DNA of 64,000 nt from Phycisphaerales bacterium. GTDB taxonomy: Bacteria; Planctomycetota; Phycisphaerae; Phycisphaerales; UBA1924. The stretch covers positions 1-64,000 of the forward strand of contig JAFIFZ010000028.1 of NCBI GenBank assembly GCA_020831775.1. The letters are read 5' to 3'. Every line of letters begins with the position of its first letter. Positions within the stretch are counted from its first letter, which is position 1. The notes beneath the pieces were generated by a model that saw nothing but the letters and a program-made list of their open reading frames with translations, was not told the origin of the DNA and made no database searches. Both the position numbers and the translations under genes were made by a program. Positions 1-64,000 of this stretch are shown here, in pieces.

Positions 1-120
1 GGTGGCGGCGGCGGCGGCCGTGGCGGCTTCGGCGGTGGTCGTGGCGGTGGCGGCGGCGGCGGAAGCCGTGGCGGCTACGGCGGCGGCGGTCGCGACAGCG
101 GCGGCGGCGGCGGCTGGTAA
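1..120 (+). CDS. C-terminal end of a glycine/arginine-rich (RGG) protein, probably RNA-binding (partial)
   Basis: Frame 1 is open from the window edge to a TAA at 118-120. It encodes about 39 residues, almost all Gly with interspersed Arg, Phe, Tyr and Ser, ending GGGGGW. Tails of this kind are known on small single-RRM RNA-binding proteins of planctomycetes and cyanobacteria, where the RGG part binds RNA non-specifically. The RRM itself would lie outside the window, so the assignment is inference. The same bases read as poly-Ala/Val in frame 2, but that reading has no natural stop near the terminator. A strong intrinsic terminator follows at 168-194, which fits a gene end here. Confidence 0.6.
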   Translation, partial: GGGGGGRGGFGGGRGGGGGGGSRGGYGGGGRDSGGGGGW

Positions 121-167
121 GCCCCCTCGGGGCGTTTTCGCCCCGGACCCTACTTCAATCAACGCAA

Positions 168-194
168 GGCGTCGCCACCCGGCGGCGCCTTTTT
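168..194 (+). terminator. Rho-independent terminator after the RGG protein gene
   Basis: A 9-bp stem (168-176 with 181-189, one G-T wobble) with loop ACCC is followed by five T at 190-194. It lies 48 bases after the TAA of the RGG gene on the same strand. A second GC hairpin at 128-145 (7-bp arms, TTTT loop) lies between and lacks a T-tract. Confidence 0.75.
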
Positions 195-225
195 CATGCG
201 CCCAGCAGCCCCGGAGCCCTCCCCC

Positions 226-510
226 TCAGCGCATTAGCCGCAGCAGCAGGGCCAGCCCAGCCACATGCAGGAAGACAATCATCCAGAAGACCTGGCGGTA
301 GCTCTGCTTGCGTCGTTTGTGCTTGAACAGCCGCTGGGCCACCAGCGCCCCCGGCCACCCGCCCAGGAGCTCCCAGCGGTGAAGCGTCCGCTCAGAGACC
401 CGCCACCGCCCCTTGCGGGCCGAGCGTTTGTCCTGGGCGTAGAGGGCGATGGTGACGAGGCTCGCCACGCCGTACCAGACGCCGATCACCCCCAGCACGA
501 TCCATTGCAT
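226..510 (-). CDS. DUF1294 family small membrane protein
   Basis: This 94-residue protein has a hydrophobic N-terminal helix (about residues 1-22), the motif YAQDKRSARKGRWRVSE, then LHRWELLGGWPGALVAQ and KHKRRKQSYRQVFW, and a second hydrophobic segment at the C-terminus. The order YAxDKxxA, RxxExxLH, GGWPGAxxAQ, HKxxKxxF is that of DUF1294, a family of unknown function sometimes attached to cold-shock domains. I chose the start at 510 (MQWIVLG) over an upstream in-frame Met at 546 because the extra 12 residues are polar and unlike the family. It converges on the RGG gene. The family call is firm; the function is unknown. Confidence 0.85.
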   Translation of the reverse strand: MQWIVLGVIGVWYGVASLVTIALYAQDKRSARKGRWRVSERTLHRWELLGGWPGALVAQRLFKHKRRKQSYRQVFWMIVFLHVAGLALLLRLMR

Positions 511-653
511 GGCCCGAGCGTAGCGGGGATCACACCGGGCGGGCATTTCCGATAAACTCGTGCGGACCGTGTGGGGCGGCGCGAGCGCGTCCGGCCACGA
601 CGGGGAGGACGCCGACCGGAAGACCCGGCGGCGATTGAATGGAGGCTTGCGTC

Positions 654-1262
654 ATGAACAGGAAACTCAACGGGCTCTGCATCGGGCTGACTTCGGCGAT
701 GCTGGCATTCGGGCTCGGCGCCTGCGGCAAGAGCGACCGCGAAGGCGACGGCAACCGGGAGGGCGAGCAGGCGGCCGCGGAGGCGGGTGAGCGGGGCTCC
801 CGAGCGCAGGAACGCCCTGCACCCACGACCGAGATCACGATGGCCTCGCTTGCGGGGGACTGGGGCTTTGATGCGGAGGAGATCCGCACCGCGCTGCGTG
901 AGCAGATGGAGGCCGAGCTCGACGAGATCGAGGATGCCGCAGAGCGTGAGCAGGCCCGCGCGATGATGCAGATGTTTGAGCAAGGCATGATGGACGCGAT
1001 GGTCGAGGGCCTGACCGGCATGACCATCACGCTCAACGCGGACGGCTCGATGGCCGCCAGCGGGGTCGATCTGGACGGCGAGCCGGACACCGCAAGGGGC
1101 ACATGGACGCTCGATGACCGCAAGGTCACGATGACCGCCGCGTCCGGCGACGGACCGGACGAGGCCGTTGAGGGCCGCGTGATCGACAGGAACACGATCG
1201 AGGTGGACTTCGACGAAATCGGCGAGAGCGGGGTCTGGTTCAAGCTGCGGCGGAAGCCCTAA
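654..1262 (+). CDS. Lipoprotein, paralogue 1 of 3
   Basis: A 202-residue secreted lipoprotein. It has a short basic N-terminus, a hydrophobic stretch and a lipobox LGAC with Cys24, then a charged low-complexity linker (about 25-58). The folded part begins TMASLAGDWGFDAEEI, includes a long acidic helix (about 75-110), and ends with strand-like blocks GTWTLDDRKVTMTA and VWFKLRRK. The start at 654 is set by GGAGG at 641-645, eight bases upstream; an in-frame ATG at 639 lies before this site. The two genes downstream are diverged copies. The alternation of helix and GTW/strand blocks hints at a lipocalin-like or META-like domain, but I do not recognise the family and assign no function. Confidence 0.8.
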   Translation: MNRKLNGLCIGLTSAMLAFGLGACGKSDREGDGNREGEQAAAEAGERGSRAQERPAPTTEITMASLAGDWGFDAEEIRTALREQMEAELDEIEDAAEREQARAMMQMFEQGMMDAMVEGLTGMTITLNADGSMAASGVDLDGEPDTARGTWTLDDRKVTMTAASGDGPDEAVEGRVIDRNTIEVDFDEIGESGVWFKLRRKP

Positions 1263-1351
1263 CAATCTCGTTCCACATCGAACTACGGGAAACAAACGCC
1301 GCGCCAGGGCTGCAGGGTGCAGTTGCGCCGCAATAAACGGAGATTTCTAGC

Positions 1352-1879
1352 ATGAACAGAACGATTGCAACATTGGCCGCCGGCCTGCTCGGCGCGGGGC
1401 TTTTTCTCGGCGCCTGCGGCGGTGAACGCGAGGGCGAACAGCGCGAGGGCCAGCGCACGACCGCCGAGGTCACGATGGCGACGCTCGCGGGCGAGTGGGG
1501 CTTCGACACCGAGGAACTCCGCGAGTCCATCCGCCGCGCGGTCGAGGCCGACTACCGGGTGCCTGGCATGCCCGCGGGCCAGACGCCGGAACTCGAGCCC
1601 GGAGACATCGAAATGATCGGTCAGATGACCGACGAGCTCGCCACGATAAGGCTGACCCTTCAAGCCGACGGTTCGATGACGATCGCCGGCGAAAGCATGA
1701 CCGGGGACGGCGAGTCCGACCAAGGCGTCTGGGAGCTTCGCAACCGGAACATTCGTATCGCGATCGATGACGAAGGTGAAACGGTCAGAGGGCGCGTCAT
1801 CGACACGGACACCATCGAACTCGACCTCGAAGATCTTGCAGACTTCGAGATAAAGGTGATGCTCCGCAAGCAATCGTGA
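1352..1879 (+). CDS. Lipoprotein, paralogue 2 of 3
   Basis: A 175-residue lipoprotein with lipobox LGAC (Cys22), a short charged linker, then TMATLAGEWGFDTEEL, which is nearly the same as in the neighbour upstream. The C-terminal half keeps the pattern DGSM (polar strand), GVWELRNRNIRIAI, RVIDTDTIELDLEDL and VMLRKQS. The central helix is shorter than in paralogue 1 and contains a Pro-rich insert (VPGMPAGQTPE). A GGAG at 1339-1342 precedes the ATG. It lies 89 bases after paralogue 1 and 82 bases before paralogue 3, all on one strand, consistent with tandem duplication. The function is unknown. Confidence 0.8.
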   Translation: MNRTIATLAAGLLGAGLFLGACGGEREGEQREGQRTTAEVTMATLAGEWGFDTEELRESIRRAVEADYRVPGMPAGQTPELEPGDIEMIGQMTDELATIRLTLQADGSMTIAGESMTGDGESDQGVWELRNRNIRIAIDDEGETVRGRVIDTDTIELDLEDLADFEIKVMLRKQS

Positions 1880-1961
1880 TCCCGTAAAGCCGGCACACAT
1901 CTCACCCGTCCCCTGCCGGGTACCCTCCGGCGGGGGACGCTTTCAGAATGGAATTCATGTC

Positions 1962-2522
1962 ATGAATGGAAAACTCCGGCGGAAGGTCTCGGTGCTGGCA
2001 GGCGTGATGGTCGCGGTCGGTCTCGGCGCGTGCGCGGGTCAGGAGCGAGCGGGGCAGACACCGCGTCAGGCCGCACCGGAAACCCGCACCGACCTGACGA
2101 TGAACGATCTTGCGGGCGAGTGGGCGTTCGACGCGGCGGAGGCGGAAGCCGCCCTGATCGAGATGGCCGAGGCGACCATCGCCGAGATCGACGATCCCGC
2201 GCAGCGCCGAGAAGCGCGTGCCTTGATTCCCAACATGACGCAGCCGGCCGTCGATGCGCTGACGGGCACCAGGGTGACCCTGCATCCCGACGGCACCCTG
2301 CTTTCGACGAGTGTTGATGACCAGGGCCGGCGGGAGGAGTCCGACGGCACATGGACGCTCGACGCGGGCATCGTCGTGTTCAGCGTCCGCACGCCCGAGC
2401 GTTTCGACGGGGAAGTCTCCGCCGCCCGCGTGATCGACACCGAGACGATGGAGCTCAGCGTCGGCGATTCGGGCGACCCGAACAATCCGCCGATGACCCT
2501 GCTCCTCCGCAAGCGATCCTGA
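1962..2522 (+). CDS. Lipoprotein, paralogue 3 of 3
   Basis: A 186-residue lipoprotein with a twin-basic N-terminus (KLRRK), a hydrophobic segment and lipobox LGAC (Cys24). The conserved block reads TMNDLAGEWAFDAAEA, so the WGF of its neighbours is WAF here. The acidic helix resembles paralogue 1 (IAEIDDPAQRREARAL against LDEIEDAAEREQARAM). The C-terminal strands GTWTLDAGIVVFSV, RVIDTETMELSV and TLLLRKRS match the other two copies. The three genes together look like a small lineage-specific family under diversifying change. The cargo or ligand is unknown. Confidence 0.8.
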   Translation: MNGKLRRKVSVLAGVMVAVGLGACAGQERAGQTPRQAAPETRTDLTMNDLAGEWAFDAAEAEAALIEMAEATIAEIDDPAQRREARALIPNMTQPAVDALTGTRVTLHPDGTLLSTSVDDQGRREESDGTWTLDAGIVVFSVRTPERFDGEVSAARVIDTETMELSVGDSGDPNNPPMTLLLRKRS

Positions 2523-2615
2523 GCGGCCGGCCGGCGTCGATCCCGCGTCATGGCGTCGCGGGCGTTGTCCGGCCCATGATCGGCCTGTTTCTCGATCCCG
2601 GTCCGCCCTGGCGTC

Positions 2616-2621
2616 TAGCAT
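2616..2621 (+). promoter_or_regulatory. Candidate -10 element for the cobalamin/GTPase fusion gene
   Basis: TAGCAT lies 61 bases before the ATG at 2683. A GAGGAG ribosome-binding site at 2672-2677 fixes the start. No clear -35 is visible. Low confidence on sequence alone. Confidence 0.3.
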
Positions 2622-2682
2622 CCGGACCCGGCCCGGCGGCGATCGCTGTGGTCGGTCTGTCCAAGCCAGGCGAGGAGTTCCG

Positions 2683-3840
2683 ATGGCCAGCACGCTCGAA
2701 GGCGCCACCAGCGAGTTTGAGAAGAAGGACCGGTGCGAGGGTCTGGACCACCGCCCACGCGTCCTGCTGGGCAAGATGGGCCTCGACGGGCACGACCGCG
2801 GGGTGAAGGTCATCGCCCGCGCCCTGCGCGACTCGGGCATCCATGTCATCTATTCCGGGCTCTGGCAGACGCCTTCGAGCCTGGCGATCTCCGCCCGCGA
2901 CGAGGACTGCGATGTCATCGCCGCGAGCATGATGAGCAACTCGCACCTTGTGCTCGGCCCGAAGCTGCTGGAGGCGCTGGCGAAGGTCGGGCGGCCGGAT
3001 CTGCCGGTGCACATGGGGGGAATCCTGCCCCAGGAAGACATCCCGGCGCTCAAGGAGGCCGGGATCGCCGCCTGCTTCACCACCGGCACCGGGCTGCTCC
3101 AGATCGTCGAGGCGGTCAAGAGCGCCGTGAAGCCCTACGCCGAGCGGATCGAGTCGGGGCATCCGACCGCCCAGCTCGCCCGCGACATCTCGATGGCCCA
3201 CGAGGAGCGGGCGGTCCGCAAGGACGCCGAGCGGCGCAGGCCCAAGCGGGTCTTCGGTTTCACAGGGGCCCCGGGGGCGGGCAAGAGCACGCTGGTGGCG
3301 GCCCTCGCGGCCGAGTTCACCAGGCGGGCCGAGGACAACCCGTCGCTCGGGCGCGTCGCGGTCCTCGCCTTTGACCCCAAGAGCCCGATCACCGGCGGCG
3401 CCCTCCTGGGCGACCGCCTGCGGGTGGACTTCAACCGGCTCGGCGAGAATGTGTACTACCGGAGTCTGGCGATCCGCGGCGAGGACTACCACGCCGTGGG
3501 CGACATCGTGGATCTGATCGGCGGGGCGAACGAAGGTGAGAAGGCCTACGACACGCTGTTCGTCGAGACGGTCGGGGCCGGGCAGAACGAGACGATGATC
3601 CGCGACCATGTCGACAGCACCGTGGTGGTGCTTACCCCGGGCATGGGCGACTCGGTGCAGATGGACAAGGCCGGCATGCTCGAGATCGCGGACATCTTCG
3701 TCTGCAACAAGGCCGACCACCCGGGCGAGCACGAGCTCGTCCGCGATCTCCGCGATGTCTCGGGCAAGCGGAAGATCGTCGAGACGATCGCCACCCACGG
3801 GCAGGGCGTGCCGGAACTGCTCGATCTGATCTTGGCCTGA
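2683..3840 (+). CDS. Cobalamin-binding domain fused to MeaB/ArgK-type GTPase, no mutase domain
   Basis: This 385-residue protein has two recognisable domains. Residues about 24-155 form the B12-binding Rossmann domain of acyl-CoA mutases: KMGLDGHDRG holds the DxHxxG cobalt-ligand motif (His37), followed by MMSNSHL and MGGILPQEDIPALKEAG with TTGTG. Residues about 185-385 are a MeaB-like G3E GTPase with P-loop GAPGAGKS (195-202), DPKS, ETVGAGQ (295-301) and NKAD (342-345). IcmF-type isobutyryl-CoA mutases have the order B12 domain, GTPase, mutase barrel; this protein stops after the GTPase. It also appears to lack the C-terminal dimerisation arm of MeaB, ending soon after GQGVPELLDLI. It may load or protect cobalamin for a mutase encoded elsewhere, or carry B12 to the GTPase. 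No mutase gene lies in the window. Confidence 0.85.
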   Translation: MASTLEGATSEFEKKDRCEGLDHRPRVLLGKMGLDGHDRGVKVIARALRDSGIHVIYSGLWQTPSSLAISARDEDCDVIAASMMSNSHLVLGPKLLEALAKVGRPDLPVHMGGILPQEDIPALKEAGIAACFTTGTGLLQIVEAVKSAVKPYAERIESGHPTAQLARDISMAHEERAVRKDAERRRPKRVFGFTGAPGAGKSTLVAALAAEFTRRAEDNPSLGRVAVLAFDPKSPITGGALLGDRLRVDFNRLGENVYYRSLAIRGEDYHAVGDIVDLIGGANEGEKAYDTLFVETVGAGQNETMIRDHVDSTVVVLTPGMGDSVQMDKAGMLEIADIFVCNKADHPGEHELVRDLRDVSGKRKIVETIATHGQGVPELLDLILA

Positions 3841-3963
3841 GCGGGGCGCAGCGTCGGGACGCGAGCGATGGAACGGGCCGTGTACATCGGCGTGGGGCCT
3901 CTCGGCCTCAGCCGCGGGGATTTGCGTTGACCGGGGCGAAGCCCGGCCCGCGAGAGAGCGTGC

Positions 3964-5607
3964 ATGTCGTCGGACCGCAACGAACCACTTCAAAGCCCTG
4001 ACCAGAGCCCCGACCGGGGCGCAGCGCCCGGCGAGACCGGGCGCGTCACGGCCAATCCCTATCCCGAGTCAGGCGTGCGCATCCCGCCCCCGCCCGGGAG
4101 GGTGAGGCCGAGCGGGCTGACCGAGGACGGGCGGCTTCGGCACGGTCGGCTGGCCGGCAAGACGATGAACGGGGCGATCCTGATTCTCTCGTGGCCGATC
4201 CTCATCGAGAGCCTGCTCAGTTCTCTCGTCGGCTTTGTCGACACGCGTCTGGCCTCGGGCCTGGGCGTGGGCGAGACCGACGCGATCGGGGCGGCGAGCT
4301 ACATCACCTGGTTCTTCGGGCTCACGGTGATGGCCCTGGGCATCGGGGCGACGGCGGTCATCAGCCGCGCCGTCGGACGAGGCAGGCTCGCGGTCGCCAA
4401 CGCCGCGGTCGGGCAGATGATCCTGCTCCAGATCGCGACGGGGATCATCGTCGCGGCGTGCGTGGTCCTGCTGGCGCCCTCGGTCGCCTCGGTGATGAAC
4501 CTGACCGGCGACGCGCAGCGGGCGTTTGTGAGCTACCTGAGCATCGTCGCGGCGGGCATCCCGCTGATGGGGGTGCTCTATGGCTCGATCGCCTGCGTCC
4601 GAGGGGCGGGAGACTCGATCCGCCCGCTGCTGGTGATGATCGTCGTCAACATCGTGAACATCGGCGCCAGCTTCGCCCTCTCGGGGGTGGACATCGCGGC
4701 GACACGCTTTGAGGACGGCGAGCCAATCACCAAGATCCTCATCGCCAACCCCTTCCCGACGGAGCTGGGCGTGGTGGGGATCGCGCTGGGGACAATCATC
4801 GCCCACTTCGTCGGCATGGTGCTGATGATCGGCGTGCTGATCAACGGGGTGGGGGGCGTTCGCTTGATCGGGCGGCGACTCAAGCTGCACACCCACACCG
4901 CCCGGCGCCTCGTCCGCCTCGGCCTCCCAAACTTCATCGAGACGCTGGGCCTGTGGCTGGGCAACTTCGCGGTGGTGCTGATGGTCGGCTCGATGGGGGC
5001 CGGGGCGCTCGGAACCCACATCATCGCGATCCGGGCGGAGGCGTTCAGCTTCCTCCCCGGCTTTGCGATGGGGGCGGCCGCCGCGACGCTCGTGGGGCAA
5101 TACCTCGGCGCCGGCAGCGTCGCGATGGCGAGGGCGGCGGTCTGGCGCTGCGCCCTGATCGCCTGCGGGCTGATGGGGGCCTTCGGCGCCGCCTTCATCC
5201 TCTTCCCCATCGCGATCGTCAGCATCTTCTCAGAGCAGCCCGAGCACCTGGCCTCGGCCCCGAAGCTGCTGGTCATCTGCGGCGTCGTCCAGATCCCCTT
5301 CGCCCTCGCGATCGTCTTCCGCCAGGCGATGCGAGGCGCCGGCGATGTCCGCATGGCGATGATGCTGACCTGGGCGACGACCTACGGCGTGCGCCTGCCG
5401 CTGGCGTTCGTCTTCTCAGGCGCCGATCTCGCCTTCACGCGGACGATCGACGGCGAGTTCGTCCGGACGGTGATCCTCGTGAACCCGTTCCGGGACGAAC
5501 CGACGCTGACTGGCCTCTGGTACGCGTTGTGCGCCGAGTTGGTCGTTCGCGGCGCGGTGTACACGGCACGGTTCCTCCAGGGCGGGTGGGCGCACAAGAA
5601 GGTGTGA
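3964..5607 (+). CDS. MATE-family multidrug/Na+ antiporter
   Basis: A 547-residue integral membrane protein with about 12 hydrophobic segments beginning near residue 70. The repeated halves have MATE-like features: WPILIESLLSSLVGFVDTRL and later LGLPNFIETLGLWLGNFAVV, each opening a six-helix bundle, plus ACVRGAGDSIRPL and RQAMRGAGDVRMAM. MATE proteins export cationic drugs or toxic metabolites in exchange for Na+ or H+. The first 65 or so residues are Pro/Gly-rich and look disordered, an extension beyond the usual 450-470 residue length. A loop after helix 6 (about residues 240-262) is also longer than usual. The substrate cannot be predicted. It stands alone, 123 bases after the GTPase fusion. 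Confidence 0.88.
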   Translation: MSSDRNEPLQSPDQSPDRGAAPGETGRVTANPYPESGVRIPPPPGRVRPSGLTEDGRLRHGRLAGKTMNGAILILSWPILIESLLSSLVGFVDTRLASGLGVGETDAIGAASYITWFFGLTVMALGIGATAVISRAVGRGRLAVANAAVGQMILLQIATGIIVAACVVLLAPSVASVMNLTGDAQRAFVSYLSIVAAGIPLMGVLYGSIACVRGAGDSIRPLLVMIVVNIVNIGASFALSGVDIAATRFEDGEPITKILIANPFPTELGVVGIALGTIIAHFVGMVLMIGVLINGVGGVRLIGRRLKLHTHTARRLVRLGLPNFIETLGLWLGNFAVVLMVGSMGAGALGTHIIAIRAEAFSFLPGFAMGAAAATLVGQYLGAGSVAMARAAVWRCALIACGLMGAFGAAFILFPIAIVSIFSEQPEHLASAPKLLVICGVVQIPFALAIVFRQAMRGAGDVRMAMMLTWATTYGVRLPLAFVFSGADLAFTRTIDGEFVRTVILVNPFRDEPTLTGLWYALCAELVVRGAVYTARFLQGGWAHKKV

Positions 5608-5675
5608 CCGGTCGGGAAGCCGGGGACACTTTCGGCGCGGGTGCGTGTTCGGCAAAGCCAGCGACCAAAAAGAGA

Positions 5676-5698
5676 CACTGGCGGACGAGCCGCCAGTG
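5676..5698. repeat. Palindromic intergenic repeat, copy 1
   Basis: Arms CACTGGCGG (5676-5684) and CCGCCAGTG (5690-5698) form a perfect 9-bp inverted repeat with loop ACGAG. The same arms recur at 28311-28333 and 28392-28414. It lies between the convergent 3' ends of the MATE gene and the SurA/PpiD-like gene, a typical site for REP-like elements. Confidence 0.8.
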
Positions 5699-5722
5699 CC
5701 AAAGGTCTGTTGAAGCTTTGGG

Positions 5723-7741
5723 TCAGGCCTCGGGCTGCTCGTCGATGGCGGCCTCTTCGGGGTCGGCGTCGAGGTCGACATAGTTGAAGCGGCTGATGAG
5801 CGCCCGCTCGCTGAAGGCTTCGTCCAGCCCGCCGGTGAGTTCGACCGTCCGCTCCATCGAGGCCCCGCGTGCAACGGTGTCCCCGTACGCACGGAAGTCC
5901 TCGATCGTCAGCGGCTGCACCGCGTTGATCCGAACGATCGCCAGCGAGCGGCGGTTGTCGATCTGCAGGGCGAAGACACGTTCTGTCATCGGCTGCTCGG
6001 CGACGGGGCGGCCCGGGTCCAGAGCCAGGGCACGCTGGAAGATCGCCGCGCGGAGCTCGGTCGTGTCCAGCTCTTCGGCGGTGGTCTGGCGACGCGTGAC
6101 GCGGACCCGGCGCTCGACCCGGGGCTTGGCGTCCTCGGGCGCCTGGTCCTTGTAGAGGTTCATCGCGTCATCGAGGCCGTCCTCGGCGGCGATCGAGACC
6201 GCGACGCTCCGCTCAGCGAGCAGCGCCTTGTAGCCTTCGAGACTGAAGTGGTCGGCGATCAGGCGGTCGCGGACCTCCTCCCAAGTCTCGGGCGGGGAGG
6301 TCGGGCGGGCCTCGGTGACGAGGAAGTAGCAGATGTTGTCGCCGCCGTCGCGGGCGGGGGTGTCGACCACAGGCAGGCCGACCTGCATCGGCGGTTGGGA
6401 GGGGCCGCCGATCTCGCGGACGCGCATCATCACCTCGTTGAGGCGCACTGGCGTGGCGCCGATGAAGATCCCGAATCGGTCGAGCCCGTACTCGTCGGCC
6501 AGCTCGTTGCTGGTGCGGAGGCGCCCGCCGGTGGAGCGCACGCGCGGCTCGGGGATGCGGACCTCGCGGGCGACCCTCGCCGAGAGCTCTGCGAAGCTCG
6601 GGGCGCTCCAGTCGGAGGGGATCTCGTAGTAGTTGCCGGAGAGGGGCAGGCCGTCGCGGGCGCGGAAGACGGCGGTGCGGATGATCCGCTGCGCGTCGTT
6701 GATCGCCGCGTTGACCCGGCGCTCGAGCATCTCCTCGGCGAGCTCGGCGACACGCCGGGCGTGGTCTTCGTGCGAGCGGTCGCGCCCGGCCATGGCCAGT
6801 TCGGTCTCCGCGTCGAGCTCGATGTCGTCGAAGTCGCGCTGGGCGATGTGGTCGCGGATCTGCGAGCGGTCGAGCACGAGCCACTGCGCCGCCACGCGGG
6901 GCGGCAGCGTGTAGCCGATGCCGAACTCGCCCTCGCCCGGTCTCGCGTCGCGGTAGCGCTCGAAGAGGGCCTGAAGGACCTCAGCGTCGGGCTCTGAAGT
7001 GTCGGGCGTCGCGGCGCGGCCGGGGATGATGAGCACATCCGCGACGACCTCTTCCAGCCGCGAGCGGGCCGAGGCGATCGAGGAGGGACGCGAGGGCCGG
7101 TCCAGCGTCAGGTAGCTGTCGAGCATGCGCGTGACGCCCTGGGCCCTGGCCAGGGCGGCGTAGAACTCCTCCATCGAGAGGCGCATGCTCCCGGCCGACT
7201 GCATCGCACGACGCATCACCAGCGACTCGGCCTCGGATCGATACTCCGCGTCGGAACGCTCAGGCGGCGGGGGGGCGCCCGGCTCTTCGCCGAAGATGCG
7301 GGCGAACTCGTACTGCTGGCGGGCCCGCTGGTCCTGGAAGCGGAGGAGGTCGGCGACCTGGTTGGTCAGCACATCGGCCAGCCAGAGGGCCCCGTCGCCC
7401 GATTCGCCGGCGTATCCGCCGGTCTGGACGGCGTGGGTCAGCAGCAGCCAGTGCGTGGTGCTGCGGCCGATGATCACCTCGGGGTTCAGCGGCCTGAAGC
7501 CGAGGCTTTGGATGGGCACGCCCCCGATCGATTCGAAGAACCCGCGGAGGGCCTCCCGCTCTGAACTGGCCTGCTGCCGGTCGAGCATCGAGACATTCCG
7601 CCCTTCCATCGTGGCGGTGGTGCGGTTGAGGGATTGCTGGCCGATCCGCTCGACCGCCTCTGGCGCCAGGAAGGCGACCATGAGGAACGAGCCGAAGGCG
7701 ACGAGCAGGATCTTGTTGTACTTGCGCAGAAACTTGAGCAT
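5723..7741 (-). CDS. SurA/PpiD-like membrane-anchored periplasmic protein
   Basis: A 672-residue protein opening with MLKFLRKYNKILLVAFGSFLM, one transmembrane helix near residues 9-29, followed by a long helical periplasmic part. The layout (N-terminal anchor, helical SurA_N-like region, then a divergent domain around SQPPMQVGLPVVDTPARDGG and a helical return PPETWEEVRDRLIADH) matches PpiD-type foldases of the Sec exit site. I cannot find a convincing parvulin active-site core, so it is probably a chaperone without isomerase activity. The C-terminus is acidic. The start follows a G-rich Shine-Dalgarno-like stretch. It lies downstream of rpsD on the same strand but is separated from it by a strong terminator. 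Confidence 0.65.
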   Translation of the reverse strand: MLKFLRKYNKILLVAFGSFLMVAFLAPEAVERIGQQSLNRTTATMEGRNVSMLDRQQASSEREALRGFFESIGGVPIQSLGFRPLNPEVIIGRSTTHWLLLTHAVQTGGYAGESGDGALWLADVLTNQVADLLRFQDQRARQQYEFARIFGEEPGAPPPPERSDAEYRSEAESLVMRRAMQSAGSMRLSMEEFYAALARAQGVTRMLDSYLTLDRPSRPSSIASARSRLEEVVADVLIIPGRAATPDTSEPDAEVLQALFERYRDARPGEGEFGIGYTLPPRVAAQWLVLDRSQIRDHIAQRDFDDIELDAETELAMAGRDRSHEDHARRVAELAEEMLERRVNAAINDAQRIIRTAVFRARDGLPLSGNYYEIPSDWSAPSFAELSARVAREVRIPEPRVRSTGGRLRTSNELADEYGLDRFGIFIGATPVRLNEVMMRVREIGGPSQPPMQVGLPVVDTPARDGGDNICYFLVTEARPTSPPETWEEVRDRLIADHFSLEGYKALLAERSVAVSIAAEDGLDDAMNLYKDQAPEDAKPRVERRVRVTRRQTTAEELDTTELRAAIFQRALALDPGRPVAEQPMTERVFALQIDNRRSLAIVRINAVQPLTIEDFRAYGDTVARGASMERTVELTGGLDEAFSERALISRFNYVDLDADPEEAAIDEQPEA

Positions 7742-7761
7742 GCCGACCCCCGGCTCCCGCC

Positions 7762-7797
7762 GGAAAAAGAAGCGGCCGGCCGATATTGGCCGGCCGC
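7762..7797 (-). terminator. Rho-independent terminator of rpsD
   Basis: On the minus strand a perfect 10-bp GC stem (7788-7797 with 7772-7781) with a 6-base loop is followed by a T-rich run (complement of 7762-7771). It lies 73 bases past the rpsD stop and before the next minus-strand gene, so it insulates rpsD from the SurA/PpiD-like gene. Confidence 0.9.
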
Positions 7798-7869
7798 GCG
7801 TGACGCACGATCTGTCGTGAGAAGCCTAGGCCGGAAGGGGGCGTCGGCCCCGGTCGGCGGGCGCCAAGA

Positions 7870-8469
7870 TCAGCGGTAGAGCTCGACGATGAGGTTGGTG
7901 TTCACATCAAAGGGGATCTGGTCGCGGGTCGGGTTGGCGATGATCCGGACCGTCAGCTCCGACGGGTTCAGCTCCAGCCAGCCCGGGACCTCGACGCCGC
8001 CCATCGACTCCATGTTCTCGCGGACGAGCTTGTGGACCCGGTCGCGGAAGGTGATCACATCGCCAACCTTCAACTGGTAGGAGGGGCGGTCGACCTTCAC
8101 ACCGTTCACGCGGACATGCCCGTGGGCGACGATCTGGCGGGCGGCCCAGATGGTCCGGCCCAGGCCGCAGCGGCGGACGACATTGTCCAGCCTGGACTCC
8201 AGGAGCTGCAGGAGCAATTCGCCGGTGTTGCCCTGACGACGCTCGGCCTCGTCGAGGTAACGCCGGAACTGCTTCTCCATGATGTGGTAGTGGTAGCGGA
8301 GCTTCTGCTTCTCGACGAGGCGGATGCCGTAGTCGCGGAGGCGTCGGCCCCGGTACCCATGGATACCCGGGGGGGTGAGTTGGCGTTTGGCGGTGTGCTT
8401 GGGGATGTCCGCGATGGGGACACCCACGCGACGCGACAGCTTGACCTTGGGGCCAAGGTACCTGGCCAT
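7870..8469 (-). CDS. rpsD: 30S ribosomal protein S4
   Basis: A 199-residue ribosomal protein beginning MARYLGPKVKLSRR and containing the S4 RNA-binding domain (about residues 88-150: SRLDNVVRRCGLGRTIWAAR, then GHVRVNG and KVDRPSYQLKVGDVI). S4 is a primary binder of 16S rRNA in 30S assembly. The N-terminal part has no Cys zinc knuckle, so it is the zinc-free type. Length is normal. The start at 8469 has AAGAAAGGA upstream at Shine-Dalgarno distance. The reading frame stays open far upstream through the antisense of purF, but that extension is a shadow. The gene stands alone here rather than within an rpsM-rpsK-rpoA cluster. Confidence 0.97.
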   Translation of the reverse strand: MARYLGPKVKLSRRVGVPIADIPKHTAKRQLTPPGIHGYRGRRLRDYGIRLVEKQKLRYHYHIMEKQFRRYLDEAERRQGNTGELLLQLLESRLDNVVRRCGLGRTIWAARQIVAHGHVRVNGVKVDRPSYQLKVGDVITFRDRVHKLVRENMESMGGVEVPGWLELNPSELTVRIIANPTRDQIPFDVNTNLIVELYR

Positions 8470-8790
8470 GATCCGATTCCTTTCTTCCGTCCGCCGGCTC
8501 TGGGCCGGGGTGCCGCCTTCTGCGGCGATCGTTCGGGGCGTGACCGCGACTGCGGGGCCCAAAGTGACGATCCGGGCATTCCCGGAGCGGGCAATGGAAG
8601 GTCGACCGCGGGCCTCGGTCAAGCCCCTGGCCGTCATGGTTGGTGATCCGGGGCGTCCGACCCTCGGAATCTTCACAGAGCTTCCGACACCTCGTAGCCC
8701 CGCGTCTTCGCAAAACCTTCGCGCCGTGCTAGAGTCAGGCCCAGCGATCCCGCGTCCCTGCAATCGGTTCATTTGATCGGAGGCCGGTCG
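8470..8790. other. Divergent promoter region between rpsD and purF (321 bp)
   Basis: No gene is visible here. For rpsD, a minus-strand TTGACC (complement of 8617-8622) and a weak TTCCAT (complement of 8594-8599) are 17 bases apart and would give a leader of about 120 bases. For purF, TTCGCA (8707-8712) and TAGAGT (8730-8735) are 17 bases apart and would give a leader near 50 bases. A leader of this size before rpsD could host S4 autoregulation, but I see no specific structure. Confidence 0.4.
8707..8735 (+). promoter_or_regulatory. Candidate sigma-70 promoter of purF
   Basis: TTCGCA and TAGAGT are separated by 17 bases. The predicted transcription start is near 8742, about 49 bases before the GTG start, which has its own ribosome-binding site GGAGG at 8779-8783. 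Confidence 0.45.
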
Positions 8791-10284
8791 GTGCCTGACG
8801 ACTCCCGGCGGCGGATCAGTCTTCCCCTCCTGCGAGAGGCGCCCGCCAAGGCGCCCCACCCGGACATGCGGGAAAAGTGCGCCGTCTTCGGCGTCTGGGG
8901 GGCTCCGGACCCGGTCCGGCTGACCTACTACGGCCTGTACGCCCAGCAGCACCGAGGCCAGGAATCGGCCGGCATCGCCGTCGCCGATGCCGATGGCGCC
9001 ATCCACGGGCACACGGGCATGGGGCTGGTCGTCGAGGTCTTCGACCCCAGGACGCTCGCCCAGCTCGCCCATGGCAGCCCGGCGGGCGCGATCGGGCACA
9101 ACCGCTACTCGACCGCCGGCGGCTCGTTGGTGTGCAACGCCCAGCCGATCATCCAGCGGTACGCCGACGGGCAGGTCGCGGTTGGGCACAACGGGAACCT
9201 GATCAACGCCGCGGCGATGCGCGACCGCATGAGCGAGGCGGGGCACCTCTTCGCAACGACCAGCGACACCGAGGTGATGATCCACCTGCTCGCGTCGCCG
9301 GTGGCGCGGCGCAGCCCGGACCCGACGGCCGCGATGCTCCGGCGCCTCCAGGGCGCCTTCAGCGTCGTGCTGATGTTCAAGGACCGGATCGAGGCGGCCC
9401 GCGACCCGTGGGGCTGGCGGCCGTTGGTGATCGGACGCCTGCCCGGGGGCGAGCCGGTCGTCGCCAGCGAGACGGTGGCGCTGGATGTGATCGGCGCCGA
9501 GTTTGTGCGCGAGGTCGAGCCGGGCGAGATCGTTTCGCTCTCTGACGAGGGCGTCTCGTCGAGGCACTTCGCCCAGCCGGCCGAGCGGGCGGCCCACTGC
9601 GTCTTCGAGCATGTCTACTTCGCGAGCCCGGCCAGCAATGTCTTCGGGCAGAATGTGCAGCTCGCACGCGAGACCATGGGCGAAAAGCTCGCGACCGAGG
9701 CCCCCGTCGAGGCCGACTATGTCGCACCGATGCCCGACTCCGGACGCAGCGCCGCCAACGGGTACGCCCGCGCCAGCGGCATCCCGTACCGCGAGGTGAT
9801 CGTCCCCAACCGCTATGTCGGCCGGACCTTCATCAAACCCACGCAGGACCAGCGCCGTGCCGCCGTCCGCCTGAAGCTCAATGTCATCCAGGAGATGGTG
9901 CGGGGCAAGAAGCTGGTGATCGTCGACGACTCGATCGTCCGCGGCACCACCACGCGCGAGAAGATGCAGCAACTCCGCAACGCCGGTGCGAAAGAGATCC
10001 ACCTGCGGATCTCCTGCCCGCCGATCCGCCACCCGTGCTACTTCGGCGTCGACTTCGCCACGCGCGACCAGCTCATCGCCAACGAGCGCACGGTCGAAGA
10101 GATCCGTGATTATCTGGGCGTCGACTCGCTGCACTACCTCTCGCTTGACGGGCTGCTGAGTGTGATGGACCGCCCCGCCGAGCACTACTGCACCGCCTGC
10201 TACAGCGGGGACTACCGTCTTGACATCGACCACCCGATCACCGAGACCGAGGTTGTCGGCGAGCAGTTGAAGATCTTCGACTAG
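8791..10284 (+). CDS. purF: Amidophosphoribosyltransferase
   Basis: A 497-residue enzyme for the first step of purine synthesis (PRPP plus glutamine to phosphoribosylamine). The N-terminal Ntn glutaminase has its nucleophile at Cys30 in EKCAVFGVWG, with GHNRYSTAG and GHNGNL downstream. The phosphoribosyltransferase domain has the PRPP loop VIVDDSIVRGTT. Cysteines in AAHCVF, ISCPP and YCTACYSGDY match the four 4Fe-4S ligands of the Bacillus-type enzyme. Cys30 must be exposed by processing, so the first 29 residues would be a propeptide, longer than the 11 residues in B. subtilis. GTG at 8791 is preferred because GGAGG (8779-8783) lies seven bases upstream; TTG at 8773 and ATG at 8866 are alternatives. 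Confidence 0.95.
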   Translation: MPDDSRRRISLPLLREAPAKAPHPDMREKCAVFGVWGAPDPVRLTYYGLYAQQHRGQESAGIAVADADGAIHGHTGMGLVVEVFDPRTLAQLAHGSPAGAIGHNRYSTAGGSLVCNAQPIIQRYADGQVAVGHNGNLINAAAMRDRMSEAGHLFATTSDTEVMIHLLASPVARRSPDPTAAMLRRLQGAFSVVLMFKDRIEAARDPWGWRPLVIGRLPGGEPVVASETVALDVIGAEFVREVEPGEIVSLSDEGVSSRHFAQPAERAAHCVFEHVYFASPASNVFGQNVQLARETMGEKLATEAPVEADYVAPMPDSGRSAANGYARASGIPYREVIVPNRYVGRTFIKPTQDQRRAAVRLKLNVIQEMVRGKKLVIVDDSIVRGTTTREKMQQLRNAGAKEIHLRISCPPIRHPCYFGVDFATRDQLIANERTVEEIRDYLGVDSLHYLSLDGLLSVMDRPAEHYCTACYSGDYRLDIDHPITETEVVGEQLKIFD

Positions 10285-10340
10285 GCGTACCGGCCGGCAT
10301 GGGGCGACGGCACGCCGCAAACTCCGGAAGGAGCCGCACC

Positions 10341-10814
10341 ATGAGCAGCGAGCAGAACCAGCACGAGCACCGTCCGATCGGCAGACGCGAGGCGATGGTC
10401 GGAGCGGCGGCGCTCGGGCTCGGCGGTCTCGCGGCGGGGGCTTCGGCCAAGGGGATCGGCGCCGAAGACGGACGCCCGAACCACCTCGCGGTGCTCTGGA
10501 CGAGCGCCGACCCGGATGTCGCCCACCGCGTGGCGTTGATGTACACGCACGCCGCGAAACGCTCGGGCTGGTTCGAGCAGGTCCGACTGATCGCGTGGGG
10601 CCCGAGCCAGCGCACGCTGGTCGGCGACAAGGACCTGCGGGCGAAGGTAAAAGAGATGCAGAACGACGGGGTCGTGCTGCAGGCGTGCGTGGTCTGCGCC
10701 GACTCGTTCGGTGTGGCGGACCAGCTGCGCGAGATCGGCTTCGAGGTGCTGGCGATGGGCGTGCCGCTGACGCGGATGCTCAAGGCCGCCGGCACCGAGG
10801 TCGTGTCGTTCTGA
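10341..10814 (+). CDS. DsrE-family protein with Tat-like signal peptide
   Basis: A 157-residue protein. The N-terminus has GRREAMVGAAALGLGGLAAG, a twin-arginine-like export signal; the second half of a strict RRxFLK motif is weak. The mature part LAVLWTSADPDVAHRVALMY, LIAWGPSQRTL, LQACVVCADSFG and EVLAMGV follows the DsrE/DsrF fold, whose members handle sulfur through a conserved Cys or act as small regulators. Two Cys in ACVVCAD are candidates. A GGAAGGAG site (10326-10333) sets the start. It lies 56 bases after purF on the same strand but has no obvious link to purine synthesis. The function is unknown. Confidence 0.75.
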   Translation: MSSEQNQHEHRPIGRREAMVGAAALGLGGLAAGASAKGIGAEDGRPNHLAVLWTSADPDVAHRVALMYTHAAKRSGWFEQVRLIAWGPSQRTLVGDKDLRAKVKEMQNDGVVLQACVVCADSFGVADQLREIGFEVLAMGVPLTRMLKAAGTEVVSF

Positions 10815-10826
10815 GCAGGCCCGGCA

Positions 10827-11789
10827 CTACTGCACCAGCCCCTTGGTCAGTCGCATAAACACGGTTTCGAGGTTCACCGGCTCTTCGTCGAACTTCGTCA
10901 GGCGGTAGCCGTTGTTGACGAGGATGTTGGGCAGGTCGGTGTGGCTGTGGCCCGAACTGTCGTCGAAGGCGAGGCGGATGACATGACGGAGGTTGCCGTC
11001 GGGCCCGGACTCGTCGGCCAACGCCACCCTGCGCACCCCGGGCGTCCGTTGCAGCAGCTTGGCGGCGTCCTCTGACCGCTCGGCCACGCCCACATGCAGG
11101 ATGTGCCCGACCTTCGCCTGCCTGACCGCCGCGGCGACGCTGCCCGAAAACAGGAGCTGCCCCCGTTCGATGATCCCCACGACATTGCAGAGCTCGGCGA
11201 GCTCGTGGAGGATGTGCGAGGAGATCAGGATGGTCTTGCCCATCCGCTTGAGCTCCTTGAGCAGCTCGCGGATCTCGATGCGGGCGCGTGGATCCAGGCC
11301 GCTGGCGGGCTCGTCCATCAGCAGGACCTTGGGGTCGTGCAGCAGAACGCGGGCGATCGAGAGGCGCTGCTGCATGCCGCGCGAGAGCGAGTTGACCTCC
11401 GCCGTCGCCTTGTAGCCCAGTTCTGTGAGTTCCAGCACATCGGAGACGGCCTTCTTGCGCTGCTGGCCGTGGATCTCGTACGCCGCGGCGAAGAACTCGA
11501 GGTACTCCGTAACGACCATGTCCTCGTACGCGCCCATGAAGTCGGGCACATAGCCGATCATGGGGCGGATCTGGCGGTTCTGGAAGCCGACGGTGTAGCC
11601 GGCGATCTCCGCCTTGCCCCGCGAGGGCTTCAGCAAGGTCGCGAGGATCTTGATGGTGGTGGTTTTGCCGGCGCCGTTGGGGCCGATGAACCCGAAGCAG
11701 TCGCCTTCTTCGATGGACAGGTTGAGGTTGTCCAGCGCGACGAGGTCGCCGTAGGTGCGGGTCAGGTTGGTCGTCTGGATCATCGGCAT
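10827..11789 (-). CDS. ABC transporter ATP-binding protein
   Basis: A 320-residue ATPase with Walker A GPNGAGKTTT (near residue 38), signature SLSRGMQQRL, Walker B VLLMDEPASGLDP and switch His in LISSHILHEL. The C-terminal 90 residues are an accessory domain of the NatA/CcmA/GldA type that usually works with hydrophobic permease partners. No permease of the ABC-2 kind is encoded beside it. The gene upstream on the same strand, 37 bases away, encodes a large signal-peptide protein with two or three membrane helices and is the likely partner. It converges on the DsrE-like gene. Confidence 0.92.
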   Translation of the reverse strand: MPMIQTTNLTRTYGDLVALDNLNLSIEEGDCFGFIGPNGAGKTTTIKILATLLKPSRGKAEIAGYTVGFQNRQIRPMIGYVPDFMGAYEDMVVTEYLEFFAAAYEIHGQQRKKAVSDVLELTELGYKATAEVNSLSRGMQQRLSIARVLLHDPKVLLMDEPASGLDPRARIEIRELLKELKRMGKTILISSHILHELAELCNVVGIIERGQLLFSGSVAAAVRQAKVGHILHVGVAERSEDAAKLLQRTPGVRRVALADESGPDGNLRHVIRLAFDDSSGHSHTDLPNILVNNGYRLTKFDEEPVNLETVFMRLTKGLVQ

Positions 11790-11826
11790 GGGCGTGCTGC
11801 CTCGGTGGTGGGTGCGGGATCAGGCC

Positions 11827-14220
11827 TCAGGGCCGCGGCCAGGCCGGCGGGCGTCCGGAGAGCGGGTAGACCCAGCGGACGATCGTCGTGCCCGAAAACT
11901 CAGGGCGGACAGGCGACTCGTCGCCCACGACAAGCGGGATCGGGCACGGACCGTCGATGTGCCCGATCACGATGATGGATGGCTGTGTTGTCCACAGGCT
12001 CATGTCCAGCCCGTGCAGCGACCAGCGCCGCGCCAGCTCGGGCCCTGCGAACTGCGTCGCCCGGTCGTAGCGGGGGGGCTCGATCAGCCCGAAGAAGCCG
12101 CCCGCGGTCAACCGGCTGATGGGGTCGCCCCCCGGTCGTGCGGCCGTCGTCGAGCCGGGCAGCGTCGCAGAGACACGGGGCGTGATCCCGTTCAGCCATG
12201 TCTGCAGCCCGTGGTCGATCTCGTCCTCGGCGGTCGTGATGAACTGCGCAGCCAGTTCGGAAAGGTCCAGCGACGAATCGGGTCGCCAATCGCCGATGGC
12301 GAAGGCCAGCGCGTCGGCGGGGATGTCCTCACGCTCGCGCCCGAGCGGGCCGACGGTGCGCTGGCCCCGCACCACGATCAGCCTCGCGTCTCTCAACACG
12401 CCCGGGAGCGAGTGCACAAGCCGTCCGGCGGGCAGCCCGCGAGCGTCGAGCCAGAGCGCAGGGTCGGACGAACCGTCGGGCCCGACGGTCGGACGGGGCA
12501 TGCCCCAGTCGCGGATCGGCTGTCCGGAGCGGTCGATCTGGAGTTGCTTGACGGTCGAGCGGACGGGGATTGATGCTTCCTCGGGGCGCCGACCGTCGAC
12601 GATGTACGACCGGGTGTCGGGGAAGCCGGTCGTCGAGCCCCGCTCGCGAGGCTGCCACGCGGTCAGCAGGTTCGGCGTCGCGTCCATTGAGTCGGGGACC
12701 ACCCGGACACGGGCCTCGCCGTAGCGGGGCACGAGCAGGCTCATCCACGAGCGGGCGCGCTGCTCGCCCTGGTCGTAGACATGGTCGAGGATGGTCAGGT
12801 GCGCCGCTTCGACCGTGGAGGGACGGATCGCCGCAGCCCCGGACCATGCGATCACGGTGAACAGCCCGGCAGCCGCGACATAGAGCAGCCACGCGTGCTG
12901 GGTCTTGTTGTACCTGCGCAGGATCGCGTAGCCCAACGGCCCGGCGACCAGCCAGTAGAGCGCAAAGACCGCAAAGCCGAGCCCCAGCCCGGCCGCGGCA
13001 CGACCGGTCTTGGCGATCTTGTCGGGGATGTCGCGGTCCAGCCAGAACTGCTGGCGGCTGGTGAACCGGATGTCCTGCGTCGTCTGCAGCGCGGTCGCTT
13101 CTGTCTGCGACGAGACGATCCTGCCCCGCCGCCCGAGGATCCGGTGCCAGAAGACATCCGCGTCGGGCTGCGGCCGGTCGAGCTCCAGCCCGATCACGCT
13201 GACCATCCCCATACCGACGAGCCTGCGTGCCGCAAGCACGCGCCCGCTCGGGTCGGCCAGGAGGGGGATCATCGCCGTCCGCGACCCGTTCTCGATCGGC
13301 ACGAACTCGTGCATTTGGAGCGTTTCAGAGACGCTCGGCGCCACGGCCCTTGTCAGCATGGGCAGCAGGTCGCGGATCTCGCGTTCGCCCAGGTCTCTGC
13401 GGCGGAGCTCGGCGTCGGGCATGAGCCCTGCGATCGGGTTGCTCCTGGGATCCTGCCAGAGCTGCGCATCGAGGGGGAGCAGGATCACCAGATGCCCGCC
13501 ACGCCTGACCCATTGGCGGATCGCCGAGGCTCGCTCGGAGCCCAGTCGCGTCGGGTCGGCGTCGCTCGCCCAGACGAGGAACTCGAAAGGCGCCAGGCCG
13601 ATCCAGGTGTCCGGCACGCTGTCTGGGCCGAATTGGACGGGATCGATCCGCTCGTGGCCGAGCGGCGGCCAGTCGGTCCCGGACGCGGAGAAGTTGTACT
13701 GGCGGATGCCCGGCGCGCGTGTCCCGATGATGCCGAGCATCGCGGCCTGCTGGTCGACTGGGCGGGCGGCGGCGCGAGAGCCGCCCTCGGGGGCGATCGG
13801 GATGAAGCCGCGGGCGACGAGCAGGCGACCGGGCTCGTGCGACCTCGGCCCGTTCTGGACCGGCTCGGCCTCGAAGGCCTGCACAGTGACGGCCTGCCCG
13901 GGCTCGAAGTCGTAGGGCAGGTACATCGAGAGCCAGGCGTCGCGTCCGGCCAGGCCCGGGGCGGCGATCACCGTCTCGTAGACCGGGGTGTCCCCGTCGG
14001 GGTCGAACCCGTTCGCCCTGAGCATGATCTCGCGGGGCGAGGGCGAGGCGTCAGAAACCCGCAGGCGGAGGGTCACCCACCCGCCGGGGCGGAAGGCGTT
14101 GCCCACGCCGAACTCGACCAGATCGAGCGTCACCACCCCACCCCCCTGAGCGAGGGCGGGCGGCGCCGGGCAGAGCACCGACAGGAGCGCGAGCAGCAGC
14201 CAGAGCGGGAGTCGCTTCAC
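11827..14220 (-). CDS. Large exported membrane protein, probable partner of the ABC ATPase
   Basis: A 797-residue protein read from GTG at 14220, which begins VKRLPLWLLLALL and has a cleavable signal peptide ending ALAQ. The lumenal part (about 25-400) includes a segment SAIRQWVRRGGHLVILLP reminiscent of the glutamine-amidotransferase-like fold found in GldG-type ABC accessory proteins. Two hydrophobic helices follow (around residues 400-455), then a second lumenal domain. The pairing with an ABC ATPase downstream supports a role in a gliding/GldFG-like or export complex, but I recognise no family with certainty. The frame is open upstream to 14409; I reject that because the extension is antisense to the divergent gene and lacks a signal. 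Confidence 0.6.
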   Translation of the reverse strand: MKRLPLWLLLALLSVLCPAPPALAQGGGVVTLDLVEFGVGNAFRPGGWVTLRLRVSDASPSPREIMLRANGFDPDGDTPVYETVIAAPGLAGRDAWLSMYLPYDFEPGQAVTVQAFEAEPVQNGPRSHEPGRLLVARGFIPIAPEGGSRAAARPVDQQAAMLGIIGTRAPGIRQYNFSASGTDWPPLGHERIDPVQFGPDSVPDTWIGLAPFEFLVWASDADPTRLGSERASAIRQWVRRGGHLVILLPLDAQLWQDPRSNPIAGLMPDAELRRRDLGEREIRDLLPMLTRAVAPSVSETLQMHEFVPIENGSRTAMIPLLADPSGRVLAARRLVGMGMVSVIGLELDRPQPDADVFWHRILGRRGRIVSSQTEATALQTTQDIRFTSRQQFWLDRDIPDKIAKTGRAAAGLGLGFAVFALYWLVAGPLGYAILRRYNKTQHAWLLYVAAAGLFTVIAWSGAAAIRPSTVEAAHLTILDHVYDQGEQRARSWMSLLVPRYGEARVRVVPDSMDATPNLLTAWQPRERGSTTGFPDTRSYIVDGRRPEEASIPVRSTVKQLQIDRSGQPIRDWGMPRPTVGPDGSSDPALWLDARGLPAGRLVHSLPGVLRDARLIVVRGQRTVGPLGREREDIPADALAFAIGDWRPDSSLDLSELAAQFITTAEDEIDHGLQTWLNGITPRVSATLPGSTTAARPGGDPISRLTAGGFFGLIEPPRYDRATQFAGPELARRWSLHGLDMSLWTTQPSIIVIGHIDGPCPIPLVVGDESPVRPEFSGTTIVRWVYPLSGRPPAWPRP

Positions 14221-14271
14221 GCGGGCATGGTATGGGAGGCGTGCGGCTTCAGCGGGGGGCCCATCCGCCCG

Positions 14272-14625
14272 ATGCACCGGGGGATGGTCCACTTCTCCGA
14301 AACGGTCTGGGTGGTGCTGGGCTTCTTTGCCCTGGCGTGTCTTTTCGGGGTGGGCCATGTCCTCGCCTCCTCGATCTTCTTCACGACCCGGACCCACCGG
14401 CTCAAGCACGAGGTCGTCCGCCTCAGAGCGTACTACACCGCCCAGATGGAGGCGCTCGCCCTCGGCGAGGATCCGTCCGAGGTCCCCGAGGACCTGCCGA
14501 GCCTCATCGAATACCTCCGGGAGCGGGACGCCGAGATCATCGAGGTCGGCGAGGTCGATGAGGACGGGCCCGATGGCGTGCTCGAGGTCGGCGAAGCGGC
14601 CGAGCCCGCCAAGGCCGCGGCCTGA
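14272..14625 (+). CDS. Small single-pass membrane protein, unknown function
   Basis: A 117-residue protein. Residues about 11-36 form one transmembrane helix (TVWVVLGFFALACLFGVGHV), followed by a basic patch TRTHRLKHEVVRLR, a short helix and an acidic C-terminal half rich in Glu and Asp, ending EPAKAAA. A G-run at 14252-14259 is the nearest possible ribosome-binding site; ATG at 14284 is an alternative start. It is divergent from the large membrane protein (52 bases between starts). The topology suggests a cytoplasmic acidic tail. I recognise no family. Confidence 0.6.
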   Translation: MHRGMVHFSETVWVVLGFFALACLFGVGHVLASSIFFTTRTHRLKHEVVRLRAYYTAQMEALALGEDPSEVPEDLPSLIEYLRERDAEIIEVGEVDEDGPDGVLEVGEAAEPAKAAA

Positions 14626-14668
14626 CGCGCACCGGCTCGCCTCGGAAGTCTGCTCGTCGGGACGGCGA

Positions 14669-16123
14669 TCATCGCTCCGCCACGCCGGTGCTGATGTACT
14701 TCACATCCGTGTACTCGTCCAGCGCCCAGGGCCCGCCCTCGCGTCCGTATCCCGAGAGCCCGACACCCCCGAACGGCGCCTGCGCCGTCGATACGCCTCC
14801 GCTGTTCACGCCCACGATCCCGGCCCGGATCGCCTCGGCGACACGGATCGCTCGCGAGTGGTCGCGGGTGTAGAAGTACGACGCGAGGCCGTAGGGCGTG
14901 CTGTTGGCCAGCCCGATCGCCTCGGCCTCTGTGTCGAAGGGTGCTGCGGCGATGACGGGGCCGAAGGTTTCCTCTTTCGCCATCGCCATCGCGGGCTTGA
15001 GCCCCGAGAGCAGCGTGGGGGCGTAGAACCGGTCCGCCAGCGTGCGGTCCTTGGCTTGGGGCTTTGCCCGCTCGCCCCCGCAGAGCACCTCGGCGCCGTG
15101 CTGCTTGGCGTCGGCGATGTGGCGATCGACCTTCTTGATCGCCTTGTCGTTGATGAGCGGCCCGATCTGGACGCCCTCGACATCGCCCGGGCCGACCTTC
15201 AGCTTCTCGATCTTCTTGCGCAGGCGGTCCATCGCCTCGTCGTACACCGAAGCCTGGATGTACAGCCGGTTCGGGCAGATGCAGGTCTGGCCCGCGTTGC
15301 GGAACTTGCTGACGATCAGGCCCTCGGCCGCGGCATCAAGGTCCGCGTCCTCGAAGATCAAAAACGGCGCGTGCCCGCCGAGCTCCAGCGAGAGGCGCAC
15401 GAGGTTTTCTGCGCCCTGCTTCATCAGCGTCCGCCCGACGGGTGTCGAGCCGGTGAACGAGACCTTGCGCACGCGTCGGTCGCCGAAGATCGTCGCCGAG
15501 AACAGTTTCGCGTCGCAGGTCACAATGTTGAACACGCCCTTTGGCAGCCCCGCCTCGACGCCGAGCTCGGCCATCGCGATCGCAGACAGCGGCGTCTCGT
15601 GCGCCGGCTTGGCGAGCATCGTGCAGCCCGAAGCCAGCGCCGGCCCGAGCTTGCGGGCCAGCATCGCCGAGGGGAAGTTCCATGGCGTGATCGCGGCGCA
15701 AACACCCACCGGCTGGCGGATCGCCGTGATCCGCATGTCCTGCTTTGGCGATGGGACCACGCTGCCCGAGAGCGTCTCGGCCTGGGCGGCGGCGTCGGTC
15801 AGGAAGGACGCCGCATACTTGATCTCCCCCTCCGCCTCGGCGAGCGGCTTGCCCTGCTCTGCGGTCATCAGCGCCGCGAGGCGCTCGGAGTCGCGCAGCA
15901 TGAACCCCGCCCACCGACGCAAGAGCCCCGCCCGCTCGATCGCCGGCGTCGCGCTCCACTTGGGAAAAGCCTCCGAAGCCGCATCGATCGCCCGGGCGAT
16001 CTCGCCCTCGCCCGAATCGGGCACTTCCGCGACAGGCATGTCGTCTGCGGGGTTGAAGACGGTCACGGTATTGCCGGAGGCGGCCTGGACAAATTCGCCG
16101 TTGATCAGATTGCCGGTCTGCAT
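14669..16123 (-). CDS. gabD: NAD(P)-dependent succinate-semialdehyde dehydrogenase
   Basis: A 484-residue aldehyde dehydrogenase. The cofactor-site motif ITPWNFPSAM, FTGSTPVG, catalytic Glu in LELGGHAPF and catalytic Cys in NAGQTCICPNR are all present. The Cys block with NRLY and the C-terminal GGVGLSGYGREGG fit succinate-semialdehyde and glutarate-semialdehyde dehydrogenases (GabD/DavD). It would convert succinate semialdehyde to succinate, the last step of putrescine or GABA breakdown. GGGAGG precedes the start. Its start lies 22 bases downstream of the stop of an AAA ATPase gene, and a ureohydrolase gene lies one further upstream, so the three are probably one operon. Confidence 0.9.
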   Translation of the reverse strand: MQTGNLINGEFVQAASGNTVTVFNPADDMPVAEVPDSGEGEIARAIDAASEAFPKWSATPAIERAGLLRRWAGFMLRDSERLAALMTAEQGKPLAEAEGEIKYAASFLTDAAAQAETLSGSVVPSPKQDMRITAIRQPVGVCAAITPWNFPSAMLARKLGPALASGCTMLAKPAHETPLSAIAMAELGVEAGLPKGVFNIVTCDAKLFSATIFGDRRVRKVSFTGSTPVGRTLMKQGAENLVRLSLELGGHAPFLIFEDADLDAAAEGLIVSKFRNAGQTCICPNRLYIQASVYDEAMDRLRKKIEKLKVGPGDVEGVQIGPLINDKAIKKVDRHIADAKQHGAEVLCGGERAKPQAKDRTLADRFYAPTLLSGLKPAMAMAKEETFGPVIAAAPFDTEAEAIGLANSTPYGLASYFYTRDHSRAIRVAEAIRAGIVGVNSGGVSTAQAPFGGVGLSGYGREGGPWALDEYTDVKYISTGVAER

Positions 16124-16145
16124 GGGGCCTCCCGTTGTTGAAGCC

Positions 16146-17567
16146 TTACAGATCGTACTTCACTCTGCCCCGGTGTTCGCTTCGGCTGATCATGTCTCTG
16201 CTGTAGAGCCCCGCGAGCACGAATTCGATGCAGCTCGCCCGCACGCCCGCGTCCTCGGCGGGGTTGATCTCGAACGCCTTCTCCCACGCCGGCGGGACGC
16301 GTTTGAGCATCTCCGAGTAGTGGGCGCTGGGCATCATGTCGCCGACCTCGACGCTCACGCCCTCGCCGAAGATCTCGGCGATCTCGCCGAGCCCGTGCTC
16401 GGTGACATACTCCTTGAAGACATTGCCGATCGCCTCGGCCGCGATCGCCCCGAGCACCTGCTTCTCGCTCATCCGCTGGGCGCCCATCATGTCCAGCTCC
16501 AGCTTGCCCAGGGCGGAAGCGACAAAGTGCGACAGGTCGCTGACGCGGGGCACGGCCGGCGACTCGCCCAGCAGGATCGACCGCCTGCGCGCGTTGGCGA
16601 CCATCGTGCGGTAGTTGCTGATGCTGAAGCGGGCCGAGACGCCCGACTGCTGGTCGATGTACTTGCTCTTGCGGGCGACGCGGGCCATCTCCTCGCAGAT
16701 CTCCAGCATGAAGCGGGGGACGATCACCGGGAACTCGCCGCCGAGGTCGGTCCCCGCCTCGCTCTGCATGATCTCGATGCCCGTGTCGCGGTCGGGTGGG
16801 TAGTGCGTCTGAACGGTTGCGCCGATGCGGTCTTTGAGCTGGGGGATCACCTTGCCCGAGCGGTTGTAGGTCGCGGGGTTGGCGCTGAAGAGCACGAGGA
16901 CATCGAGGTCGAAGCGGATCGGATAGCCCCGGATCTGCACATCGCGCTCTTCGAGGATGTTGAACAGGCCCACCTGCACCTGTTCGTCGAGGTCGGGCAG
17001 CTCGTTCATCGCGAAGATGCCGCGGTGCATGCGCGGGATCAGCCCGAAGTGCAGCGCCTCCTCGGCGGACATGCTCACGCCCGCGGCGAGCTTGGCCGGG
17101 TCGATCTCGCCGATGACATCGGCGAACTTGGTGCCCGGGGCGAGGCGTTCTGCGTAGCGGTCCGCCCGCTTCCACCACGCGATCCGGACCTCTCGCGGAT
17201 CGCGCAAGAGAGCCGCACGCCCGGCGCTCGTGATCGGGCGCTCGGGGTCCTCGTGCACGGGGCAGCCGGGCAGATCGAGGTAGGGGGTTTCCTCGTCGAG
17301 GAAGTTGACGAGCAGCCGCATCATGCGGCTCTTGCCCTGGCCCTTCTCGCCCAGAAACAGCATGTCGTGCCCCGCCAGCACGGCGTTGACGACCTCGGGG
17401 ATCACCGTGTCCTCGTAGCCGACAATGCCCGGAAACAGCGGCTCGCCGGTTTCCTCGCTCCGGCGGAGGGCTTTGACCATGTTGGCCCGCAGCTCGTCCT
17501 TGACGGGCCGGGAAACCCAGCCGCTCTCGCGGAGATCGTGCAGTGTTGTCGGTCGTGATTCGGGCAT
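16146..17567 (-). CDS. MoxR/ChlI-type AAA+ ATPase
   Basis: A 473-residue ATPase. Residues about 35-75 hold [20 protein letters not shown] and the Walker A-like [33 protein letters not shown] is the Walker B/ChlI-type insert region, followed by [10 protein letters not shown] (sensor 1). The family is that of magnesium-chelatase-like ATPases which normally act with a von Willebrand factor A protein to remodel targets; no VWA gene is adjacent. The start at 17567 (MPESRP) has GAGG upstream. An in-frame extension to 17714 overlaps the neighbouring ureohydrolase gene and is rejected. The partner and substrate are unknown. Confidence 0.85.
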
Positions 17568-17632
17568 GGAGGTCCTCGTTGGTGTAATGGAAGGTTCGGC
17601 GGGGTGCGTGCTCCGGATGCCGCGAAGATTCC

Positions 17633-18643
17633 TCAGTTCCCCGCCAGTCCGTTGGTGATCGTCGCGACGCCGAGCAAGGCGTGCAGCACGCGGGCCCCGA
17701 CATTGGCGTCCCACGCGTCGCCCGGCTCACCCTCGCCCGGGGCGACCTCGACGAGGTCGAACCCGACGACGCGGCGACCGGAACTCGCCAGCATGAGCAG
17801 CAGCGTGTTGATCTGGCCCCACAAGAGCCCGCCGGGCACGGGCGTGCCCGTGTGCGGGCAGAGCGCCGGGTCGAGCCCGTCGATGTCGAACGAGATGTAG
17901 ACCAGTTCGGGCAGGTGGTCGATCACCGAAGCCGCGATCGAGGCGAACGGCCGCCCCTCATGCAGCGCCTGGGTCATCTCAAAGTCGGTGATGGTCACGA
18001 CGCGGCCGCTCTGCGAGCGCCCGAACGCCATCTCGTCGGCGCTGTAGTCCCGGATGCCGAACTGCACCAGCTTCGCGACGCCTTCGCAGCGATCGAGCAC
18101 ATTCCACGCGATCGCGGCGTGCGAGTGGGTAAACCCCTGGAACGCCTCGCGGAAATCCATGTGCGCGTCGATCTGTAGCAGACCGAGCCCCGGATGACGG
18201 GCCGCGACCGCCTCGATCGAGCCTAGGGGCGTCGAGTGCTCGCCCCCAAGCACGACCGGGATCCCGCCCTCGTCGAGCGTCTGAGTCGCAAAGCGATGGG
18301 TCAGGTCGCGGATGTGTTCGCCGGCCTTGTTCACCTCGGCGAGCGTCTCGGGGTGGGCAACCGGGAACTCGCCCTGGGCGGAGATCGGGGCGGTGAGCTT
18401 TGTGATGCTCTCGTTGAGCGAGACGAGCTCGGGGTCTTCGGCGAGCAGGGCGGTGAGCTCTTCCTGCCCGACCGAGAGCGGCCCGCTGGAAAGGTCGACC
18501 TGGGCGGAAGCCGCGGCGATCGCCGCCGGGCCCAGCGCCGCCCCCTTGCGGTAGCTCGCCGTCGCGTCGTAGGGGATCGGCAGGATCGAGATCTTGGGCG
18601 ACGCAGGGGGCTCGACGCCGAAGAGGGGTTGCAGGTCTGGCAT
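17633..18643 (-). CDS. speB: Agmatinase-family ureohydrolase
   Basis: A 336-residue manganese hydrolase of the arginase/agmatinase superfamily. Metal ligands are visible in [13 protein letters not shown] with SHA, and [17 protein letters not shown] near the end matches the substrate-side Glu. Agmatinase hydrolyses agmatine to putrescine and urea; related enzymes cut guanidinobutyrate or other guanidino acids, and sequence reading cannot separate these. The neighbouring AAA ATPase and gabD on the same strand would fit a route from agmatine or guanidinobutyrate through GABA to succinate. It is divergent from apgM. Confidence 0.85.
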
Positions 18644-18718
18644 TGGCGCTCTCGCAGGCTCGGGTCGGTACGCCCCCGCGGGGCCGGACAGCAGAGCGTA
18701 GAGCCGCTCCGACCCGCG

Positions 18719-18724
18719 TACGCT
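18719..18724 (+). promoter_or_regulatory. TANNNT element directly upstream of apgM
   Basis: TACGCT ends eight bases before the GTG start, and no Shine-Dalgarno sequence is present. This spacing would place transcription initiation at or next to the start codon. Confidence 0.5.
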
Positions 18725-18732
18725 TGGGGCCT

Positions 18733-19998
18733 GTGAAGTACGCGGTCATCATCCCAGACGGCGCGGCGGACCTCCCGATCGACGAACTGGGGGGCAAAAC
18801 GCCCTTCGAGGCCGCCGAGACACCCAACCTCGACGCCCTCGCCCTGCGAGGCAAGGTCGGCACCGCCGCGACCACCCCCGAAGGCTTCGACGCCGGCAGC
18901 GATGTCTGCTCGATGTGCCTCCTCGGCTACGACCCCGAACGCTTCCACACCGGGCGGGCCCCGCTGGAAGCCGCGGCGATCGGCCTGGACATCGGGCCGG
19001 GCGACTGGGTCTTCAGAGTCAACCTCGTCACCGTCGGCGAAGGGGACGACGAGGGCGTGATGGTCGACCACTCCGCCGGCGGGCTGGGCGACACCGAAGG
19101 CCGCGAACTGCTCGATTCGCTCGTGGAGTTCTGGGCCGAGCGGGCGCCGGAACTCATGGAACAGATGCAGGTCGTCCACGGCAAGAGCTACCGCGGCTCG
19201 ATCGCCGACCGCTCGGGGCGTTCCTTCCGCGCGCTGGCGACCACCCCGCCCCACGAGATGCCCGGCGAAGAGTGGCGGCGCGAACTGCCCGACGGCGAGA
19301 ACGCCGAGGGAATCCTGAAACTGATGGAGCTCTCTTCCAAGCACCTCAGCGTGCACCCGATCAACCGCGCAAGAAAAGAGGCGGGCAAGCGTCCGGCCAA
19401 CATGGCGTGGATCTGGGGCCAGGGCACGCGCCCGCAGATGCCTTCGTTCAAGAGCCTCTACAACCTCCGCGGCGCGATGACGACGCCCGTCGACCTGCTC
19501 GCGGGGATCGCGAGGCTGATCGGTTGGGACCTGCTCGATGTGCCGGGCGTGACCAGCTACCACGACAACGACTACAAGGCGCAGGGCGCCGCGACCTGCA
19601 AGGCGCTCGACCGCTACGACATCGTCTGCTGCCACATCGAAGCGCCCGACGAGGCCTCGCACCAGGGCGACTACGCGACCAAGGTCGCCTCGATCGAGGC
19701 GATCGACCGGCACATCGTCGGCCCGGTGATGGAGAAGCTCGAATCCTTCGGCGACCCCGAGCGCGACCCGGAGGCCGAGGGCTGGCGCGTGCTCATCATG
19801 CCCGACCACTACACGCTCGTCTCGACGAGGCGCCACGACCAGACGCCCGTCCCCTTCGCGGTCGCCGGCTCGTGGGTGCGGACCGTCGTCAACCGGCGCC
19901 TCACCGAGCGCGAGGCCGAGGAGAGCGACCTGCATGTCGACCCAGGGCACGAACTAATGGAGTTTTTCCTCAGAGGCGGGCTCGCCGGCGTGCGCTGA
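18733..19998 (+). CDS. apgM: Cofactor-independent phosphoglycerate mutase, archaeal-type
   Basis: A 421-residue enzyme interconverting 3- and 2-phosphoglycerate. It begins VKYAVIIPDGAADLP and has the alkaline-phosphatase-superfamily metal sites: IIPDGAAD near the N-terminus, nucleophile Ser in GSDVCSMCLLGYDP, EAPDEASHQGD, and MPDHYT near the C-terminus with RRHDQTPVPF. These are hallmarks of the aPGAM (ApgM) branch rather than GpmI. GTG at 18733 is the first codon of the conserved domain. It has no ribosome-binding site but an adjacent -10-like TACGCT. The enolase gene lies about 13 kb away. Confidence 0.93.
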   Translation: MKYAVIIPDGAADLPIDELGGKTPFEAAETPNLDALALRGKVGTAATTPEGFDAGSDVCSMCLLGYDPERFHTGRAPLEAAAIGLDIGPGDWVFRVNLVTVGEGDDEGVMVDHSAGGLGDTEGRELLDSLVEFWAERAPELMEQMQVVHGKSYRGSIADRSGRSFRALATTPPHEMPGEEWRRELPDGENAEGILKLMELSSKHLSVHPINRARKEAGKRPANMAWIWGQGTRPQMPSFKSLYNLRGAMTTPVDLLAGIARLIGWDLLDVPGVTSYHDNDYKAQGAATCKALDRYDIVCCHIEAPDEASHQGDYATKVASIEAIDRHIVGPVMEKLESFGDPERDPEAEGWRVLIMPDHYTLVSTRRHDQTPVPFAVAGSWVRTVVNRRLTEREAEESDLHVDPGHELMEFFLRGGLAGVR

Positions 19999-20020
19999 CG
20001 CCCGCGATCGAACTCGAATC

Positions 20021-20701
20021 ATGGCTGAACGACCCGAACACGAAGACTGGCGCGACGAAGACGAGGCCGATGACGGCCCCTTCGAGATCGAACCCCCTCA
20101 CGATGAGCCCGATGGCTCGGAGTACGGCCTCGGCCCTGTCGCCTCGGCAGGGGGCGCAGGCGCCCGCCCGCCTGTTGCGACCGCGGTTGCCGGAGACGAT
20201 GACGACGACGACGGCCCCGATCGCCCGGATCCGAGCCTTTGGATGATCCAGCCCGGATGGCCCCGCGAGCTGCCGGCGCTCTACCTGGGGCTGGCCCTCG
20301 GCGCTGTCGCGATGGTGATCGCGGGCGTCAACGCCGAGCGGGCGGTCATCGTCACGGCTCTGCTGACTGTGCTGATGACATGGATGACCGCGGCGCTCGG
20401 GGTGGTGTCGCTGCACCTGACGGCCTGGTTCACCGTGCGGACCTTCAACGAGCCGATGCGCGGGGCGACGCGGATGCTTGTTGTTTCGTCGCTCTTTGTG
20501 CTGCTCACCGTCTGCCGCTGGCCCGTGCCCGGGCGCATCGTGGACTACCTGATCGCGATCCTGGCGTACGGCGTCTCGCTGGTGGTGCTCTTCAGGCTGC
20601 CGAGGTACGAGACGCTGGTGCTCGGGTCGATCCACCTGGGGCTCTGGCTGGTGCTGCAGACGCTCTTTGCGATGGTGCGCCACACCGCGGCGCCGGTGTA
20701 G
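20021..20701 (+). CDS. Membrane protein with acidic N-terminal tail, unknown function
   Basis: A 226-residue protein. The first 70 residues are very acidic, with a run of six Asp, and probably disordered. From residue 80 there are about five hydrophobic helices (LYLGLALGAVAMVIAG, IVTALLTVLMTWMTAALGVV, MLVVSSLFVLLTVCRW, IVDYLIAILAYGVSLVVLF, LVLGSIHLGLWLVLQTLF). I recognise no family; the size resembles Yip1-like or uncharacterised planctomycete membrane proteins. It starts 22 bases after apgM on the same strand. Confidence 0.6.
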   Translation: MAERPEHEDWRDEDEADDGPFEIEPPHDEPDGSEYGLGPVASAGGAGARPPVATAVAGDDDDDDGPDRPDPSLWMIQPGWPRELPALYLGLALGAVAMVIAGVNAERAVIVTALLTVLMTWMTAALGVVSLHLTAWFTVRTFNEPMRGATRMLVVSSLFVLLTVCRWPVPGRIVDYLIAILAYGVSLVVLFRLPRYETLVLGSIHLGLWLVLQTLFAMVRHTAAPV

Positions 20702-20900
20702 GCCCGGGGCTCTGGTGGCACAGATTTCCGACCTGAGCTCTCCCCCTTCTACCCAATCTCTGCTCACCTGTTCTCCTGATCGCCTGCTCGACCCTCTCGC
20801 CCGGCAAAGCCGGGCGCGGTTTGTGCCCCCGCGCGCCAGCGCGTATGTTGACCCGCCCCGGCGGGCCGACCCGCCGGCCAACCCGCGGAGCGCTGCATCC

Positions 20901-22814
20901 ATGGCTGAGACCACCGGCACGACCCCACCGACCGGCAAGCCCCCCTCAAAGAGAGGCGGCGTGCTCGACAAGATCGAGAAGATCGGCAACCGCCTGCCAG
21001 ACCCGGCGATCCTGTTTCTGATCGGGGCGGTCATCGTCATGCTCGCCTCGGGCGTCGCGGACTGGACCGGCTGGGAGGTCGTCCGCAAGCAGCCCGTCGA
21101 GGTCGTCGACCCGCAGACGGGCGAGACGCGCCTGGAGCTCCAGATCGCCACCGAAGACACCCGCGTGCTCAACGAGCAGACGGGCGAGATCGAGGTGGTG
21201 TCGACGCCGGAAGTCATCCGCCCGGTCAACCTCCTCTCCAGCGACGGGCTGTACTGGGCGATCTCGTCGATGGTGACGAACTTCATGCAGTTCCCGCCGC
21301 TGGGCATCGTGCTGGTGGGGATGCTGGGCGTGGGGGTCGCCGAGCGGACGGGGCTGATCGGGGCGCTGCTGAAGGTGTTCATGGCGATCACGCCGGCGAA
21401 GCTGCTGACGCCCGCGACGGTCTTCATCGGGGTGATGAGTTCGGCGACCAGCGACGCGGGGTATGTCGTGCTGCCGCCGCTGGCGGCGCTGCTCTACATG
21501 TCGGTGGGTCGGAGCCCGCTGTCGGGCATCGCGGCGGTCTTCGCGGGCGTCTCGGCGGGCTTCAGCGCCAACCTCTTCCCGACCGGGCTGGACCCGATGC
21601 TCGCCGAGCTGACGCAGACGGGCACCGTCCTGATCGACGAGGGCTACCGCGTCAACCCGCTGTGCAACTGGTGGTTCATGATCGCCTCGACGGTGATGGC
21701 GACGCTGGTGGGGTGGTTCGTGACCGCCCGCTTCGTCGAACCCCGCTTCGAAGGCAAGCCCGCCGACGAGGGCGGCCCCCGACCGCCCGATGCGGACATG
21801 GTCAGCAGCCAGAAGCTCACCGAGACCGAGGAGCGGGGCCTGCTCATCACCGGCGTCGCCGCCCTCGTGCTCGCCACCGTTCTGCTCTCGATGGTGCTGG
21901 TCCCGGGCTGGCCTCTCCACGGCAAGGCGCCACTGACGCCCGAAGAGGTCCAGAAGATCGAGTCCGCCGCCCTCGCCGAGGCGGAGCTGCCCCTCGTCGA
22001 CGCCTCCGGCTTCGCCTCGACGCTCGGCGACAAGCTCGAAGGCGAACTGCCCGAGCAGCAGGTCAAGACCGCGATCGACGACGCGATGCTCCTGCACACC
22101 ACGCCGCTGGGCGACGCCGAACGGGAAGCGGTCGTCGGCCCCGCACTCGCCGGCGAGAGCGACAACAAGTTCGACCGCTGGGTCGTCGTCATCGTCCCGC
22201 TGCTGTTTATCGCCTTCCTGATCCCCGGCGTGGTCTACGGCATGGTCGTTGGAGAGCTGCGCAACAGCAAGGACCTCGCCCGCCTCATGGTCGAGTCGAT
22301 GGCCGCGATGGCGCCGATCATCGTGCTCGCTTTCTTCGCCGCCCAGTTCATCGAGTACTTCAGGTACTCCAACCTGGGGACCATGCTCGCCCTCTCGGGC
22401 GGCGAGATGCTCGCCCGCGCCGGCCTGCCGACGCTGCTGCTTCTCGTGCTGTTCATCCTGCTAACCGCGGCGTTCAACATGTTCGTCGGTTCGATGAGCG
22501 CCAAGTACGCCCTCTTCGCCCCGATCTTCGTCCCGATGCTCATGATCGTCGGCATCAGCCCCGAGCTGACGCAGGCGGCCTACCGCATCGGCGACTCGGT
22601 CACCAACATCATCACGCCGCTGAACTCCTACCTGGTCATCATCCTCGTCTTCATGCAGCGGTATGTGTCCAAGTCCGGCATGGGCACGCTGATCGCCATG
22701 ATGCTGCCCTATTCGATCGCCTTCACCATCGCGTGGACCATCCTGCTGGCGATCTGGCTCTGGCTCGGCCTGCCCCTAGGCCCCGACGGGGGCCTCACCT
22801 ACACGCCCTCATGA
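20901..22814 (+). CDS. AbgT-family transporter
   Basis: A 637-residue membrane protein. IEKIGNRLPDPAILFLIGA is the conserved opening of AbgT transporters; SSATSDAGYVVLPPLAALLY, GFSANLFPTGLDPMLAE and DSVTNIITPLNSYLVIIL are further family blocks, including the hairpin and NIITP regions of the substrate site. AbgT proteins import p-aminobenzoyl-glutamate or export sulfonamides by ion coupling. It is about 120 residues longer than E. coli AbgT because of two soluble insertions: about 45 residues after helix 1 and about 85 residues (LTPEEVQKIESAAL to GESDNKFDRW) in mid-protein. GGAG at 20887-20890 sets the start. It converges on guaD, 12 bases apart. Confidence 0.88.
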   Translation: MAETTGTTPPTGKPPSKRGGVLDKIEKIGNRLPDPAILFLIGAVIVMLASGVADWTGWEVVRKQPVEVVDPQTGETRLELQIATEDTRVLNEQTGEIEVVSTPEVIRPVNLLSSDGLYWAISSMVTNFMQFPPLGIVLVGMLGVGVAERTGLIGALLKVFMAITPAKLLTPATVFIGVMSSATSDAGYVVLPPLAALLYMSVGRSPLSGIAAVFAGVSAGFSANLFPTGLDPMLAELTQTGTVLIDEGYRVNPLCNWWFMIASTVMATLVGWFVTARFVEPRFEGKPADEGGPRPPDADMVSSQKLTETEERGLLITGVAALVLATVLLSMVLVPGWPLHGKAPLTPEEVQKIESAALAEAELPLVDASGFASTLGDKLEGELPEQQVKTAIDDAMLLHTTPLGDAEREAVVGPALAGESDNKFDRWVVVIVPLLFIAFLIPGVVYGMVVGELRNSKDLARLMVESMAAMAPIIVLAFFAAQFIEYFRYSNLGTMLALSGGEMLARAGLPTLLLLVLFILLTAAFNMFVGSMSAKYALFAPIFVPMLMIVGISPELTQAAYRIGDSVTNIITPLNSYLVIILVFMQRYVSKSGMGTLIAMMLPYSIAFTIAWTILLAIWLWLGLPLGPDGGLTYTPS

Positions 22815-22826
22815 TTGAGGAGAGCG

Positions 22827-24047
22827 TCAGAGACTCGCGTACACCGTCTTGCCGTGCACGAGCGTCCGCTTCAGCCAGCGGTCGTCCCACGCGTAGAGCA
22901 GCGCCCCGAGCGGGTCGATCGAGGGCTCGTCCTCGCCCAGCTCAAGCTCGATGTCCGGCTCGATGAGCAGGAGGTCGGCCGAACGTCCCTGCTCGATCTG
23001 GCCAGTGTCGTCGAAGCCGAGCACCGAGGCGTTGCCACCCGTGATCGACCACCACGCGTGGGAGGCGGGGGGCGCCAATTCGCCGCGCAGGCGGGCGACA
23101 TCGAGCATCGCCCGCGCCACGCGGACCATCGACCGGTCGGGCCCCGCCCCGATGTCCGACCCGGGCGCAGGGCGGATTTTCGCCTCGACATTCCGCCGCA
23201 GGTCCATCATCCCCGCGCCCAGGAACGCGTTGGCGGTGGGGCAGTGGGCGATCGCGGCCCCCGAAGCCCCGATCGTGCGGCGTTCCTCGTCGTCCAGCCA
23301 GATCCCGTGCCCGAGCACGCAGCGCCGGCGCAAAAGCCCCGCCCTCGCATACACCTCCGTGTACGAGAGCCCGTCGAACAGCTCGCGCACCTTCGCGCAC
23401 TCGTCCCGCGTCTCAGAGAGGTGCGTCTGCACGAACTGCCCCGTTGTTTCGGCGACCTTCCCCGCCCCGGCCAGAAGCTCGGGCGTGCACGAGATCGCGA
23501 ACCTCGGCGAGACCGCCGGCCTCACCCGCCCGATCTGATCGTGCTTGGCCGCCTCTTGCAACAGCTGAGCCGCCGGACGCACCAGTTCTTCGGGCGCGTT
23601 GCGGTCCATGAGCACCTGGCCGATGAGCGCCCGAACGCCGATCTCCGCCGCGGCCCGCATCGCGGCCTTGGCCGCGTCGAAGTGCACCGTCGCGTACCCA
23701 GCGAAAGCCGTCGTGCCGAACGAGCAGAGCGTCCGCACCGCGTGATCCGTCGCCTCGGCCGCCAGATCCGGGTCCGCCCACGACGCCTCGGCCGGATAGA
23801 CCACCCGCTCCAGCCACTGGAGCAGCCCCATCCCGTCGGCCCCGATCACCGGGACCTGCGGCAGGTGCATGTGCGCATCAACAAAGCCCGGGCAGACGAT
23901 CGTCCCCTCGCCCCCCATGTCGGCCATGAAGATCTCTTCACCGAACTCGACCGAGCGGATCACCCCGTGCTCGACCGTCAGAAAGCCCCGCTTCAGGCAG
24001 ACCCCCTCATGGGGATCGGGCAGCATCAACCAGCCGGCGACGATCAT
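22827..24047 (-). CDS. guaD: Guanine deaminase
   Basis: A 406-residue amidohydrolase. PGFVDAHMHLPQ is the family's metal-binding and Gln-containing signature, followed by VSPRFAISCTPELL, QTHLSE, VLGHGIWLDDEE and AHCPTANAFLGAG, and the metal Asp in PGSDIGAG. This set is that of guanine deaminase (guanine to xanthine plus ammonia) rather than of the chlorohydrolase TrzN branch. Its start lies 15 bases downstream of the M61 peptidase stop, so the two are probably co-transcribed although their functions are unrelated. Length is slightly short of the 430-440 typical. Confidence 0.88.
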   Translation of the reverse strand: MIVAGWLMLPDPHEGVCLKRGFLTVEHGVIRSVEFGEEIFMADMGGEGTIVCPGFVDAHMHLPQVPVIGADGMGLLQWLERVVYPAEASWADPDLAAEATDHAVRTLCSFGTTAFAGYATVHFDAAKAAMRAAAEIGVRALIGQVLMDRNAPEELVRPAAQLLQEAAKHDQIGRVRPAVSPRFAISCTPELLAGAGKVAETTGQFVQTHLSETRDECAKVRELFDGLSYTEVYARAGLLRRRCVLGHGIWLDDEERRTIGASGAAIAHCPTANAFLGAGMMDLRRNVEAKIRPAPGSDIGAGPDRSMVRVARAMLDVARLRGELAPPASHAWWSITGGNASVLGFDDTGQIEQGRSADLLLIEPDIELELGEDEPSIDPLGALLYAWDDRWLKRTLVHGKTVYASL

Positions 24048-24062
24048 GACCGCCGCTCCGCG

Positions 24063-25886
24063 TCAATCCGCGGCAGAATCAAACGGTCGATGCATCCAGG
24101 CCTCGTACGCACGGCGCTGCTCCGGGGTGGGGTTCCTGACCTTGCGGACCGTCCATCGGCCGGTCTCCTCTTCGCCAAGGGTAAGCCGCAGCGTGTGCAG
24201 GCGGTTCCACCTGAAAAACTTGACCTCGACCTCGTCGCCCGGGCTGTAGCTCCGGATGACCGACTCGGCGTTCCCGCCGCTGAACCGGCGCCCGTCGACG
24301 GACACGACCTCGTCGTCGACGAGGAGACCCGTCTCGGTCGCCGGCCCTTCCGACGAGACGCGCGTGACGCGGGCCGGGTGCCCGCCGGCGAAGTCCGCCC
24401 CGAGGAACGCCACGGTCCGGGCGTTGCGCAGGTAGAGCTCCAGCCCGACGCGGCGCAGCGCGTCCTCGACCTCGTACTCTTCCGTCCCGTGCACGAAGCG
24501 GCGCCAGAACTCGCGCAGGTCCAGCCCGCTGAGCTCCTCGGCCGCCAGACGGAAGTCGTCGTCGGTGAAGCCCCCGCCCTCGAGCGGGAACCGCTCGTAC
24601 ATCGTCCGCATCAGCGTATCGAGCGACTCGCGGTCCCCCGTCGCCTCGCGGATCTTCATGTCGAGCTTGAGGTTGACCAAGGCGCCGGAGCCGTAGAACG
24701 AGATCGTCGAGTTCAAGGAGTCCGGCGTCGGACGGTTGAACTTGATCCACGCGTCGTAGCTCGACTGGGCGAGCGACTGGAGCATCCGCCCCGGACGCGT
24801 GCGGTGCCCGGCGACCTGCGAAGCGATGCGATCGAGGAAGGTCTGCTCGTCGGTCAGACCGATCCTCGCGAGCGTGAACCCGTCGTAGTAGCTCGTGGTC
24901 CCCTCGGCGACCCAGAACAGGTCGCTGTAGTTCTCTTTCTGATAGTTGTAGGGGCTGATCCCCGCAGGGCGCAGGCGCTTGACATTCCAGGTGTGGAACA
25001 TCTCGTGGCTCGTCAAGCGCAGGAAGTTCTCGTAGAGCCCCTCGTTGGTGAACGACTCGGGGCGCGCGCCCATGATCGTCGAGTTCCAGTGCTCCGTGCC
25101 CCCGCCCATGCCCGGCTGGCAGTGGATCATGAAGACATACCGCTCGTAGGGGATCTCGCCGAAGATCTCCGCCTGGTGGCGCGTGATCGCCGCGAAGTCC
25201 GCCGCGAGCCGCTCCTCGTCCACCTCGCACTCGCCCCAGATCACGATCTCGTGCGGCACGCCGTCCAGGTCGAACTCGATGAGCTGGTGCTCGCCGATCT
25301 CGAAGGGGGAATCGACCAGGATGTCAAAGTCGGGCGAGACAAACGCGCCCGGCGTCGAGGGGCAGGGCTCGAGCCCCGTCGCGACCCGCCAATCTCCGGG
25401 CTTCTCGATGTGCACCCGCAAGGACTCGTCGCGGTAGGGGGGGTGGTACAGGAAGACGGCCGACCCGCTCAGAAACGCGTGCGACGGGTCGACATGCGCC
25501 ATCCGCAGGCGGAGCTGGTTGGCGTACAGCACATACCCGACGCGGACCTCGTCGGCGCCGGCGGACTCGATCCGCCAGGCCGCCTTGTCGGTCTTGCCCA
25601 TCGCCAGCTTCTCGCCGGATGCGTCGCGGGCGTGGATCGAACGGATCGTCCCCGGGAAGTCCTCGATCGAGTACCGGCCGGGACGCCAGACCGGCATCTG
25701 CACCTCGATCTCGTCGTGCCCGCCCACGCCCCGCAGCACCATCTCGATCTCGACCGTCTGGGTCTGGGGGCGGTCGAGCTTCACGAAGTACTCGACCTTG
25801 TAGCCCTCGGCCAACGCAGGCAGCGCCAGCAGGCAGAGCGCCAGGAACCCAACGCAGAGCGACCTCGCAGAGCACCGAAGAGACAT
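24063..25886 (-). CDS. M61-family (glycyl aminopeptidase-like) metallopeptidase with PDZ domain
   Basis: A 607-residue exported protein with signal peptide ending LPALA. The zinc site is HEMFHTW near residue 290 with the third ligand Glu in FWVAEGTTSYYDG; GGGTEHWNST just upstream is the family GGxEH-like motif. The last 130 residues form a PDZ domain (ARVTRVSSEGPATETGLLVDDEVVSVDG). M61 enzymes from Sphingomonas cleave N-terminal Gly or Ala. A perfect AGGAGG lies five bases before the start codon, stronger than most in this window. It is divergent from the BtpA-family gene. Confidence 0.92.
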   Translation of the reverse strand: MSLRCSARSLCVGFLALCLLALPALAEGYKVEYFVKLDRPQTQTVEIEMVLRGVGGHDEIEVQMPVWRPGRYSIEDFPGTIRSIHARDASGEKLAMGKTDKAAWRIESAGADEVRVGYVLYANQLRLRMAHVDPSHAFLSGSAVFLYHPPYRDESLRVHIEKPGDWRVATGLEPCPSTPGAFVSPDFDILVDSPFEIGEHQLIEFDLDGVPHEIVIWGECEVDEERLAADFAAITRHQAEIFGEIPYERYVFMIHCQPGMGGGTEHWNSTIMGARPESFTNEGLYENFLRLTSHEMFHTWNVKRLRPAGISPYNYQKENYSDLFWVAEGTTSYYDGFTLARIGLTDEQTFLDRIASQVAGHRTRPGRMLQSLAQSSYDAWIKFNRPTPDSLNSTISFYGSGALVNLKLDMKIREATGDRESLDTLMRTMYERFPLEGGGFTDDDFRLAAEELSGLDLREFWRRFVHGTEEYEVEDALRRVGLELYLRNARTVAFLGADFAGGHPARVTRVSSEGPATETGLLVDDEVVSVDGRRFSGGNAESVIRSYSPGDEVEVKFFRWNRLHTLRLTLGEEETGRWTVRKVRNPTPEQRRAYEAWMHRPFDSAAD

Positions 25887-25966
25887 GCAAACCTCCTGAA
25901 AGACGAACAGGTTCAGCCGCAGTGTACCGGCTCAGCCCGCCCCTCGCGGCCGACCCGCAGGCCGGA

Positions 25967-25972
25967 TACGCT
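25967..25972 (+). promoter_or_regulatory. TANNNT element directly upstream of the btpA-family gene
   Basis: TACGCT ends six bases before the ATG at 25979. No Shine-Dalgarno is present, so the transcript is probably leaderless. Confidence 0.5.
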
Positions 25973-25978
25973 CTCGCC

Positions 25979-26788
25979 ATGGACTGGCTCAGAGAGCTTT
26001 CGGGTGGTGAAAAGGCCCTGATCGGGATGGTGCATGTCGGCGCGCTCCCCGGCACGCCCGCCTCCGCCATGCCGATGCCCCGCCTCATCGACCAGGCCGT
26101 CCGCGACGCGACCGTCCTCAAGGACGCCGGCTTCGACGCGATCATCGTCGAGAACATGCACGACACCCCGTATGTCCACGGGAGCGCCATCGGGCCCGAG
26201 ATCGTCGCCGCCATGAGCGTCATCGCCCGCGAGGTCCGACGCGCGACAGACATGACCATGGGCGTCCAGATCCTCTCGGGCGGCAACCGCCACGCCCTCG
26301 GCGTCGCCCACGCCTGCGGCGGCGAGTTCATCCGCTGCGAGAACTTCGTCTACGCCCACATCGCCGATGAAGGCCTCCTCGCAGAGGCCGAAGCGGGCGC
26401 ACTCCTCCGCGAGCGCCGGCGCATCGGCGCAGAGGCCGTCGCCATCGCCTGCGACATCAGGAAAAAGCACGCCAGCCACGCCCTAACCGCCGACCTCTCG
26501 ATCGGCGACATGGCCCACGCCGCGGCTTTCTTCGGCGCAGACGCCCTCATCGTCACCGGCGCCTGGACCGGACGCGAGGCAAACCCCGCCGACATCGCCG
26601 AGGCCAAGGTTGCCTCGGGCCTGCCCGTCCTCGTCGGCTCCGGGATCACGCCGAAGAATGTCGGCGCGATGCTCGCCGAGGCCGAGGGCGTGATCGTCGG
26701 CTCGTCGATCAAGGCCGAAGGCGATTGGCGCAACCCAATCGACCCGGAGCGGGCCGAGGCGCTGGTCAAAGCCGCTCGCAAGGGCTGA
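25979..26788 (+). CDS. BtpA/SgcQ-family TIM-barrel protein
   Basis: A 269-residue protein with GMVHVGALPGTP near the N-terminus, DAIIVENMHDTPYV, GVQILSGGN, EFIRCENFVYAHIADEG, GADALIVTGAWTGREA and VLVGSGITPKNVG. These are the conserved blocks of the BtpA family, named for a cyanobacterial protein needed for photosystem I stability, with SgcQ as a sugar-cluster relative. The phosphate-binding GSGIT and GSSIK loops suggest a phosphorylated ligand. In a non-photosynthetic bacterium the role is unknown. It converges on the lipid-kinase-like gene. Confidence 0.88.
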   Translation: MDWLRELSGGEKALIGMVHVGALPGTPASAMPMPRLIDQAVRDATVLKDAGFDAIIVENMHDTPYVHGSAIGPEIVAAMSVIAREVRRATDMTMGVQILSGGNRHALGVAHACGGEFIRCENFVYAHIADEGLLAEAEAGALLRERRRIGAEAVAIACDIRKKHASHALTADLSIGDMAHAAAFFGADALIVTGAWTGREANPADIAEAKVASGLPVLVGSGITPKNVGAMLAEAEGVIVGSSIKAEGDWRNPIDPERAEALVKAARKG

Positions 26789-26812
26789 CGCCGCTCGCCG
26801 CTGCAAGTCTCG

Positions 26813-27715
26813 TCAGTCGTTGTGCTCGGGCGGCACGCGCAGCGTGAGCGCCCCGGGCAGCGTCTCGATCGTCAGCAAGCCCCCGTCGGGCGAGGGCAGG
26901 GGCTCGCCGTCGGCCTGCAGCATCGCCGGCATCTCAGCGAACGACACAGACATCGACGAGCCGGTGTCGAACACGCTGGCGGGCAGCCTCCCGTGCTGCC
27001 TGAGGCGGCAGGCGATCGCCCAGCCCAGCGCCTTGGGCGCGTTCTTTGCCGGCAGCCAGACCATGTCGAGCTTCCCGTCGTGGGGCGAGGCCAGGAGCGC
27101 CGGATCGAGCCCCGCGCCGTACCGGCGCAGGTTGGCGATCAGCAGGATCGCCCGCTTCTCCGGGCCGACCGCGTCGCGCCCGTCGACAGAAACCGACGCC
27201 CGCACCAGCCGCGGCGAGACCGCCTCGCGCAACACCGGCCCCGCGTACGACAGCTTCGTGATCGTGCCCTCGCGCTTGGCCGCCAGCCGGTGGATCACCC
27301 CCGCGTCCGGCCCGGCGCTGAGCATGATCGCAAACGGACGCCCGTTGGCCGTGCCGAGATCGATCTTCATGTCCCGCCCGCGTTCGATCGCCCCGAGCAG
27401 CCGGCGCGGGTCGGACGTCATCGAGAACGACCGGGCGACGAGGTTCTCCGTCCCCGCCGGCAGGTGGTACAGCGGCGAGCCGAGTTCGATCAGCCGGGGA
27501 AGCGCGTGATGGATGGAGCCGTCGCCCCCGGAGACCACCACCAGATCCGGGCTGCCTCCCGCACCGTCGTCGGTGAAGGCGCGGGGAGCGAGCATCTCGA
27601 CCTCGTGCCCCGCGTCGGTGAGCTTCACCCTCGCCCGCTCGGCCAGGCGCAGCCCGCGCCCCGCGCCAGAGTCGGCGTTGGCGAGGATCAGGATCCGCTT
27701 CGGTTCTGTGCGCAC
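26813..27715 (-). CDS. Diacylglycerol/sphingosine kinase-like protein
   Basis: A 300-residue protein of the DAGK_cat family: ILANADSGAGRG (nucleotide-binding loop), VVVSGGDGSIHHAL (catalytic GGDGS) and LPAGTENLVAR (family PxGTxN). The C-terminal beta-sandwich ends with PSPDGGLLTIETLPGALTLRV. Such enzymes phosphorylate diacylglycerol or related lipids at the membrane; YegS- and BmrU-like members are poorly characterised. The start is GTG at 27715 with no visible Shine-Dalgarno. It is divergent from the leader region of the lysW cluster. Confidence 0.82.
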   Translation of the reverse strand: MRTEPKRILILANADSGAGRGLRLAERARVKLTDAGHEVEMLAPRAFTDDGAGGSPDLVVVSGGDGSIHHALPRLIELGSPLYHLPAGTENLVARSFSMTSDPRRLLGAIERGRDMKIDLGTANGRPFAIMLSAGPDAGVIHRLAAKREGTITKLSYAGPVLREAVSPRLVRASVSVDGRDAVGPEKRAILLIANLRRYGAGLDPALLASPHDGKLDMVWLPAKNAPKALGWAIACRLRQHGRLPASVFDTGSSMSVSFAEMPAMLQADGEPLPSPDGGLLTIETLPGALTLRVPPEHND

Positions 27716-27813
27716 GCGGGTGGTAACTCGGGTGAAATAGTCGGTCGAATCAGGGTGTCTATGCCGGACAACGGCGGAAACTTTCCGCTCAAGGGCTTGA
27801 CCATCAAAATCCG

Positions 27814-27984
27814 ATGGCGAAGATAGTCAACACGACCGGAGAACTTTTCGTGGCCCAGCTTCCGCAGATCAGCACGATTCCCGCCCAGAGCATGAAGGTG
27901 CTCCCTGGGATCGTCTGCTTTTGCATGAAAGCCAAACTCCACGGGACCACGATCTCCGGCATCGGGTGCAAAGCCGCCCGATAA
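27814..27984 (+). CDS. Possible 56-residue small protein upstream of lysW
   Basis: ATG at 27814 opens 56 codons ending TAA at 27982-27984. The translation starts MAKIVNTTGELFVAQ and has three Cys (two in CFC, one in GCK). Counting by eye, G or C occupies about 50% of first, 46% of second and 79% of third codon positions, the three-base pattern expected of coding sequence in a GC-rich genome but weaker than in neighbours. It lacks a Shine-Dalgarno sequence. A terminator starts 25 bases after the stop. It could also be a chance ORF inside an RNA leader. No family recognised. Confidence 0.35.
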   Translation: MAKIVNTTGELFVAQLPQISTIPAQSMKVLPGIVCFCMKAKLHGTTISGIGCKAAR

Positions 27985-28009
27985 ACCCCCCAACGCGTTC
28001 AAGCGACGG

Positions 28010-28040
28010 GCCCGCCGGAGATCACCGGCGGGCTTTTTTT
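28010..28040 (+). terminator. Intrinsic terminator or attenuator 58 bases before lysW
   Basis: A perfect 9-bp stem (28010-28018 with 28025-28033) with loop AGATCA is followed by seven T (28034-28040). No established gene ends just before it on this strand. It therefore serves either the 56-codon ORF, a small RNA, or an attenuator acting on lysW. Confidence 0.88.
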
Positions 28041-28098
28041 ATCCACATCCAAGCCAGACCCGCGGGCCAAAACGCCCGCACCCCACGGAGACACAGCC

Positions 28099-28290
28099 AT
28101 GAGCGACACCCAGACCCAGACCCTCACCGCCACCTGCCCCGAGTGCGGCGCCGTCATCAGCTTCGACCGCCAGCCCCGACGCCACGAGATCGTCCAGTGC
28201 CCCGACTGCGGCACCGAGCTCGAAGTCGTCGCCACCGAGCCGATCCGTCTCGCGGTCGCCCCCGAGGTCGAGGAAGACTGGGGCGAGTAA
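28099..28290 (+). CDS. lysW: Amino-group carrier protein LysW
   Basis: A 63-residue carrier. Two CPxCG knuckles (CPECG at residues 14-18 and CPDCG) bind zinc, and the acidic body ends EEDWGE. The C-terminal EDWGE is the defining feature of LysW: the gamma-carboxyl of its last Glu is joined to the amino group of alpha-aminoadipate (or glutamate) so that later intermediates travel bound to the protein. GGAG at 28087-28090 precedes the ATG by eight bases. It heads the order lysW-lysX-lysY-lysZ-lysK. Spacing to lysX is unusually large (161 bp) and holds two palindromic repeats. Confidence 0.95.
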
Positions 28291-28310
28291 GACCCGCCGC
28301 TGACCTGTGG

Positions 28311-28333
28311 CACTGGCGGCTCGCCCGCCAGTG
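28311..28333. repeat. Palindromic intergenic repeat, copy 2
   Basis: Arms CACTGGCGG and CCGCCAGTG are identical to copy 1, with loop CTCGC. It begins 20 bases after the lysW stop. Confidence 0.8.
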
Positions 28334-28391
28334 TTCCCGCCCTCTCAGGTGGCCCGGCTCGCCGAGCCGGGTGCAGACAAACGAGACCAAC

Positions 28392-28414
28392 CACTGGCGG
28401 ACAAGCCGCCAGTG
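28392..28414. repeat. Palindromic intergenic repeat, copy 3
   Basis: Arms CACTGGCGG and CCGCCAGTG again, with loop ACAAG. Between copies 2 and 3 lies another inverted repeat, CCCGGCTC-GCC-GAGCCGGG, so the lysW-lysX spacer holds three hairpins in a row. Confidence 0.8.
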
Positions 28415-28451
28415 CCACAGCGACCCCAGTCAGACCCACGAGAAAGCCCCC

Positions 28452-29321
28452 ATGCGCGTCACGCTCCTGCACTCCCGGATCCGCGTCGAAGAACGCCTGC
28501 TGCTCGACGAACTCGAGCGCCGCGGGATCGATGCTCGTCCCCTCCACGCCGACGAGACCGTCATCGAGCTCACCAGCGACAGAGATCCGGGCCGTCCCGA
28601 AATCCTGATCGACCGCTGCCTGAGCCACACCAAGGCCGCGGCCATCGTCCGAGCCTTCGAGGCCCAGGGCGTCGACTGCATCAACCCCTCCAGCGTCATC
28701 GAGACCTGCGGCGACAAACTGCAGACCACCGCCGCGCTCGCCCGGGCCGGCGTCCCCTCGCCCCGCACGATCGCCGCGTTCAGCTACGAGGGCGCCGTGC
28801 AAGCCGCAGAACGCCTCGGCTACCCGCTGGTGCTCAAGCCGACCGTCGGGTCGTGGGGGCGGATGGTCTCGAAGATCAACGACCGCGACGCGCTCGACGC
28901 CGTGCTGGAGCACAAGGCCCACCTCGGCGGCGTGCAGCATGGGGTGATCTACCTCCAGGAACTCATCAACAAGCCCGGTCGCGACATCCGCGCGTTCGTC
29001 GTCGGCGACGAAACCATCTGCGCCATCGTCCGCCACAGCGAGCACTGGATCACCAACACCGCGCGGGGCGGGCGGGCCGAGGGCTTCCCCGTCACCGATG
29101 AACTCAACGAGATCTGCGTCCGCGCGGCCCACGCCGTCGGCGGGGGTGTCGTCGCCATCGACCTGATGGAAGACCCCGAGCGGGGCCTGCTCGTTAACGA
29201 GATCAACTCGACCATGGAGTTCAAGAATTCGATCGCGCCGACCGGGGTCGACATCCCCGCCAAGATCGTCGACTTCGTGCTCCAGCACGCCCACGCCGGC
29301 GTCTCGCGGGGACTGGCATGA
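28452..29321 (+). CDS. lysX: LysW-alpha-aminoadipate ligase LysX
   Basis: A 289-residue ATP-grasp ligase of the RimK branch. It has SHTKAAAIVRAFEAQG and CGDKLQTTAALARAGVPSPRT (pre-grasp and lid), VLKPTVGSWGRMVSKI (ATP-binding Lys), ITNTARGGRAEGF (substrate loop) and LLVNEINSTMEFKN (magnesium ligands). LysX attaches alpha-aminoadipate to the C-terminal Glu of LysW; some homologues also or instead use glutamate (ArgX). Sequence reading does not settle which. The stop overlaps the lysY start by ATGA. Confidence 0.92.
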   Translation: MRVTLLHSRIRVEERLLLDELERRGIDARPLHADETVIELTSDRDPGRPEILIDRCLSHTKAAAIVRAFEAQGVDCINPSSVIETCGDKLQTTAALARAGVPSPRTIAAFSYEGAVQAAERLGYPLVLKPTVGSWGRMVSKINDRDALDAVLEHKAHLGGVQHGVIYLQELINKPGRDIRAFVVGDETICAIVRHSEHWITNTARGGRAEGFPVTDELNEICVRAAHAVGGGVVAIDLMEDPERGLLVNEINSTMEFKNSIAPTGVDIPAKIVDFVLQHAHAGVSRGLA

Positions 29322-30346
29322 GCGTGCGCGTCGGCATCATCGGGGGCACGGGCTACACCGGAGGAGAGCTCGCCCGCCTGCTGGTCGGCCACCCGCGCGC
29401 CGAGATCGCGTGGGTGACCTCCCGCTCGCGGGCGGGGTGGCCCGTCTCATCCCTGCACCCAAACCTGAGGGGCTTTACGGACCTGAAGTTCGTCGCTCCC
29501 GACGATGTCGAGCCCGTCGATGTCGCCTTCCTCTGCCTCCCGCATGGGCAGACCGCGGGCAACATCGAGCGGTACACCCAGCTCGCCGAACGCGTCGTCG
29601 ACCTTTCGTCGGACTTCCGCCTCAGCGACGCGGAGCTGTACGAGGCGACCTACGGCGAACCCCACCCGGCCCCCGCATGGCTGGACCGCTTCGCCTACGG
29701 CTTGCCCGAGGTCTACCGCGACCGCATCCGAGGCTCAAAGCTCGTCAGCGGCGTCGGGTGCAACGCGACAGCCGTCAACCTCGCCCTGCTCCCCCTGGCC
29801 CGCGCCGGCGTGATCGAGCGGGTGGTGGCGGATGTGAAGGTCGGCTCGTCGGAGTCGGGGGCGGAGCCCTCCGGCTCGTCGCACCACCCCGAGCGCTCGC
29901 ACGCCGTGCGCACCTTCGCACCGACAACCCACCGCCACGAGGCGGAGATCCGCCAGGCGCTCGGCGACTTCGACCTGCACTTCACAGGCACCGCGATCGA
30001 GCTGGTCCGGGGCGTGCTGGCGACCTGCCATGTCTTCGTCAACCGCGACCTGACCGACCGCGACCTCTGGGGCATGTACCGCGACGCGTACGCCGCCGAG
30101 CCGTTCGTGCGGGTCGTCAAGGAACGCCGCGGGCTCTACCGCTTCCCCGAGCCCAAGATCGTCGCGGGGACCAACTTCGCCGATGTGAGCTTTGTCGCTG
30201 AAGAAGGCTCGCGGCGCGTCGTGACGATGTGCGCCATCGACAACCTCGGCAAGGGCGCCGCCGGATCGGCCGTCCAATCCATGAACCTCATGTGCGGGCT
30301 GGAAGAGACCGACGGCCTCCTCTTCCCGGGTCTTCACCCTGTTTGA
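29318..30346 (+). CDS. lysY: LysW-aminoadipyl-phosphate reductase LysY (ArgC family)
   Basis: A 342-residue NADPH-dependent semialdehyde dehydrogenase. GIIGGTGYTGGELARLL is the cofactor loop, LCLPHGQT follows, the catalytic Cys is in SGVGCNATAVNLALLPL, and the C-terminal TMCAIDNLGKGAAGSAVQSMNLM is a classic ArgC/LysY block containing the catalytic-site residues. It reduces the carrier-bound acyl phosphate to the semialdehyde. A serine-rich insertion GSSESGAEPSGSSHHPERSH is typical of the LysY side of the family. It starts inside the lysX stop (ATGA), indicating coupled translation. Confidence 0.92.
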   Translation: MSVRVGIIGGTGYTGGELARLLVGHPRAEIAWVTSRSRAGWPVSSLHPNLRGFTDLKFVAPDDVEPVDVAFLCLPHGQTAGNIERYTQLAERVVDLSSDFRLSDAELYEATYGEPHPAPAWLDRFAYGLPEVYRDRIRGSKLVSGVGCNATAVNLALLPLARAGVIERVVADVKVGSSESGAEPSGSSHHPERSHAVRTFAPTTHRHEAEIRQALGDFDLHFTGTAIELVRGVLATCHVFVNRDLTDRDLWGMYRDAYAAEPFVRVVKERRGLYRFPEPKIVAGTNFADVSFVAEEGSRRVVTMCAIDNLGKGAAGSAVQSMNLMCGLEETDGLLFPGLHPV

Positions 30347-30451
30347 CGCCCGCCGGGGGCCGCAGGCCCATCCGGCGAGAAGGCACACTCGTAGAACCAA
30401 CACGCGGCGGCGCTCGACGCCCCGCCAGAACACGACGGAACGGAACACAGA

Positions 30452-31255
30452 ATGATCGTCATCAAGATCGGCGGAGCGGAAGGCATCGGGCTCGAAGCGG
30501 TCTGCAACGACGCGGCCGAACTCGTCCACGCCGGCGAGCGCGTCGTCCTCGTCCACGGCGGCTCCCACGAGACCAACACCCTCGCCGAGCAGCTCGGCCA
30601 CCCCGCCCAGTTCGTGACCTCGCCCTCCGGGCACACCAGCCGCAGAACCGACCTCAGGACCATGGAAATCTTCCAGATGGCCTGTTGCGGCAGGATCAAC
30701 AAGCGCGTCGTCCAGATGCTCCAGGCCCGTGGCGTCAACGCCGTCGGCCTCTCGGGCATGGACGGCGGGCTCTGGCGGGGCAGGCGCAAGAAGGCGATCC
30801 GCATCGTCGAAGACGGGCGGACCAGCGTCCTTCGCGACGACTACACGGGCACAGTCGATCAGGTCAACGCCGCGATGCTCAACCGCCTGCTCAACATCGG
30901 GCTCACCCCCGTGCTCACACCCCCGGGCCTGAGCGAGGAGCACGAGCCGATCAATGTCGACGCCGACCGTGCCGGGGCCAAGACCGCCGGCGCGATGCGG
31001 GCCGACACCTTCATCATGCTCTCAAATGTGCCCGGGCTGCTCCGCTCCTTCCCCGACGAAGGCTCGCTGATCCCCGAGCTCGCCCGCGCCGAGCTCGACG
31101 CGGCGATCGAGCTCGCGCAGGGGCGGATGAAGAAGAAGGTCCTCGCCGCGGGCGAGGCACTGGACATGGGCGTCGGGCGTGTCATCCTCGCCGACGCCAG
31201 AGCCGAACGACCGATACAGCGCGCCCTCTCGGGCGAAGGAACGGTGGTGTCATGA
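30452..31255 (+). CDS. lysZ: LysW-aminoadipate kinase LysZ
   Basis: A 267-residue amino-acid kinase (ArgB superfamily). MIVIKIGGAEG is the N-terminal phosphate-binding loop, VLVHGGSHETN the second glycine motif, and PINVDADRAGAKTAGAM with FIMLSNVPGLL the C-terminal nucleotide region. LysZ phosphorylates the side-chain carboxylate of LysW-bound aminoadipate before LysY acts. A gap of 105 bp separates it from lysY, the only large gap after lysX. Its stop overlaps the lysK start by ATGA. Confidence 0.92.
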   Translation: MIVIKIGGAEGIGLEAVCNDAAELVHAGERVVLVHGGSHETNTLAEQLGHPAQFVTSPSGHTSRRTDLRTMEIFQMACCGRINKRVVQMLQARGVNAVGLSGMDGGLWRGRRKKAIRIVEDGRTSVLRDDYTGTVDQVNAAMLNRLLNIGLTPVLTPPGLSEEHEPINVDADRAGAKTAGAMRADTFIMLSNVPGLLRSFPDEGSLIPELARAELDAAIELAQGRMKKKVLAAGEALDMGVGRVILADARAERPIQRALSGEGTVVS

Positions 31256-32397
31256 CCACAGCGACCGCAAGACTCGACACGGGCGTGCGCCCGAACACGG
31301 CGACCACACCCGCCCAGGCCGCCAACCCCGACCGCGAGGCGATCGACCTCGTCCGCGATCTGGTCGCGGCGCCCAGCATCTCCGGCCACGAGCAGGGCGC
31401 TGTGCGGCTGTTCGCCGAGAGGATGTCGCGCCTGGGATATCGTGCCGCGATCGACATCGCCGGCAACGCCGTGGGCGCGATCGGCTCGACCGACCCGGAC
31501 GCGCCGGAGATCGTCCTGCTCGGGCACATCGACACGGTGCCCGGGCGGATCCCCGTCCGCGTCGATGAAGACGGCTACCTCTGGGGTCGCGGCTCGGTGG
31601 ACGCCAAGGGCCCGCTGGCGGCGTTCGCCATCGCCGGCGCGCGCGCAACTCTGCCCGAAGGCGTCCGCCTGATCGTCGTGGGCGCTGTCGGTGAGGAAAC
31701 GCCGACCTCCCCCGGCGCTCGTTTCATCCGCGACCGCCACCGCCCCGCCGCCTGCATCATCGGCGAGCCCAGCCACTGGGACCGCTACACCGTCGGGTAC
31801 AAGGGGCGGCTGCTTGTCGAGGCGACTTTCGAGCAGAACGGCGGGCACTCGGCCGGGCCTCAGGGCGCGGTCGCAGAGCGCGTCGTCCGCTGGTGGAACC
31901 ACCTCCGGGCCAATGTCGGTGAGTGGAACATCGGTCGTGAGGGCCTGTTCGACACCATCCAGGCCTCGCTGCAGCACATGGAAACCTCGTCGGACGGACT
32001 GACCGATCGCGCCCGCGCCACCGTCGGGCTCCGGCTGCCGACCTGGGCCGACCCCGCGGCGGTCGAGGCCGACCTGCGCACCGTCAGCCCGGGCGTCGAG
32101 TTGCGGGTCTACGGGCACACGCCGGGCGTGCGCACCGGCAGGGCGAACACCGTCTCGCGGGCGCTCGCTTCAGCGATCGCCGACGAGGGCGGCCGGGCGC
32201 GGGCGGTCGTCAAGACCGGCACCTCGGACATGAACACGGTCTTCAGGGCGTGGGGCTGCCCGATCGCGGCCTACGGGCCTGGTGACAGCACCCTCGACCA
32301 CACGCCGGAGGAACGCCTCGACCTGGCCGAGTATCTGCGGTCGATCCGCGTGCTCGGCGGGGCGATCGAGCGGATTGCCCGCGACGCGGTCTCGTGA
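31252..32397 (+). CDS. lysK: LysW-lysine (or -ornithine) hydrolase LysK
   Basis: A 381-residue M20-family metallopeptidase. Zinc ligands and catalytic residues are visible in LLGHIDTVPG, GRGSVDAKGP, VGEETPTSPG, IIGEPSHWDRY and, near the end, TLDHTPEERLDLAEY. LysK releases free lysine (or ornithine) from the carrier in the last step. The first 22 residues are an unconserved extension. The aminotransferase LysJ, which acts just before, is not in this window. The gene converges on phoU with six bases between the stops. Confidence 0.92.
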   Translation: MTTATARLDTGVRPNTATTPAQAANPDREAIDLVRDLVAAPSISGHEQGAVRLFAERMSRLGYRAAIDIAGNAVGAIGSTDPDAPEIVLLGHIDTVPGRIPVRVDEDGYLWGRGSVDAKGPLAAFAIAGARATLPEGVRLIVVGAVGEETPTSPGARFIRDRHRPAACIIGEPSHWDRYTVGYKGRLLVEATFEQNGGHSAGPQGAVAERVVRWWNHLRANVGEWNIGREGLFDTIQASLQHMETSSDGLTDRARATVGLRLPTWADPAAVEADLRTVSPGVELRVYGHTPGVRTGRANTVSRALASAIADEGGRARAVVKTGTSDMNTVFRAWGCPIAAYGPGDSTLDHTPEERLDLAEYLRSIRVLGGAIERIARDAVS

Positions 32398-32403
32398 ACC
32401 GGC

Positions 32404-33129
32404 TTACTCCGCTTCGTCGGCGGGGGCGTCGCGCGACGGCCTGTCGTGCCAGCCGTCGGCGTCGTGGCGGACGATCTTGCCTGTGGTGAGGTAGATCGTC
32501 TGCTCGGCCATGTTGGAGCAGTGGTCGGCGATGTGGGTGAGGCGGTCGGCGATGCCGCTGATGAAGAAGGCGAAGTCGATCGTCATCTCGTCGGAAACAA
32601 CCTTGCCCCGTGCGTCGGCGACGATGGCGTCGCGGAAGCTCATCACGGCGTCGTCTGCCCTGAGGGCGAGACGGGCGAGGTCGGGGTCTGCCCCGTGCAG
32701 GGCGGCGTTGACATCGCGCTGGATGCCGACGACGCTGTAGGCCATCACGCGGAGCGTGTCGGGCATCTTGCCGTCGCTGAAATTGTGCCTCTGCACATGC
32801 TCGGCCATGGCGACGCCGATGTCGGCGATGCGTTCGAGTTCGTTGTTGACCTTGACGATGGTCAGCAGGGTGCGGACCTGGCGCTCGCTGAGCGTCGCGT
32901 TGACCCGCGTCGCGTCGGAGAGGATCCTAACGGCGGCGACCTCGATCTCGACATCGAAGCGATCGATCTCGTCGTCGAGGTCGATGATGCGCTGCGCCGA
33001 GTCCGGATCGCGGTCGAAAACTGAGGTGATGGCGGCTTCGACCAGACCCCGCACCCGCATGCCCTGGGCGTTGATCTCGGCCTTGAGCTTGTCGAGGCGT
33101 CTGGTGAACCCTTCGGGTGTGGTCGGCAT
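32404..33129 (-). CDS. phoU: Phosphate-signalling regulator PhoU
   Basis: A 241-residue all-helical protein made of two similar three-helix halves. Each carries the metal-binding signature of PhoU: VKVNNELERIADIGVAMAE and GIADRLTHIADHCSNMAEQTIYLTTGK. PhoU links the Pst phosphate transporter to PhoR and represses the Pho regulon when phosphate is plentiful. No pst or phoB genes are adjacent, so it has moved away from its usual operon. GGAAGGA precedes the start. The promoter region is shared with eno; minus-strand TAGGAT/TACGCT near 33174-33182 is a candidate -10. Confidence 0.93.
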   Translation of the reverse strand: MPTTPEGFTRRLDKLKAEINAQGMRVRGLVEAAITSVFDRDPDSAQRIIDLDDEIDRFDVEIEVAAVRILSDATRVNATLSERQVRTLLTIVKVNNELERIADIGVAMAEHVQRHNFSDGKMPDTLRVMAYSVVGIQRDVNAALHGADPDLARLALRADDAVMSFRDAIVADARGKVVSDEMTIDFAFFISGIADRLTHIADHCSNMAEQTIYLTTGKIVRHDADGWHDRPSRDAPADEAE

Positions 33130-33174
33130 CGTCGTCCTTCCGGCCCGGGCCGGCGCTGGCGTCGTGGAGACTAG

Positions 33175-34569
<1,395 letters not shown>

Positions 34570-34599
34570 GGGCCTCTGGGATGAGCGGAACGACAGTGT

Positions 34600-34605
34600 T
34601 AGAAT
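34600..34605 (+). promoter_or_regulatory. Candidate -10 for the HEPN-like gene pair
   Basis: TAGAAT lies 28 bases before the ATG at 34634. A GAGGAG at 34620-34625 provides a ribosome-binding site, so this transcript has a short leader. No -35 is evident. Confidence 0.4.
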
Positions 34606-34633
34606 CCATCGCCCGCGTGCGAGGAGCCCGTCG

Positions 34634-34939
34634 ATGACCGAACGCAGAGAAGTCGAACTTATTCGAAAAGCGTTGGATGCGGTCAAGGCCGACTGGAAAA
34701 CAACGCCGAAGATCGTCGAGATCCGTTTCGAGATCGGTGACGACCACACCGGCGATCCGGCGGTCGATGTACTAGTGCTCATCGACAACGCGACGAAGGA
34801 TGAAGACTGGACATCGGAGAACCTCGACCCGATCGCAGACCGTGTCCGCGAAGAGATCGAGAAACTCAATATCGATCGCCTCGTACATGTGGGCTACCGC
34901 CGTCCCGACGATCTTGCCGAAGCGGCGGGCCGCCCGTGA
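34634..34939 (+). CDS. Small protein paired with a HEPN-like protein, unknown function
   Basis: A 101-residue protein, acidic, starting MTERREVELIRKALDAVKADW. The core KIVEIRFEIGDDHTGDPAVDVLVLID reads as an alpha/beta fold with a DVLVLID strand reminiscent of the DxD strand of minimal nucleotidyltransferases, but the GSRARG motif of that family is missing. The final GTGA overlaps the start of the next gene, so the two are translationally coupled. Codon use is less GC-rich than in neighbours (GAAAAGCGTTGG, AATATC), suggesting acquisition. By position it could be the antitoxin or partner of the downstream HEPN-like protein. Confidence 0.7.
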   Translation: MTERREVELIRKALDAVKADWKTTPKIVEIRFEIGDDHTGDPAVDVLVLIDNATKDEDWTSENLDPIADRVREEIEKLNIDRLVHVGYRRPDDLAEAAGRP

Positions 34940-35481
34940 ATCCGTCCTTGGTGGATGATCTGCTCGATCAGGCCGATCATCTGGCTTCGCTTGATCCCCG
35001 GAAGCCTAAGCAAATCAGCCTCCGGCGCGCCGTGTCGACCGCCTATTACGCCGTATTTCATCAAGTTGCTGACGACACTGTAGCGTGCGTACTCTCGGCC
35101 GCGGACGCACGATCCGAGATCGGGTCGCGGCTCCGCAGAACGATCCAGCACGGATCGGTCAAGATCGCATCGGAATGGTTTCTGCCCGTCAAGAACAAGC
35201 CGGGCACAACGCGATTACCCGAAGCGTTGTCCCCGCTGGTCTCCGGGCCGGTAGCTCCCCAGCTTGTCGCGGTCTGCAGACGGTTTGTCGAACTCCAAGT
35301 AGAACGCCATCACGCGGACTACAACCTGTATGCCCGGCCATATTCTCGCGCGGAGGCCAACCGTTTGGTCCGAGAGGCCCGCAGCACGGTGCAGACCCTG
35401 CGGACAATGCCGGACTCACCGGAGCGGACTGTCTTCCTGCTCGGCTGTCTTCTCGGCAAACAGCTTACCAAGAACCTTTAA
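34936..35481 (+). CDS. HEPN-like domain protein
   Basis: A 181-residue, mostly helical protein with LRRAVSTAYYAVFHQVAD and, later, VELQVERHHADYNLYARPYSRAEA. The pairing of an S-x-AYYAxFH helix with an RHxADY helix is a pattern seen in an uncharacterised HEPN-type family; HEPN proteins are often RNases in toxin-antitoxin or defence systems. The RHHADY block could supply the R/H pair of a nuclease site, but this is inference. The start is GTG at 34936, overlapping the stop of its partner by GTGA. Base composition is lower in GC than the chromosome around it. Confidence 0.65.
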   Translation: MNPSLVDDLLDQADHLASLDPRKPKQISLRRAVSTAYYAVFHQVADDTVACVLSAADARSEIGSRLRRTIQHGSVKIASEWFLPVKNKPGTTRLPEALSPLVSGPVAPQLVAVCRRFVELQVERHHADYNLYARPYSRAEANRLVREARSTVQTLRTMPDSPERTVFLLGCLLGKQLTKNL

Positions 35482-35518
35482 CCGCTCGGGGCTTGTGCGT
35501 CCCCGCCCCCAGCGCCGG

Positions 35519-35524
35519 TACCAT
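35519..35524 (+). promoter_or_regulatory. TANNNT element directly upstream of the Nudix gene
   Basis: TACCAT ends six bases before the ATG at 35531. No Shine-Dalgarno is present. Confidence 0.45.
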
Positions 35525-35530
35525 CCGCCG

Positions 35531-36109
35531 ATGACCGACTCCGCCAACGCCGACCGGGTGATCGACTCGAAGACCCTCGCCAGCGGCAGCCGCTTCCGGT
35601 TTGTCGAGGTGACGGTCCGTGATCCCGCCGGCAACGACTCATCCCGTCAGTTCGTCGAGCACCCCGGGGCGGTCGCGATCGTCCCGCTGCTCGTTGAAAC
35701 GGGCGAGCCCGACCGCGTGGTCCTGATCCGAAACGGGCGGGTGCCCGTCGGCGAGACGCTCTGGGAGGTCCCCGCGGGGGGGCTGGAGCCCGGCGAGCCC
35801 CCCGAGACCACCGCGTCTCGGGAATTGGTCGAGGAGACGGGCTACAGGGCCGATGTTCTGGAGCACATGGGACGCTTTTACACCAGCCCGGGCCTGACCG
35901 ACGAGCTCATGCATGTCTATTTCGCGACCGGGCTGGAGCTTGTCGGTCAGGAGCTCGAAGACTCCGAGCGAATCACGGTCCACCCCGTCGAGATCCCCGA
36001 GGCCATGGCGATGATCGAGCGGGGCGAGATCATCGACGCCAAGACGATGCTCGCCCTCTACATGGCGCGTGAGCAGGGACGCTTCGGCGGGGGGGCGGCA
36101 AGAGCATGA
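35531..36109 (+). CDS. Nudix hydrolase, ADP-ribose pyrophosphatase type
   Basis: A 192-residue enzyme. The Nudix box runs from GGLEPGEPPETTA to SRELVEETGY (about residues 85-107) and keeps the G-x5-E-x7-REUxEExGU pattern. The upstream strand HPGAVAIVPL and the downstream YTSPGLTDELMHVYFATGL match NudF/ADP-ribose pyrophosphatases that cut ADP-ribose and other nucleotide sugars. The last codons overlap the next gene by ATGA. It may form an operon with the two protease genes that follow. Confidence 0.9.
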   Translation: MTDSANADRVIDSKTLASGSRFRFVEVTVRDPAGNDSSRQFVEHPGAVAIVPLLVETGEPDRVVLIRNGRVPVGETLWEVPAGGLEPGEPPETTASRELVEETGYRADVLEHMGRFYTSPGLTDELMHVYFATGLELVGQELEDSERITVHPVEIPEAMAMIERGEIIDAKTMLALYMAREQGRFGGGAARA

Positions 36110-37170
36110 GCAGGTGGGGAGCGCCAGCGGACCCGGGAGGCGGCGGCTGGAAAGCCAGGCTCTCCCGCGCATTTGGGGGCGGGAGCAACCCGTTCACCTG
36201 GGCGCTGTTCCTGTATTCGGCGTGGGGGATCCGCGTCCGGTTGCACCTGTTCTTTCTGGTGTACATCGCGGCGCAGGTGCTGGTGAGTTTCGCGTCGCAG
36301 GAGGGGATGGGGCCGGGGTACATCCTGCTGGCGATGGGCGCGCTGTTCGGGCTGGTGCTGCTGCACGAGTACGGGCACTGTTTTACTTGCCGCGCGGTGC
36401 AGGGCGAGGCGGACGAGATCATCCTCTGGCCGCTCGGCGGTCTTGCGATGTGCCGTCCGCCGCACGACTGGCGGGCGCACCTGTGGACAACGCTGGGCGG
36501 CCCGGCGGTGAATGTCGCACTGCTGCCGGTCTTCGCGATCGCGCTGCTCATCGCGACGGGCGGCCAGTGGGGGGCGGTGGTCTTCAACCCGTTCGCGCCG
36601 GGCGTGACGGCCGCGACGCTGACGACGGCCGGGGGCGAGGCGGCCTTCTGGCTCAAAGGGCTGTGGTTTCTGCACTACATCAACTTCCTGCTGCTGGCGT
36701 TCAACATGCTGCTGCCGATGTACCCGATGGACGCGGGGCGGGTCGTGCAGACGCTGATCTGGCGGAGAGCCGGGTACGAGCGGTCGATGGAGATCTCGAC
36801 CACGCTGGGTCTGCTGGTCGCGGGTGTGCTGTTCGTTGTCGCGATGGTCGTCGGCGAGACGCTGCTGATGGCGATCGCGATCTTCTGCGGGTTCACCTGC
36901 TGGGCGGAGAAGCAGCGGCTGAAGTTCGAGGCGACGGCGGGGGGCGCACCCGGCGTCGATCTCTCTGCGGCCTACGACCGCTACGACCCCAAGGAGGCCG
37001 CTCGGGACGCGGAGAAGGCCCGCAAGGCCCGCGAGAAGGAGGAGGCCGAGTTCGCAGAGATCGACCGCATCCTCTCGAAGATCCGCGAGCACGGCATGGC
37101 GAGCCTCACGCGAAAAGAGAAGCGGCTGCTCTCCAAGGAAACCGAGCGGAAACGCAACAGCGGCGGCTGA
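36106..37170 (+). CDS. Site-2-protease-like M50 membrane peptidase with DUF6576-type tail
   Basis: A 354-residue intramembrane metalloprotease. HEYGH sits in a hydrophobic helix (LVLLHEYGHCFTCRAV, about residue 90), GGPAVNVAL follows, and the third zinc ligand is in YPMDAGRVVQTL. Six or so membrane helices end near residue 275. The cytoplasmic tail has a charged coiled-coil (EAARDAEKARKAREKEEAEF) followed by IDRILSKIREHGMASLT and KEKRLLSKETERKR. This last motif is the same type as in the rhomboid protein encoded next (DUF6576-like). It starts inside the Nudix stop (ATGA). Confidence 0.88.
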   Translation: MSRWGAPADPGGGGWKARLSRAFGGGSNPFTWALFLYSAWGIRVRLHLFFLVYIAAQVLVSFASQEGMGPGYILLAMGALFGLVLLHEYGHCFTCRAVQGEADEIILWPLGGLAMCRPPHDWRAHLWTTLGGPAVNVALLPVFAIALLIATGGQWGAVVFNPFAPGVTAATLTTAGGEAAFWLKGLWFLHYINFLLLAFNMLLPMYPMDAGRVVQTLIWRRAGYERSMEISTTLGLLVAGVLFVVAMVVGETLLMAIAIFCGFTCWAEKQRLKFEATAGGAPGVDLSAAYDRYDPKEAARDAEKARKAREKEEAEFAEIDRILSKIREHGMASLTRKEKRLLSKETERKRNSGG

Positions 37171-37314
37171 GCCGCGCCGCCCTGGGCGTCCGGTAGCCTC
37201 GGCGGACGGTTCACGCCCAGGGCCGGATCAGGCCGATGTTTGACCCTCCCGTCGCGGCACTCGCCGCAGGCCGCGGGCCGAACCGACCAACGACCCCTCA
37301 GCGACAGACAGACC

Positions 37315-38388
37315 ATGGGCATCAGCGACAGAGACTACATCCAGGACAAGGGCGGCTCGGCGAGGCTGGGTCCGATGGGCGGCCGGCGGGGGCTGAGCGT
37401 CAACCTCTGGCTGATCATCATCAATGTCGGTGTCTTCATCCTCTCGGGGGTGTGGAGCTCCCCGCCTCAGTTCGTCTTCGACCGTGCGGAAGTCGACTCC
37501 AACTATATCGATTCCGAAGACCTCGCTTTCCGGGATCCACGCCAGCACGCCAGACCGATCGCGCCGGGCGCGGCCCAGGCGCCGATCGTGCACCGTCCGT
37601 CGGGGCGCCAGGTCGGCGTCGCCTACTACCGCGTGATGGACCCGCTCCGGGCCTACGGCCATTTCTCGACCACCAAGGCCTTCCTTGAGATGCAGGTCTG
37701 GAGGCTCATCACCTTCCAGTTCCTCCACGACGGGACGGGCATCTGGCACATCCTCTTCAACATGATCGGCCTCGCGGTTTTCGGCGGGCTCGTCGAGCAG
37801 CAACTCGGGGGCAGACGCTACCTTGCCTTCTACCTCATGTGCGGGATCTGCGGCGGGCTTGCGTACCTCGCGCTGAACCTCGGCGGGTACATGTTCGGGG
37901 CCGTGCCGGGGCTGCTGCCCTACAACCCGTCGACGCCGCTGATCGGGGCCTCGGCGGGGGTGTTCGGGGTGATTCTGGCATGCGCGCGCCTGGCGCCGCA
38001 CGAACGGGTGCAATTGCTGTTCCCGCCGGTGTCGTTCAAGATCCGGACCTTTGCGTTCGTGTATGTGGGGATCGCGCTGCTGAACCTGTTCTTCGGTGGG
38101 CGGAACGCTGGGGGCGACGCGGCCCATCTCGGCGGGGCGCTCGCTGGCTGGTACTTCATCAAGCACAACCACCTGCTGCGTGACTTTTTCGATGTTTTCC
38201 AGGATTCCCGCAAGCCCGACCGGGGCCGATCCCGCGGCTCCAAGGGCAAGGCAAAGGGCCCCGCGCCCTCGGACCCGGGCGAGATCGACCGCATCCTCGA
38301 CAAGGTCCGCGACCAGGGGATCGACAGCCTGACCGATCGCGAGCGCAAGGCGCTGCAGTCGGAGACTTCCCGCAAGCGGGGGCGATAG
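37315..38388 (+). CDS. Rhomboid-family intramembrane serine protease with DUF6576-type tail
   Basis: A 357-residue protein. The catalytic Ser is in IGASAGVFGVIL and the catalytic His in GGDAAHLGGALAGWYF, with the rhomboid WRLITFQFLHDG and WHILFNMIGLAVFG helices upstream. A soluble insert of about 80 residues separates helix 1 from the core. The tail after residue 320 reads GEIDRILDKVRDQGIDSLT then RERKALQSETSRKR, aligning with the tail of the M50 peptidase just upstream. Rhomboids cut membrane proteins within the bilayer. It lies 144 bases after the M50 gene. Confidence 0.9.
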   Translation: MGISDRDYIQDKGGSARLGPMGGRRGLSVNLWLIIINVGVFILSGVWSSPPQFVFDRAEVDSNYIDSEDLAFRDPRQHARPIAPGAAQAPIVHRPSGRQVGVAYYRVMDPLRAYGHFSTTKAFLEMQVWRLITFQFLHDGTGIWHILFNMIGLAVFGGLVEQQLGGRRYLAFYLMCGICGGLAYLALNLGGYMFGAVPGLLPYNPSTPLIGASAGVFGVILACARLAPHERVQLLFPPVSFKIRTFAFVYVGIALLNLFFGGRNAGGDAAHLGGALAGWYFIKHNHLLRDFFDVFQDSRKPDRGRSRGSKGKAKGPAPSDPGEIDRILDKVRDQGIDSLTDRERKALQSETSRKRGR

Positions 38389-38391
38389 CGT
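38386..38391 (+). promoter_or_regulatory. TANNNT element directly upstream of tgt
   Basis: TAGCGT ends seven bases before the ATG at 38399. It overlaps the stop codon of the rhomboid gene. No Shine-Dalgarno is seen. Confidence 0.4.
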
Positions 38392-38398
38392 TCCCGTC

Positions 38399-39712
38399 AT
38401 GGCCCGGCCGCCCCAGGATCAATCGCTCAGGTTCACGATCTCGCACCGCTCGGCCTCGACGCGGGGGCGTGTGGGCGTGGTTGAGACGCCGCACGGCTCA
38501 TTCGACACGCCCGCGTTCATGCCCGTCGGCACTCGGGGGAGCGTCAAGGGGCTGCTGCCGGAGCTGGTCCGCGCGACGGGTGCGCAGATCATCCTCAACA
38601 ACACCTACCACCTGCTGCTGCGGCCGGGGCCGGATCTGGTCGCCCAGATGGGCGGGGCCCATCGCTTCATGAACTGGCCCGGGCCGATCCTGACCGACTC
38701 AGGGGGCTTTCAGGCGTTCTCGATGGCGGACATCAACGCGCTCGACGAGGACGGCGTCTCGTTCAAGAGCATCGTCGACGGTTCAAAGATTCGCATGACT
38801 CCCGAGTCGGCGATCGACGCGCAGAACAAGATCGGCGCCGACATCATCATGGCTTTCGACGACTGCCCCCCGGCCAAAGACCCGGGCCAGGCCCCGCCCA
38901 ACCTCGTCCGGCGGAAAGGGACCGCCGGCGTCGCGAAGCTCGACGAGGGCCTTTACGCCCGGCGCGTCCGCGAGGCCAACGAGCGGACCGTCCGCTGGCT
39001 GGAGCGCTGCATCGGCGCTCATGCCCGCCCCCAAGAGCAGGCCCTTTTCGGAATCGTGCAGGGCGGCACCGATCCGGACGAACGGGCCTGGTCGGCCGAG
39101 CGTATCTGCAATTACGACCTCCCCGGATTCGCCATCGGGGGCGTCGCGGTGGGGGAGAGCAGCGAGGAGATCGCCCGCGTGGTCGCCCACACCGCGCCTC
39201 TGATGCCTGAGGACAAGCCGAGATACCTCATGGGGGTCGGGTACGAGCGAGACATCGTTTCGGCGGTCCGCTCGGGGGTGGACATGTTCGATTGCGTGCT
39301 GCCCACCCGCAACGGGCGCAACGCCAACGCCTTCTCGCGGACCGGCCAGATCCGCCTCCGCAACGCCTCGCACAAGGCCAACGCCTCGCCCATCGAGCCG
39401 GGGTGCCCCTGCCCGGCGTGCGATCCGGCCTCGCACGGGTGGGAGACGCCGGACGGGGCCCCGTTCAGCCGCGCGTACATCCGACACCTGTTTGCCTGCG
39501 GGGAGATGCTGGGGCCGATCTTGGTGAGCTTGCACAACCTGCACCACTTCCAGCGCCTGATGGTGGACATCCGGCGGGCGCTCCGGGAAGATGACTGGCG
39601 CGGCTTTGCGCAACGGTGGCCCGTCGCCGCCCCGGGCCTTGCTCCGGGGACGGTGGACGCCTCCGAGGGGTCTCCCGCCGGACGGGGGCCTTCTGACGAC
39701 CTGAAAGGATGA
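38399..39712 (+). CDS. tgt: tRNA-guanine(34) transglycosylase
   Basis: A 437-residue enzyme that exchanges guanine-34 for preQ1 in queuosine tRNAs. The first active-site Asp is in LTDSGGFQAFS, FGIVQGG and IGGVAVGE follow, and DCVLPTRNGRNANAF carries the second Asp. Zinc ligands are GCPCPAC and the His in LHNLHHFQ. After FDDCPP there is an insert of about 25 residues (from AKDPGQAPPNLV) not found in the E. coli enzyme. The C-terminal 30 residues are Gly/Pro-rich. The gene order tgt-yajC-secD-secF is conserved in many bacteria. The stop overlaps yajC by ATGA. Confidence 0.96.
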   Translation: MARPPQDQSLRFTISHRSASTRGRVGVVETPHGSFDTPAFMPVGTRGSVKGLLPELVRATGAQIILNNTYHLLLRPGPDLVAQMGGAHRFMNWPGPILTDSGGFQAFSMADINALDEDGVSFKSIVDGSKIRMTPESAIDAQNKIGADIIMAFDDCPPAKDPGQAPPNLVRRKGTAGVAKLDEGLYARRVREANERTVRWLERCIGAHARPQEQALFGIVQGGTDPDERAWSAERICNYDLPGFAIGGVAVGESSEEIARVVAHTAPLMPEDKPRYLMGVGYERDIVSAVRSGVDMFDCVLPTRNGRNANAFSRTGQIRLRNASHKANASPIEPGCPCPACDPASHGWETPDGAPFSRAYIRHLFACGEMLGPILVSLHNLHHFQRLMVDIRRALREDDWRGFAQRWPVAAPGLAPGTVDASEGSPAGRGPSDDLKG

Positions 39713-40179
39713 CGATGTCCCTCCCGCTGTCACTCTCCGGCCTGCCCGCCCCGATCATCGCCCAGACGCGCCAGGCGACCGAACAGGGCGCGCCCGCCCA
39801 GCCCGGCGGCACCGTGCAGGACGGAACCGGAACACCGGGTCAGCCCCCACCGGGCGGGGCCATGGGGCCGGGGTTCTTCTGGATCCTGATCCTCATGGTG
39901 GTGTTCATGCTCTTGCTCACGACCATGTCCGGGCGCAAGCAGCGCAAGCGCCGGGCGGAGATGCTCGGCGGGCTGGGGCGAAACGACAAGGTGCAGATGA
40001 TCGGGGGCGAGATCGGCACCGTGGTCGAACTCAAGGACGACGAGGTCGTTCTCGAAACCGGATCGAGCAAAATCCGATACTCCCGCCAGGCGGTGCAGCA
40101 GGTGCTCCGCTCGGCGAGCGGGGGCGTCGGGCCGGCCCAGACCGCCGCCGAGCCGACGCTGACAGAGACACGCTCCTGA
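39709..40179 (+). CDS. yajC: Preprotein translocase subunit YajC
   Basis: A 156-residue protein with one transmembrane helix (FFWILILMVVFMLLLTTM, about residues 56-73) followed by the basic RKQRKRRAEML and the YajC core GLGRNDKVQMIGGEIGTVVEL. It is an accessory of the SecDF complex. The first 50 residues are Gln/Pro/Gly-rich and not found in E. coli YajC; they could be an additional lumenal segment. ATG at 39715 is an alternative start. Position between tgt and secDF confirms the call. Confidence 0.92.
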   Translation: MTMSLPLSLSGLPAPIIAQTRQATEQGAPAQPGGTVQDGTGTPGQPPPGGAMGPGFFWILILMVVFMLLLTTMSGRKQRKRRAEMLGGLGRNDKVQMIGGEIGTVVELKDDEVVLETGSSKIRYSRQAVQQVLRSASGGVGPAQTAAEPTLTETRS

Positions 40180-40282
40180 CGCGTCGTCAGGTGCCGATCG
40201 ACGACCTACCGTACAGGCCCGGCCCGTCCCTACGCCGGCCGAGTTTCCCAGTGCTCCACCCCGACCCCGGCGTCCGCTCCGA

Positions 40283-43200
40283 ATGAATGCACTGATTAAA
40301 AAAGCCCTGCTCGTCCTTCTTGTCCTCACGATCTGCGGGGTGAGCATCTTCCCGCCCGATCAGAGGATCCGCCTCGGCAAGGACCTCAGGGGCGGCGTGA
40401 CGCTGCTGTACGATGTCCAGCTCGAGCCGGGCGAGGACCCGGGCCAGATCATCCCGCGGATGATCGATGTGCTTCGCGAGCGCGTCGACCCCAACGGCCT
40501 CTTCGAGATCTCGATCGTCCGTCAGGGGCGCGACCGCCTCGAGATCACCATGCCCCTGCCCGGCGCCGAGGCCAGGCGCATGAGAGCGGCCTACGAGGAG
40601 GAGCTCGGGCGACTGGCCGAACGGTCGATCTCCGAAGCGCAGATCGATCAACTCGTCCGCATCGCCGAGCCGCAGGAGCGGTCCGCCCGTCTGGCCCGGC
40701 TCGCCCGGGACAACGCCGAGCTCCGCGCCCTGCTGACCGACCTCGTTGAGGCGTACGACAGCCAGAGCGCCTCGGCGGCCGAACTCGACGAGATGCGCCA
40801 GGACGGGCGGACAGGCGAGCCGGAGTACAACACGCTCAGGCGCCGGGTGATCGACGCCCGCGTCGCCTATCGCACCGCCCGCTCGGCCGTGCTCGACGCG
40901 GTTCCGACGCCCGGCGAAGTCGAAGAGGCGCTCAACCGCTCCGACCGCCCGCTCCGCCTGGAGGGGCGCGACCGGCGGACGACGGTCGAGCTCGCCAGCC
41001 CGCGGCAGCGAGCGATCGACAGGCTGAAGGAACGCTACCCCGACGCGGCCGAGCAGATCGAACGCGTCGTCGTCGCGTGGGACACCTACAACCAGAACCG
41101 CCAGGCGCTCGACGATCCGTCGGACCTGATCCGGCTGCTGCGGGCCTCGGGCGTGCTGACCTTCCGCATCACGGTCGATCCGACGAGCGAGGACATCTCC
41201 CAGCAGCTCATCAGCGACTTGCGCCAACGCCTGCAGGAGGAAGGGCCCCAGCGAGCCCGGACCAACGACATGCGTTGGTTCCGCATCAACCGCATCGAAG
41301 GCTGGCTGAGCACCATTGACGACTACGAGTTCCTCCAAGAAGACCCCGCCGGGCTCTTCGAGCGGCGCGGCTATGTCGTTGAGGAGTTCGACGGCGAGTA
41401 CTGGATGCTCGCCTGGGACCGCTCGGGGTACCGCCTGATCCCCGACGCCGACGAATCGGGCCGCTGGTCGGTCGCCGCGGCGTTCGCCACCACCGACCAG
41501 ATCGGCCGCCCCGCGATCGGCTTCCGGATGGACCCCGGCGGCGCCAGAGCGCTGGGCAACCTGACGGGCGCCAACACCGGCAGGCAGATGGCGATCCTGC
41601 TCGACGACGAGATCTACACCGCGCCGACGCTCCGCGCGAGGATCACGGTCAACGGCATCATCGAGGGCAGCTTCACGCGGTCGGACATCGACTATGTGGT
41701 CCGCGTGATGTCGGCCGGGTCGTTGCAGGCCCGCCTCTCCCCCAGCCCGATCAGCCAGATGACGGTGGGGCCCGAGCTCGGTCGCGACAACCTGATCGCC
41801 GGTCGGAACGCGGGCGTCATCGCGCTGATCGCCGTCGCAATCTTCATGGTGCTGTACTACCTCAAGGCCGGCCTTGTGGCGGTGATCGCGCTGACCTGCA
41901 ACGCGATCCTGATCCTGGGCGCTCTCTCGCTGAACAAGGCGGCCCTCACGCTGCCGGGCATCGCGGGCATCATCCTGACCTTCGGCATGGCGGTCGACGC
42001 CAATGTGATCATCTACGAACGCATCAGGGAGGAGCTGCGCGCCGGGCTTGACCTCAAGGCCGCGGTCCGCAGGGGCTACCAGAAAGCCCTGTCTGCGATC
42101 ATCGACGGCAATGTGACCAACCTGATCGTCTGCATCGTGCTCGTCTTGCCGGGCGTGGCGACGCAGGAGGTCAAGGGCTTTGCGATCACGCTCGGCATCG
42201 GCGTGGTCGCCACGATGTTCTCGGCGCTGGTCATCACCCGCCTGATCTTCCAGGTGCTCGTCGATCACATGGGGATGAAGACCCTCAAGATGGCCCCGAC
42301 CATCTTCCCGGTGATCGAGCGGACGCTCGAACCGAGCATCCCGTGGATGCGCCTCCGCTGGGTCTTCGCCGGCATCTCGGCGATTTTCGTCTCGCTCGGC
42401 ATCGCGATGATCGCGATCCAGGGCAGCGAGATGCTCGACACCGAGTTCGTCGGTGGCACGCAGGTCGAGCTGCGCTTCAAGGAATCGCCGGACAACGGCG
42501 AACGCATCCAGCTCGGCAGGCCCGAGTTCCAGGAGCGGATCAACGCGCTGATCGAACGCGTCCGAACCGACGGGGACCCGACCAACGAAGAGCTCGCGCG
42601 ACTCGAAACCGCCAACATCATCGCGCTGAATCCGGGGACGGACGACACGGGCAGGGTGATCGCGAGCCGATACCAGGTCAAGACCACGATCGAGAACGAG
42701 GTCCTGCTCGTCGAGGAGCTCACGCGGGCCTTCGAGGACCTGCTGGATGTCCAGCCGAGCATGACTTTCGCGGGCATCGAGGACCAGCGATTCAACATCC
42801 GCCCGATCACCTCGACCGACGATGTACTGCAGGAGTTCTCGCCCGACCGCGATGTGGCCGGCTACCCGGCGATCGAAGCGCCTGAGTTCCGCGGCGGCGT
42901 CGCGATCCTGCTGGAAAACATCACCCCGGCCCCGTCGCTGGAGAACCTCCGCACGGCGCTCGACCAGATCCGCCAGACCGACCCCGCTTTCCGCGACACG
43001 CTGATCCGCTCGCGGATGATCCATGTGCTGGAGGGGAGCGAGGACGCCGTCACGGCCGCGCTCATCATTGTGCGCGACCCGCGGATCGCCTACGGCGCCA
43101 ACCCGGGCGCGTGGCAGGCCGAGCTCGCCCAGACCGAGTGGGACCTGATCGTCACCGCCCTCGGGCGCCAGTCCACGCTGACGCAGGTCGAGAAGTTCTC

Positions 43201-43831
43201 CGCCAGCGTCGCGGAAACCTTCCGCAGCCGCGCCATCGCGGCGGTGCTGATCTCGTTCCTGCTGATCTCGATCTACATCTGGGTGCGGTTCGGCTCGGTT
43301 CGCTATTCGCTGGCGGCGCTGACCTGCCTGGTGCACGATGTGCTCATCATCATCGGAATGATCGCGGTCGCGGAGATCCTCTACGACAGCCCGGTCACGC
43401 AGGGCCTCGCGCAGAGCTTGGGGATCCAGCCCTTCAAGATCAACCTCAACCTCGTCGCGGCGCTGCTGACGATCATCGGCTACTCGCTGAACGACTCGAT
43501 CATCATCATGGACCGCATCCGCGAGAACCGCGGCAAGCTGCCCTACGCCAGCGAGAAGGTCGTCAACCTCTCGATCAACCAGACCATCAGCCGCACCGTC
43601 ATCACCTCGGGCACCACGCTGATGGCCGTGATGATCCTCTTCCTCTATGGCGGCGAGGGTGTCCGGGCGTTCAGCTACGCCCTGATGATCGGCGTCGTCT
43701 TCGGTACCTACTCGTCGATCGCCGTCGCTGGCCCGCTGGTCTGGTCGCGCAAGCTCGACCGCTCGCTGCAGCGTGAAACGGCGCTCGCGCCGGGCAGCCC
43801 TGCTTCGGCGCCCCATTCGCCGCAGGAGTAG
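40283..43831 (+). CDS. secDF: Fused protein-export subunit SecDF
   Basis: A 1182-residue fusion. The SecD half starts IKKALLVLLVLTICGVSIFPP, GKDLRGGVTLLYDV and has a long periplasmic P1 region with a large charged coiled-coil insert (about 95-275), then six helices including GMAVDANVIIYERIREE (near residue 570). The SecF half begins around residue 690 with LRWVFAGISAIFVSLG, GTQVELRF, and ends with SLNDSIIIMDRIRENRG (near 1070). SecDF uses proton or sodium flow to pull exported proteins from SecYEG. Fusion of the two is common in several phyla. The insert makes it much longer than the 750-850 residues typical of fused forms. Confidence 0.95.
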   Translation: MNALIKKALLVLLVLTICGVSIFPPDQRIRLGKDLRGGVTLLYDVQLEPGEDPGQIIPRMIDVLRERVDPNGLFEISIVRQGRDRLEITMPLPGAEARRMRAAYEEELGRLAERSISEAQIDQLVRIAEPQERSARLARLARDNAELRALLTDLVEAYDSQSASAAELDEMRQDGRTGEPEYNTLRRRVIDARVAYRTARSAVLDAVPTPGEVEEALNRSDRPLRLEGRDRRTTVELASPRQRAIDRLKERYPDAAEQIERVVVAWDTYNQNRQALDDPSDLIRLLRASGVLTFRITVDPTSEDISQQLISDLRQRLQEEGPQRARTNDMRWFRINRIEGWLSTIDDYEFLQEDPAGLFERRGYVVEEFDGEYWMLAWDRSGYRLIPDADESGRWSVAAAFATTDQIGRPAIGFRMDPGGARALGNLTGANTGRQMAILLDDEIYTAPTLRARITVNGIIEGSFTRSDIDYVVRVMSAGSLQARLSPSPISQMTVGPELGRDNLIAGRNAGVIALIAVAIFMVLYYLKAGLVAVIALTCNAILILGALSLNKAALTLPGIAGIILTFGMAVDANVIIYERIREELRAGLDLKAAVRRGYQKALSAIIDGNVTNLIVCIVLVLPGVATQEVKGFAITLGIGVVATMFSALVITRLIFQVLVDHMGMKTLKMAPTIFPVIERTLEPSIPWMRLRWVFAGISAIFVSLGIAMIAIQGSEMLDTEFVGGTQVELRFKESPDNGERIQLGRPEFQERINALIERVRTDGDPTNEELARLETANIIALNPGTDDTGRVIASRYQVKTTIENEVLLVEELTRAFEDLLDVQPSMTFAGIEDQRFNIRPITSTDDVLQEFSPDRDVAGYPAIEAPEFRGGVAILLENITPAPSLENLRTALDQIRQTDPAFRDTLIRSRMIHVLEGSEDAVTAALIIVRDPRIAYGANPGAWQAELAQTEWDLIVTALGRQSTLTQVEKFSASVAETFRSRAIAAVLISFLLISIYIWVRFGSVRYSLAALTCLVHDVLIIIGMIAVAEILYDSPVTQGLAQSLGIQPFKINLNLVAALLTIIGYSLNDSIIIMDRIRENRGKLPYASEKVVNLSINQTISRTVITSGTTLMAVMILFLYGGEGVRAFSYALMIGVVFGTYSSIAVAGPLVWSRKLDRSLQRETALAPGSPASAPHSPQE

Positions 43832-43876
43832 CCCGCCAGAGGTCCCCCGATGGGCCGCGAAGGAAGGGCGTGAGCG

Positions 43877-44368
43877 ATGAACCCCAGGCTGCGAAACCCG
43901 GGCGTCGGGCTCTTGGCCCTCGGCCTGCTCTGGGTGACGCTGTACTGGGCCGCCTCGCCGAACGCGTCGAGGTCGCCGATCGACGAGTTCGACGATCACG
44001 GCCCGGTGCTGGTGCGTCAGACCGATCGCGAGCGGGCGCAGGAGCAGTCGCGCGAACGGCCCGAACGCCCACGAGAACATCACCAAGCGGAGCGATCGCC
44101 CGCGGCGCCCCCTCCCGTGGGCCACCAGCCCGGCGACGCGGGCTCTGAAGCAGCCGCGGAGGTCGCCGAGCCGGACCCGCCAGAGCCGGCAGAGCGGACC
44201 TATACGGTCCGCAGCGGCGATTCGCTCTCGGTCATCAGCCAGCGTGTCTACGGGAGCGCCCGCCACTGGCGCGTGCTTTACGAGGCCAACCGCGACCGCA
44301 TCCCCGATCCGGACCGATTGCGCGTGGGCGCAGAACTCCGCGTGCCCCCGCTCCCCGACGGGCGGTAG
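43877..44368 (+). CDS. LysM-domain protein, membrane-anchored
   Basis: A 163-residue protein. Residues about 8-26 form a hydrophobic anchor (VGLLALGLLWVTLYWA), followed by about 85 residues of charged Pro/Glu/Arg-rich linker. The C-terminal 50 residues are a LysM domain: TYTVRSGDSLSVISQRVYG, WRVLYEANRDRI and LRVGAELRVPP. LysM binds peptidoglycan or related GlcNAc polymers. The protein probably tethers the inner membrane to the cell wall. It lies 45 bases after secDF and may share its transcript. Confidence 0.85.
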   Translation: MNPRLRNPGVGLLALGLLWVTLYWAASPNASRSPIDEFDDHGPVLVRQTDRERAQEQSRERPERPREHHQAERSPAAPPPVGHQPGDAGSEAAAEVAEPDPPEPAERTYTVRSGDSLSVISQRVYGSARHWRVLYEANRDRIPDPDRLRVGAELRVPPLPDGR

Positions 44369-44377
44369 CTTCACTGC

Positions 44378-44383
44378 TACGCT
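44378..44383 (+). promoter_or_regulatory. TANNNT element directly upstream of the UDP-glucuronate decarboxylase gene
   Basis: TACGCT ends six bases before the GTG at 44390. No Shine-Dalgarno is seen. The sequence around it (CTACGCTTGG) closely matches the apgM upstream element (GTACGCTTGG). Confidence 0.5.
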
Positions 44384-44389
44384 TGGCCC

Positions 44390-45361
44390 GTGAAAGTCAA
44401 ACGCATTCTCGTTACCGGCGGCGCGGGCTTTTTGGGCTCGCACCTGTGCGACCGGCTCGTTGAGCAGGGGCACGATGTCATCTGCCTGGACAACTTCTTC
44501 ACCAGCCAGAAGTCGAATGTCACGCACCTCTTGGGCCTGCCGAACTTCGAGCTGTTGCGCCACGATGTGACGCACCCGATCTGGCTCGAGGTCGACCAGA
44601 TCTACAACCTCGCCTGCCCGGCCGCCCCGGGCCACTACCAGTACAACCCGATCAAGACGATGAAGACCTCGGTGATGGGGGCGATCAATGTGCTGGGCAT
44701 GGCCAAGAGGTGCCGCGCCCGCGTGCTGCAGGCCTCGACCAGCGAGATCTACGGCGACCCTGATGTGCACCCCCAGCCCGAGTCGTACCGGGGCAATGTC
44801 AACCCCATCGGCCCCCGCGCCTGCTACGACGAGGGCAAGCGTGCGGCCGAGACGCTCTTTTTCGACTACCACCGCGCCAACCGCGTCGACATCCGCGTCG
44901 TTCGCATCTTCAACACCTATGGGCCGCGCATGCACCCATTCGACGGACGCGTCGTCTCGAACTTCATCCGACAGGTGCTCGACGGGGAGCCGATCACGAT
45001 GTTCGGCGACGGGTCGCAGACCCGCTCGTTCTGCTTCGTCGACGATCTGGTCGAGGGGCTGATCCGGATGATGAACCTCGAAGACGGGTTCATCGGGCCT
45101 GTGAACCTGGGCAACCCCGACGAGTTCACCATCCGCGAGCTCGCCGAACTGACCTGCGAGATCTTGGGCAAGAAGGCCGATTTCGTCTTCAAGCCCCTGC
45201 CCGAGGACGACCCCAAGCAGCGCCGGCCGGACATCACGCTGGCGGGCAAGCATCTGGGGTGGAAGCCCCAAATCCCACTGCGCGAAGGGCTGCAGGCGAC
45301 CGTCGACTGGTTCAGGACGATCGACCAGGGCCAGTACCGGGCCCCGACGCCGAACTTCTAG
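44390..45361 (+). CDS. UDP-glucuronate decarboxylase (UDP-xylose synthase)
   Basis: A 323-residue short-chain dehydrogenase. [14 protein letters not shown] is the NAD loop, [15 protein letters not shown] the family marker, the catalytic residues are Ser in [10 protein letters not shown] and Tyr/Lys in YDEGKRAAE, and [15 protein letters not shown] with [11 protein letters not shown] complete the UXS pattern. It makes UDP-xylose from UDP-glucuronate for surface polysaccharides. The start is GTG with an adjacent -10-like element. It stands alone between the LysM gene and an aminotransferase operon. Confidence 0.93.
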
Positions 45362-45422
45362 ACCCCGATCGAACTCCGATCGACGCCGCCGGGTTTCCCA
45401 AGACAGCCGGCCGCAGGTGCTG

Positions 45423-45428
45423 TATTCT
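45423..45428 (+). promoter_or_regulatory. TANNNT element directly upstream of the aminotransferase gene
   Basis: TATTCT ends six bases before the ATG at 45435. No Shine-Dalgarno is present. Confidence 0.5.
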
Positions 45429-45434
45429 GGGCCG

Positions 45435-46664
45435 ATGCAGGAAGCACATTCACCAAGCAGGGTCGCGTCACGCCTGGCGCCGTTCGGCACGACCATCTTC
45501 GCCGAGATGACGCGCCTGGCCGCGGAGCACAAGGCGATCAATCTCTCCCAGGGCTTCCCGGATTTCGATGGCCCCGGCTTCATCAAGGACGCGGCGGTCA
45601 AGGCGATCCGAGAAAAGCACAACCAGTACGCCAAGCCCACCGGCGAGCCCGATCTGGTCGAGGCTCTGGCGTCGTGGTGGGGGCAGGAGACGGGGCGCGA
45701 CCTCGACCCCTACGCCGAGATCACGGTCACCAGCGGCTGCACCGAGGCGCTCGCGGCGTCGTTCCTGGGCCTGATCGAGCCGGGCGACGAGGTGATCCTC
45801 TTCGAGCCGTTCTACGACTCGTACCGGGCGTGCTGCGCCCTTGCGGGGGCCAAGCCCCGGTTCGTCGCGCTGCGCCCGCCCGGGCCCGACGCGGGGCCGA
45901 CCGCCCAGTTCCGTTTCGACGAGGCGGAGCTGCGGGCGGCGTTCGGCCCGCGCACCAAGGCGATCCTGATCAACACGCCGCACAATCCGACGGGCAAGGT
46001 CTTCAGCCGCAAGGAGCTGGACCTGATCGCGTCGCTGTGCGTCGAGCACGACGCGATCGCGATCACCGACGAAGTGTACGAGCACCTGGTCTTCGAGCCG
46101 GACAAGTCGCACATCCGGATCGCGACGCTGCCCGGCATGGCCGAGCGGACGGTGACGCTCTCGAGCCTGGGCAAGACCTTCAGCTTCACGGGCTGGAAGA
46201 TCGGCTGGGCGATCGCGCCGCCCCACCTGACCGCGGGCGTGCGCTCGGCGCACCAGTTCCTGACCTTCGCGGTGGCGACGCCCCTGCAGCACGCCGCGGC
46301 CGAGGCGATCCGCAACGGCGCCGATTCGATCGCAGATCTGGTGGCGCAGCTCGCCGGGTCCAGGGCCTTTCTGGCCGACACGCTGCGCGACGCGGGGCTT
46401 CGGGTCTACTGGCCCGCGGGCGGGTACTTCATCATGGCCGACCACTCGGCGCTGGGGTTCGAGGACGATGTCGCCTTCTGCCGCTACCTGACCGAGGAGG
46501 TGAAGGTCGCGGCGATCCCGCCGAGTTCGTTTTACTCGCGGGCGGAGCTCGGGCGTTCGCTCGTGCGATTCGCGTTCTGCAAGAAGCTGTCGACGCTGGA
46601 GGAAGCGGCGCGCCGGCTCGGGGCCCTGGGGTCCGCCAGCCGCGCCGGGGCCGCGGCCAGATGA
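45435..46664 (+). CDS. Class I/II PLP-dependent aminotransferase
   Basis: A 409-residue enzyme. INLSQGFPDFDGP and YAKPTGEPDLVEALA are typical of the kynurenine/glutamine transaminase and methionine aminotransferase (YbdL) branch. The PLP Asn is in NTPHNPTGKVF, Asp/Tyr in ITDEVYEHLVF, Schiff-base Lys in SLGKTFSFTGWKIGW, and substrate Arg in SLVRFAFCK. It is followed by overlapping genes for a glycerate kinase and a flavin amine oxidase, which hints at an operon breaking down an amino acid or hydroxy acid such as serine, glycine or hydroxypyruvate precursors. The exact substrate is unknown. Confidence 0.9.
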   Translation: MQEAHSPSRVASRLAPFGTTIFAEMTRLAAEHKAINLSQGFPDFDGPGFIKDAAVKAIREKHNQYAKPTGEPDLVEALASWWGQETGRDLDPYAEITVTSGCTEALAASFLGLIEPGDEVILFEPFYDSYRACCALAGAKPRFVALRPPGPDAGPTAQFRFDEAELRAAFGPRTKAILINTPHNPTGKVFSRKELDLIASLCVEHDAIAITDEVYEHLVFEPDKSHIRIATLPGMAERTVTLSSLGKTFSFTGWKIGWAIAPPHLTAGVRSAHQFLTFAVATPLQHAAAEAIRNGADSIADLVAQLAGSRAFLADTLRDAGLRVYWPAGGYFIMADHSALGFEDDVAFCRYLTEEVKVAAIPPSSFYSRAELGRSLVRFAFCKKLSTLEEAARRLGALGSASRAGAAAR

Positions 46665-47965
46665 ACACAGACGAACGGCGCAAGCTCGCCCTGCGTCTGC
46701 ACCACCAGACGCTCGACGCGATGGACCCCGGCCGCGCTGCGCTGAAGCACTGGCCCGCGGACCTCGGCGACTCGGGGCGCGTCTTCGTGCTCGCGGTCGG
46801 CAAGGCGTCGCCCTCGATGGCGCGTGCGGCGTGCGAGCAACTCGGCTCGCCGGAGGGCCTGCTGATCGGGCCCGAGTCCTTGCTGGTCGCGGCGAACCTG
46901 CCCGCCACGCTCCGGCGCATCCCCGCCGACCACCCGACGCCCACGGAACGGAATCTCGACGCGTCGGACGCCGCAGCGCACGCGTTGTCGCGCCTTGGCG
47001 AGGGCGACACGCTCTTGCTGCTCCTCTCGGGGGGAGGGTCGGCGTACCTCGCGTCGCCAGCCAAGGGCGTGGCGCTTGCCGACCTTGCGATCACGACCGA
47101 ACGCCTGCTCCGCAGCGGCGCGACGATCGTCGAGCTCAACACCGTCCGCAAGCACATCGAACGCCTCAAGGGTGGGCGTCTGGCCTCGATCGCCCACCCC
47201 GCGCGCGTGATCGCGATGGTCGTCTGCGATGTGATCGGCGACCGGCTCGACACCGTCTCTTCCGGCCCGGCCTACCCCGACCCGACGACCTTCGCCGAAG
47301 CGCTCGACATCGTTCAAACACGCCTCGGCGACGCCTGCCCGGCTTCGGTGCTCGACCATCTCGAACGGGGCGCCGCCGGCGAACTGCCCGAAACGCCCAA
47401 GCCCGGGGATCCGGTGTTCGATCGCGTTTCGCACACGATCATCGCAAGCAACCGGCGGGCGGTCGAAGCCGCGACGGACGCCGCACGCAACGCGGGGCTG
47501 GGTGTTCACGCCATCAAAGAGCCGCTGTCTGGTGAAGCGTCCGAAGCCGCGGCGGCGTTTGTCCGCCGGGCCGCCGAACTCGCGTCGAAGCGGACCGAGC
47601 CCGTCGCGCTCATCGCCGGCGGGGAAACAACGGTGACGGTCGGGGAGCGGGGGGGCAAGGGCGGGCGCAACCAGGAGTTCGCCCTCGCCTGCGCCGCCGC
47701 GATGCCGAAGGGGGCACGCGTCACGATCGCCTCCCTCGGAACCGACGGGATCGACGGCCCGACCGACGCCGCGGGCGCCGTCGTCGACGAGACCACGATC
47801 GAGCGCGCCGTCAACGCCGGTTTCGATCCGGCCGCCACACTGGAGCGCCACGACAGCTATCCATTGCTCGACGCGATCGGCGACCTCGTCCGCACCGGCC
47901 CCAGCGGCAACAACATCAACGACCTTGTGATCGCGATCGCCCTCCCGCCGGAGCAAACCCAATGA
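46661..47965 (+). CDS. Glycerate 2-kinase (DUF4147/MOFRL family)
   Basis: A 434-residue kinase. VFVLAVGKASPSMARAA is the N-terminal block, LLLLSGGGSAYL and LNTVRKHIERLKGGRLA the DUF4147 catalytic region, SSGPAYPDPTTF the substrate loop, and LIAGGETTVTVG with GGKGGRNQEFALA and GTDGIDGPTDAAGAVVD the MOFRL domain. It phosphorylates glycerate to 2-phosphoglycerate, feeding enolase. The start overlaps the aminotransferase stop and the end overlaps the flavin oxidase start, both by ATGA, so translation is coupled throughout. Confidence 0.93.
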   Translation: MNTDERRKLALRLHHQTLDAMDPGRAALKHWPADLGDSGRVFVLAVGKASPSMARAACEQLGSPEGLLIGPESLLVAANLPATLRRIPADHPTPTERNLDASDAAAHALSRLGEGDTLLLLLSGGGSAYLASPAKGVALADLAITTERLLRSGATIVELNTVRKHIERLKGGRLASIAHPARVIAMVVCDVIGDRLDTVSSGPAYPDPTTFAEALDIVQTRLGDACPASVLDHLERGAAGELPETPKPGDPVFDRVSHTIIASNRRAVEAATDAARNAGLGVHAIKEPLSGEASEAAAAFVRRAAELASKRTEPVALIAGGETTVTVGERGGKGGRNQEFALACAAAMPKGARVTIASLGTDGIDGPTDAAGAVVDETTIERAVNAGFDPAATLERHDSYPLLDAIGDLVRTGPSGNNINDLVIAIALPPEQTQ

Positions 47966-49128
47966 CCGTCCCCTGGTGGAAGCAGCCCGGACGCGTCGAT
48001 CGCGTGCGCGCACAGGCGATCGTCGTCGGCGCTGGTGTTACGGGGCTCTCGGCGGCGATGCACATGGAACGCCGCGGCGTCAGGCCGATCGTGCTGGAGC
48101 GACAGCGCGTCGCATCCGGCGCGAGCGGCAGAAACGCGGGCTTTCTCATGCGGGGCGTCGCCGAGTCATACGCCGCGGCGTGCGACTCGTTGGGGCGCGA
48201 ACTGACCCAGCACGCATGGCGATTCACCGAAGACAACCTCCGCGCGCTGCGCGAGCTCGGCGTCGACCACACGCCCGGCTTCGGCGAGCGCCCCTCTTGC
48301 CTGCTGGCCCTCAACGACGCAGAGGCGCACGACCTGGAACGCTCCGCATCGCTCATGGCCGAAGACGGCTTCGAGTCCCCGTTCATCACCGAGGGCGACG
48401 ACGACGCGTGGAAGAACGCCTCGCCCCTCTGCGGGCTGGTGAACCCCGGCGACGCCGTCTGCGATCCGCAGGAAGTGATGGCGTTGCTCGCCTCCAAGCT
48501 CGATGCCGAGATCCGTCCCAACGCCGAAGTGACCGCGATCAACGCCTCGCCCGACCGTATCGAGGTCGTCACGCACGACGCGGTCTACGAGGCCGATCTG
48601 GTCCTGCTCTGCGTCAACGCGTGGGCGAGGACGCTCTCGCCGCAGCTCGCGAGGCTCGTCGAGCCCAACCGCGCGCAGATGCTCGCGCTCGACGCCCCGG
48701 GCGCGAAGCTCGACATGGCCTACTACGCCAACGAGGGCGGCGAGTACATCCGCGCCGGCGAGGGCGGCGTCGTGCTGGTGGGGGGGTGCCGCCGCTTCGA
48801 CGCCGAGGCCGAACGCACCCTCGCCGACGAAGCCACAGATCCGGTGCAGTCGGGCATCGAAGCGTTCGCCGAGCGCGTTCTCGGACGGCGCTACCCAGTC
48901 CTCCGGCGCTGGTCCGGGCCGATGGGGTTTTCGCCCGACGGCCTGCCGATCGTCGGACGACTCAGCGAGGTCGGCGGGCCCGACGCGCCCATCCATTTCT
49001 GCGGCGGTTTCACCGGGCACGGCATGTCGATGGGGCACCTCACCGCCCGCGACTGCGTCGAGCACGCCCTCGACGATCGCCCGACGCCCTGGACGATCTC
49101 CCGCTTTTCCGGACGCACAACCGGCTGA
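47962..49128 (+). CDS. FAD-dependent amine/amino-acid oxidoreductase (DAO family)
   Basis: A 388-residue flavoprotein. IVVGAGVTGLSAAMHMERRG is the dinucleotide-binding fold, VASGASGRNAGFL the second flavin motif, and FSPDGLPIVGRLSEV with FCGGFTGHGMSMGHL the C-terminal flavin-binding block of the glycine oxidase/sarcosine oxidase (DAO) family. With the preceding aminotransferase and glycerate kinase it could deaminate a small amino acid to a keto acid that becomes glycerate, though a reductase to glycerate is not in the operon. The start overlaps the kinase stop by ATGA. Confidence 0.88.
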   Translation: MTVPWWKQPGRVDRVRAQAIVVGAGVTGLSAAMHMERRGVRPIVLERQRVASGASGRNAGFLMRGVAESYAAACDSLGRELTQHAWRFTEDNLRALRELGVDHTPGFGERPSCLLALNDAEAHDLERSASLMAEDGFESPFITEGDDDAWKNASPLCGLVNPGDAVCDPQEVMALLASKLDAEIRPNAEVTAINASPDRIEVVTHDAVYEADLVLLCVNAWARTLSPQLARLVEPNRAQMLALDAPGAKLDMAYYANEGGEYIRAGEGGVVLVGGCRRFDAEAERTLADEATDPVQSGIEAFAERVLGRRYPVLRRWSGPMGFSPDGLPIVGRLSEVGGPDAPIHFCGGFTGHGMSMGHLTARDCVEHALDDRPTPWTISRFSGRTTG

Positions 49129-49178
49129 AACCTTTGGCTCAAAGCACGACGCGCCGTCCGCATGGGGCGAAGGCGTGG

Positions 49179-49184
49179 TACGCT
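49179..49184 (+). promoter_or_regulatory. Candidate -10 for the secreted nuclease-like gene
   Basis: TACGCT lies 47 bases before the ATG at 49232. A weak CGGAG at 49218-49222 may serve as ribosome-binding site. Confidence 0.35.
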
Positions 49185-49231
49185 TTCGCCCAGCGGGCGA
49201 TGGGGGCCCGCCGAACACGGAGCGCTGTTTC

Positions 49232-50725
49232 ATGCGTCTGACCGCCTGCCTGGTACTCCTGCTCGCATGCGCCGACCCCGCCTCCGCCCAGATCCGCGTG
49301 GCGACCTGGAACATCAGCTACTACGGCGGAGGCCGGATCAGCGACATCCACACCTCCATCTACGGGGAGTTCGAGGGCCGCTCGATGCGCCCCGACATCG
49401 TCGTGACGCAGGAGTTCTTCGGAACCGGGGCCGCGGTCAACGACTTCCTCTTCGCCCTCAACACCGCCCCCGGCTCGCCGGGCGACTGGGAGGCGGCGCC
49501 GTTCATGCAGAGCCGCGTCTCCAGCAACGCGGCGTTTTACCGCTCAAGCAAACTCGAGCTGCTCGGCTGGCATGTCGTCAGCGAGGGCAGCGTGCCGGGC
49601 CACCCGCGCGATGTGAACCGCTTCGATTTCCGGCCCGTCGGCTACGAGGCCCCCGAGACCGTCTTTGCGGTCTATGTCTCGCACATGAAAGCCGGCAGTT
49701 CGAGCACGGACCAGCATCGCCGCCTGGACGAGGCGATCCAGATCCGCGCCGATGTCGAGACGCTGCCCGAAGGCTGGTCGTTCATGCTCGGGGGAGACTT
49801 CAACATCCAGAGCTCGACGCAGACCGCCTACCAGCACCTCGTCGGCCCGAGCGTGCCCGCCGACATCCGCTTCCACGACCCGATCAAGACGCCCGGGCGC
49901 TGGAACAACAACGCCTCGTACCGCTTCGTCCACACCCAGGACCCCATCGGCCCCGGCGGCATGGACGACCGTTACGACCAGCTCCTCGTCTCAGGGTCGC
50001 TCATCGATCACGAGGGCCTGAGCTACATCGGTAACCCCGACATCCCCTACAGCACCACGACATGGGACGATCCGAACCACTCGTACCGCTCGTGGGGAAA
50101 CGACGGCAGCACCTACAAGCAGAACCTCCGCGTCGAGGGGAACGCGATGGTCGGCCCGGTGATCGCGCAGGCGCTGATCGACATGGCCGTGGGTGCGGGG
50201 CACTTGCCCGTCTTCCTCGACCTGCGCGTCCCCGCCAAGATCGACGCGGACGAGACCATCGACTTCGGTCGCGTCGCCCTCGGCTCGCCCGCGGAAATTG
50301 AACTGACCGTCGCGCACGCGGGCAATCTGGCGATCTGGATCGCCGCGGGCTTGGACGATCTGCGCTACACGTTCGACGCCCCGGCGGGGATCGTCGCGCC
50401 GTCCGATCCGTTCGAACTCGCCCCGGGCGCCGCCGCCCAGCACACGATCGCACTGGACACCTCAGAGCCCGGCGAGGTCGACACCACGCTGCTGATCCTC
50501 TCGGGCGATCCGGACAGACCCGCCCTGCCCGTCCGCGTGCTGGCGAGCATCGGCCCGGCCTGCATCGCCGACATGAACGGCGACGGGGTGGTCGACGCCG
50601 ATGATTTCTTCCTCTTCCTCACGCTCTTCGCAGCCGGCGACAGCAGGGCGGACATCAACGCCGACGGCGTGATCGACGCCGACGATTTCTTCGCCTTCCT
50701 CGCCGAGTTCGCCGCGGGCTGCTGA
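49232..50725 (+). CDS. Secreted endonuclease/exonuclease/phosphatase-fold protein with Gly-Cys dockerin-like tail
   Basis: A 497-residue exported protein with signal peptide ending ADPASAQ. Residues about 20-330 follow the EEP fold: IRVATWNISYYG, DIVVTQEF (metal Glu), YVSHMKAGSS, MLGGDFNIQSS and DDRYDQLLVSG. The usual final SDHxPV motif is altered to GAGHLPVFLDL. A beta domain (about 335-440, IDFGRVALGSPAEIELTV) resembles ASH/HYDIN-like modules. The end has two calcium-loop repeats, NGDGVVDADDFFLFL and NADGVIDADDFFAFL, and stops at AAGC. This tail is almost identical to that of the next gene and looks like an anchoring module. Confidence 0.85.
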   Translation: MRLTACLVLLLACADPASAQIRVATWNISYYGGGRISDIHTSIYGEFEGRSMRPDIVVTQEFFGTGAAVNDFLFALNTAPGSPGDWEAAPFMQSRVSSNAAFYRSSKLELLGWHVVSEGSVPGHPRDVNRFDFRPVGYEAPETVFAVYVSHMKAGSSSTDQHRRLDEAIQIRADVETLPEGWSFMLGGDFNIQSSTQTAYQHLVGPSVPADIRFHDPIKTPGRWNNNASYRFVHTQDPIGPGGMDDRYDQLLVSGSLIDHEGLSYIGNPDIPYSTTTWDDPNHSYRSWGNDGSTYKQNLRVEGNAMVGPVIAQALIDMAVGAGHLPVFLDLRVPAKIDADETIDFGRVALGSPAEIELTVAHAGNLAIWIAAGLDDLRYTFDAPAGIVAPSDPFELAPGAAAQHTIALDTSEPGEVDTTLLILSGDPDRPALPVRVLASIGPACIADMNGDGVVDADDFFLFLTLFAAGDSRADINADGVIDADDFFAFLAEFAAGC

Positions 50726-50902
50726 GCGGGCCAGAAGCTTTCGACGAGACTTTGCAGATTTCAGCTCCCTCGGCTGTCCGTTATATCCCCAAAACGCTGT
50801 TGCATCCGAGCCCTCGCTTCGGGTAGGGTGGTCTCATCCTTTCGGCGCGGGGGTGGGCCTCACAGCCCGCCGGTGCGGCGAGAACTCACCGGGAGGCGCT
50901 CC

Positions 50903-53245
50903 ATGACAGTCAAAACACCCGCGTTCATCGTCGGCCTCGTTCTCATGGCCGGGATCCTTTCCCAAGCAGCCTCTGGCAGTCCTCAGCACGATCCCGGGGC
51001 GGCCCTCTCCTCCCTCCGAGGCGTCCACTTCGTGCCCAACCAAGGGCAGTGGGAGGATGCGGTCCTCTACGGCTTCAAGAGCCGCGGGGTGGACATCGCC
51101 TTCGACGAGTCGTCATTGACCATGCACCTGCACCGGGGCAGCACGCACAGCGAGCGGCGCGTCGCGGCGGCCGTGGAAGAGTTCGGCCCCTTCTGGTGCG
51201 AGAGTCGCCGCCAAGGGTGGAGTTGGCCGCAGGCTCACTGTTGGAGCGGCGCTTCCATCCTCGACTCGGGCTGGACAGAGGTCGCCTCCGACACCGAAGC
51301 AACGGAGACGCTCACGCTCACCGTCTCGTTCCCCAGTTCCAACTCTTCCAGACCCCGCGGCATCAACCCTCAGGCCGGCCGCTTCAACTACTTCATCGGC
51401 GACGATCAGAGCCGGTGGGCGTCGGATGTACCCTCCTACGGCACGATAGTTTACGAGGGCATCTACGACGGGACCGACCTGCATGTGATGGGCTCGGACG
51501 GCATTCTGAAGTACGAGTTCCACAGCGCCCCCGGCGCCGACCACGAGCAGATCCGCATCCGCTACGACGGGATCGAGAGCCTGAGCATCGATGGCGACGG
51601 CGGTCTGCGGATCCAGACGGCCTTCGGAACGCTGCGGGACAACGCCCCGGTCGTCTGGCAGACGATCGGCGGGCGTCGCGAATACCTCCCCTCCCGTTTC
51701 CAGATCCTCGACACCCAGACCTACACCATCGAACTTCTCGCCGAACCCGACCCCGCGCATCCTGTCATCATCGATCCGGAACTCGACTGGATGATCTACC
51801 TCGGCGGAAGCGACTGGGAGGAGGGCGCCGGAGTCGCCGTCGACGGCGATGGCAACGCGCTGGTGACGGGCAGAACGATATCGACCGACTTCAGTGGGCG
51901 AAACAACTCGTTCCATGGATGGAAGGACGCCTTTGTACTCAAGGTCAGCCCGTCTGGCCAACTCCTGTGGATGACCTACCTCGGCGGGACCGCCGGCGAG
52001 TGGGGCCGGGGCATCGCCGTCGACGCCGACGGCAACGCGCTGGTGACGGGCAGGACTGCGTCGACCGACTTCGCCGGGCGGAACAACGCGTTCCACGGCG
52101 GCGACAGAGACGCTTTTGCGCTCAAGGTCAGCTCCACGGGCCAGCTCCAATGGATGACCTATCTCGGCGGGAGTGCTGAGGAGTGGGGCGAGGGCATCGG
52201 CGTCGACGGCGCCGGCAACGCGCTGGTCACGGGCTGGACAGAGTCGACCGACTTCGCCGGGCGGAACAACTCGTTTCAGGGCGGCGATAGAGACGCCTTC
52301 GCGCTCAAAGTCAGCCCGTCGGGCCAGCTCCAATGGATGACCTACCTCGGCGGGAGCGCCTGGGACTTGGGCGTGGGCATCGCGGTGGACGGCGACAGCA
52401 ACGCGCTGGTGACGGGCAGGACGCTCTCGACCGATTTCGCCGGACGGAACAATTCGCCCTTCAGCGCGGGACCTCACTACTACTACACGGACGCCTTCGT
52501 ACTCAAGGTCAGCCCGTCGGGCCAGCTCCAGTGGATGACCTACCTCGGCGGAAGCGACTCGGACTCGGGCCGCGGCATCGCCATGGACGCCGACGGCAAC
52601 GCGCTGGTCACGGGCTCGACGGAGTCGACCGACTTCACCGGGCGGAACAACTCGATCCACGGCCGTCGCGACGCCTTCGCGCTCAAGGTCAGTTCGTCCG
52701 GCCAGATCGAGTGGATGACTTACCTCGGCGGGAACGGCAATGACGGAGGCGGCGGCATTGTCGTCGACGCCGACGGCAACGCGCTGGTGACGGGCTCGAC
52801 GGGCTCGACCAACTTCACCGGGCGGAACAACCGGCGTCACGGCGGCACGACTGACGCTTTCGCGCTCAAAGTCAGCTCAACGGGCCAGATCGAGTGGATG
52901 ACCTATCTCGGCGGAAGCGACCGGGACACCGGCTCAGGCATCGCCCTCGACGGCGACGGCAACGCACTGGTGACGGGCTGGACGCTCTCGACCAACTTCG
53001 TCGGGCGGAACAACTCGTTCCAAGGCGGCCTCATGGATGCCTTCCTTCTCAAACTCGCACCCGACCCCGGCTGCCCCGCCGACCTCAACGGCGACGGCGT
53101 GGTCGACGCCGACGATTTCTTCCTCTTCCTCCAGCTCTTCGCAGCCGGAGATCCCAGAGCCGACTTCAATGGCGACGGCGTGATCGACGCCAATGACTTC
53201 TTCGCCTTTCTCGCCGCCTTCGCCGCCTTCGCCCCGGGCTGCTGA
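50903..53245 (+). CDS. Secreted SBBP-repeat beta-propeller protein with Gly-Cys dockerin-like tail
   Basis: A 780-residue exported protein with a signal peptide (about 1-26). Residues 35-290 match the conserved N-terminal region that precedes SBBP repeats (GVHFVPNQGQWEDAVLY, GRFNYFIGDDQSRW, YDGTDLHVMGSDG). Seven repeats of about 60 residues follow (296 to about 715), each opening W(M)xYLGG and containing GNALVTGxTxSTxF, xGRNN and DAFxLKVSxxGQ; seven would close one propeller. The last 55 residues repeat NGDGVVDADDFFLFL and NGDGVIDANDFFAFL and end APGC. GGGAGG at 50891-50896 sets the start. It is probably a surface or extracellular protein; the ligand is unknown. Confidence 0.9.
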   Translation: MTVKTPAFIVGLVLMAGILSQAASGSPQHDPGAALSSLRGVHFVPNQGQWEDAVLYGFKSRGVDIAFDESSLTMHLHRGSTHSERRVAAAVEEFGPFWCESRRQGWSWPQAHCWSGASILDSGWTEVASDTEATETLTLTVSFPSSNSSRPRGINPQAGRFNYFIGDDQSRWASDVPSYGTIVYEGIYDGTDLHVMGSDGILKYEFHSAPGADHEQIRIRYDGIESLSIDGDGGLRIQTAFGTLRDNAPVVWQTIGGRREYLPSRFQILDTQTYTIELLAEPDPAHPVIIDPELDWMIYLGGSDWEEGAGVAVDGDGNALVTGRTISTDFSGRNNSFHGWKDAFVLKVSPSGQLLWMTYLGGTAGEWGRGIAVDADGNALVTGRTASTDFAGRNNAFHGGDRDAFALKVSSTGQLQWMTYLGGSAEEWGEGIGVDGAGNALVTGWTESTDFAGRNNSFQGGDRDAFALKVSPSGQLQWMTYLGGSAWDLGVGIAVDGDSNALVTGRTLSTDFAGRNNSPFSAGPHYYYTDAFVLKVSPSGQLQWMTYLGGSDSDSGRGIAMDADGNALVTGSTESTDFTGRNNSIHGRRDAFALKVSSSGQIEWMTYLGGNGNDGGGGIVVDADGNALVTGSTGSTNFTGRNNRRHGGTTDAFALKVSSTGQIEWMTYLGGSDRDTGSGIALDGDGNALVTGWTLSTNFVGRNNSFQGGLMDAFLLKLAPDPGCPADLNGDGVVDADDFFLFLQLFAAGDPRADFNGDGVIDANDFFAFLAAFAAFAPGC
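51785..53055 (+). repeat. Seven tandem coding repeats of about 180 bp (SBBP blades)
   Basis: The propeller is encoded by near-identical blocks, seen in the recurring TGGATGACCTACCTCGGCGG and GGCAACGCGCTGGTGACGGG. The high nucleotide identity between blades, including synonymous sites, suggests recent duplication or gene conversion. Blade 4 has a five-residue insert (SAGPHYYYTDAF). Confidence 0.85.
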
Positions 53246-53306
53246 AATGAGCCCCGAAGCGGCGGCCGACGCTCGGCGGGGGGCCAGAGCGGGCGCTGGC
53301 GGGGCC

Positions 53307-53312
53307 TAAACT
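53307..53312 (+). promoter_or_regulatory. TANNNT element directly upstream of proS
   Basis: TAAACT ends six bases before the ATG at 53319. No Shine-Dalgarno is present. Confidence 0.5.
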
Positions 53313-53318
53313 CGCTCC

Positions 53319-55148
53319 ATGACCCAGGCCACACAGCTCCCCCTCATCTCCACCGCCCGCCGCGGCGTCGTCAAGCGCTGGACGCAGACCCTCATCCCGA
53401 CCACCCGCGACGCGCCCTCCGACGCGGAAACGCCCAGCCATATCTTCCTCGTCCGGGCCGGGTACATCCGGCGTGTCGGGGCGGGGATCTACGACTACCT
53501 CCCCCTCGCCCTGCGGTCGTTGATGAAGATCGCCGACATCGTCCGCGAGGAGATGGAGGCCGCGGGCGCCTCGGAGATGCTCATGCCCGCCCTCGAGCCG
53601 ATCGAGCTCTTCGAGGGCACCAAGCGCAACATCGAGTACGGCGACCTGCTCTTCCAGCTCGAAGACCGGCACGGGCGGAAAGTCGCCCTCGGCCCGACCC
53701 ACGAAGAGGTCATCACCGAGCTCATGCGCCTGTCGGTCTCAAGCTACAAGCAGCTCCCGCTGAATCTGTACCAGATCCAGACCAAGTTCCGCGACGAGTT
53801 CCGCCCGCGTGCGGGCCTGCTGCGCTGCCGCGAGTTCATCATGAAGGACGCCTACTCGTTCCACACCGCACTGGACGGGGACGGCGGGCTCGACGACGCG
53901 TACCAGGCGATGTACCGCGCGTATGTCAACGTCTTCACCCGCTGCGGGTTGCGATTCACCGTCGTCGAGGCCGAGAGCGGGCCGATCGGCGGCTCGGCCA
54001 GCCACGAGTTCATGGTCGACGCGCCCACCGGCGAGGACACCATCCTCCGCTGCCCGGCCAGCGGCTACGCCGCCAATGTCGAGAAGTGCGAGATCGGGCC
54101 CCGCGAATCCTCCTTCGAAGGCGACCCCGCCGGCCACCTCGAAGAGGCACACACGCCCAGCATGCCCGGCATCCACGGCGTCGCCGAACACCTCGGCGTC
54201 ACGCCCGCCCAGATGCTCAAGACCATCGTCTTCCAGGTCATCGGGACCGGCGGCGACAGCGGCTCGCCTCCCAGGTGGATTCTCGCCTGCGTCCGGGGCG
54301 ACCACGAGGTCAACGAAGGCAAGGTCCGCGACGCCTGCGGCGAGAAGGTCATCCTCGCCGACGAAAAACTCGCCAATCAGGCGGGCTTCGCCATCGGCTA
54401 TGTCAGCCCGAAGATCATCGACCGCGTGCAGAATACGACGCTCCTGATCGACCCGGACGCGGGGCAGGGAACTTTCGCTTGGGCCACCGGCGCCGACAAG
54501 CCCGACTTCCATGTCAAGAACTTCAACTGGCGAAGGGAGATGGGGGCCCTGCTGGAAGATCAGAGCCGCGTCCGCGTCGCCGACATCCGCAACGCCGAGG
54601 CGGGCGATCCATCGCCCAAGGACCCCTCGGCGAAGCTCGAAGAAGGGCGCGGCATCGAGGTCGGGCACATCTTCAAGCTCGGCGACAAGTACTCCAAGGC
54701 CATGGGTTTCGAGGTCATGGGGGAGAACCAGAAGCGCACGCCCGTCATCATGGGCTGCTACGGCATCGGCGTCAGCCGCACGCTCGCGGCCTCGGTCGAG
54801 CAGAACCACGACGACAACGGCATCGTCTGGCCCGCGCCGATCGCGCCGTACCACGCGCACATCGTTGTGATGAAGCCCGACGACGAGGCGCAGGCCAAGG
54901 CGGCGCACGACATCGCCGAACGCCTCGCGGGCGCCGGGGTCGATGTCTTCATCGACGACCGGGCCGAACGCCCGGGCGTGAAGTTCAAGGACGCCGACCT
55001 CATCGGCTTGCCCATCCGCCTGACCGTCGCCGACAAGGCGCTGGCCGAGGGAGCGGTGGAGTTCAAGCGGAGAACCGATGAAGGCAAGGGCGAACTCGTC
55101 CCGCTCGACGCGGTGGTGGAACGCTCCGTCGAGGCCCTCAACACGTAG
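53319..55148 (+). CDS. proS: Prolyl-tRNA synthetase, bacterial type with editing domain
   Basis: A 609-residue class II synthetase. Motif 1 region is FLVRAGYIRRVGAGIYDYLP; GPTHEEVITELM and TKFRDEFRPRAGLLRCREFIMKDAYSFH form motif 2; MGCYGIGVSRTLAASVEQ is motif 3. Between motifs 2 and 3 a YbaK-like editing domain (about residues 225-400) hydrolyses Ala-tRNA(Pro). The anticodon domain occupies the last 110 residues (VVMKPDDEAQAKAAHDIAERL, DDRAERPGVKFKDADLIGLP). It contains one of the very few ACGT tetranucleotides in the window (53929). Confidence 0.97.
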   Translation: MTQATQLPLISTARRGVVKRWTQTLIPTTRDAPSDAETPSHIFLVRAGYIRRVGAGIYDYLPLALRSLMKIADIVREEMEAAGASEMLMPALEPIELFEGTKRNIEYGDLLFQLEDRHGRKVALGPTHEEVITELMRLSVSSYKQLPLNLYQIQTKFRDEFRPRAGLLRCREFIMKDAYSFHTALDGDGGLDDAYQAMYRAYVNVFTRCGLRFTVVEAESGPIGGSASHEFMVDAPTGEDTILRCPASGYAANVEKCEIGPRESSFEGDPAGHLEEAHTPSMPGIHGVAEHLGVTPAQMLKTIVFQVIGTGGDSGSPPRWILACVRGDHEVNEGKVRDACGEKVILADEKLANQAGFAIGYVSPKIIDRVQNTTLLIDPDAGQGTFAWATGADKPDFHVKNFNWRREMGALLEDQSRVRVADIRNAEAGDPSPKDPSAKLEEGRGIEVGHIFKLGDKYSKAMGFEVMGENQKRTPVIMGCYGIGVSRTLAASVEQNHDDNGIVWPAPIAPYHAHIVVMKPDDEAQAKAAHDIAERLAGAGVDVFIDDRAERPGVKFKDADLIGLPIRLTVADKALAEGAVEFKRRTDEGKGELVPLDAVVERSVEALNT

Positions 55149-55164
55149 AGAGCTCAAAGTTCAA

Positions 55165-55180
55165 ATCTGAGATCTCAGAT
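55165..55180. repeat. 16-bp perfect palindrome before the GNAT gene
   Basis: ATCTGAGATCTCAGAT is fully self-complementary and lies 19 bases before the GTG start of the acetyltransferase gene, between it and proS. It could be an operator or a hairpin. It is AT-richer than its surroundings. Confidence 0.6.
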
Positions 55181-55198
55181 CTGACCCCCCTTCCAGCC

Positions 55199-55756
55199 GT
55201 GACCGCCTCCCGCATCATCCCCGCCCACACCCCCGAGCACCTGGACACCGTCCGCGAGCTCTTCCGCGAGTACCAGGACGACATCGGGCTCAACCTGTGT
55301 TTCCAGGGCTTCAAGGAGGAACTGGCCACCCTGCCGGGCAAGTACGCCCCGACGGCGGGCGGGCTGTTTCTGGGCGTGGGTCCGCAAGGGCAGGCCGCCG
55401 GCTGCATCGCCTTCCGCCCGCTCGATCTCCCTGGCCCCAAGCCGTGCGAGATGAAACGACTCTTCGTCCGCCCGGCCTACCGCGGGAGCGGCCTCGGAGC
55501 CGCCCTCGTCGACCACATCGTCGCCCAGGCGACCAAGGCCGGCTACGCCCGGATGCTGCTGGACACCGACCCGCACCTGACCAGCGCGCTCAAGCTCTAC
55601 CTAAGCCGCGGCTTCGTCCCGACCGAACGCTACAACACCGACCCGCACCCCGAGACGATGTTCTTCACCCTCGACCTGCCCCAGCCCGCAAGCCAGAACA
55701 CCAACCAGCCCGCCCCGAACCCCTCGCCCGCTGGCTCGGATGGCTCCGAGGGCTGA
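55199..55756 (+). CDS. GNAT-family N-acetyltransferase
   Basis: A 185-residue protein. MKRLFVRPAYRGSGLGAALVDHIVAQA contains the acetyl-CoA pyrophosphate loop (RGSGLG), followed by YARMLLDTDPHLTSALKLYLSRGFVPTERYN, the conserved end of the GNAT fold. This set resembles the PanZ/YhfO-like or amino-acid-type GNATs that modify small molecules; the substrate is not predictable. The start is GTG without a clear ribosome-binding site. The last 25 residues are a Pro/Asn/Ser tail. It sits 50 bases after proS. Confidence 0.88.
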   Translation: MTASRIIPAHTPEHLDTVRELFREYQDDIGLNLCFQGFKEELATLPGKYAPTAGGLFLGVGPQGQAAGCIAFRPLDLPGPKPCEMKRLFVRPAYRGSGLGAALVDHIVAQATKAGYARMLLDTDPHLTSALKLYLSRGFVPTERYNTDPHPETMFFTLDLPQPASQNTNQPAPNPSPAGSDGSEG

Positions 55757-55900
55757 TTGGCCGGAAGAAATCGAATTCTACATAACATGTATTATCGGGC
55801 CTTGGGCCATCCGGCGTTCCCCTTCCGTTCATCGACCCTCAGCCGCAACTCCGGCAGATCCCGCTGACGATCCCGATCCCTCCGGGCTAACCTCGCCCCA
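55757..55900. other. Intergenic gap before hutH with an AT-rich patch
   Basis: Around 55769-55795 the sequence is notably AT-rich, including TACATAACATG and TATTAT at 55790-55795, in a GC-rich setting. It could be an upstream hutH promoter or regulator site. No gene is visible. Confidence 0.3.
55888..55893 (+). promoter_or_regulatory. TANNNT element directly upstream of hutH
   Basis: TAACCT ends seven bases before the ATG at 55901. No Shine-Dalgarno is present. Confidence 0.45.
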
Positions 55901-57421
55901 ATGGACACGATCATCCTCGACGGCTCGCCGCTCACCATCGGACAGGTCGAATCCGTCGCCCGGCGCGGCGCTCCCGTCCGCCTCAGCGACGACGCCGCAC
56001 GACGCATGGCAGAGACCCGCGCCGGCGTCGAGAAAATCCTCGGCGACGGGCGGGCCTACTACGGCATCAACACCGGGTTCGGCTCCCTCGCCCGGACGCG
56101 GATCGACACGGACAAACTCCGCGACCTGCAGCAGAACCTGATCAGGTCCCACGCCGCGGGCGTCGGCGAGGACCTGCCGAGCGACATCGTCCGGGCGATG
56201 ATGCTGCTGCTCGCGGCGTCGCTGGCCCGGGGCGTTTCCGGGGCCCGGCCGGTCGTCGCCGAGACCCTCGCGGCCATGCTCAACGCCGGGGTGACCCCCT
56301 GCGTCCCGTCGGTCGGTTCGGTCGGGGCCTCGGGTGACTTGGCCCCCCTGGCCCACCTCTCGCTGGCCCTGCTTGGCGAGGGCGAGGCACTGGTCGGTGG
56401 GCGGCGCTGCCCGGCCGCAGAAGCCCTCAAGAGCGCCGGCCTCACCCCCCTTCAGCTGGAGGCGAAGGAAGGCCTCTCACTGATCAACGGCACGCACCTG
56501 ATGGCCGCCGAGGGCGCCCTGCTCCTCGCCGACACCGGCCGCCTGCTCGACGGCGCGTTCAGCGCGTGCGCCATGTCGATCGACGCAATGAAGGGGACCG
56601 ACTGCCATCTTGACCCTCGCGTGCACGAGGTGCGTCGTCAGCCGGGCCAGATCGAAGCCGCGGCACGCCTGCAGGACCTGCTCGCTGGCAGCGAGATCTT
56701 ACCATCGCACGCGACTGACGACCCGCGCGTGCAGGACGCGTACTCGCTCCGGTGCGCGGCGCCGGTGCTGGGGGCCGCGATGGACGCCACGGATTATGTC
56801 AAACTCGCCATCGAGCGCGAGCTCGGCGCCGTCACCGACAACCCGCTCGTGTTCTCCAGCGGCGACACGCTCGATGTGATCTCCGCCGGCAACTTCCACG
56901 GCATCCCGCTGGCGATCCCGCTCGATGTGCTCTCGATCGCGCTCTCGCACATCGCGGGCATCGCCGAGCGCCGCGTCTATCTCATGCTCGCTGCACGCGA
57001 CCCCGAGGCGGGGCTGAACCCCTACCTCGCCTCGCACCCGGGCCTGCAGTCGGGGCTGATGATCGCGCAGTACACCGCCGCGGCGTGCTGCAACGAGATG
57101 ATCGGCCTGGCGACCCCCGCCAGCGTCGCGAACATCCCCACCAGCGCGGGCATCGAGGATTACAACAGCTTCGGACCCAGAGCCGCGGCCAAAGCCCGGC
57201 GCTCGCTGGAACTCGCCCGCTCGGTCGTGGCGATCGAGCTGCTGTGCGCCGCCCAGGCGATCGAGCACCACCGCCCGCTGCGTTCGGGGACGGGCGTCGA
57301 GCGTGCGCACGAAGTCGTCCGCGGGATCGTCCCGCCCCTGGAACACGACCGCCCCCCATCACCGGACATCCGCGCGATCGCGCAGAAGATCGCCGAAGGC
57401 GCGTTCTCACCCGGCGCGTGA
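55901..57421 (+). CDS. hutH: Histidine ammonia-lyase
   Basis: A 506-residue lyase converting histidine to urocanate and ammonia, the first step of the Hut pathway. The MIO cofactor forms from Ala-Ser-Gly in GSVGASGDLAPLAH. YYGINTGFGSLA holds the catalytic Tyr, and LINGTHLMAAEGALL, QDAYSLRCAAPVLGA, ATDYVKLAIERELGAVTDNPLV and FHGIPLAIPLD are family blocks. Length is normal. It heads the hut region; the next enzyme, hutU, lies on the opposite strand beyond a DUF2071 gene. Confidence 0.97.
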   Translation: MDTIILDGSPLTIGQVESVARRGAPVRLSDDAARRMAETRAGVEKILGDGRAYYGINTGFGSLARTRIDTDKLRDLQQNLIRSHAAGVGEDLPSDIVRAMMLLLAASLARGVSGARPVVAETLAAMLNAGVTPCVPSVGSVGASGDLAPLAHLSLALLGEGEALVGGRRCPAAEALKSAGLTPLQLEAKEGLSLINGTHLMAAEGALLLADTGRLLDGAFSACAMSIDAMKGTDCHLDPRVHEVRRQPGQIEAAARLQDLLAGSEILPSHATDDPRVQDAYSLRCAAPVLGAAMDATDYVKLAIERELGAVTDNPLVFSSGDTLDVISAGNFHGIPLAIPLDVLSIALSHIAGIAERRVYLMLAARDPEAGLNPYLASHPGLQSGLMIAQYTAAACCNEMIGLATPASVANIPTSAGIEDYNSFGPRAAAKARRSLELARSVVAIELLCAAQAIEHHRPLRSGTGVERAHEVVRGIVPPLEHDRPPSPDIRAIAQKIAEGAFSPGA

Positions 57422-57461
57422 ACCGGCATCCGAGCAACGCCTTCCGTCGATACCCCCAGCT

Positions 57462-58175
57462 ATGGCGAAGACATTTCTCACAGCCCGCTGGGTGAACCTC
57501 GCGCTGCTGCAGTACCGCGTCGAGGCAACGGCGTTGGCCCCCTACCTGCCCGAGGGTCTGGAACTTGACCTGTACGAGGGCTCACCCTTTGTCAGCCTCG
57601 TCGCCTTCGACTTTCTTGATACGAGGGTCAAGGGCGTTCGCTGGCCCGGGCATGTGCACTTCCCCGAGGTCAACCTGCGCTTCTATGTCCGCGATCCGAA
57701 GACCGGCGATCGGGGCGTCTCGTTTGTCCGCGAGCTTGTCCCCAAAGGCATGATCGCCTGGACCGCCAGGGCGCTCTACAACGAGCCGTACGCCAGGGCC
57801 CGCATGTCAAGCACAACCACAGAAGACGAAGCCTCGATCCGCATCGAGCACGACTGGACTTTCCGGGGCGTGGACCACGCCCTGACCGTCCGCGCCGCCA
57901 AGCCCCCCACGACCCCGCCGGAAGATTCGCTCGAACACTTCTTCAAGGAGCACTCGCGAGGCTACGGGCGCAGCCGCTCGGGCCGGACGATCCGCTACCG
58001 CGTCGAGCACCCGGTCTGGAGCGTGTACTCCGAGCCGCGTGCGGAAATCCGCGTCGACTTTGGCTCGCTCTACGGCGATGCCTGGGCCCCACTGACGGAC
58101 CGCGAGCCGGATTCCGTCGTGGTCGCCGTTGGCTCGGAGGTACGGGTCGAGCCGCTGGCGAAGGATGCTGTCTGA
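57462..58175 (+). CDS. DUF2071 (YqjF-like) family protein
   Basis: A 237-residue protein beginning MAKTFLTARWVNLALLQYRV, with LAPYLPEGLELDLYEGSPFVSLVAFDF, FPEVNLRFYVR and GVSFVRELVPKGMIAWTARALYNEPY. These match the DUF2071/YqjF family, which resembles acetoacetate decarboxylase folds but has no settled function. It sits 40 bases after hutH on the same strand and converges on hutU with only three bases between the stops. A role in histidine use is possible by position only. Confidence 0.85.
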   Translation: MAKTFLTARWVNLALLQYRVEATALAPYLPEGLELDLYEGSPFVSLVAFDFLDTRVKGVRWPGHVHFPEVNLRFYVRDPKTGDRGVSFVRELVPKGMIAWTARALYNEPYARARMSSTTTEDEASIRIEHDWTFRGVDHALTVRAAKPPTTPPEDSLEHFFKEHSRGYGRSRSGRTIRYRVEHPVWSVYSEPRAEIRVDFGSLYGDAWAPLTDREPDSVVVAVGSEVRVEPLAKDAV

Positions 58176-58178
58176 ACT

Positions 58179-59936
<1,758 letters not shown>

Positions 59937-60065
59937 CTGGTTGACCTCTTTGCGTTTGCCTGCGGCGATTCGTCGTTGCCCGTTCATCCCAAAGCTATGT
60001 GCTCCGAAGCCCCGACACAAGCGCCGCGTCGGAAAGTCTTTGCATCGGCCCCTCCCGGCGTCTTG

Positions 60066-60071
60066 TACACT
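60066..60071 (+). promoter_or_regulatory. TANNNT element directly upstream of hutG
   Basis: TACACT, preceded by TTG, ends seven bases before the ATG at 60079. No Shine-Dalgarno is present. It lies in the 142-bp divergent region shared with hutU. Confidence 0.5.
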
Positions 60072-60078
60072 GTCTGGC

Positions 60079-60972
60079 ATGATCCCCTACTGCACGCCCG
60101 CCCCGTGGCCGCAAGGCATCCCATCGACCCGCATGGCGGCATCGATCGCCCGCGGGGTCGATCCCGCAGAGGCGACCGTCGCGTTGATCGGCCTGGCCGA
60201 TGACGAGGGCGTCCGCCTCAACCACGGTCGTATCGGCGCTCGGGACGGCCCGGACGCGTTCCGGCACGCCCTTTCTCGCCTGGGCGCCGCCGAGGCGGAT
60301 GCGCCCGCGTGGCCCCGCGTCTTCGACGCGGGCAATATCGGGCCCGGCACGGACCTGCAGGACACGCACGACCGCGTCACAGAGGCGGTGGCGGCGGTGG
60401 TCGAGCTCGGCCTGCTGCCCGTCGCGATCGGGGGCGGGCACGACCTGACCTTCCCGTTTGTGCGCGCCGTCGCGGACCGTCACGGCCCCATGACCGGTGT
60501 GTACTTCGACCCGCACCTGGATGTCCGCGACACACCCGGATCGGGGATGTCTTTCCGCAGACTCGTCGAGACCGGCGCCGCGACGGGGCTGTTCGTCCAT
60601 GGCTACGACCCGTTCGTGAACACCCGCGAGGCCAAGCGCTGGTTCGATGCGCACAACGGGCATGTCGAGGCGTTCGGGCCCGGCGACCCGTGGCCCGCGG
60701 GCGATCGCTTCTTTGTCAGCTTCGATCTGGACGCGGTCGATCAGGCGTACGCACCGGGCGTCAGCGCGCCCAACCCCAGCGGGATGGACCCGAAGGAAGC
60801 CGCGGCGTGGGCGCGGGCGGCCGGCAAGAACCCGCGCGTGATGTGCTTCGACATCATGGAGCTCTCGCCCCAGCACGACCAGCCCCCGGGCGACGGGAGC
60901 ACCGCCAGACTCGCGGCGTACCTCTTCCTCTCGTTCCTGCGGGGGCTGACCGAGCGCCCGGCGCACGACTGA
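60079..60972 (+). CDS. hutG: Formimidoylglutamase
   Basis: A 297-residue manganese hydrolase of the arginase superfamily producing glutamate and formamide. Metal ligands are in [20 protein letters not shown] and [14 protein letters not shown]. The second motif is DPHLD where most relatives have DAHxD; all coordinating residues are still present. [10 protein letters not shown] and [11 protein letters not shown] support the HutG branch rather than agmatinase. It is followed after 25 bases by hutI on the same strand. Confidence 0.92.
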
Positions 60973-60997
60973 CCCGAGCCGGGGCGAACAATCAGCC

Positions 60998-62236
60998 ATG
61001 ACCGACCTCCTCATCCGACGCGCCAGGCTCTGGGACGCGGCGCACGACGCGCCGCTCGTCTCGATCATGATCCGGGGCGGATCGATCGAGTCCATCGATG
61101 TTGAACGGAGTGACGGGAAGAATGCGCGCGCAGCCGGCGAGTCCGGAAGCAACGATCGGAAACCGCCCCGCGAGTTGGACGCCGCGGGGCGTGTGCTGAT
61201 GCCGGCGTTCGTCGACTGCCATACGCACGCGTGCTGGGCGGGCGACCGGCTGGACGAATGGGATCGCAAGCAGGCCGGGGCGTCGTACCTGGAGATCCTC
61301 GAATCGGGCGGGGGGATCATGTCAACGGTGCGCAGCGTGCGCAACGCGTCGCGGGAGGAACTCGCCGAGGGCCTGCTCGCACGCCTCGGCGTGATGCTGC
61401 GCGAGGGGACGCTGGCGGTCGAGGTTAAGTCCGGCTACGGGCTGAGCACCGAGGACGAGCTGAAGATGCTCCGGGCGATCGCCGAAGCCGGGTCGCGCTG
61501 GCCCGGCACGCTCGTCGCCACAGCGTGCATCGGGCACGCCAAAGACCCCGATCGGCCCGACTTTGTGCGCACGACGATCGACGAAACACTCCCCGCTGTG
61601 CACGCGGAGTTCCCGGGTGTCGCGATCGACGCCTACTGCGAACGGGGCGCGTGGTCGCTGGAAGAGACGGTCGAGTTGCTCGACAGGGCGCTGGAGCTCG
61701 GGCACCCGGTGCGTGTGCACGCCGACCAGTTCAACAGCCTCGGCGTGATCCCTTGGGCGGTCCGCAGGGAGATCCTCAGCGTCGATCATCTGGAGGCGAG
61801 CACGCCCGAGGAACTCCACCTGCTCGCCGAGTCGGAGACCTTCGGCGTGATGCTCCCCTGCTCGGGGCTGCATGTGGACCAGCGGTACGCCGACGGGCGA
61901 TCGTTCCTCGATCACGGCGGGCGTCTCGCCATCGCCAGCAACTGCAACCCGGGCAGCGCCCCCACCTCTTCGATCCCGCTGACGGTTGCGCTCGCGAGTC
62001 GGTTCAACCGGATCACGGCGCAGGAGGCGATTCTGGCCTGCACGGCGAACGCCGCGGCTTTGCTCGGGCTGAGCGATCGCGGACGGGTCGAGCCGGGGCT
62101 GCGCGCCGATCTTGTCGTGCTGCGCCACAGCGATGCGCGGATGCTCGCCTACGAGTTCGGCGGGGACCCGGTCGACTGTGTGGTGCTGGGCGGCGAGGTG
62201 GTCTGCGAGGGGAGCGGGCGGGGCCGCGTTTCTTGA
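60998..62236 (+). CDS. hutI: Imidazolonepropionase
   Basis: A 412-residue amidohydrolase that opens imidazolone propionate to formimidoylglutamate. MPAFVDCHTHACWAGDRLDEW is the zinc motif, ILESGGGIMSTVRSVRNAS the substrate loop, AVEVKSGYGLSTEDELKML follows, then VHADQFNS, SVDHLEAS and IASNCNPGSAPTSSIPL. A loop after residue 38 (SDGKNARAAGESGSNDRKPP) is an unusual polar insert. The 3' end overlaps the convergent zinc-ribbon gene by 88 bp. With hutH, hutU and hutG it completes the pathway from histidine to glutamate. Confidence 0.95.
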   Translation: MTDLLIRRARLWDAAHDAPLVSIMIRGGSIESIDVERSDGKNARAAGESGSNDRKPPRELDAAGRVLMPAFVDCHTHACWAGDRLDEWDRKQAGASYLEILESGGGIMSTVRSVRNASREELAEGLLARLGVMLREGTLAVEVKSGYGLSTEDELKMLRAIAEAGSRWPGTLVATACIGHAKDPDRPDFVRTTIDETLPAVHAEFPGVAIDAYCERGAWSLEETVELLDRALELGHPVRVHADQFNSLGVIPWAVRREILSVDHLEASTPEELHLLAESETFGVMLPCSGLHVDQRYADGRSFLDHGGRLAIASNCNPGSAPTSSIPLTVALASRFNRITAQEAILACTANAAALLGLSDRGRVEPGLRADLVVLRHSDARMLAYEFGGDPVDCVVLGGEVVCEGSGRGRVS

Positions 62237-62760
62237 TCGACGGCTCTGTAGTCGGTCCAACGCACAACCTTGGGCTTGATGGGTCGGTCGATCGGGGCGC
62301 CGAGTTTGGCCGCGTCCCATCGGGCGGCGCACTCGGGGCAGCGGACGCGGGGCCTGCCGTCGTCCTGGGGATCGGGGCCGATCCCTTCGAGGCTGTAGAG
62401 GCAGGCGGGGCAGCGTCGGCGTTCGATGAGCACCGCCCGGAGCCGGGCGAGGTAGGCCGAGCCGGCCCAGAGGGCGCCGCGGGCGACGAGCAGGAACGAG
62501 CCGGCGATTGCCGCGGCGACGGGGGCGTGGACGATCAGGCCGAGGATCTCCATGCCGATCAGGAGTACGACGCCGATCAACGCGGCGATGTAGAGCACCA
62601 CCAGCAGCACCACCCCGACAAAGAACGGAGAGCAGAGGGGGCCGAGCACCCGGGAGGAGATCGCTCGTCGCTCGTCGGGGGGGAGCCTTCGGGCCGACCC
62701 GAGGCCGAGGGGCATGAGCTTGCCCGCTGCGTGGGTGCGTTGGTCTGCGTCGTCGAGCAT
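62149..62760 (-). CDS. Membrane protein with planctomycete-type zinc ribbon
   Basis: A 203-residue protein. Two hydrophobic helices (GVVLLVVLYIAALIGVVLL and VAAAIAGSFLLVARGALW, about residues 45-95) are followed by a zinc ribbon CPACLYSLEG and RVRCPECAARWD, then a Ser/Thr/Pro-rich tail. The CPxCxYxLxG...CPEC pattern is very common in uncharacterised planctomycete proteins. The start at 62760 is the first Met of the frame after the map gene; Met at 62715 is an alternative. Its last 88 bp overlap the end of hutI on the other strand. The function is unknown. Confidence 0.75.
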   Translation of the reverse strand: MLDDADQRTHAAGKLMPLGLGSARRLPPDERRAISSRVLGPLCSPFFVGVVLLVVLYIAALIGVVLLIGMEILGLIVHAPVAAAIAGSFLLVARGALWAGSAYLARLRAVLIERRRCPACLYSLEGIGPDPQDDGRPRVRCPECAARWDAAKLGAPIDRPIKPKVVRWTDYRAVDQETRPRPLPSQTTSPPSTTQSTGSPPNS

Positions 62761-62859
62761 GGGCTTGGAAGGGAGCTGGAGCGGCCGGATCGCTCGTGTT
62801 TGTGCGCTGATTGTGGTTCGGCGGGTGTCGCGAGCGGATGCCCCGGCGGATCGGGCGGA

Positions 62860-62865
62860 TACGAT
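62860..62865 (+). promoter_or_regulatory. TANNNT element upstream of map
   Basis: TACGAT ends nine bases before the ATG at 62875. No Shine-Dalgarno is present, only a run of C. Confidence 0.4.
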
Positions 62866-62874
62866 GCCCCCCAC

Positions 62875-63699
62875 ATGGCCCGGATCCCCTTTGTTCCAGA
62901 GTCGGAATACCCCAGAGCCTACGAGGCGGCCCAGTGCGTGGTCGAGACGCACCGCAGGCTGTCGGCGTGGCTCGAGCCGGGTCAGACCCTTGCGCACATC
63001 GACGCCTTTGTCGGGCGGACGCTCGACGAGCTGGGGTGCAAGTCGTGCTTCCGGGGGTACTCGCCCGGCAGGATGCCCGCGTTCCCCAGCCACGCGTGCC
63101 TGAGCGTCAACGAGTGCATCGTCCACGGGACAGCGGGGTACTACGAGGCCCCGATGAAGCTCGGCGATGTGCTGAAGATCGATGTCGGGGTCTGGAAGCA
63201 GGGCTGGGTAGGCGACGCGGCGTGGACTTATGTCTTCGGCCCCCCCACCCCCGAGATCAAGCACCTCTGCGACGCGGGCAAGGACTCGATCCGCGAGGGC
63301 GTCAAGACCCTCCGTCCGGGCAACACCTACAGGGCGTGGGCGGAGACTGTGCAGCGGATCGTCGAGCACGAGCGGGGCCTGCACCTGGTCCGCGGGCTCG
63401 GCGGACACGGGTATCACAAGAAGCGGCTGCACTGCGAGCCGTTCGTCGCCAATGTGCTGGCGAGTTTCCCCGGCGAATGGCCCGACGCGGACCGGGAGAT
63501 CCGCCCTGGCACGATCGTGGCGGTCGAGCCGATGATCGCGATCGGGACCAACAAGACGGTGCAGAAGTCCGGGCAGTGGCCGATCTTCACCGCCGACGGC
63601 TCGGCGAGCGTCCACTACGAGCACGATGTGCTCATCACCGAGGAAGGGCCCCGGGTGCTGACCGAGGGCCTTGAAGACATCAGGGATGTGATCGAGTGA
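62875..63699 (+). CDS. map: Methionine aminopeptidase
   Basis: A 274-residue enzyme removing N-terminal Met. The five metal ligands are visible: Asp in KIDVGVWKQG (residue 103), Asp in VGDAAWTYVFG (114), His in GLGGHGYHKK, Glu in VAVEPMIAIG and Glu in VHYEHDVLI. The substrate-gating His is in ECIVHGTAG (84). This is a type I enzyme with an N-terminal helix slightly different from E. coli. Its stop overlaps the trpA start by GTGA. Confidence 0.95.
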   Translation: MARIPFVPESEYPRAYEAAQCVVETHRRLSAWLEPGQTLAHIDAFVGRTLDELGCKSCFRGYSPGRMPAFPSHACLSVNECIVHGTAGYYEAPMKLGDVLKIDVGVWKQGWVGDAAWTYVFGPPTPEIKHLCDAGKDSIREGVKTLRPGNTYRAWAETVQRIVEHERGLHLVRGLGGHGYHKKRLHCEPFVANVLASFPGEWPDADREIRPGTIVAVEPMIAIGTNKTVQKSGQWPIFTADGSASVHYEHDVLITEEGPRVLTEGLEDIRDVIE

Positions 63700-64000
63700 G
63701 CGGGCGGATCGATCAGATCTTTTCGGAGCTGCGCTCGGGCGGCCGACGGGCGGTGATGCCGTTCGTCTGCGGGCAGCACCCCCGACCGGGCGCGACCGGC
63801 GAGATTCTGCGAGCGCTGGAGCGGGCCGGGGCGCCCATCGTCGAGATCGGCGTGCCGTTCTCCGACCCGATCGCCGACGGGCCGACGATCGCCGGGGCGA
63901 TGCACAGCGCTCTTGAGGCGGGTGCGAACCCCCGGGGGCTGCTGGAAGAGATCGCGGCGGTGCGGGGGGAGCTCTCGATCGGGCTGGTGGCGATGGTGAG
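63696..64000 (+). CDS. trpA: Tryptophan synthase alpha chain (partial, 5' part)
   Basis: The first 101 codons of trpA run off the window edge. GTG at 63696 overlaps the map stop (GTGA). VEIGVPFSDPIADGPTIAGAMHSAL contains the catalytic Glu and Asp of the alpha subunit, which releases indole from indole-glycerol phosphate. The N-terminal strand reads VMPFVCGQHPRPGATGEIL, where most enzymes have a GDP-type motif in place of GQHP. Other trp genes would lie downstream if clustered. Confidence 0.92.
   Translation, partial: MSGRIDQIFSELRSGGRRAVMPFVCGQHPRPGATGEILRALERAGAPIVEIGVPFSDPIADGPTIAGAMHSALEAGANPRGLLEEIAAVRGELSIGLVAMV

Follow-up and report, generated by a model that had tools for sequence, protein, structure and literature searches.

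Why should a strong intrinsic terminator stand just ahead of a lysine-type biosynthetic operon when no established gene ends before it? The question is raised by a 383-nt spacer at positions 27716-28098 of the window, the 64,000-nt stretch of Phycisphaerales DNA analysed here (features lie on the plus strand unless stated otherwise). The window belongs to a genome of 3.55 Mb (G000), and a sister genome (G001) carries a matching locus. On its left, the spacer is bounded by a minus-strand gene encoding a YegS/diacylglycerol-kinase-like protein (26813-27715) and, on its right, by lysW, whose ATG is at 28099. A preliminary description had portrayed the spacer as a low-GC leader with no established gene ending ahead of its terminator. 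Both points stand: the GC content is 59.5%, versus 68.3% in the window, and only 7 of 1273 segments of equal length are as low; the upstream neighbour is divergent.

The downstream operon, lysW-lysX-lysY-lysZ-lysK, is complete. Its first gene, lysW (28099-28290), encodes the amino-group carrier protein (TIGR01206, 73.6 bits over a cut-off of 53.2; PF21344). It is followed by lysX (28452-29321; TIGR02144, 346.5 bits), lysY/argC (29318-30346; TIGR01850, 356.9 bits), lysZ of the [LysW]-aminoadipate kinase type (30452-31255; NF010659, 397.5 bits) and lysK of the [LysW]-lysine hydrolase type (31264-32397, with a putative start codon; NF003367, 394.6 bits), all four scoring above cut-off. The lysW-lysX spacer holds, at 28305-28420, a 29-nt inverted repeat of 93% complementarity with arms 58 nt apart. 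This repeat is mostly absent from G001 (99 indel columns), has a related half copy at 5684-5703 and resembles a mobile element of the small palindromic sort.

The terminator occupies 28010-28040 and is unchanged in G001. Its stem, GCCCGCCGG (28010-28018) with CCGGCGGGC (28025-28033), is a perfect 9-bp helix followed by seven T (28034-28040), and 58 bases separate the last T from the lysW ATG. Folding of the 53 nt from 27990 to 28042 yielded −28.2 kcal/mol, compared with −15.5 ± 2.7 kcal/mol for dinucleotide shuffles, none of 200 being as low. The sequence and the fold thus bear out the terminator as first reported, and place it between the leader ORF described below and the first gene of the operon.

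Two overlapping ORFs of 21 and 56 codons had also been noted, and they exist (27761-27826 and 27814-27984). The former is no more than the end of a longer frame that stays open for 334 codons (26822-27826) on the strand opposite the neighbouring gene. A probable σ70-type promoter spans 27797-27824, with TTGACC at 27797-27802, a 16-nt spacer and a weak GAAGAT at 27819-27824. Other −10 registers are possible, such as GATAGT. Because the −10 box is poor, we place the promoter by homology with those of related leaders. With TTGACC at 27797, ATG 27761 and ATG 27814 would precede the transcript. Both the 21-codon ORF and the beginning of the 56-codon ORF would therefore fall within the promoter, upstream of the transcript, and translation would probably be confined to the 3′ part of the longer frame. 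The preliminary description was right about the two ORFs, but missed the Lys codons of the leader peptide, the probable sensing part.

The leader peptide probably runs from 27850 to 27984, the 3′ part of the 56-codon ORF. GTG 27850 is the likely start, giving 44 codons and a TAA, and is preceded at a distance of 8 nt by GGAG (27838-27841), a possible Shine-Dalgarno sequence. ATG 27925 is a possible alternative that would give 19 codons. ATG 27892 was rejected, as it is missing from the sister genome. In the frame of the 56-codon ORF, positions 27928-27936 read AAAGCCAAA, AAA GCC AAA (Lys-Ala-Lys), which we propose as the regulatory codons. This sequence occurs seven times in the whole G000 genome, the other six copies lying outside such a setting.

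Comparison with G001 revealed five substitutions and no frame change, so that the leader frame is open in both genomes. The two genomes differ at 5 of 155 sites in the leader frame, 6 of 192 in lysW and 33 of 870 in lysX; as the leader diverges about as much as these genes, it does not stand out by conservation alone. Noteworthy are an identical run of 157 nt and the 61 nt from the stop codon to the terminator, which are unchanged; the run was reached in 0 of 2000 permutations, although these took in the indel columns of the variable spacer. The window peptide ends in MKAKLHGTTISGIGCKAAR*, which aligns residue for residue to the stop, over the last 18 codons, with PKAKAKGNTPPGGGRARVH* of genus g24. 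The latter has KAKAKG where the window has KAKLHG. Relative to g24, the window lineage has one Lys codon fewer, and its codons lie about 70 nt further from the promoter. The window and G001 have two Lys codons in the cluster, short of at least three in six codons, which makes the window a weak member of the set of leaders described next.

Direct alignment found no homologues beyond the genus. A protein search with the 56-residue ORF against 61 genomes returned nothing above noise except G001, and a DNA search with the leader against 301 genomes of the order returned full-length matches only in G000 and G001; the remaining matches were short, many of them to the GC-rich stem. The element was therefore recognised in relatives by the layout upstream of lysW. 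Of 163 family genomes, 92 had lysW at an E-value of 1e-6, which with G057 gave 93 upstream regions; after removal of G321 and G322, whose regions were too short, 91 were scored. Side-by-side and scripted reading of these regions revealed a recurrent order: a promoter-like TTGAC motif, a Lys cluster within a short ORF, a GC-rich terminator and lysW.

A short ORF with at least three Lys in six codons was present between −300 and −60 in 80 of the 91 regions. The same pattern arose in 2.8% of dinucleotide shuffles (20 per region), on the opposite strand in 1 of 91 regions, and in 11 of 1080 segments of 240 nt drawn at random from related genomes and read on both strands. The regions share ancestry, so the counts cannot be taken as independent; about 40 genera are represented. 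Several of the 11 regions below the threshold, among those listed, show a cluster if the ORF is allowed to start further upstream. The exact AAAGCCAAA preceded lysW in 47 of 91 regions, versus 0.4% of shuffles. Upstream of the Lys cluster, TTGAC was present in 69 of 85 leaders (18% of shuffles) and TTGAC-N16-19-TANNNT in 39 of 85 (0.4%). Terminator-like hairpins of −15 kcal/mol or better lay between −170 and −25 in 81 of 91 regions (3.5% of shuffles). Some leaders seem almost leaderless, starting a few nucleotides after the −10 box. In genus g3 (L010, L127, L136 and L140), a tRNA-Gly(GCC) gene lies just upstream of the Lys leader, and the two may be co-transcribed because they adjoin. The leader of L281, titled 'Cyanobacteria bacterium CYA', is the same as that of Phycisphaerales G035:C31, and the title looks like a misnomer.

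The enrichment is highest for lysine. When runs of each of the 20 residues were scored, only Lys reached 80 of 91 regions; runs of Ala (47 of 91; 20% of shuffles) and Val (21 of 91; 4%) were also raised. Arginine was considered as the sensed amino acid and rejected, as its runs were not enriched (30 of 91 regions, versus 42% of shuffles). The Lys codons of the leaders are chiefly AAA (314, versus 33 AAG), whereas lysY, lysZ, the lipid kinase gene and two further genes of the window use 42 AAG and 2 AAA. The G000 genome has tRNA-Lys genes with two anticodons, UUU and CUU.

We then asked how the Lys codons might be coupled to the terminator. In the window, GATCTCCGGC (27951-27960), hereafter region 2, is a perfect 10-bp complement of GCCGGAGATC (28014-28023), region 3, which overlaps the 5′ arm of the terminator. 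The two would thus form the 5′ and 3′ arms of an antiterminator. CCGGAGA occurs both at 27836-27842, designated region 1, and within region 3 at 28015-28021, so that region 2 is able to pair with either, and region 1 competes with region 3 according to fold models and a check of the sequence. The duplex of region 2 with the 5′ arm of the terminator had a predicted energy of −26.4 kcal/mol, compared with −16.8 ± 3.0 kcal/mol for shuffled sequences (0 of 200 as low).

Folding of the window RNA in different states was broadly consistent with such a switch. The full naked RNA adopted the 1:2 helix together with the terminator, which corresponds to sequestration of region 2 by region 1 when no ribosome is stalled, as computed for the window only. 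Before region 4 was synthesised, the probability of the 2:3 helix was near 1. With a ribosome masking the RNA up to 27948, this probability was about 0.5 at equilibrium but 1.0 as long as region 4 was absent; with region 2 itself masked, the terminator alone formed. The near equality of terminator and antiterminator at equilibrium under a stalled ribosome counts against an attenuator, and the model consequently needs co-transcriptional order. Region 1-like pairs of the form GACGC..GCGTC were spotted by eye in other genera.

To extend this analysis to the family, we computed the best pairing of the 70 nt after each Lys cluster with the 5′ arm of the terminator. Eighty-five of the 93 regions were included; the script found no terminator in G344, G314 and G315, placed it before the Lys cluster in G340, G286 and G120, and had too little sequence in G321 and G322. 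The mean z-score of the 2:3 duplex over the 85 leaders was −2.0, and 37 fell below −2. In 10 of the 85, the leader's own duplex was no better than about a quarter or more of the shuffles. The distance from the last Lys codon to region 2 is 7-13 nt in 62 of 85 leaders (median 9 nt), such that a ribosome stalled at the codons would leave region 2 free. Moreover, region 2 starts inside the leader ORF in all 85, the stop codon lying a median of 33 nt further on.

Arm-swapping provided a further comparison. With one leader taken from each of 40 genera, own arms paired with −21.7 kcal/mol and arms swapped between genera with −17.9 kcal/mol, an average cost of 3.8 kcal/mol; 0 of 20,000 permutations equalled the true pairing, although the own arm ranked first in only 7 of the 40 genera. 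The co-variation is of arms outside the terminator stem itself. Together, these computations establish the clustering of the Lys codons, the alternative helices with their spacing, and co-variation of the arms from genus to genus: at the level of the family, the leaders carry the cluster and, just 3′ of it, an antiterminator 5′ arm whose pairing is mutually exclusive with the terminator.

The leader is thus very probably a ribosome-mediated transcription attenuator that senses lysyl-tRNA, and the window leader joins the lysW leaders that share Lys codons, antiterminator and terminator. This supports the attenuation of a lysine operon envisaged in the preliminary description, with lysine itself a candidate product. 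We infer the promoter, the start codon, the stalling and the regulation itself from this comparison. According to the model, RNA polymerase would initiate near 27830 and a ribosome would start the short leader peptide. When charged tRNA-Lys is scarce, the ribosome would stall on AAA GCC AAA, covering the RNA to about 27948 and breaking the 1:2 helix. Region 2, once free, would pair with region 3 as soon as the latter is made, no terminator would form, and lysW-lysX-lysY-lysZ-lysK would be transcribed. When lysine is plentiful, the ribosome would proceed over region 2 to the stop codon at 27982-27984; region 2 would be masked or would refold with region 1, the terminator would form and transcription would end near 28040.

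A small RNA and a tiny gene had also been proposed for this locus; the comparison of relatives favours attenuation over both. A small RNA or other short transcript made constitutively and stopped at the terminator, lysW being served by its own downstream promoter, would account for a structured, conserved stretch and for a terminator that no gene precedes. Nevertheless, it is improbable: it gives no role to Lys-codon enrichment confined to one strand and one frame (80 of 91 regions) or to the pairing of regions 2 and 3 just past these codons, and a promoter would hardly fit into the 58 nt that separate the terminator from lysW. Less probable still is a gene for a small Lys-rich protein with a function of its own, the terminator marking the end of the gene. 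Its frame is open in both G000 and G001, and Lys/Ala-rich peptides recur among the relatives, but outside the Lys cluster these peptides differ strongly between genera. Three of the five substitutions between G000 and G001 alter the amino acid, the peptide has no Pfam match, and a protein-coding role does not explain the co-variation of the antiterminator.

Finally, a lysine-binding riboswitch or a T-box acting without a leader peptide, as a structured leader with a terminator ahead of an amino-acid operon might suggest, is the least probable reading, since at gathering score no Rfam family, lysine riboswitch and T-box included, matched in the window and nothing but a tRNA gene in 13 related loci, and there is no conserved aptamer core, leaders beyond the genus aligning only at Lys codons and hairpins. 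Consistent with this, and with the earlier view that no lysine riboswitch is present, searching the leader at E-values up to 10 returned only sub-threshold chance matches (e.g., Streptomyces-metH, 20.3 versus 50 bits), with neither a lysine riboswitch nor a T-box among them.

The identity of the operon's product bears on what such a leader would regulate. LysW systems can make lysine, ornithine or both, and the sequence often cannot tell which. G008 has such a leader ahead of a lys cluster in which the homocitrate synthase gene is next to lysK, an arrangement that links the Lys leader with lysine synthesis in that genome. Homocitrate synthase of this type was found in 20 of the 163 family genomes, all of which have lysW, with a distant match in G027. 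By contrast, searches of G000 yielded neither a homocitrate synthase like that of the relatives (E 1e-20) nor a TIGR02146 match (E 1e-40); a genome search did not find argJ, and lysA is present. Since the homocitrate synthase of the relatives is missing and lysA is present, lysine is a candidate product of the G000 operon and no more; judged from gene content, lysine and ornithine are both candidates. Five lysW genomes (G004, G005, G012, G014 and G015) had no homocitrate synthase, argJ or lysA over cut-off.

The leader was present in 16 of 18 genomes with homocitrate synthase and in 64 of 73 without it. It is thus no commoner with the enzyme, which speaks against the leader tracking a complete aminoadipate pathway. 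Either the genomes without it use another homocitrate synthase, or their operon makes ornithine while still heeding lysine. A broader proposal, which we consider rather doubtful, is that Lys-codon attenuation is general for LysW operons in Phycisphaerales and part of Chloroflexota and that, in the G000 lineage, lysyl-tRNA controls LysW-carried ornithine/arginine synthesis, the operon product there being no longer, or not only, lysine.

To determine how far the leader extends, we searched other lineages. In a phylum sample, LysW was found in 21 of 294 genomes (E 1e-8), 15 of them in other families; of the 14 of these that were analysed, one (G518) had a Lys-rich ORF and 13 did not. Among 80 named loci, a Lys-rich ORF preceded lysW in 11 from Chloroflexota (Anaerolineae, Ardenticatenia and unclassified: L227, L229, L232, L236-L238, L248, L251, L269, L280 and L290), and none did so in Chloroflexus, Herpetosiphon or Oscillochloris. 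The clusters in these 11 are of AAGAAG. Region 2 paired with the terminator arm in all 11, which were selected for having the Lys-rich ORF, with 0 to 22 of 200 shuffles reaching the same value. These AAG leaders are likely another lineage of this device, built on the alternative Lys codon.

Classical attenuation was worked out mainly in enterobacteria, and lysine is usually quoted with a riboswitch. The leaders described here resemble the trp, his, leu, thr and ilv attenuators of enterobacteria in that the leader ORF contains codons for the amino acid under control, the 1:2, 2:3 and 3:4 helices exclude one another and a terminator precedes the first gene; they differ in that the amino acid is lysine. 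In the trp leader, region 2 comes after the stop codon, whereas here it starts within the leader ORF in 85 of 85 cases. A close precedent is the lysine cluster of Thermus thermophilus, in which Tsubouchi and colleagues (J Biol Chem, 2005) reportedly described attenuation by a lysine leader peptide upstream of the α-aminoadipate-pathway genes. Because of this precedent, lysine attenuation is counted here as a known kind. The present leaders would share with it a lysine leader peptide and attenuation, but belong to another phylum and lie directly upstream of lysW across many genera.

In the searchable text of PMC3356886, which concerns the Thermus lysine genes, regulation is not mentioned. The lysine riboswitch (L-box) likewise acts at the RNA level ahead of the coding region of lysine genes; by contrast, no Rfam match to it was found in the window or its relatives, and the sensor here would be a translating ribosome. 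The leader-peptide attenuators of Shewanella (PMC2659441) and of Actinobacteria (PMC1262725) were, like these, found by comparing leaders of orthologous operons. A passage of PMC1262725 reports no RNA regulatory structure upstream of the actinobacterial lysine operons and names only the L-box for lysine. For Planctomycetota and Chloroflexota, a search of the open literature returned no report of attenuation by a lysine leader peptide.

The general attenuator scheme is described in PMC1183508, as is the theory that leaders tend to use, as regulatory codons, those read by the tRNAs most sensitive to starvation. The use of AAA in leaders of genomes that favour AAG, with two tRNA-Lys genes (UUU and CUU), would provide a natural test of this theory as to which codon is first to lose its charged tRNA. 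If the model is correct, a widespread and so far uncatalogued mode of control acts on the LysW pathway in most lysW-bearing Phycisphaerales, with a similar one in some Chloroflexota. The Lys codons would then be a built-in readout of the amino acid that the cell couples to its LysW operon, which matters because the product of a LysW system is so often unreadable from sequence.
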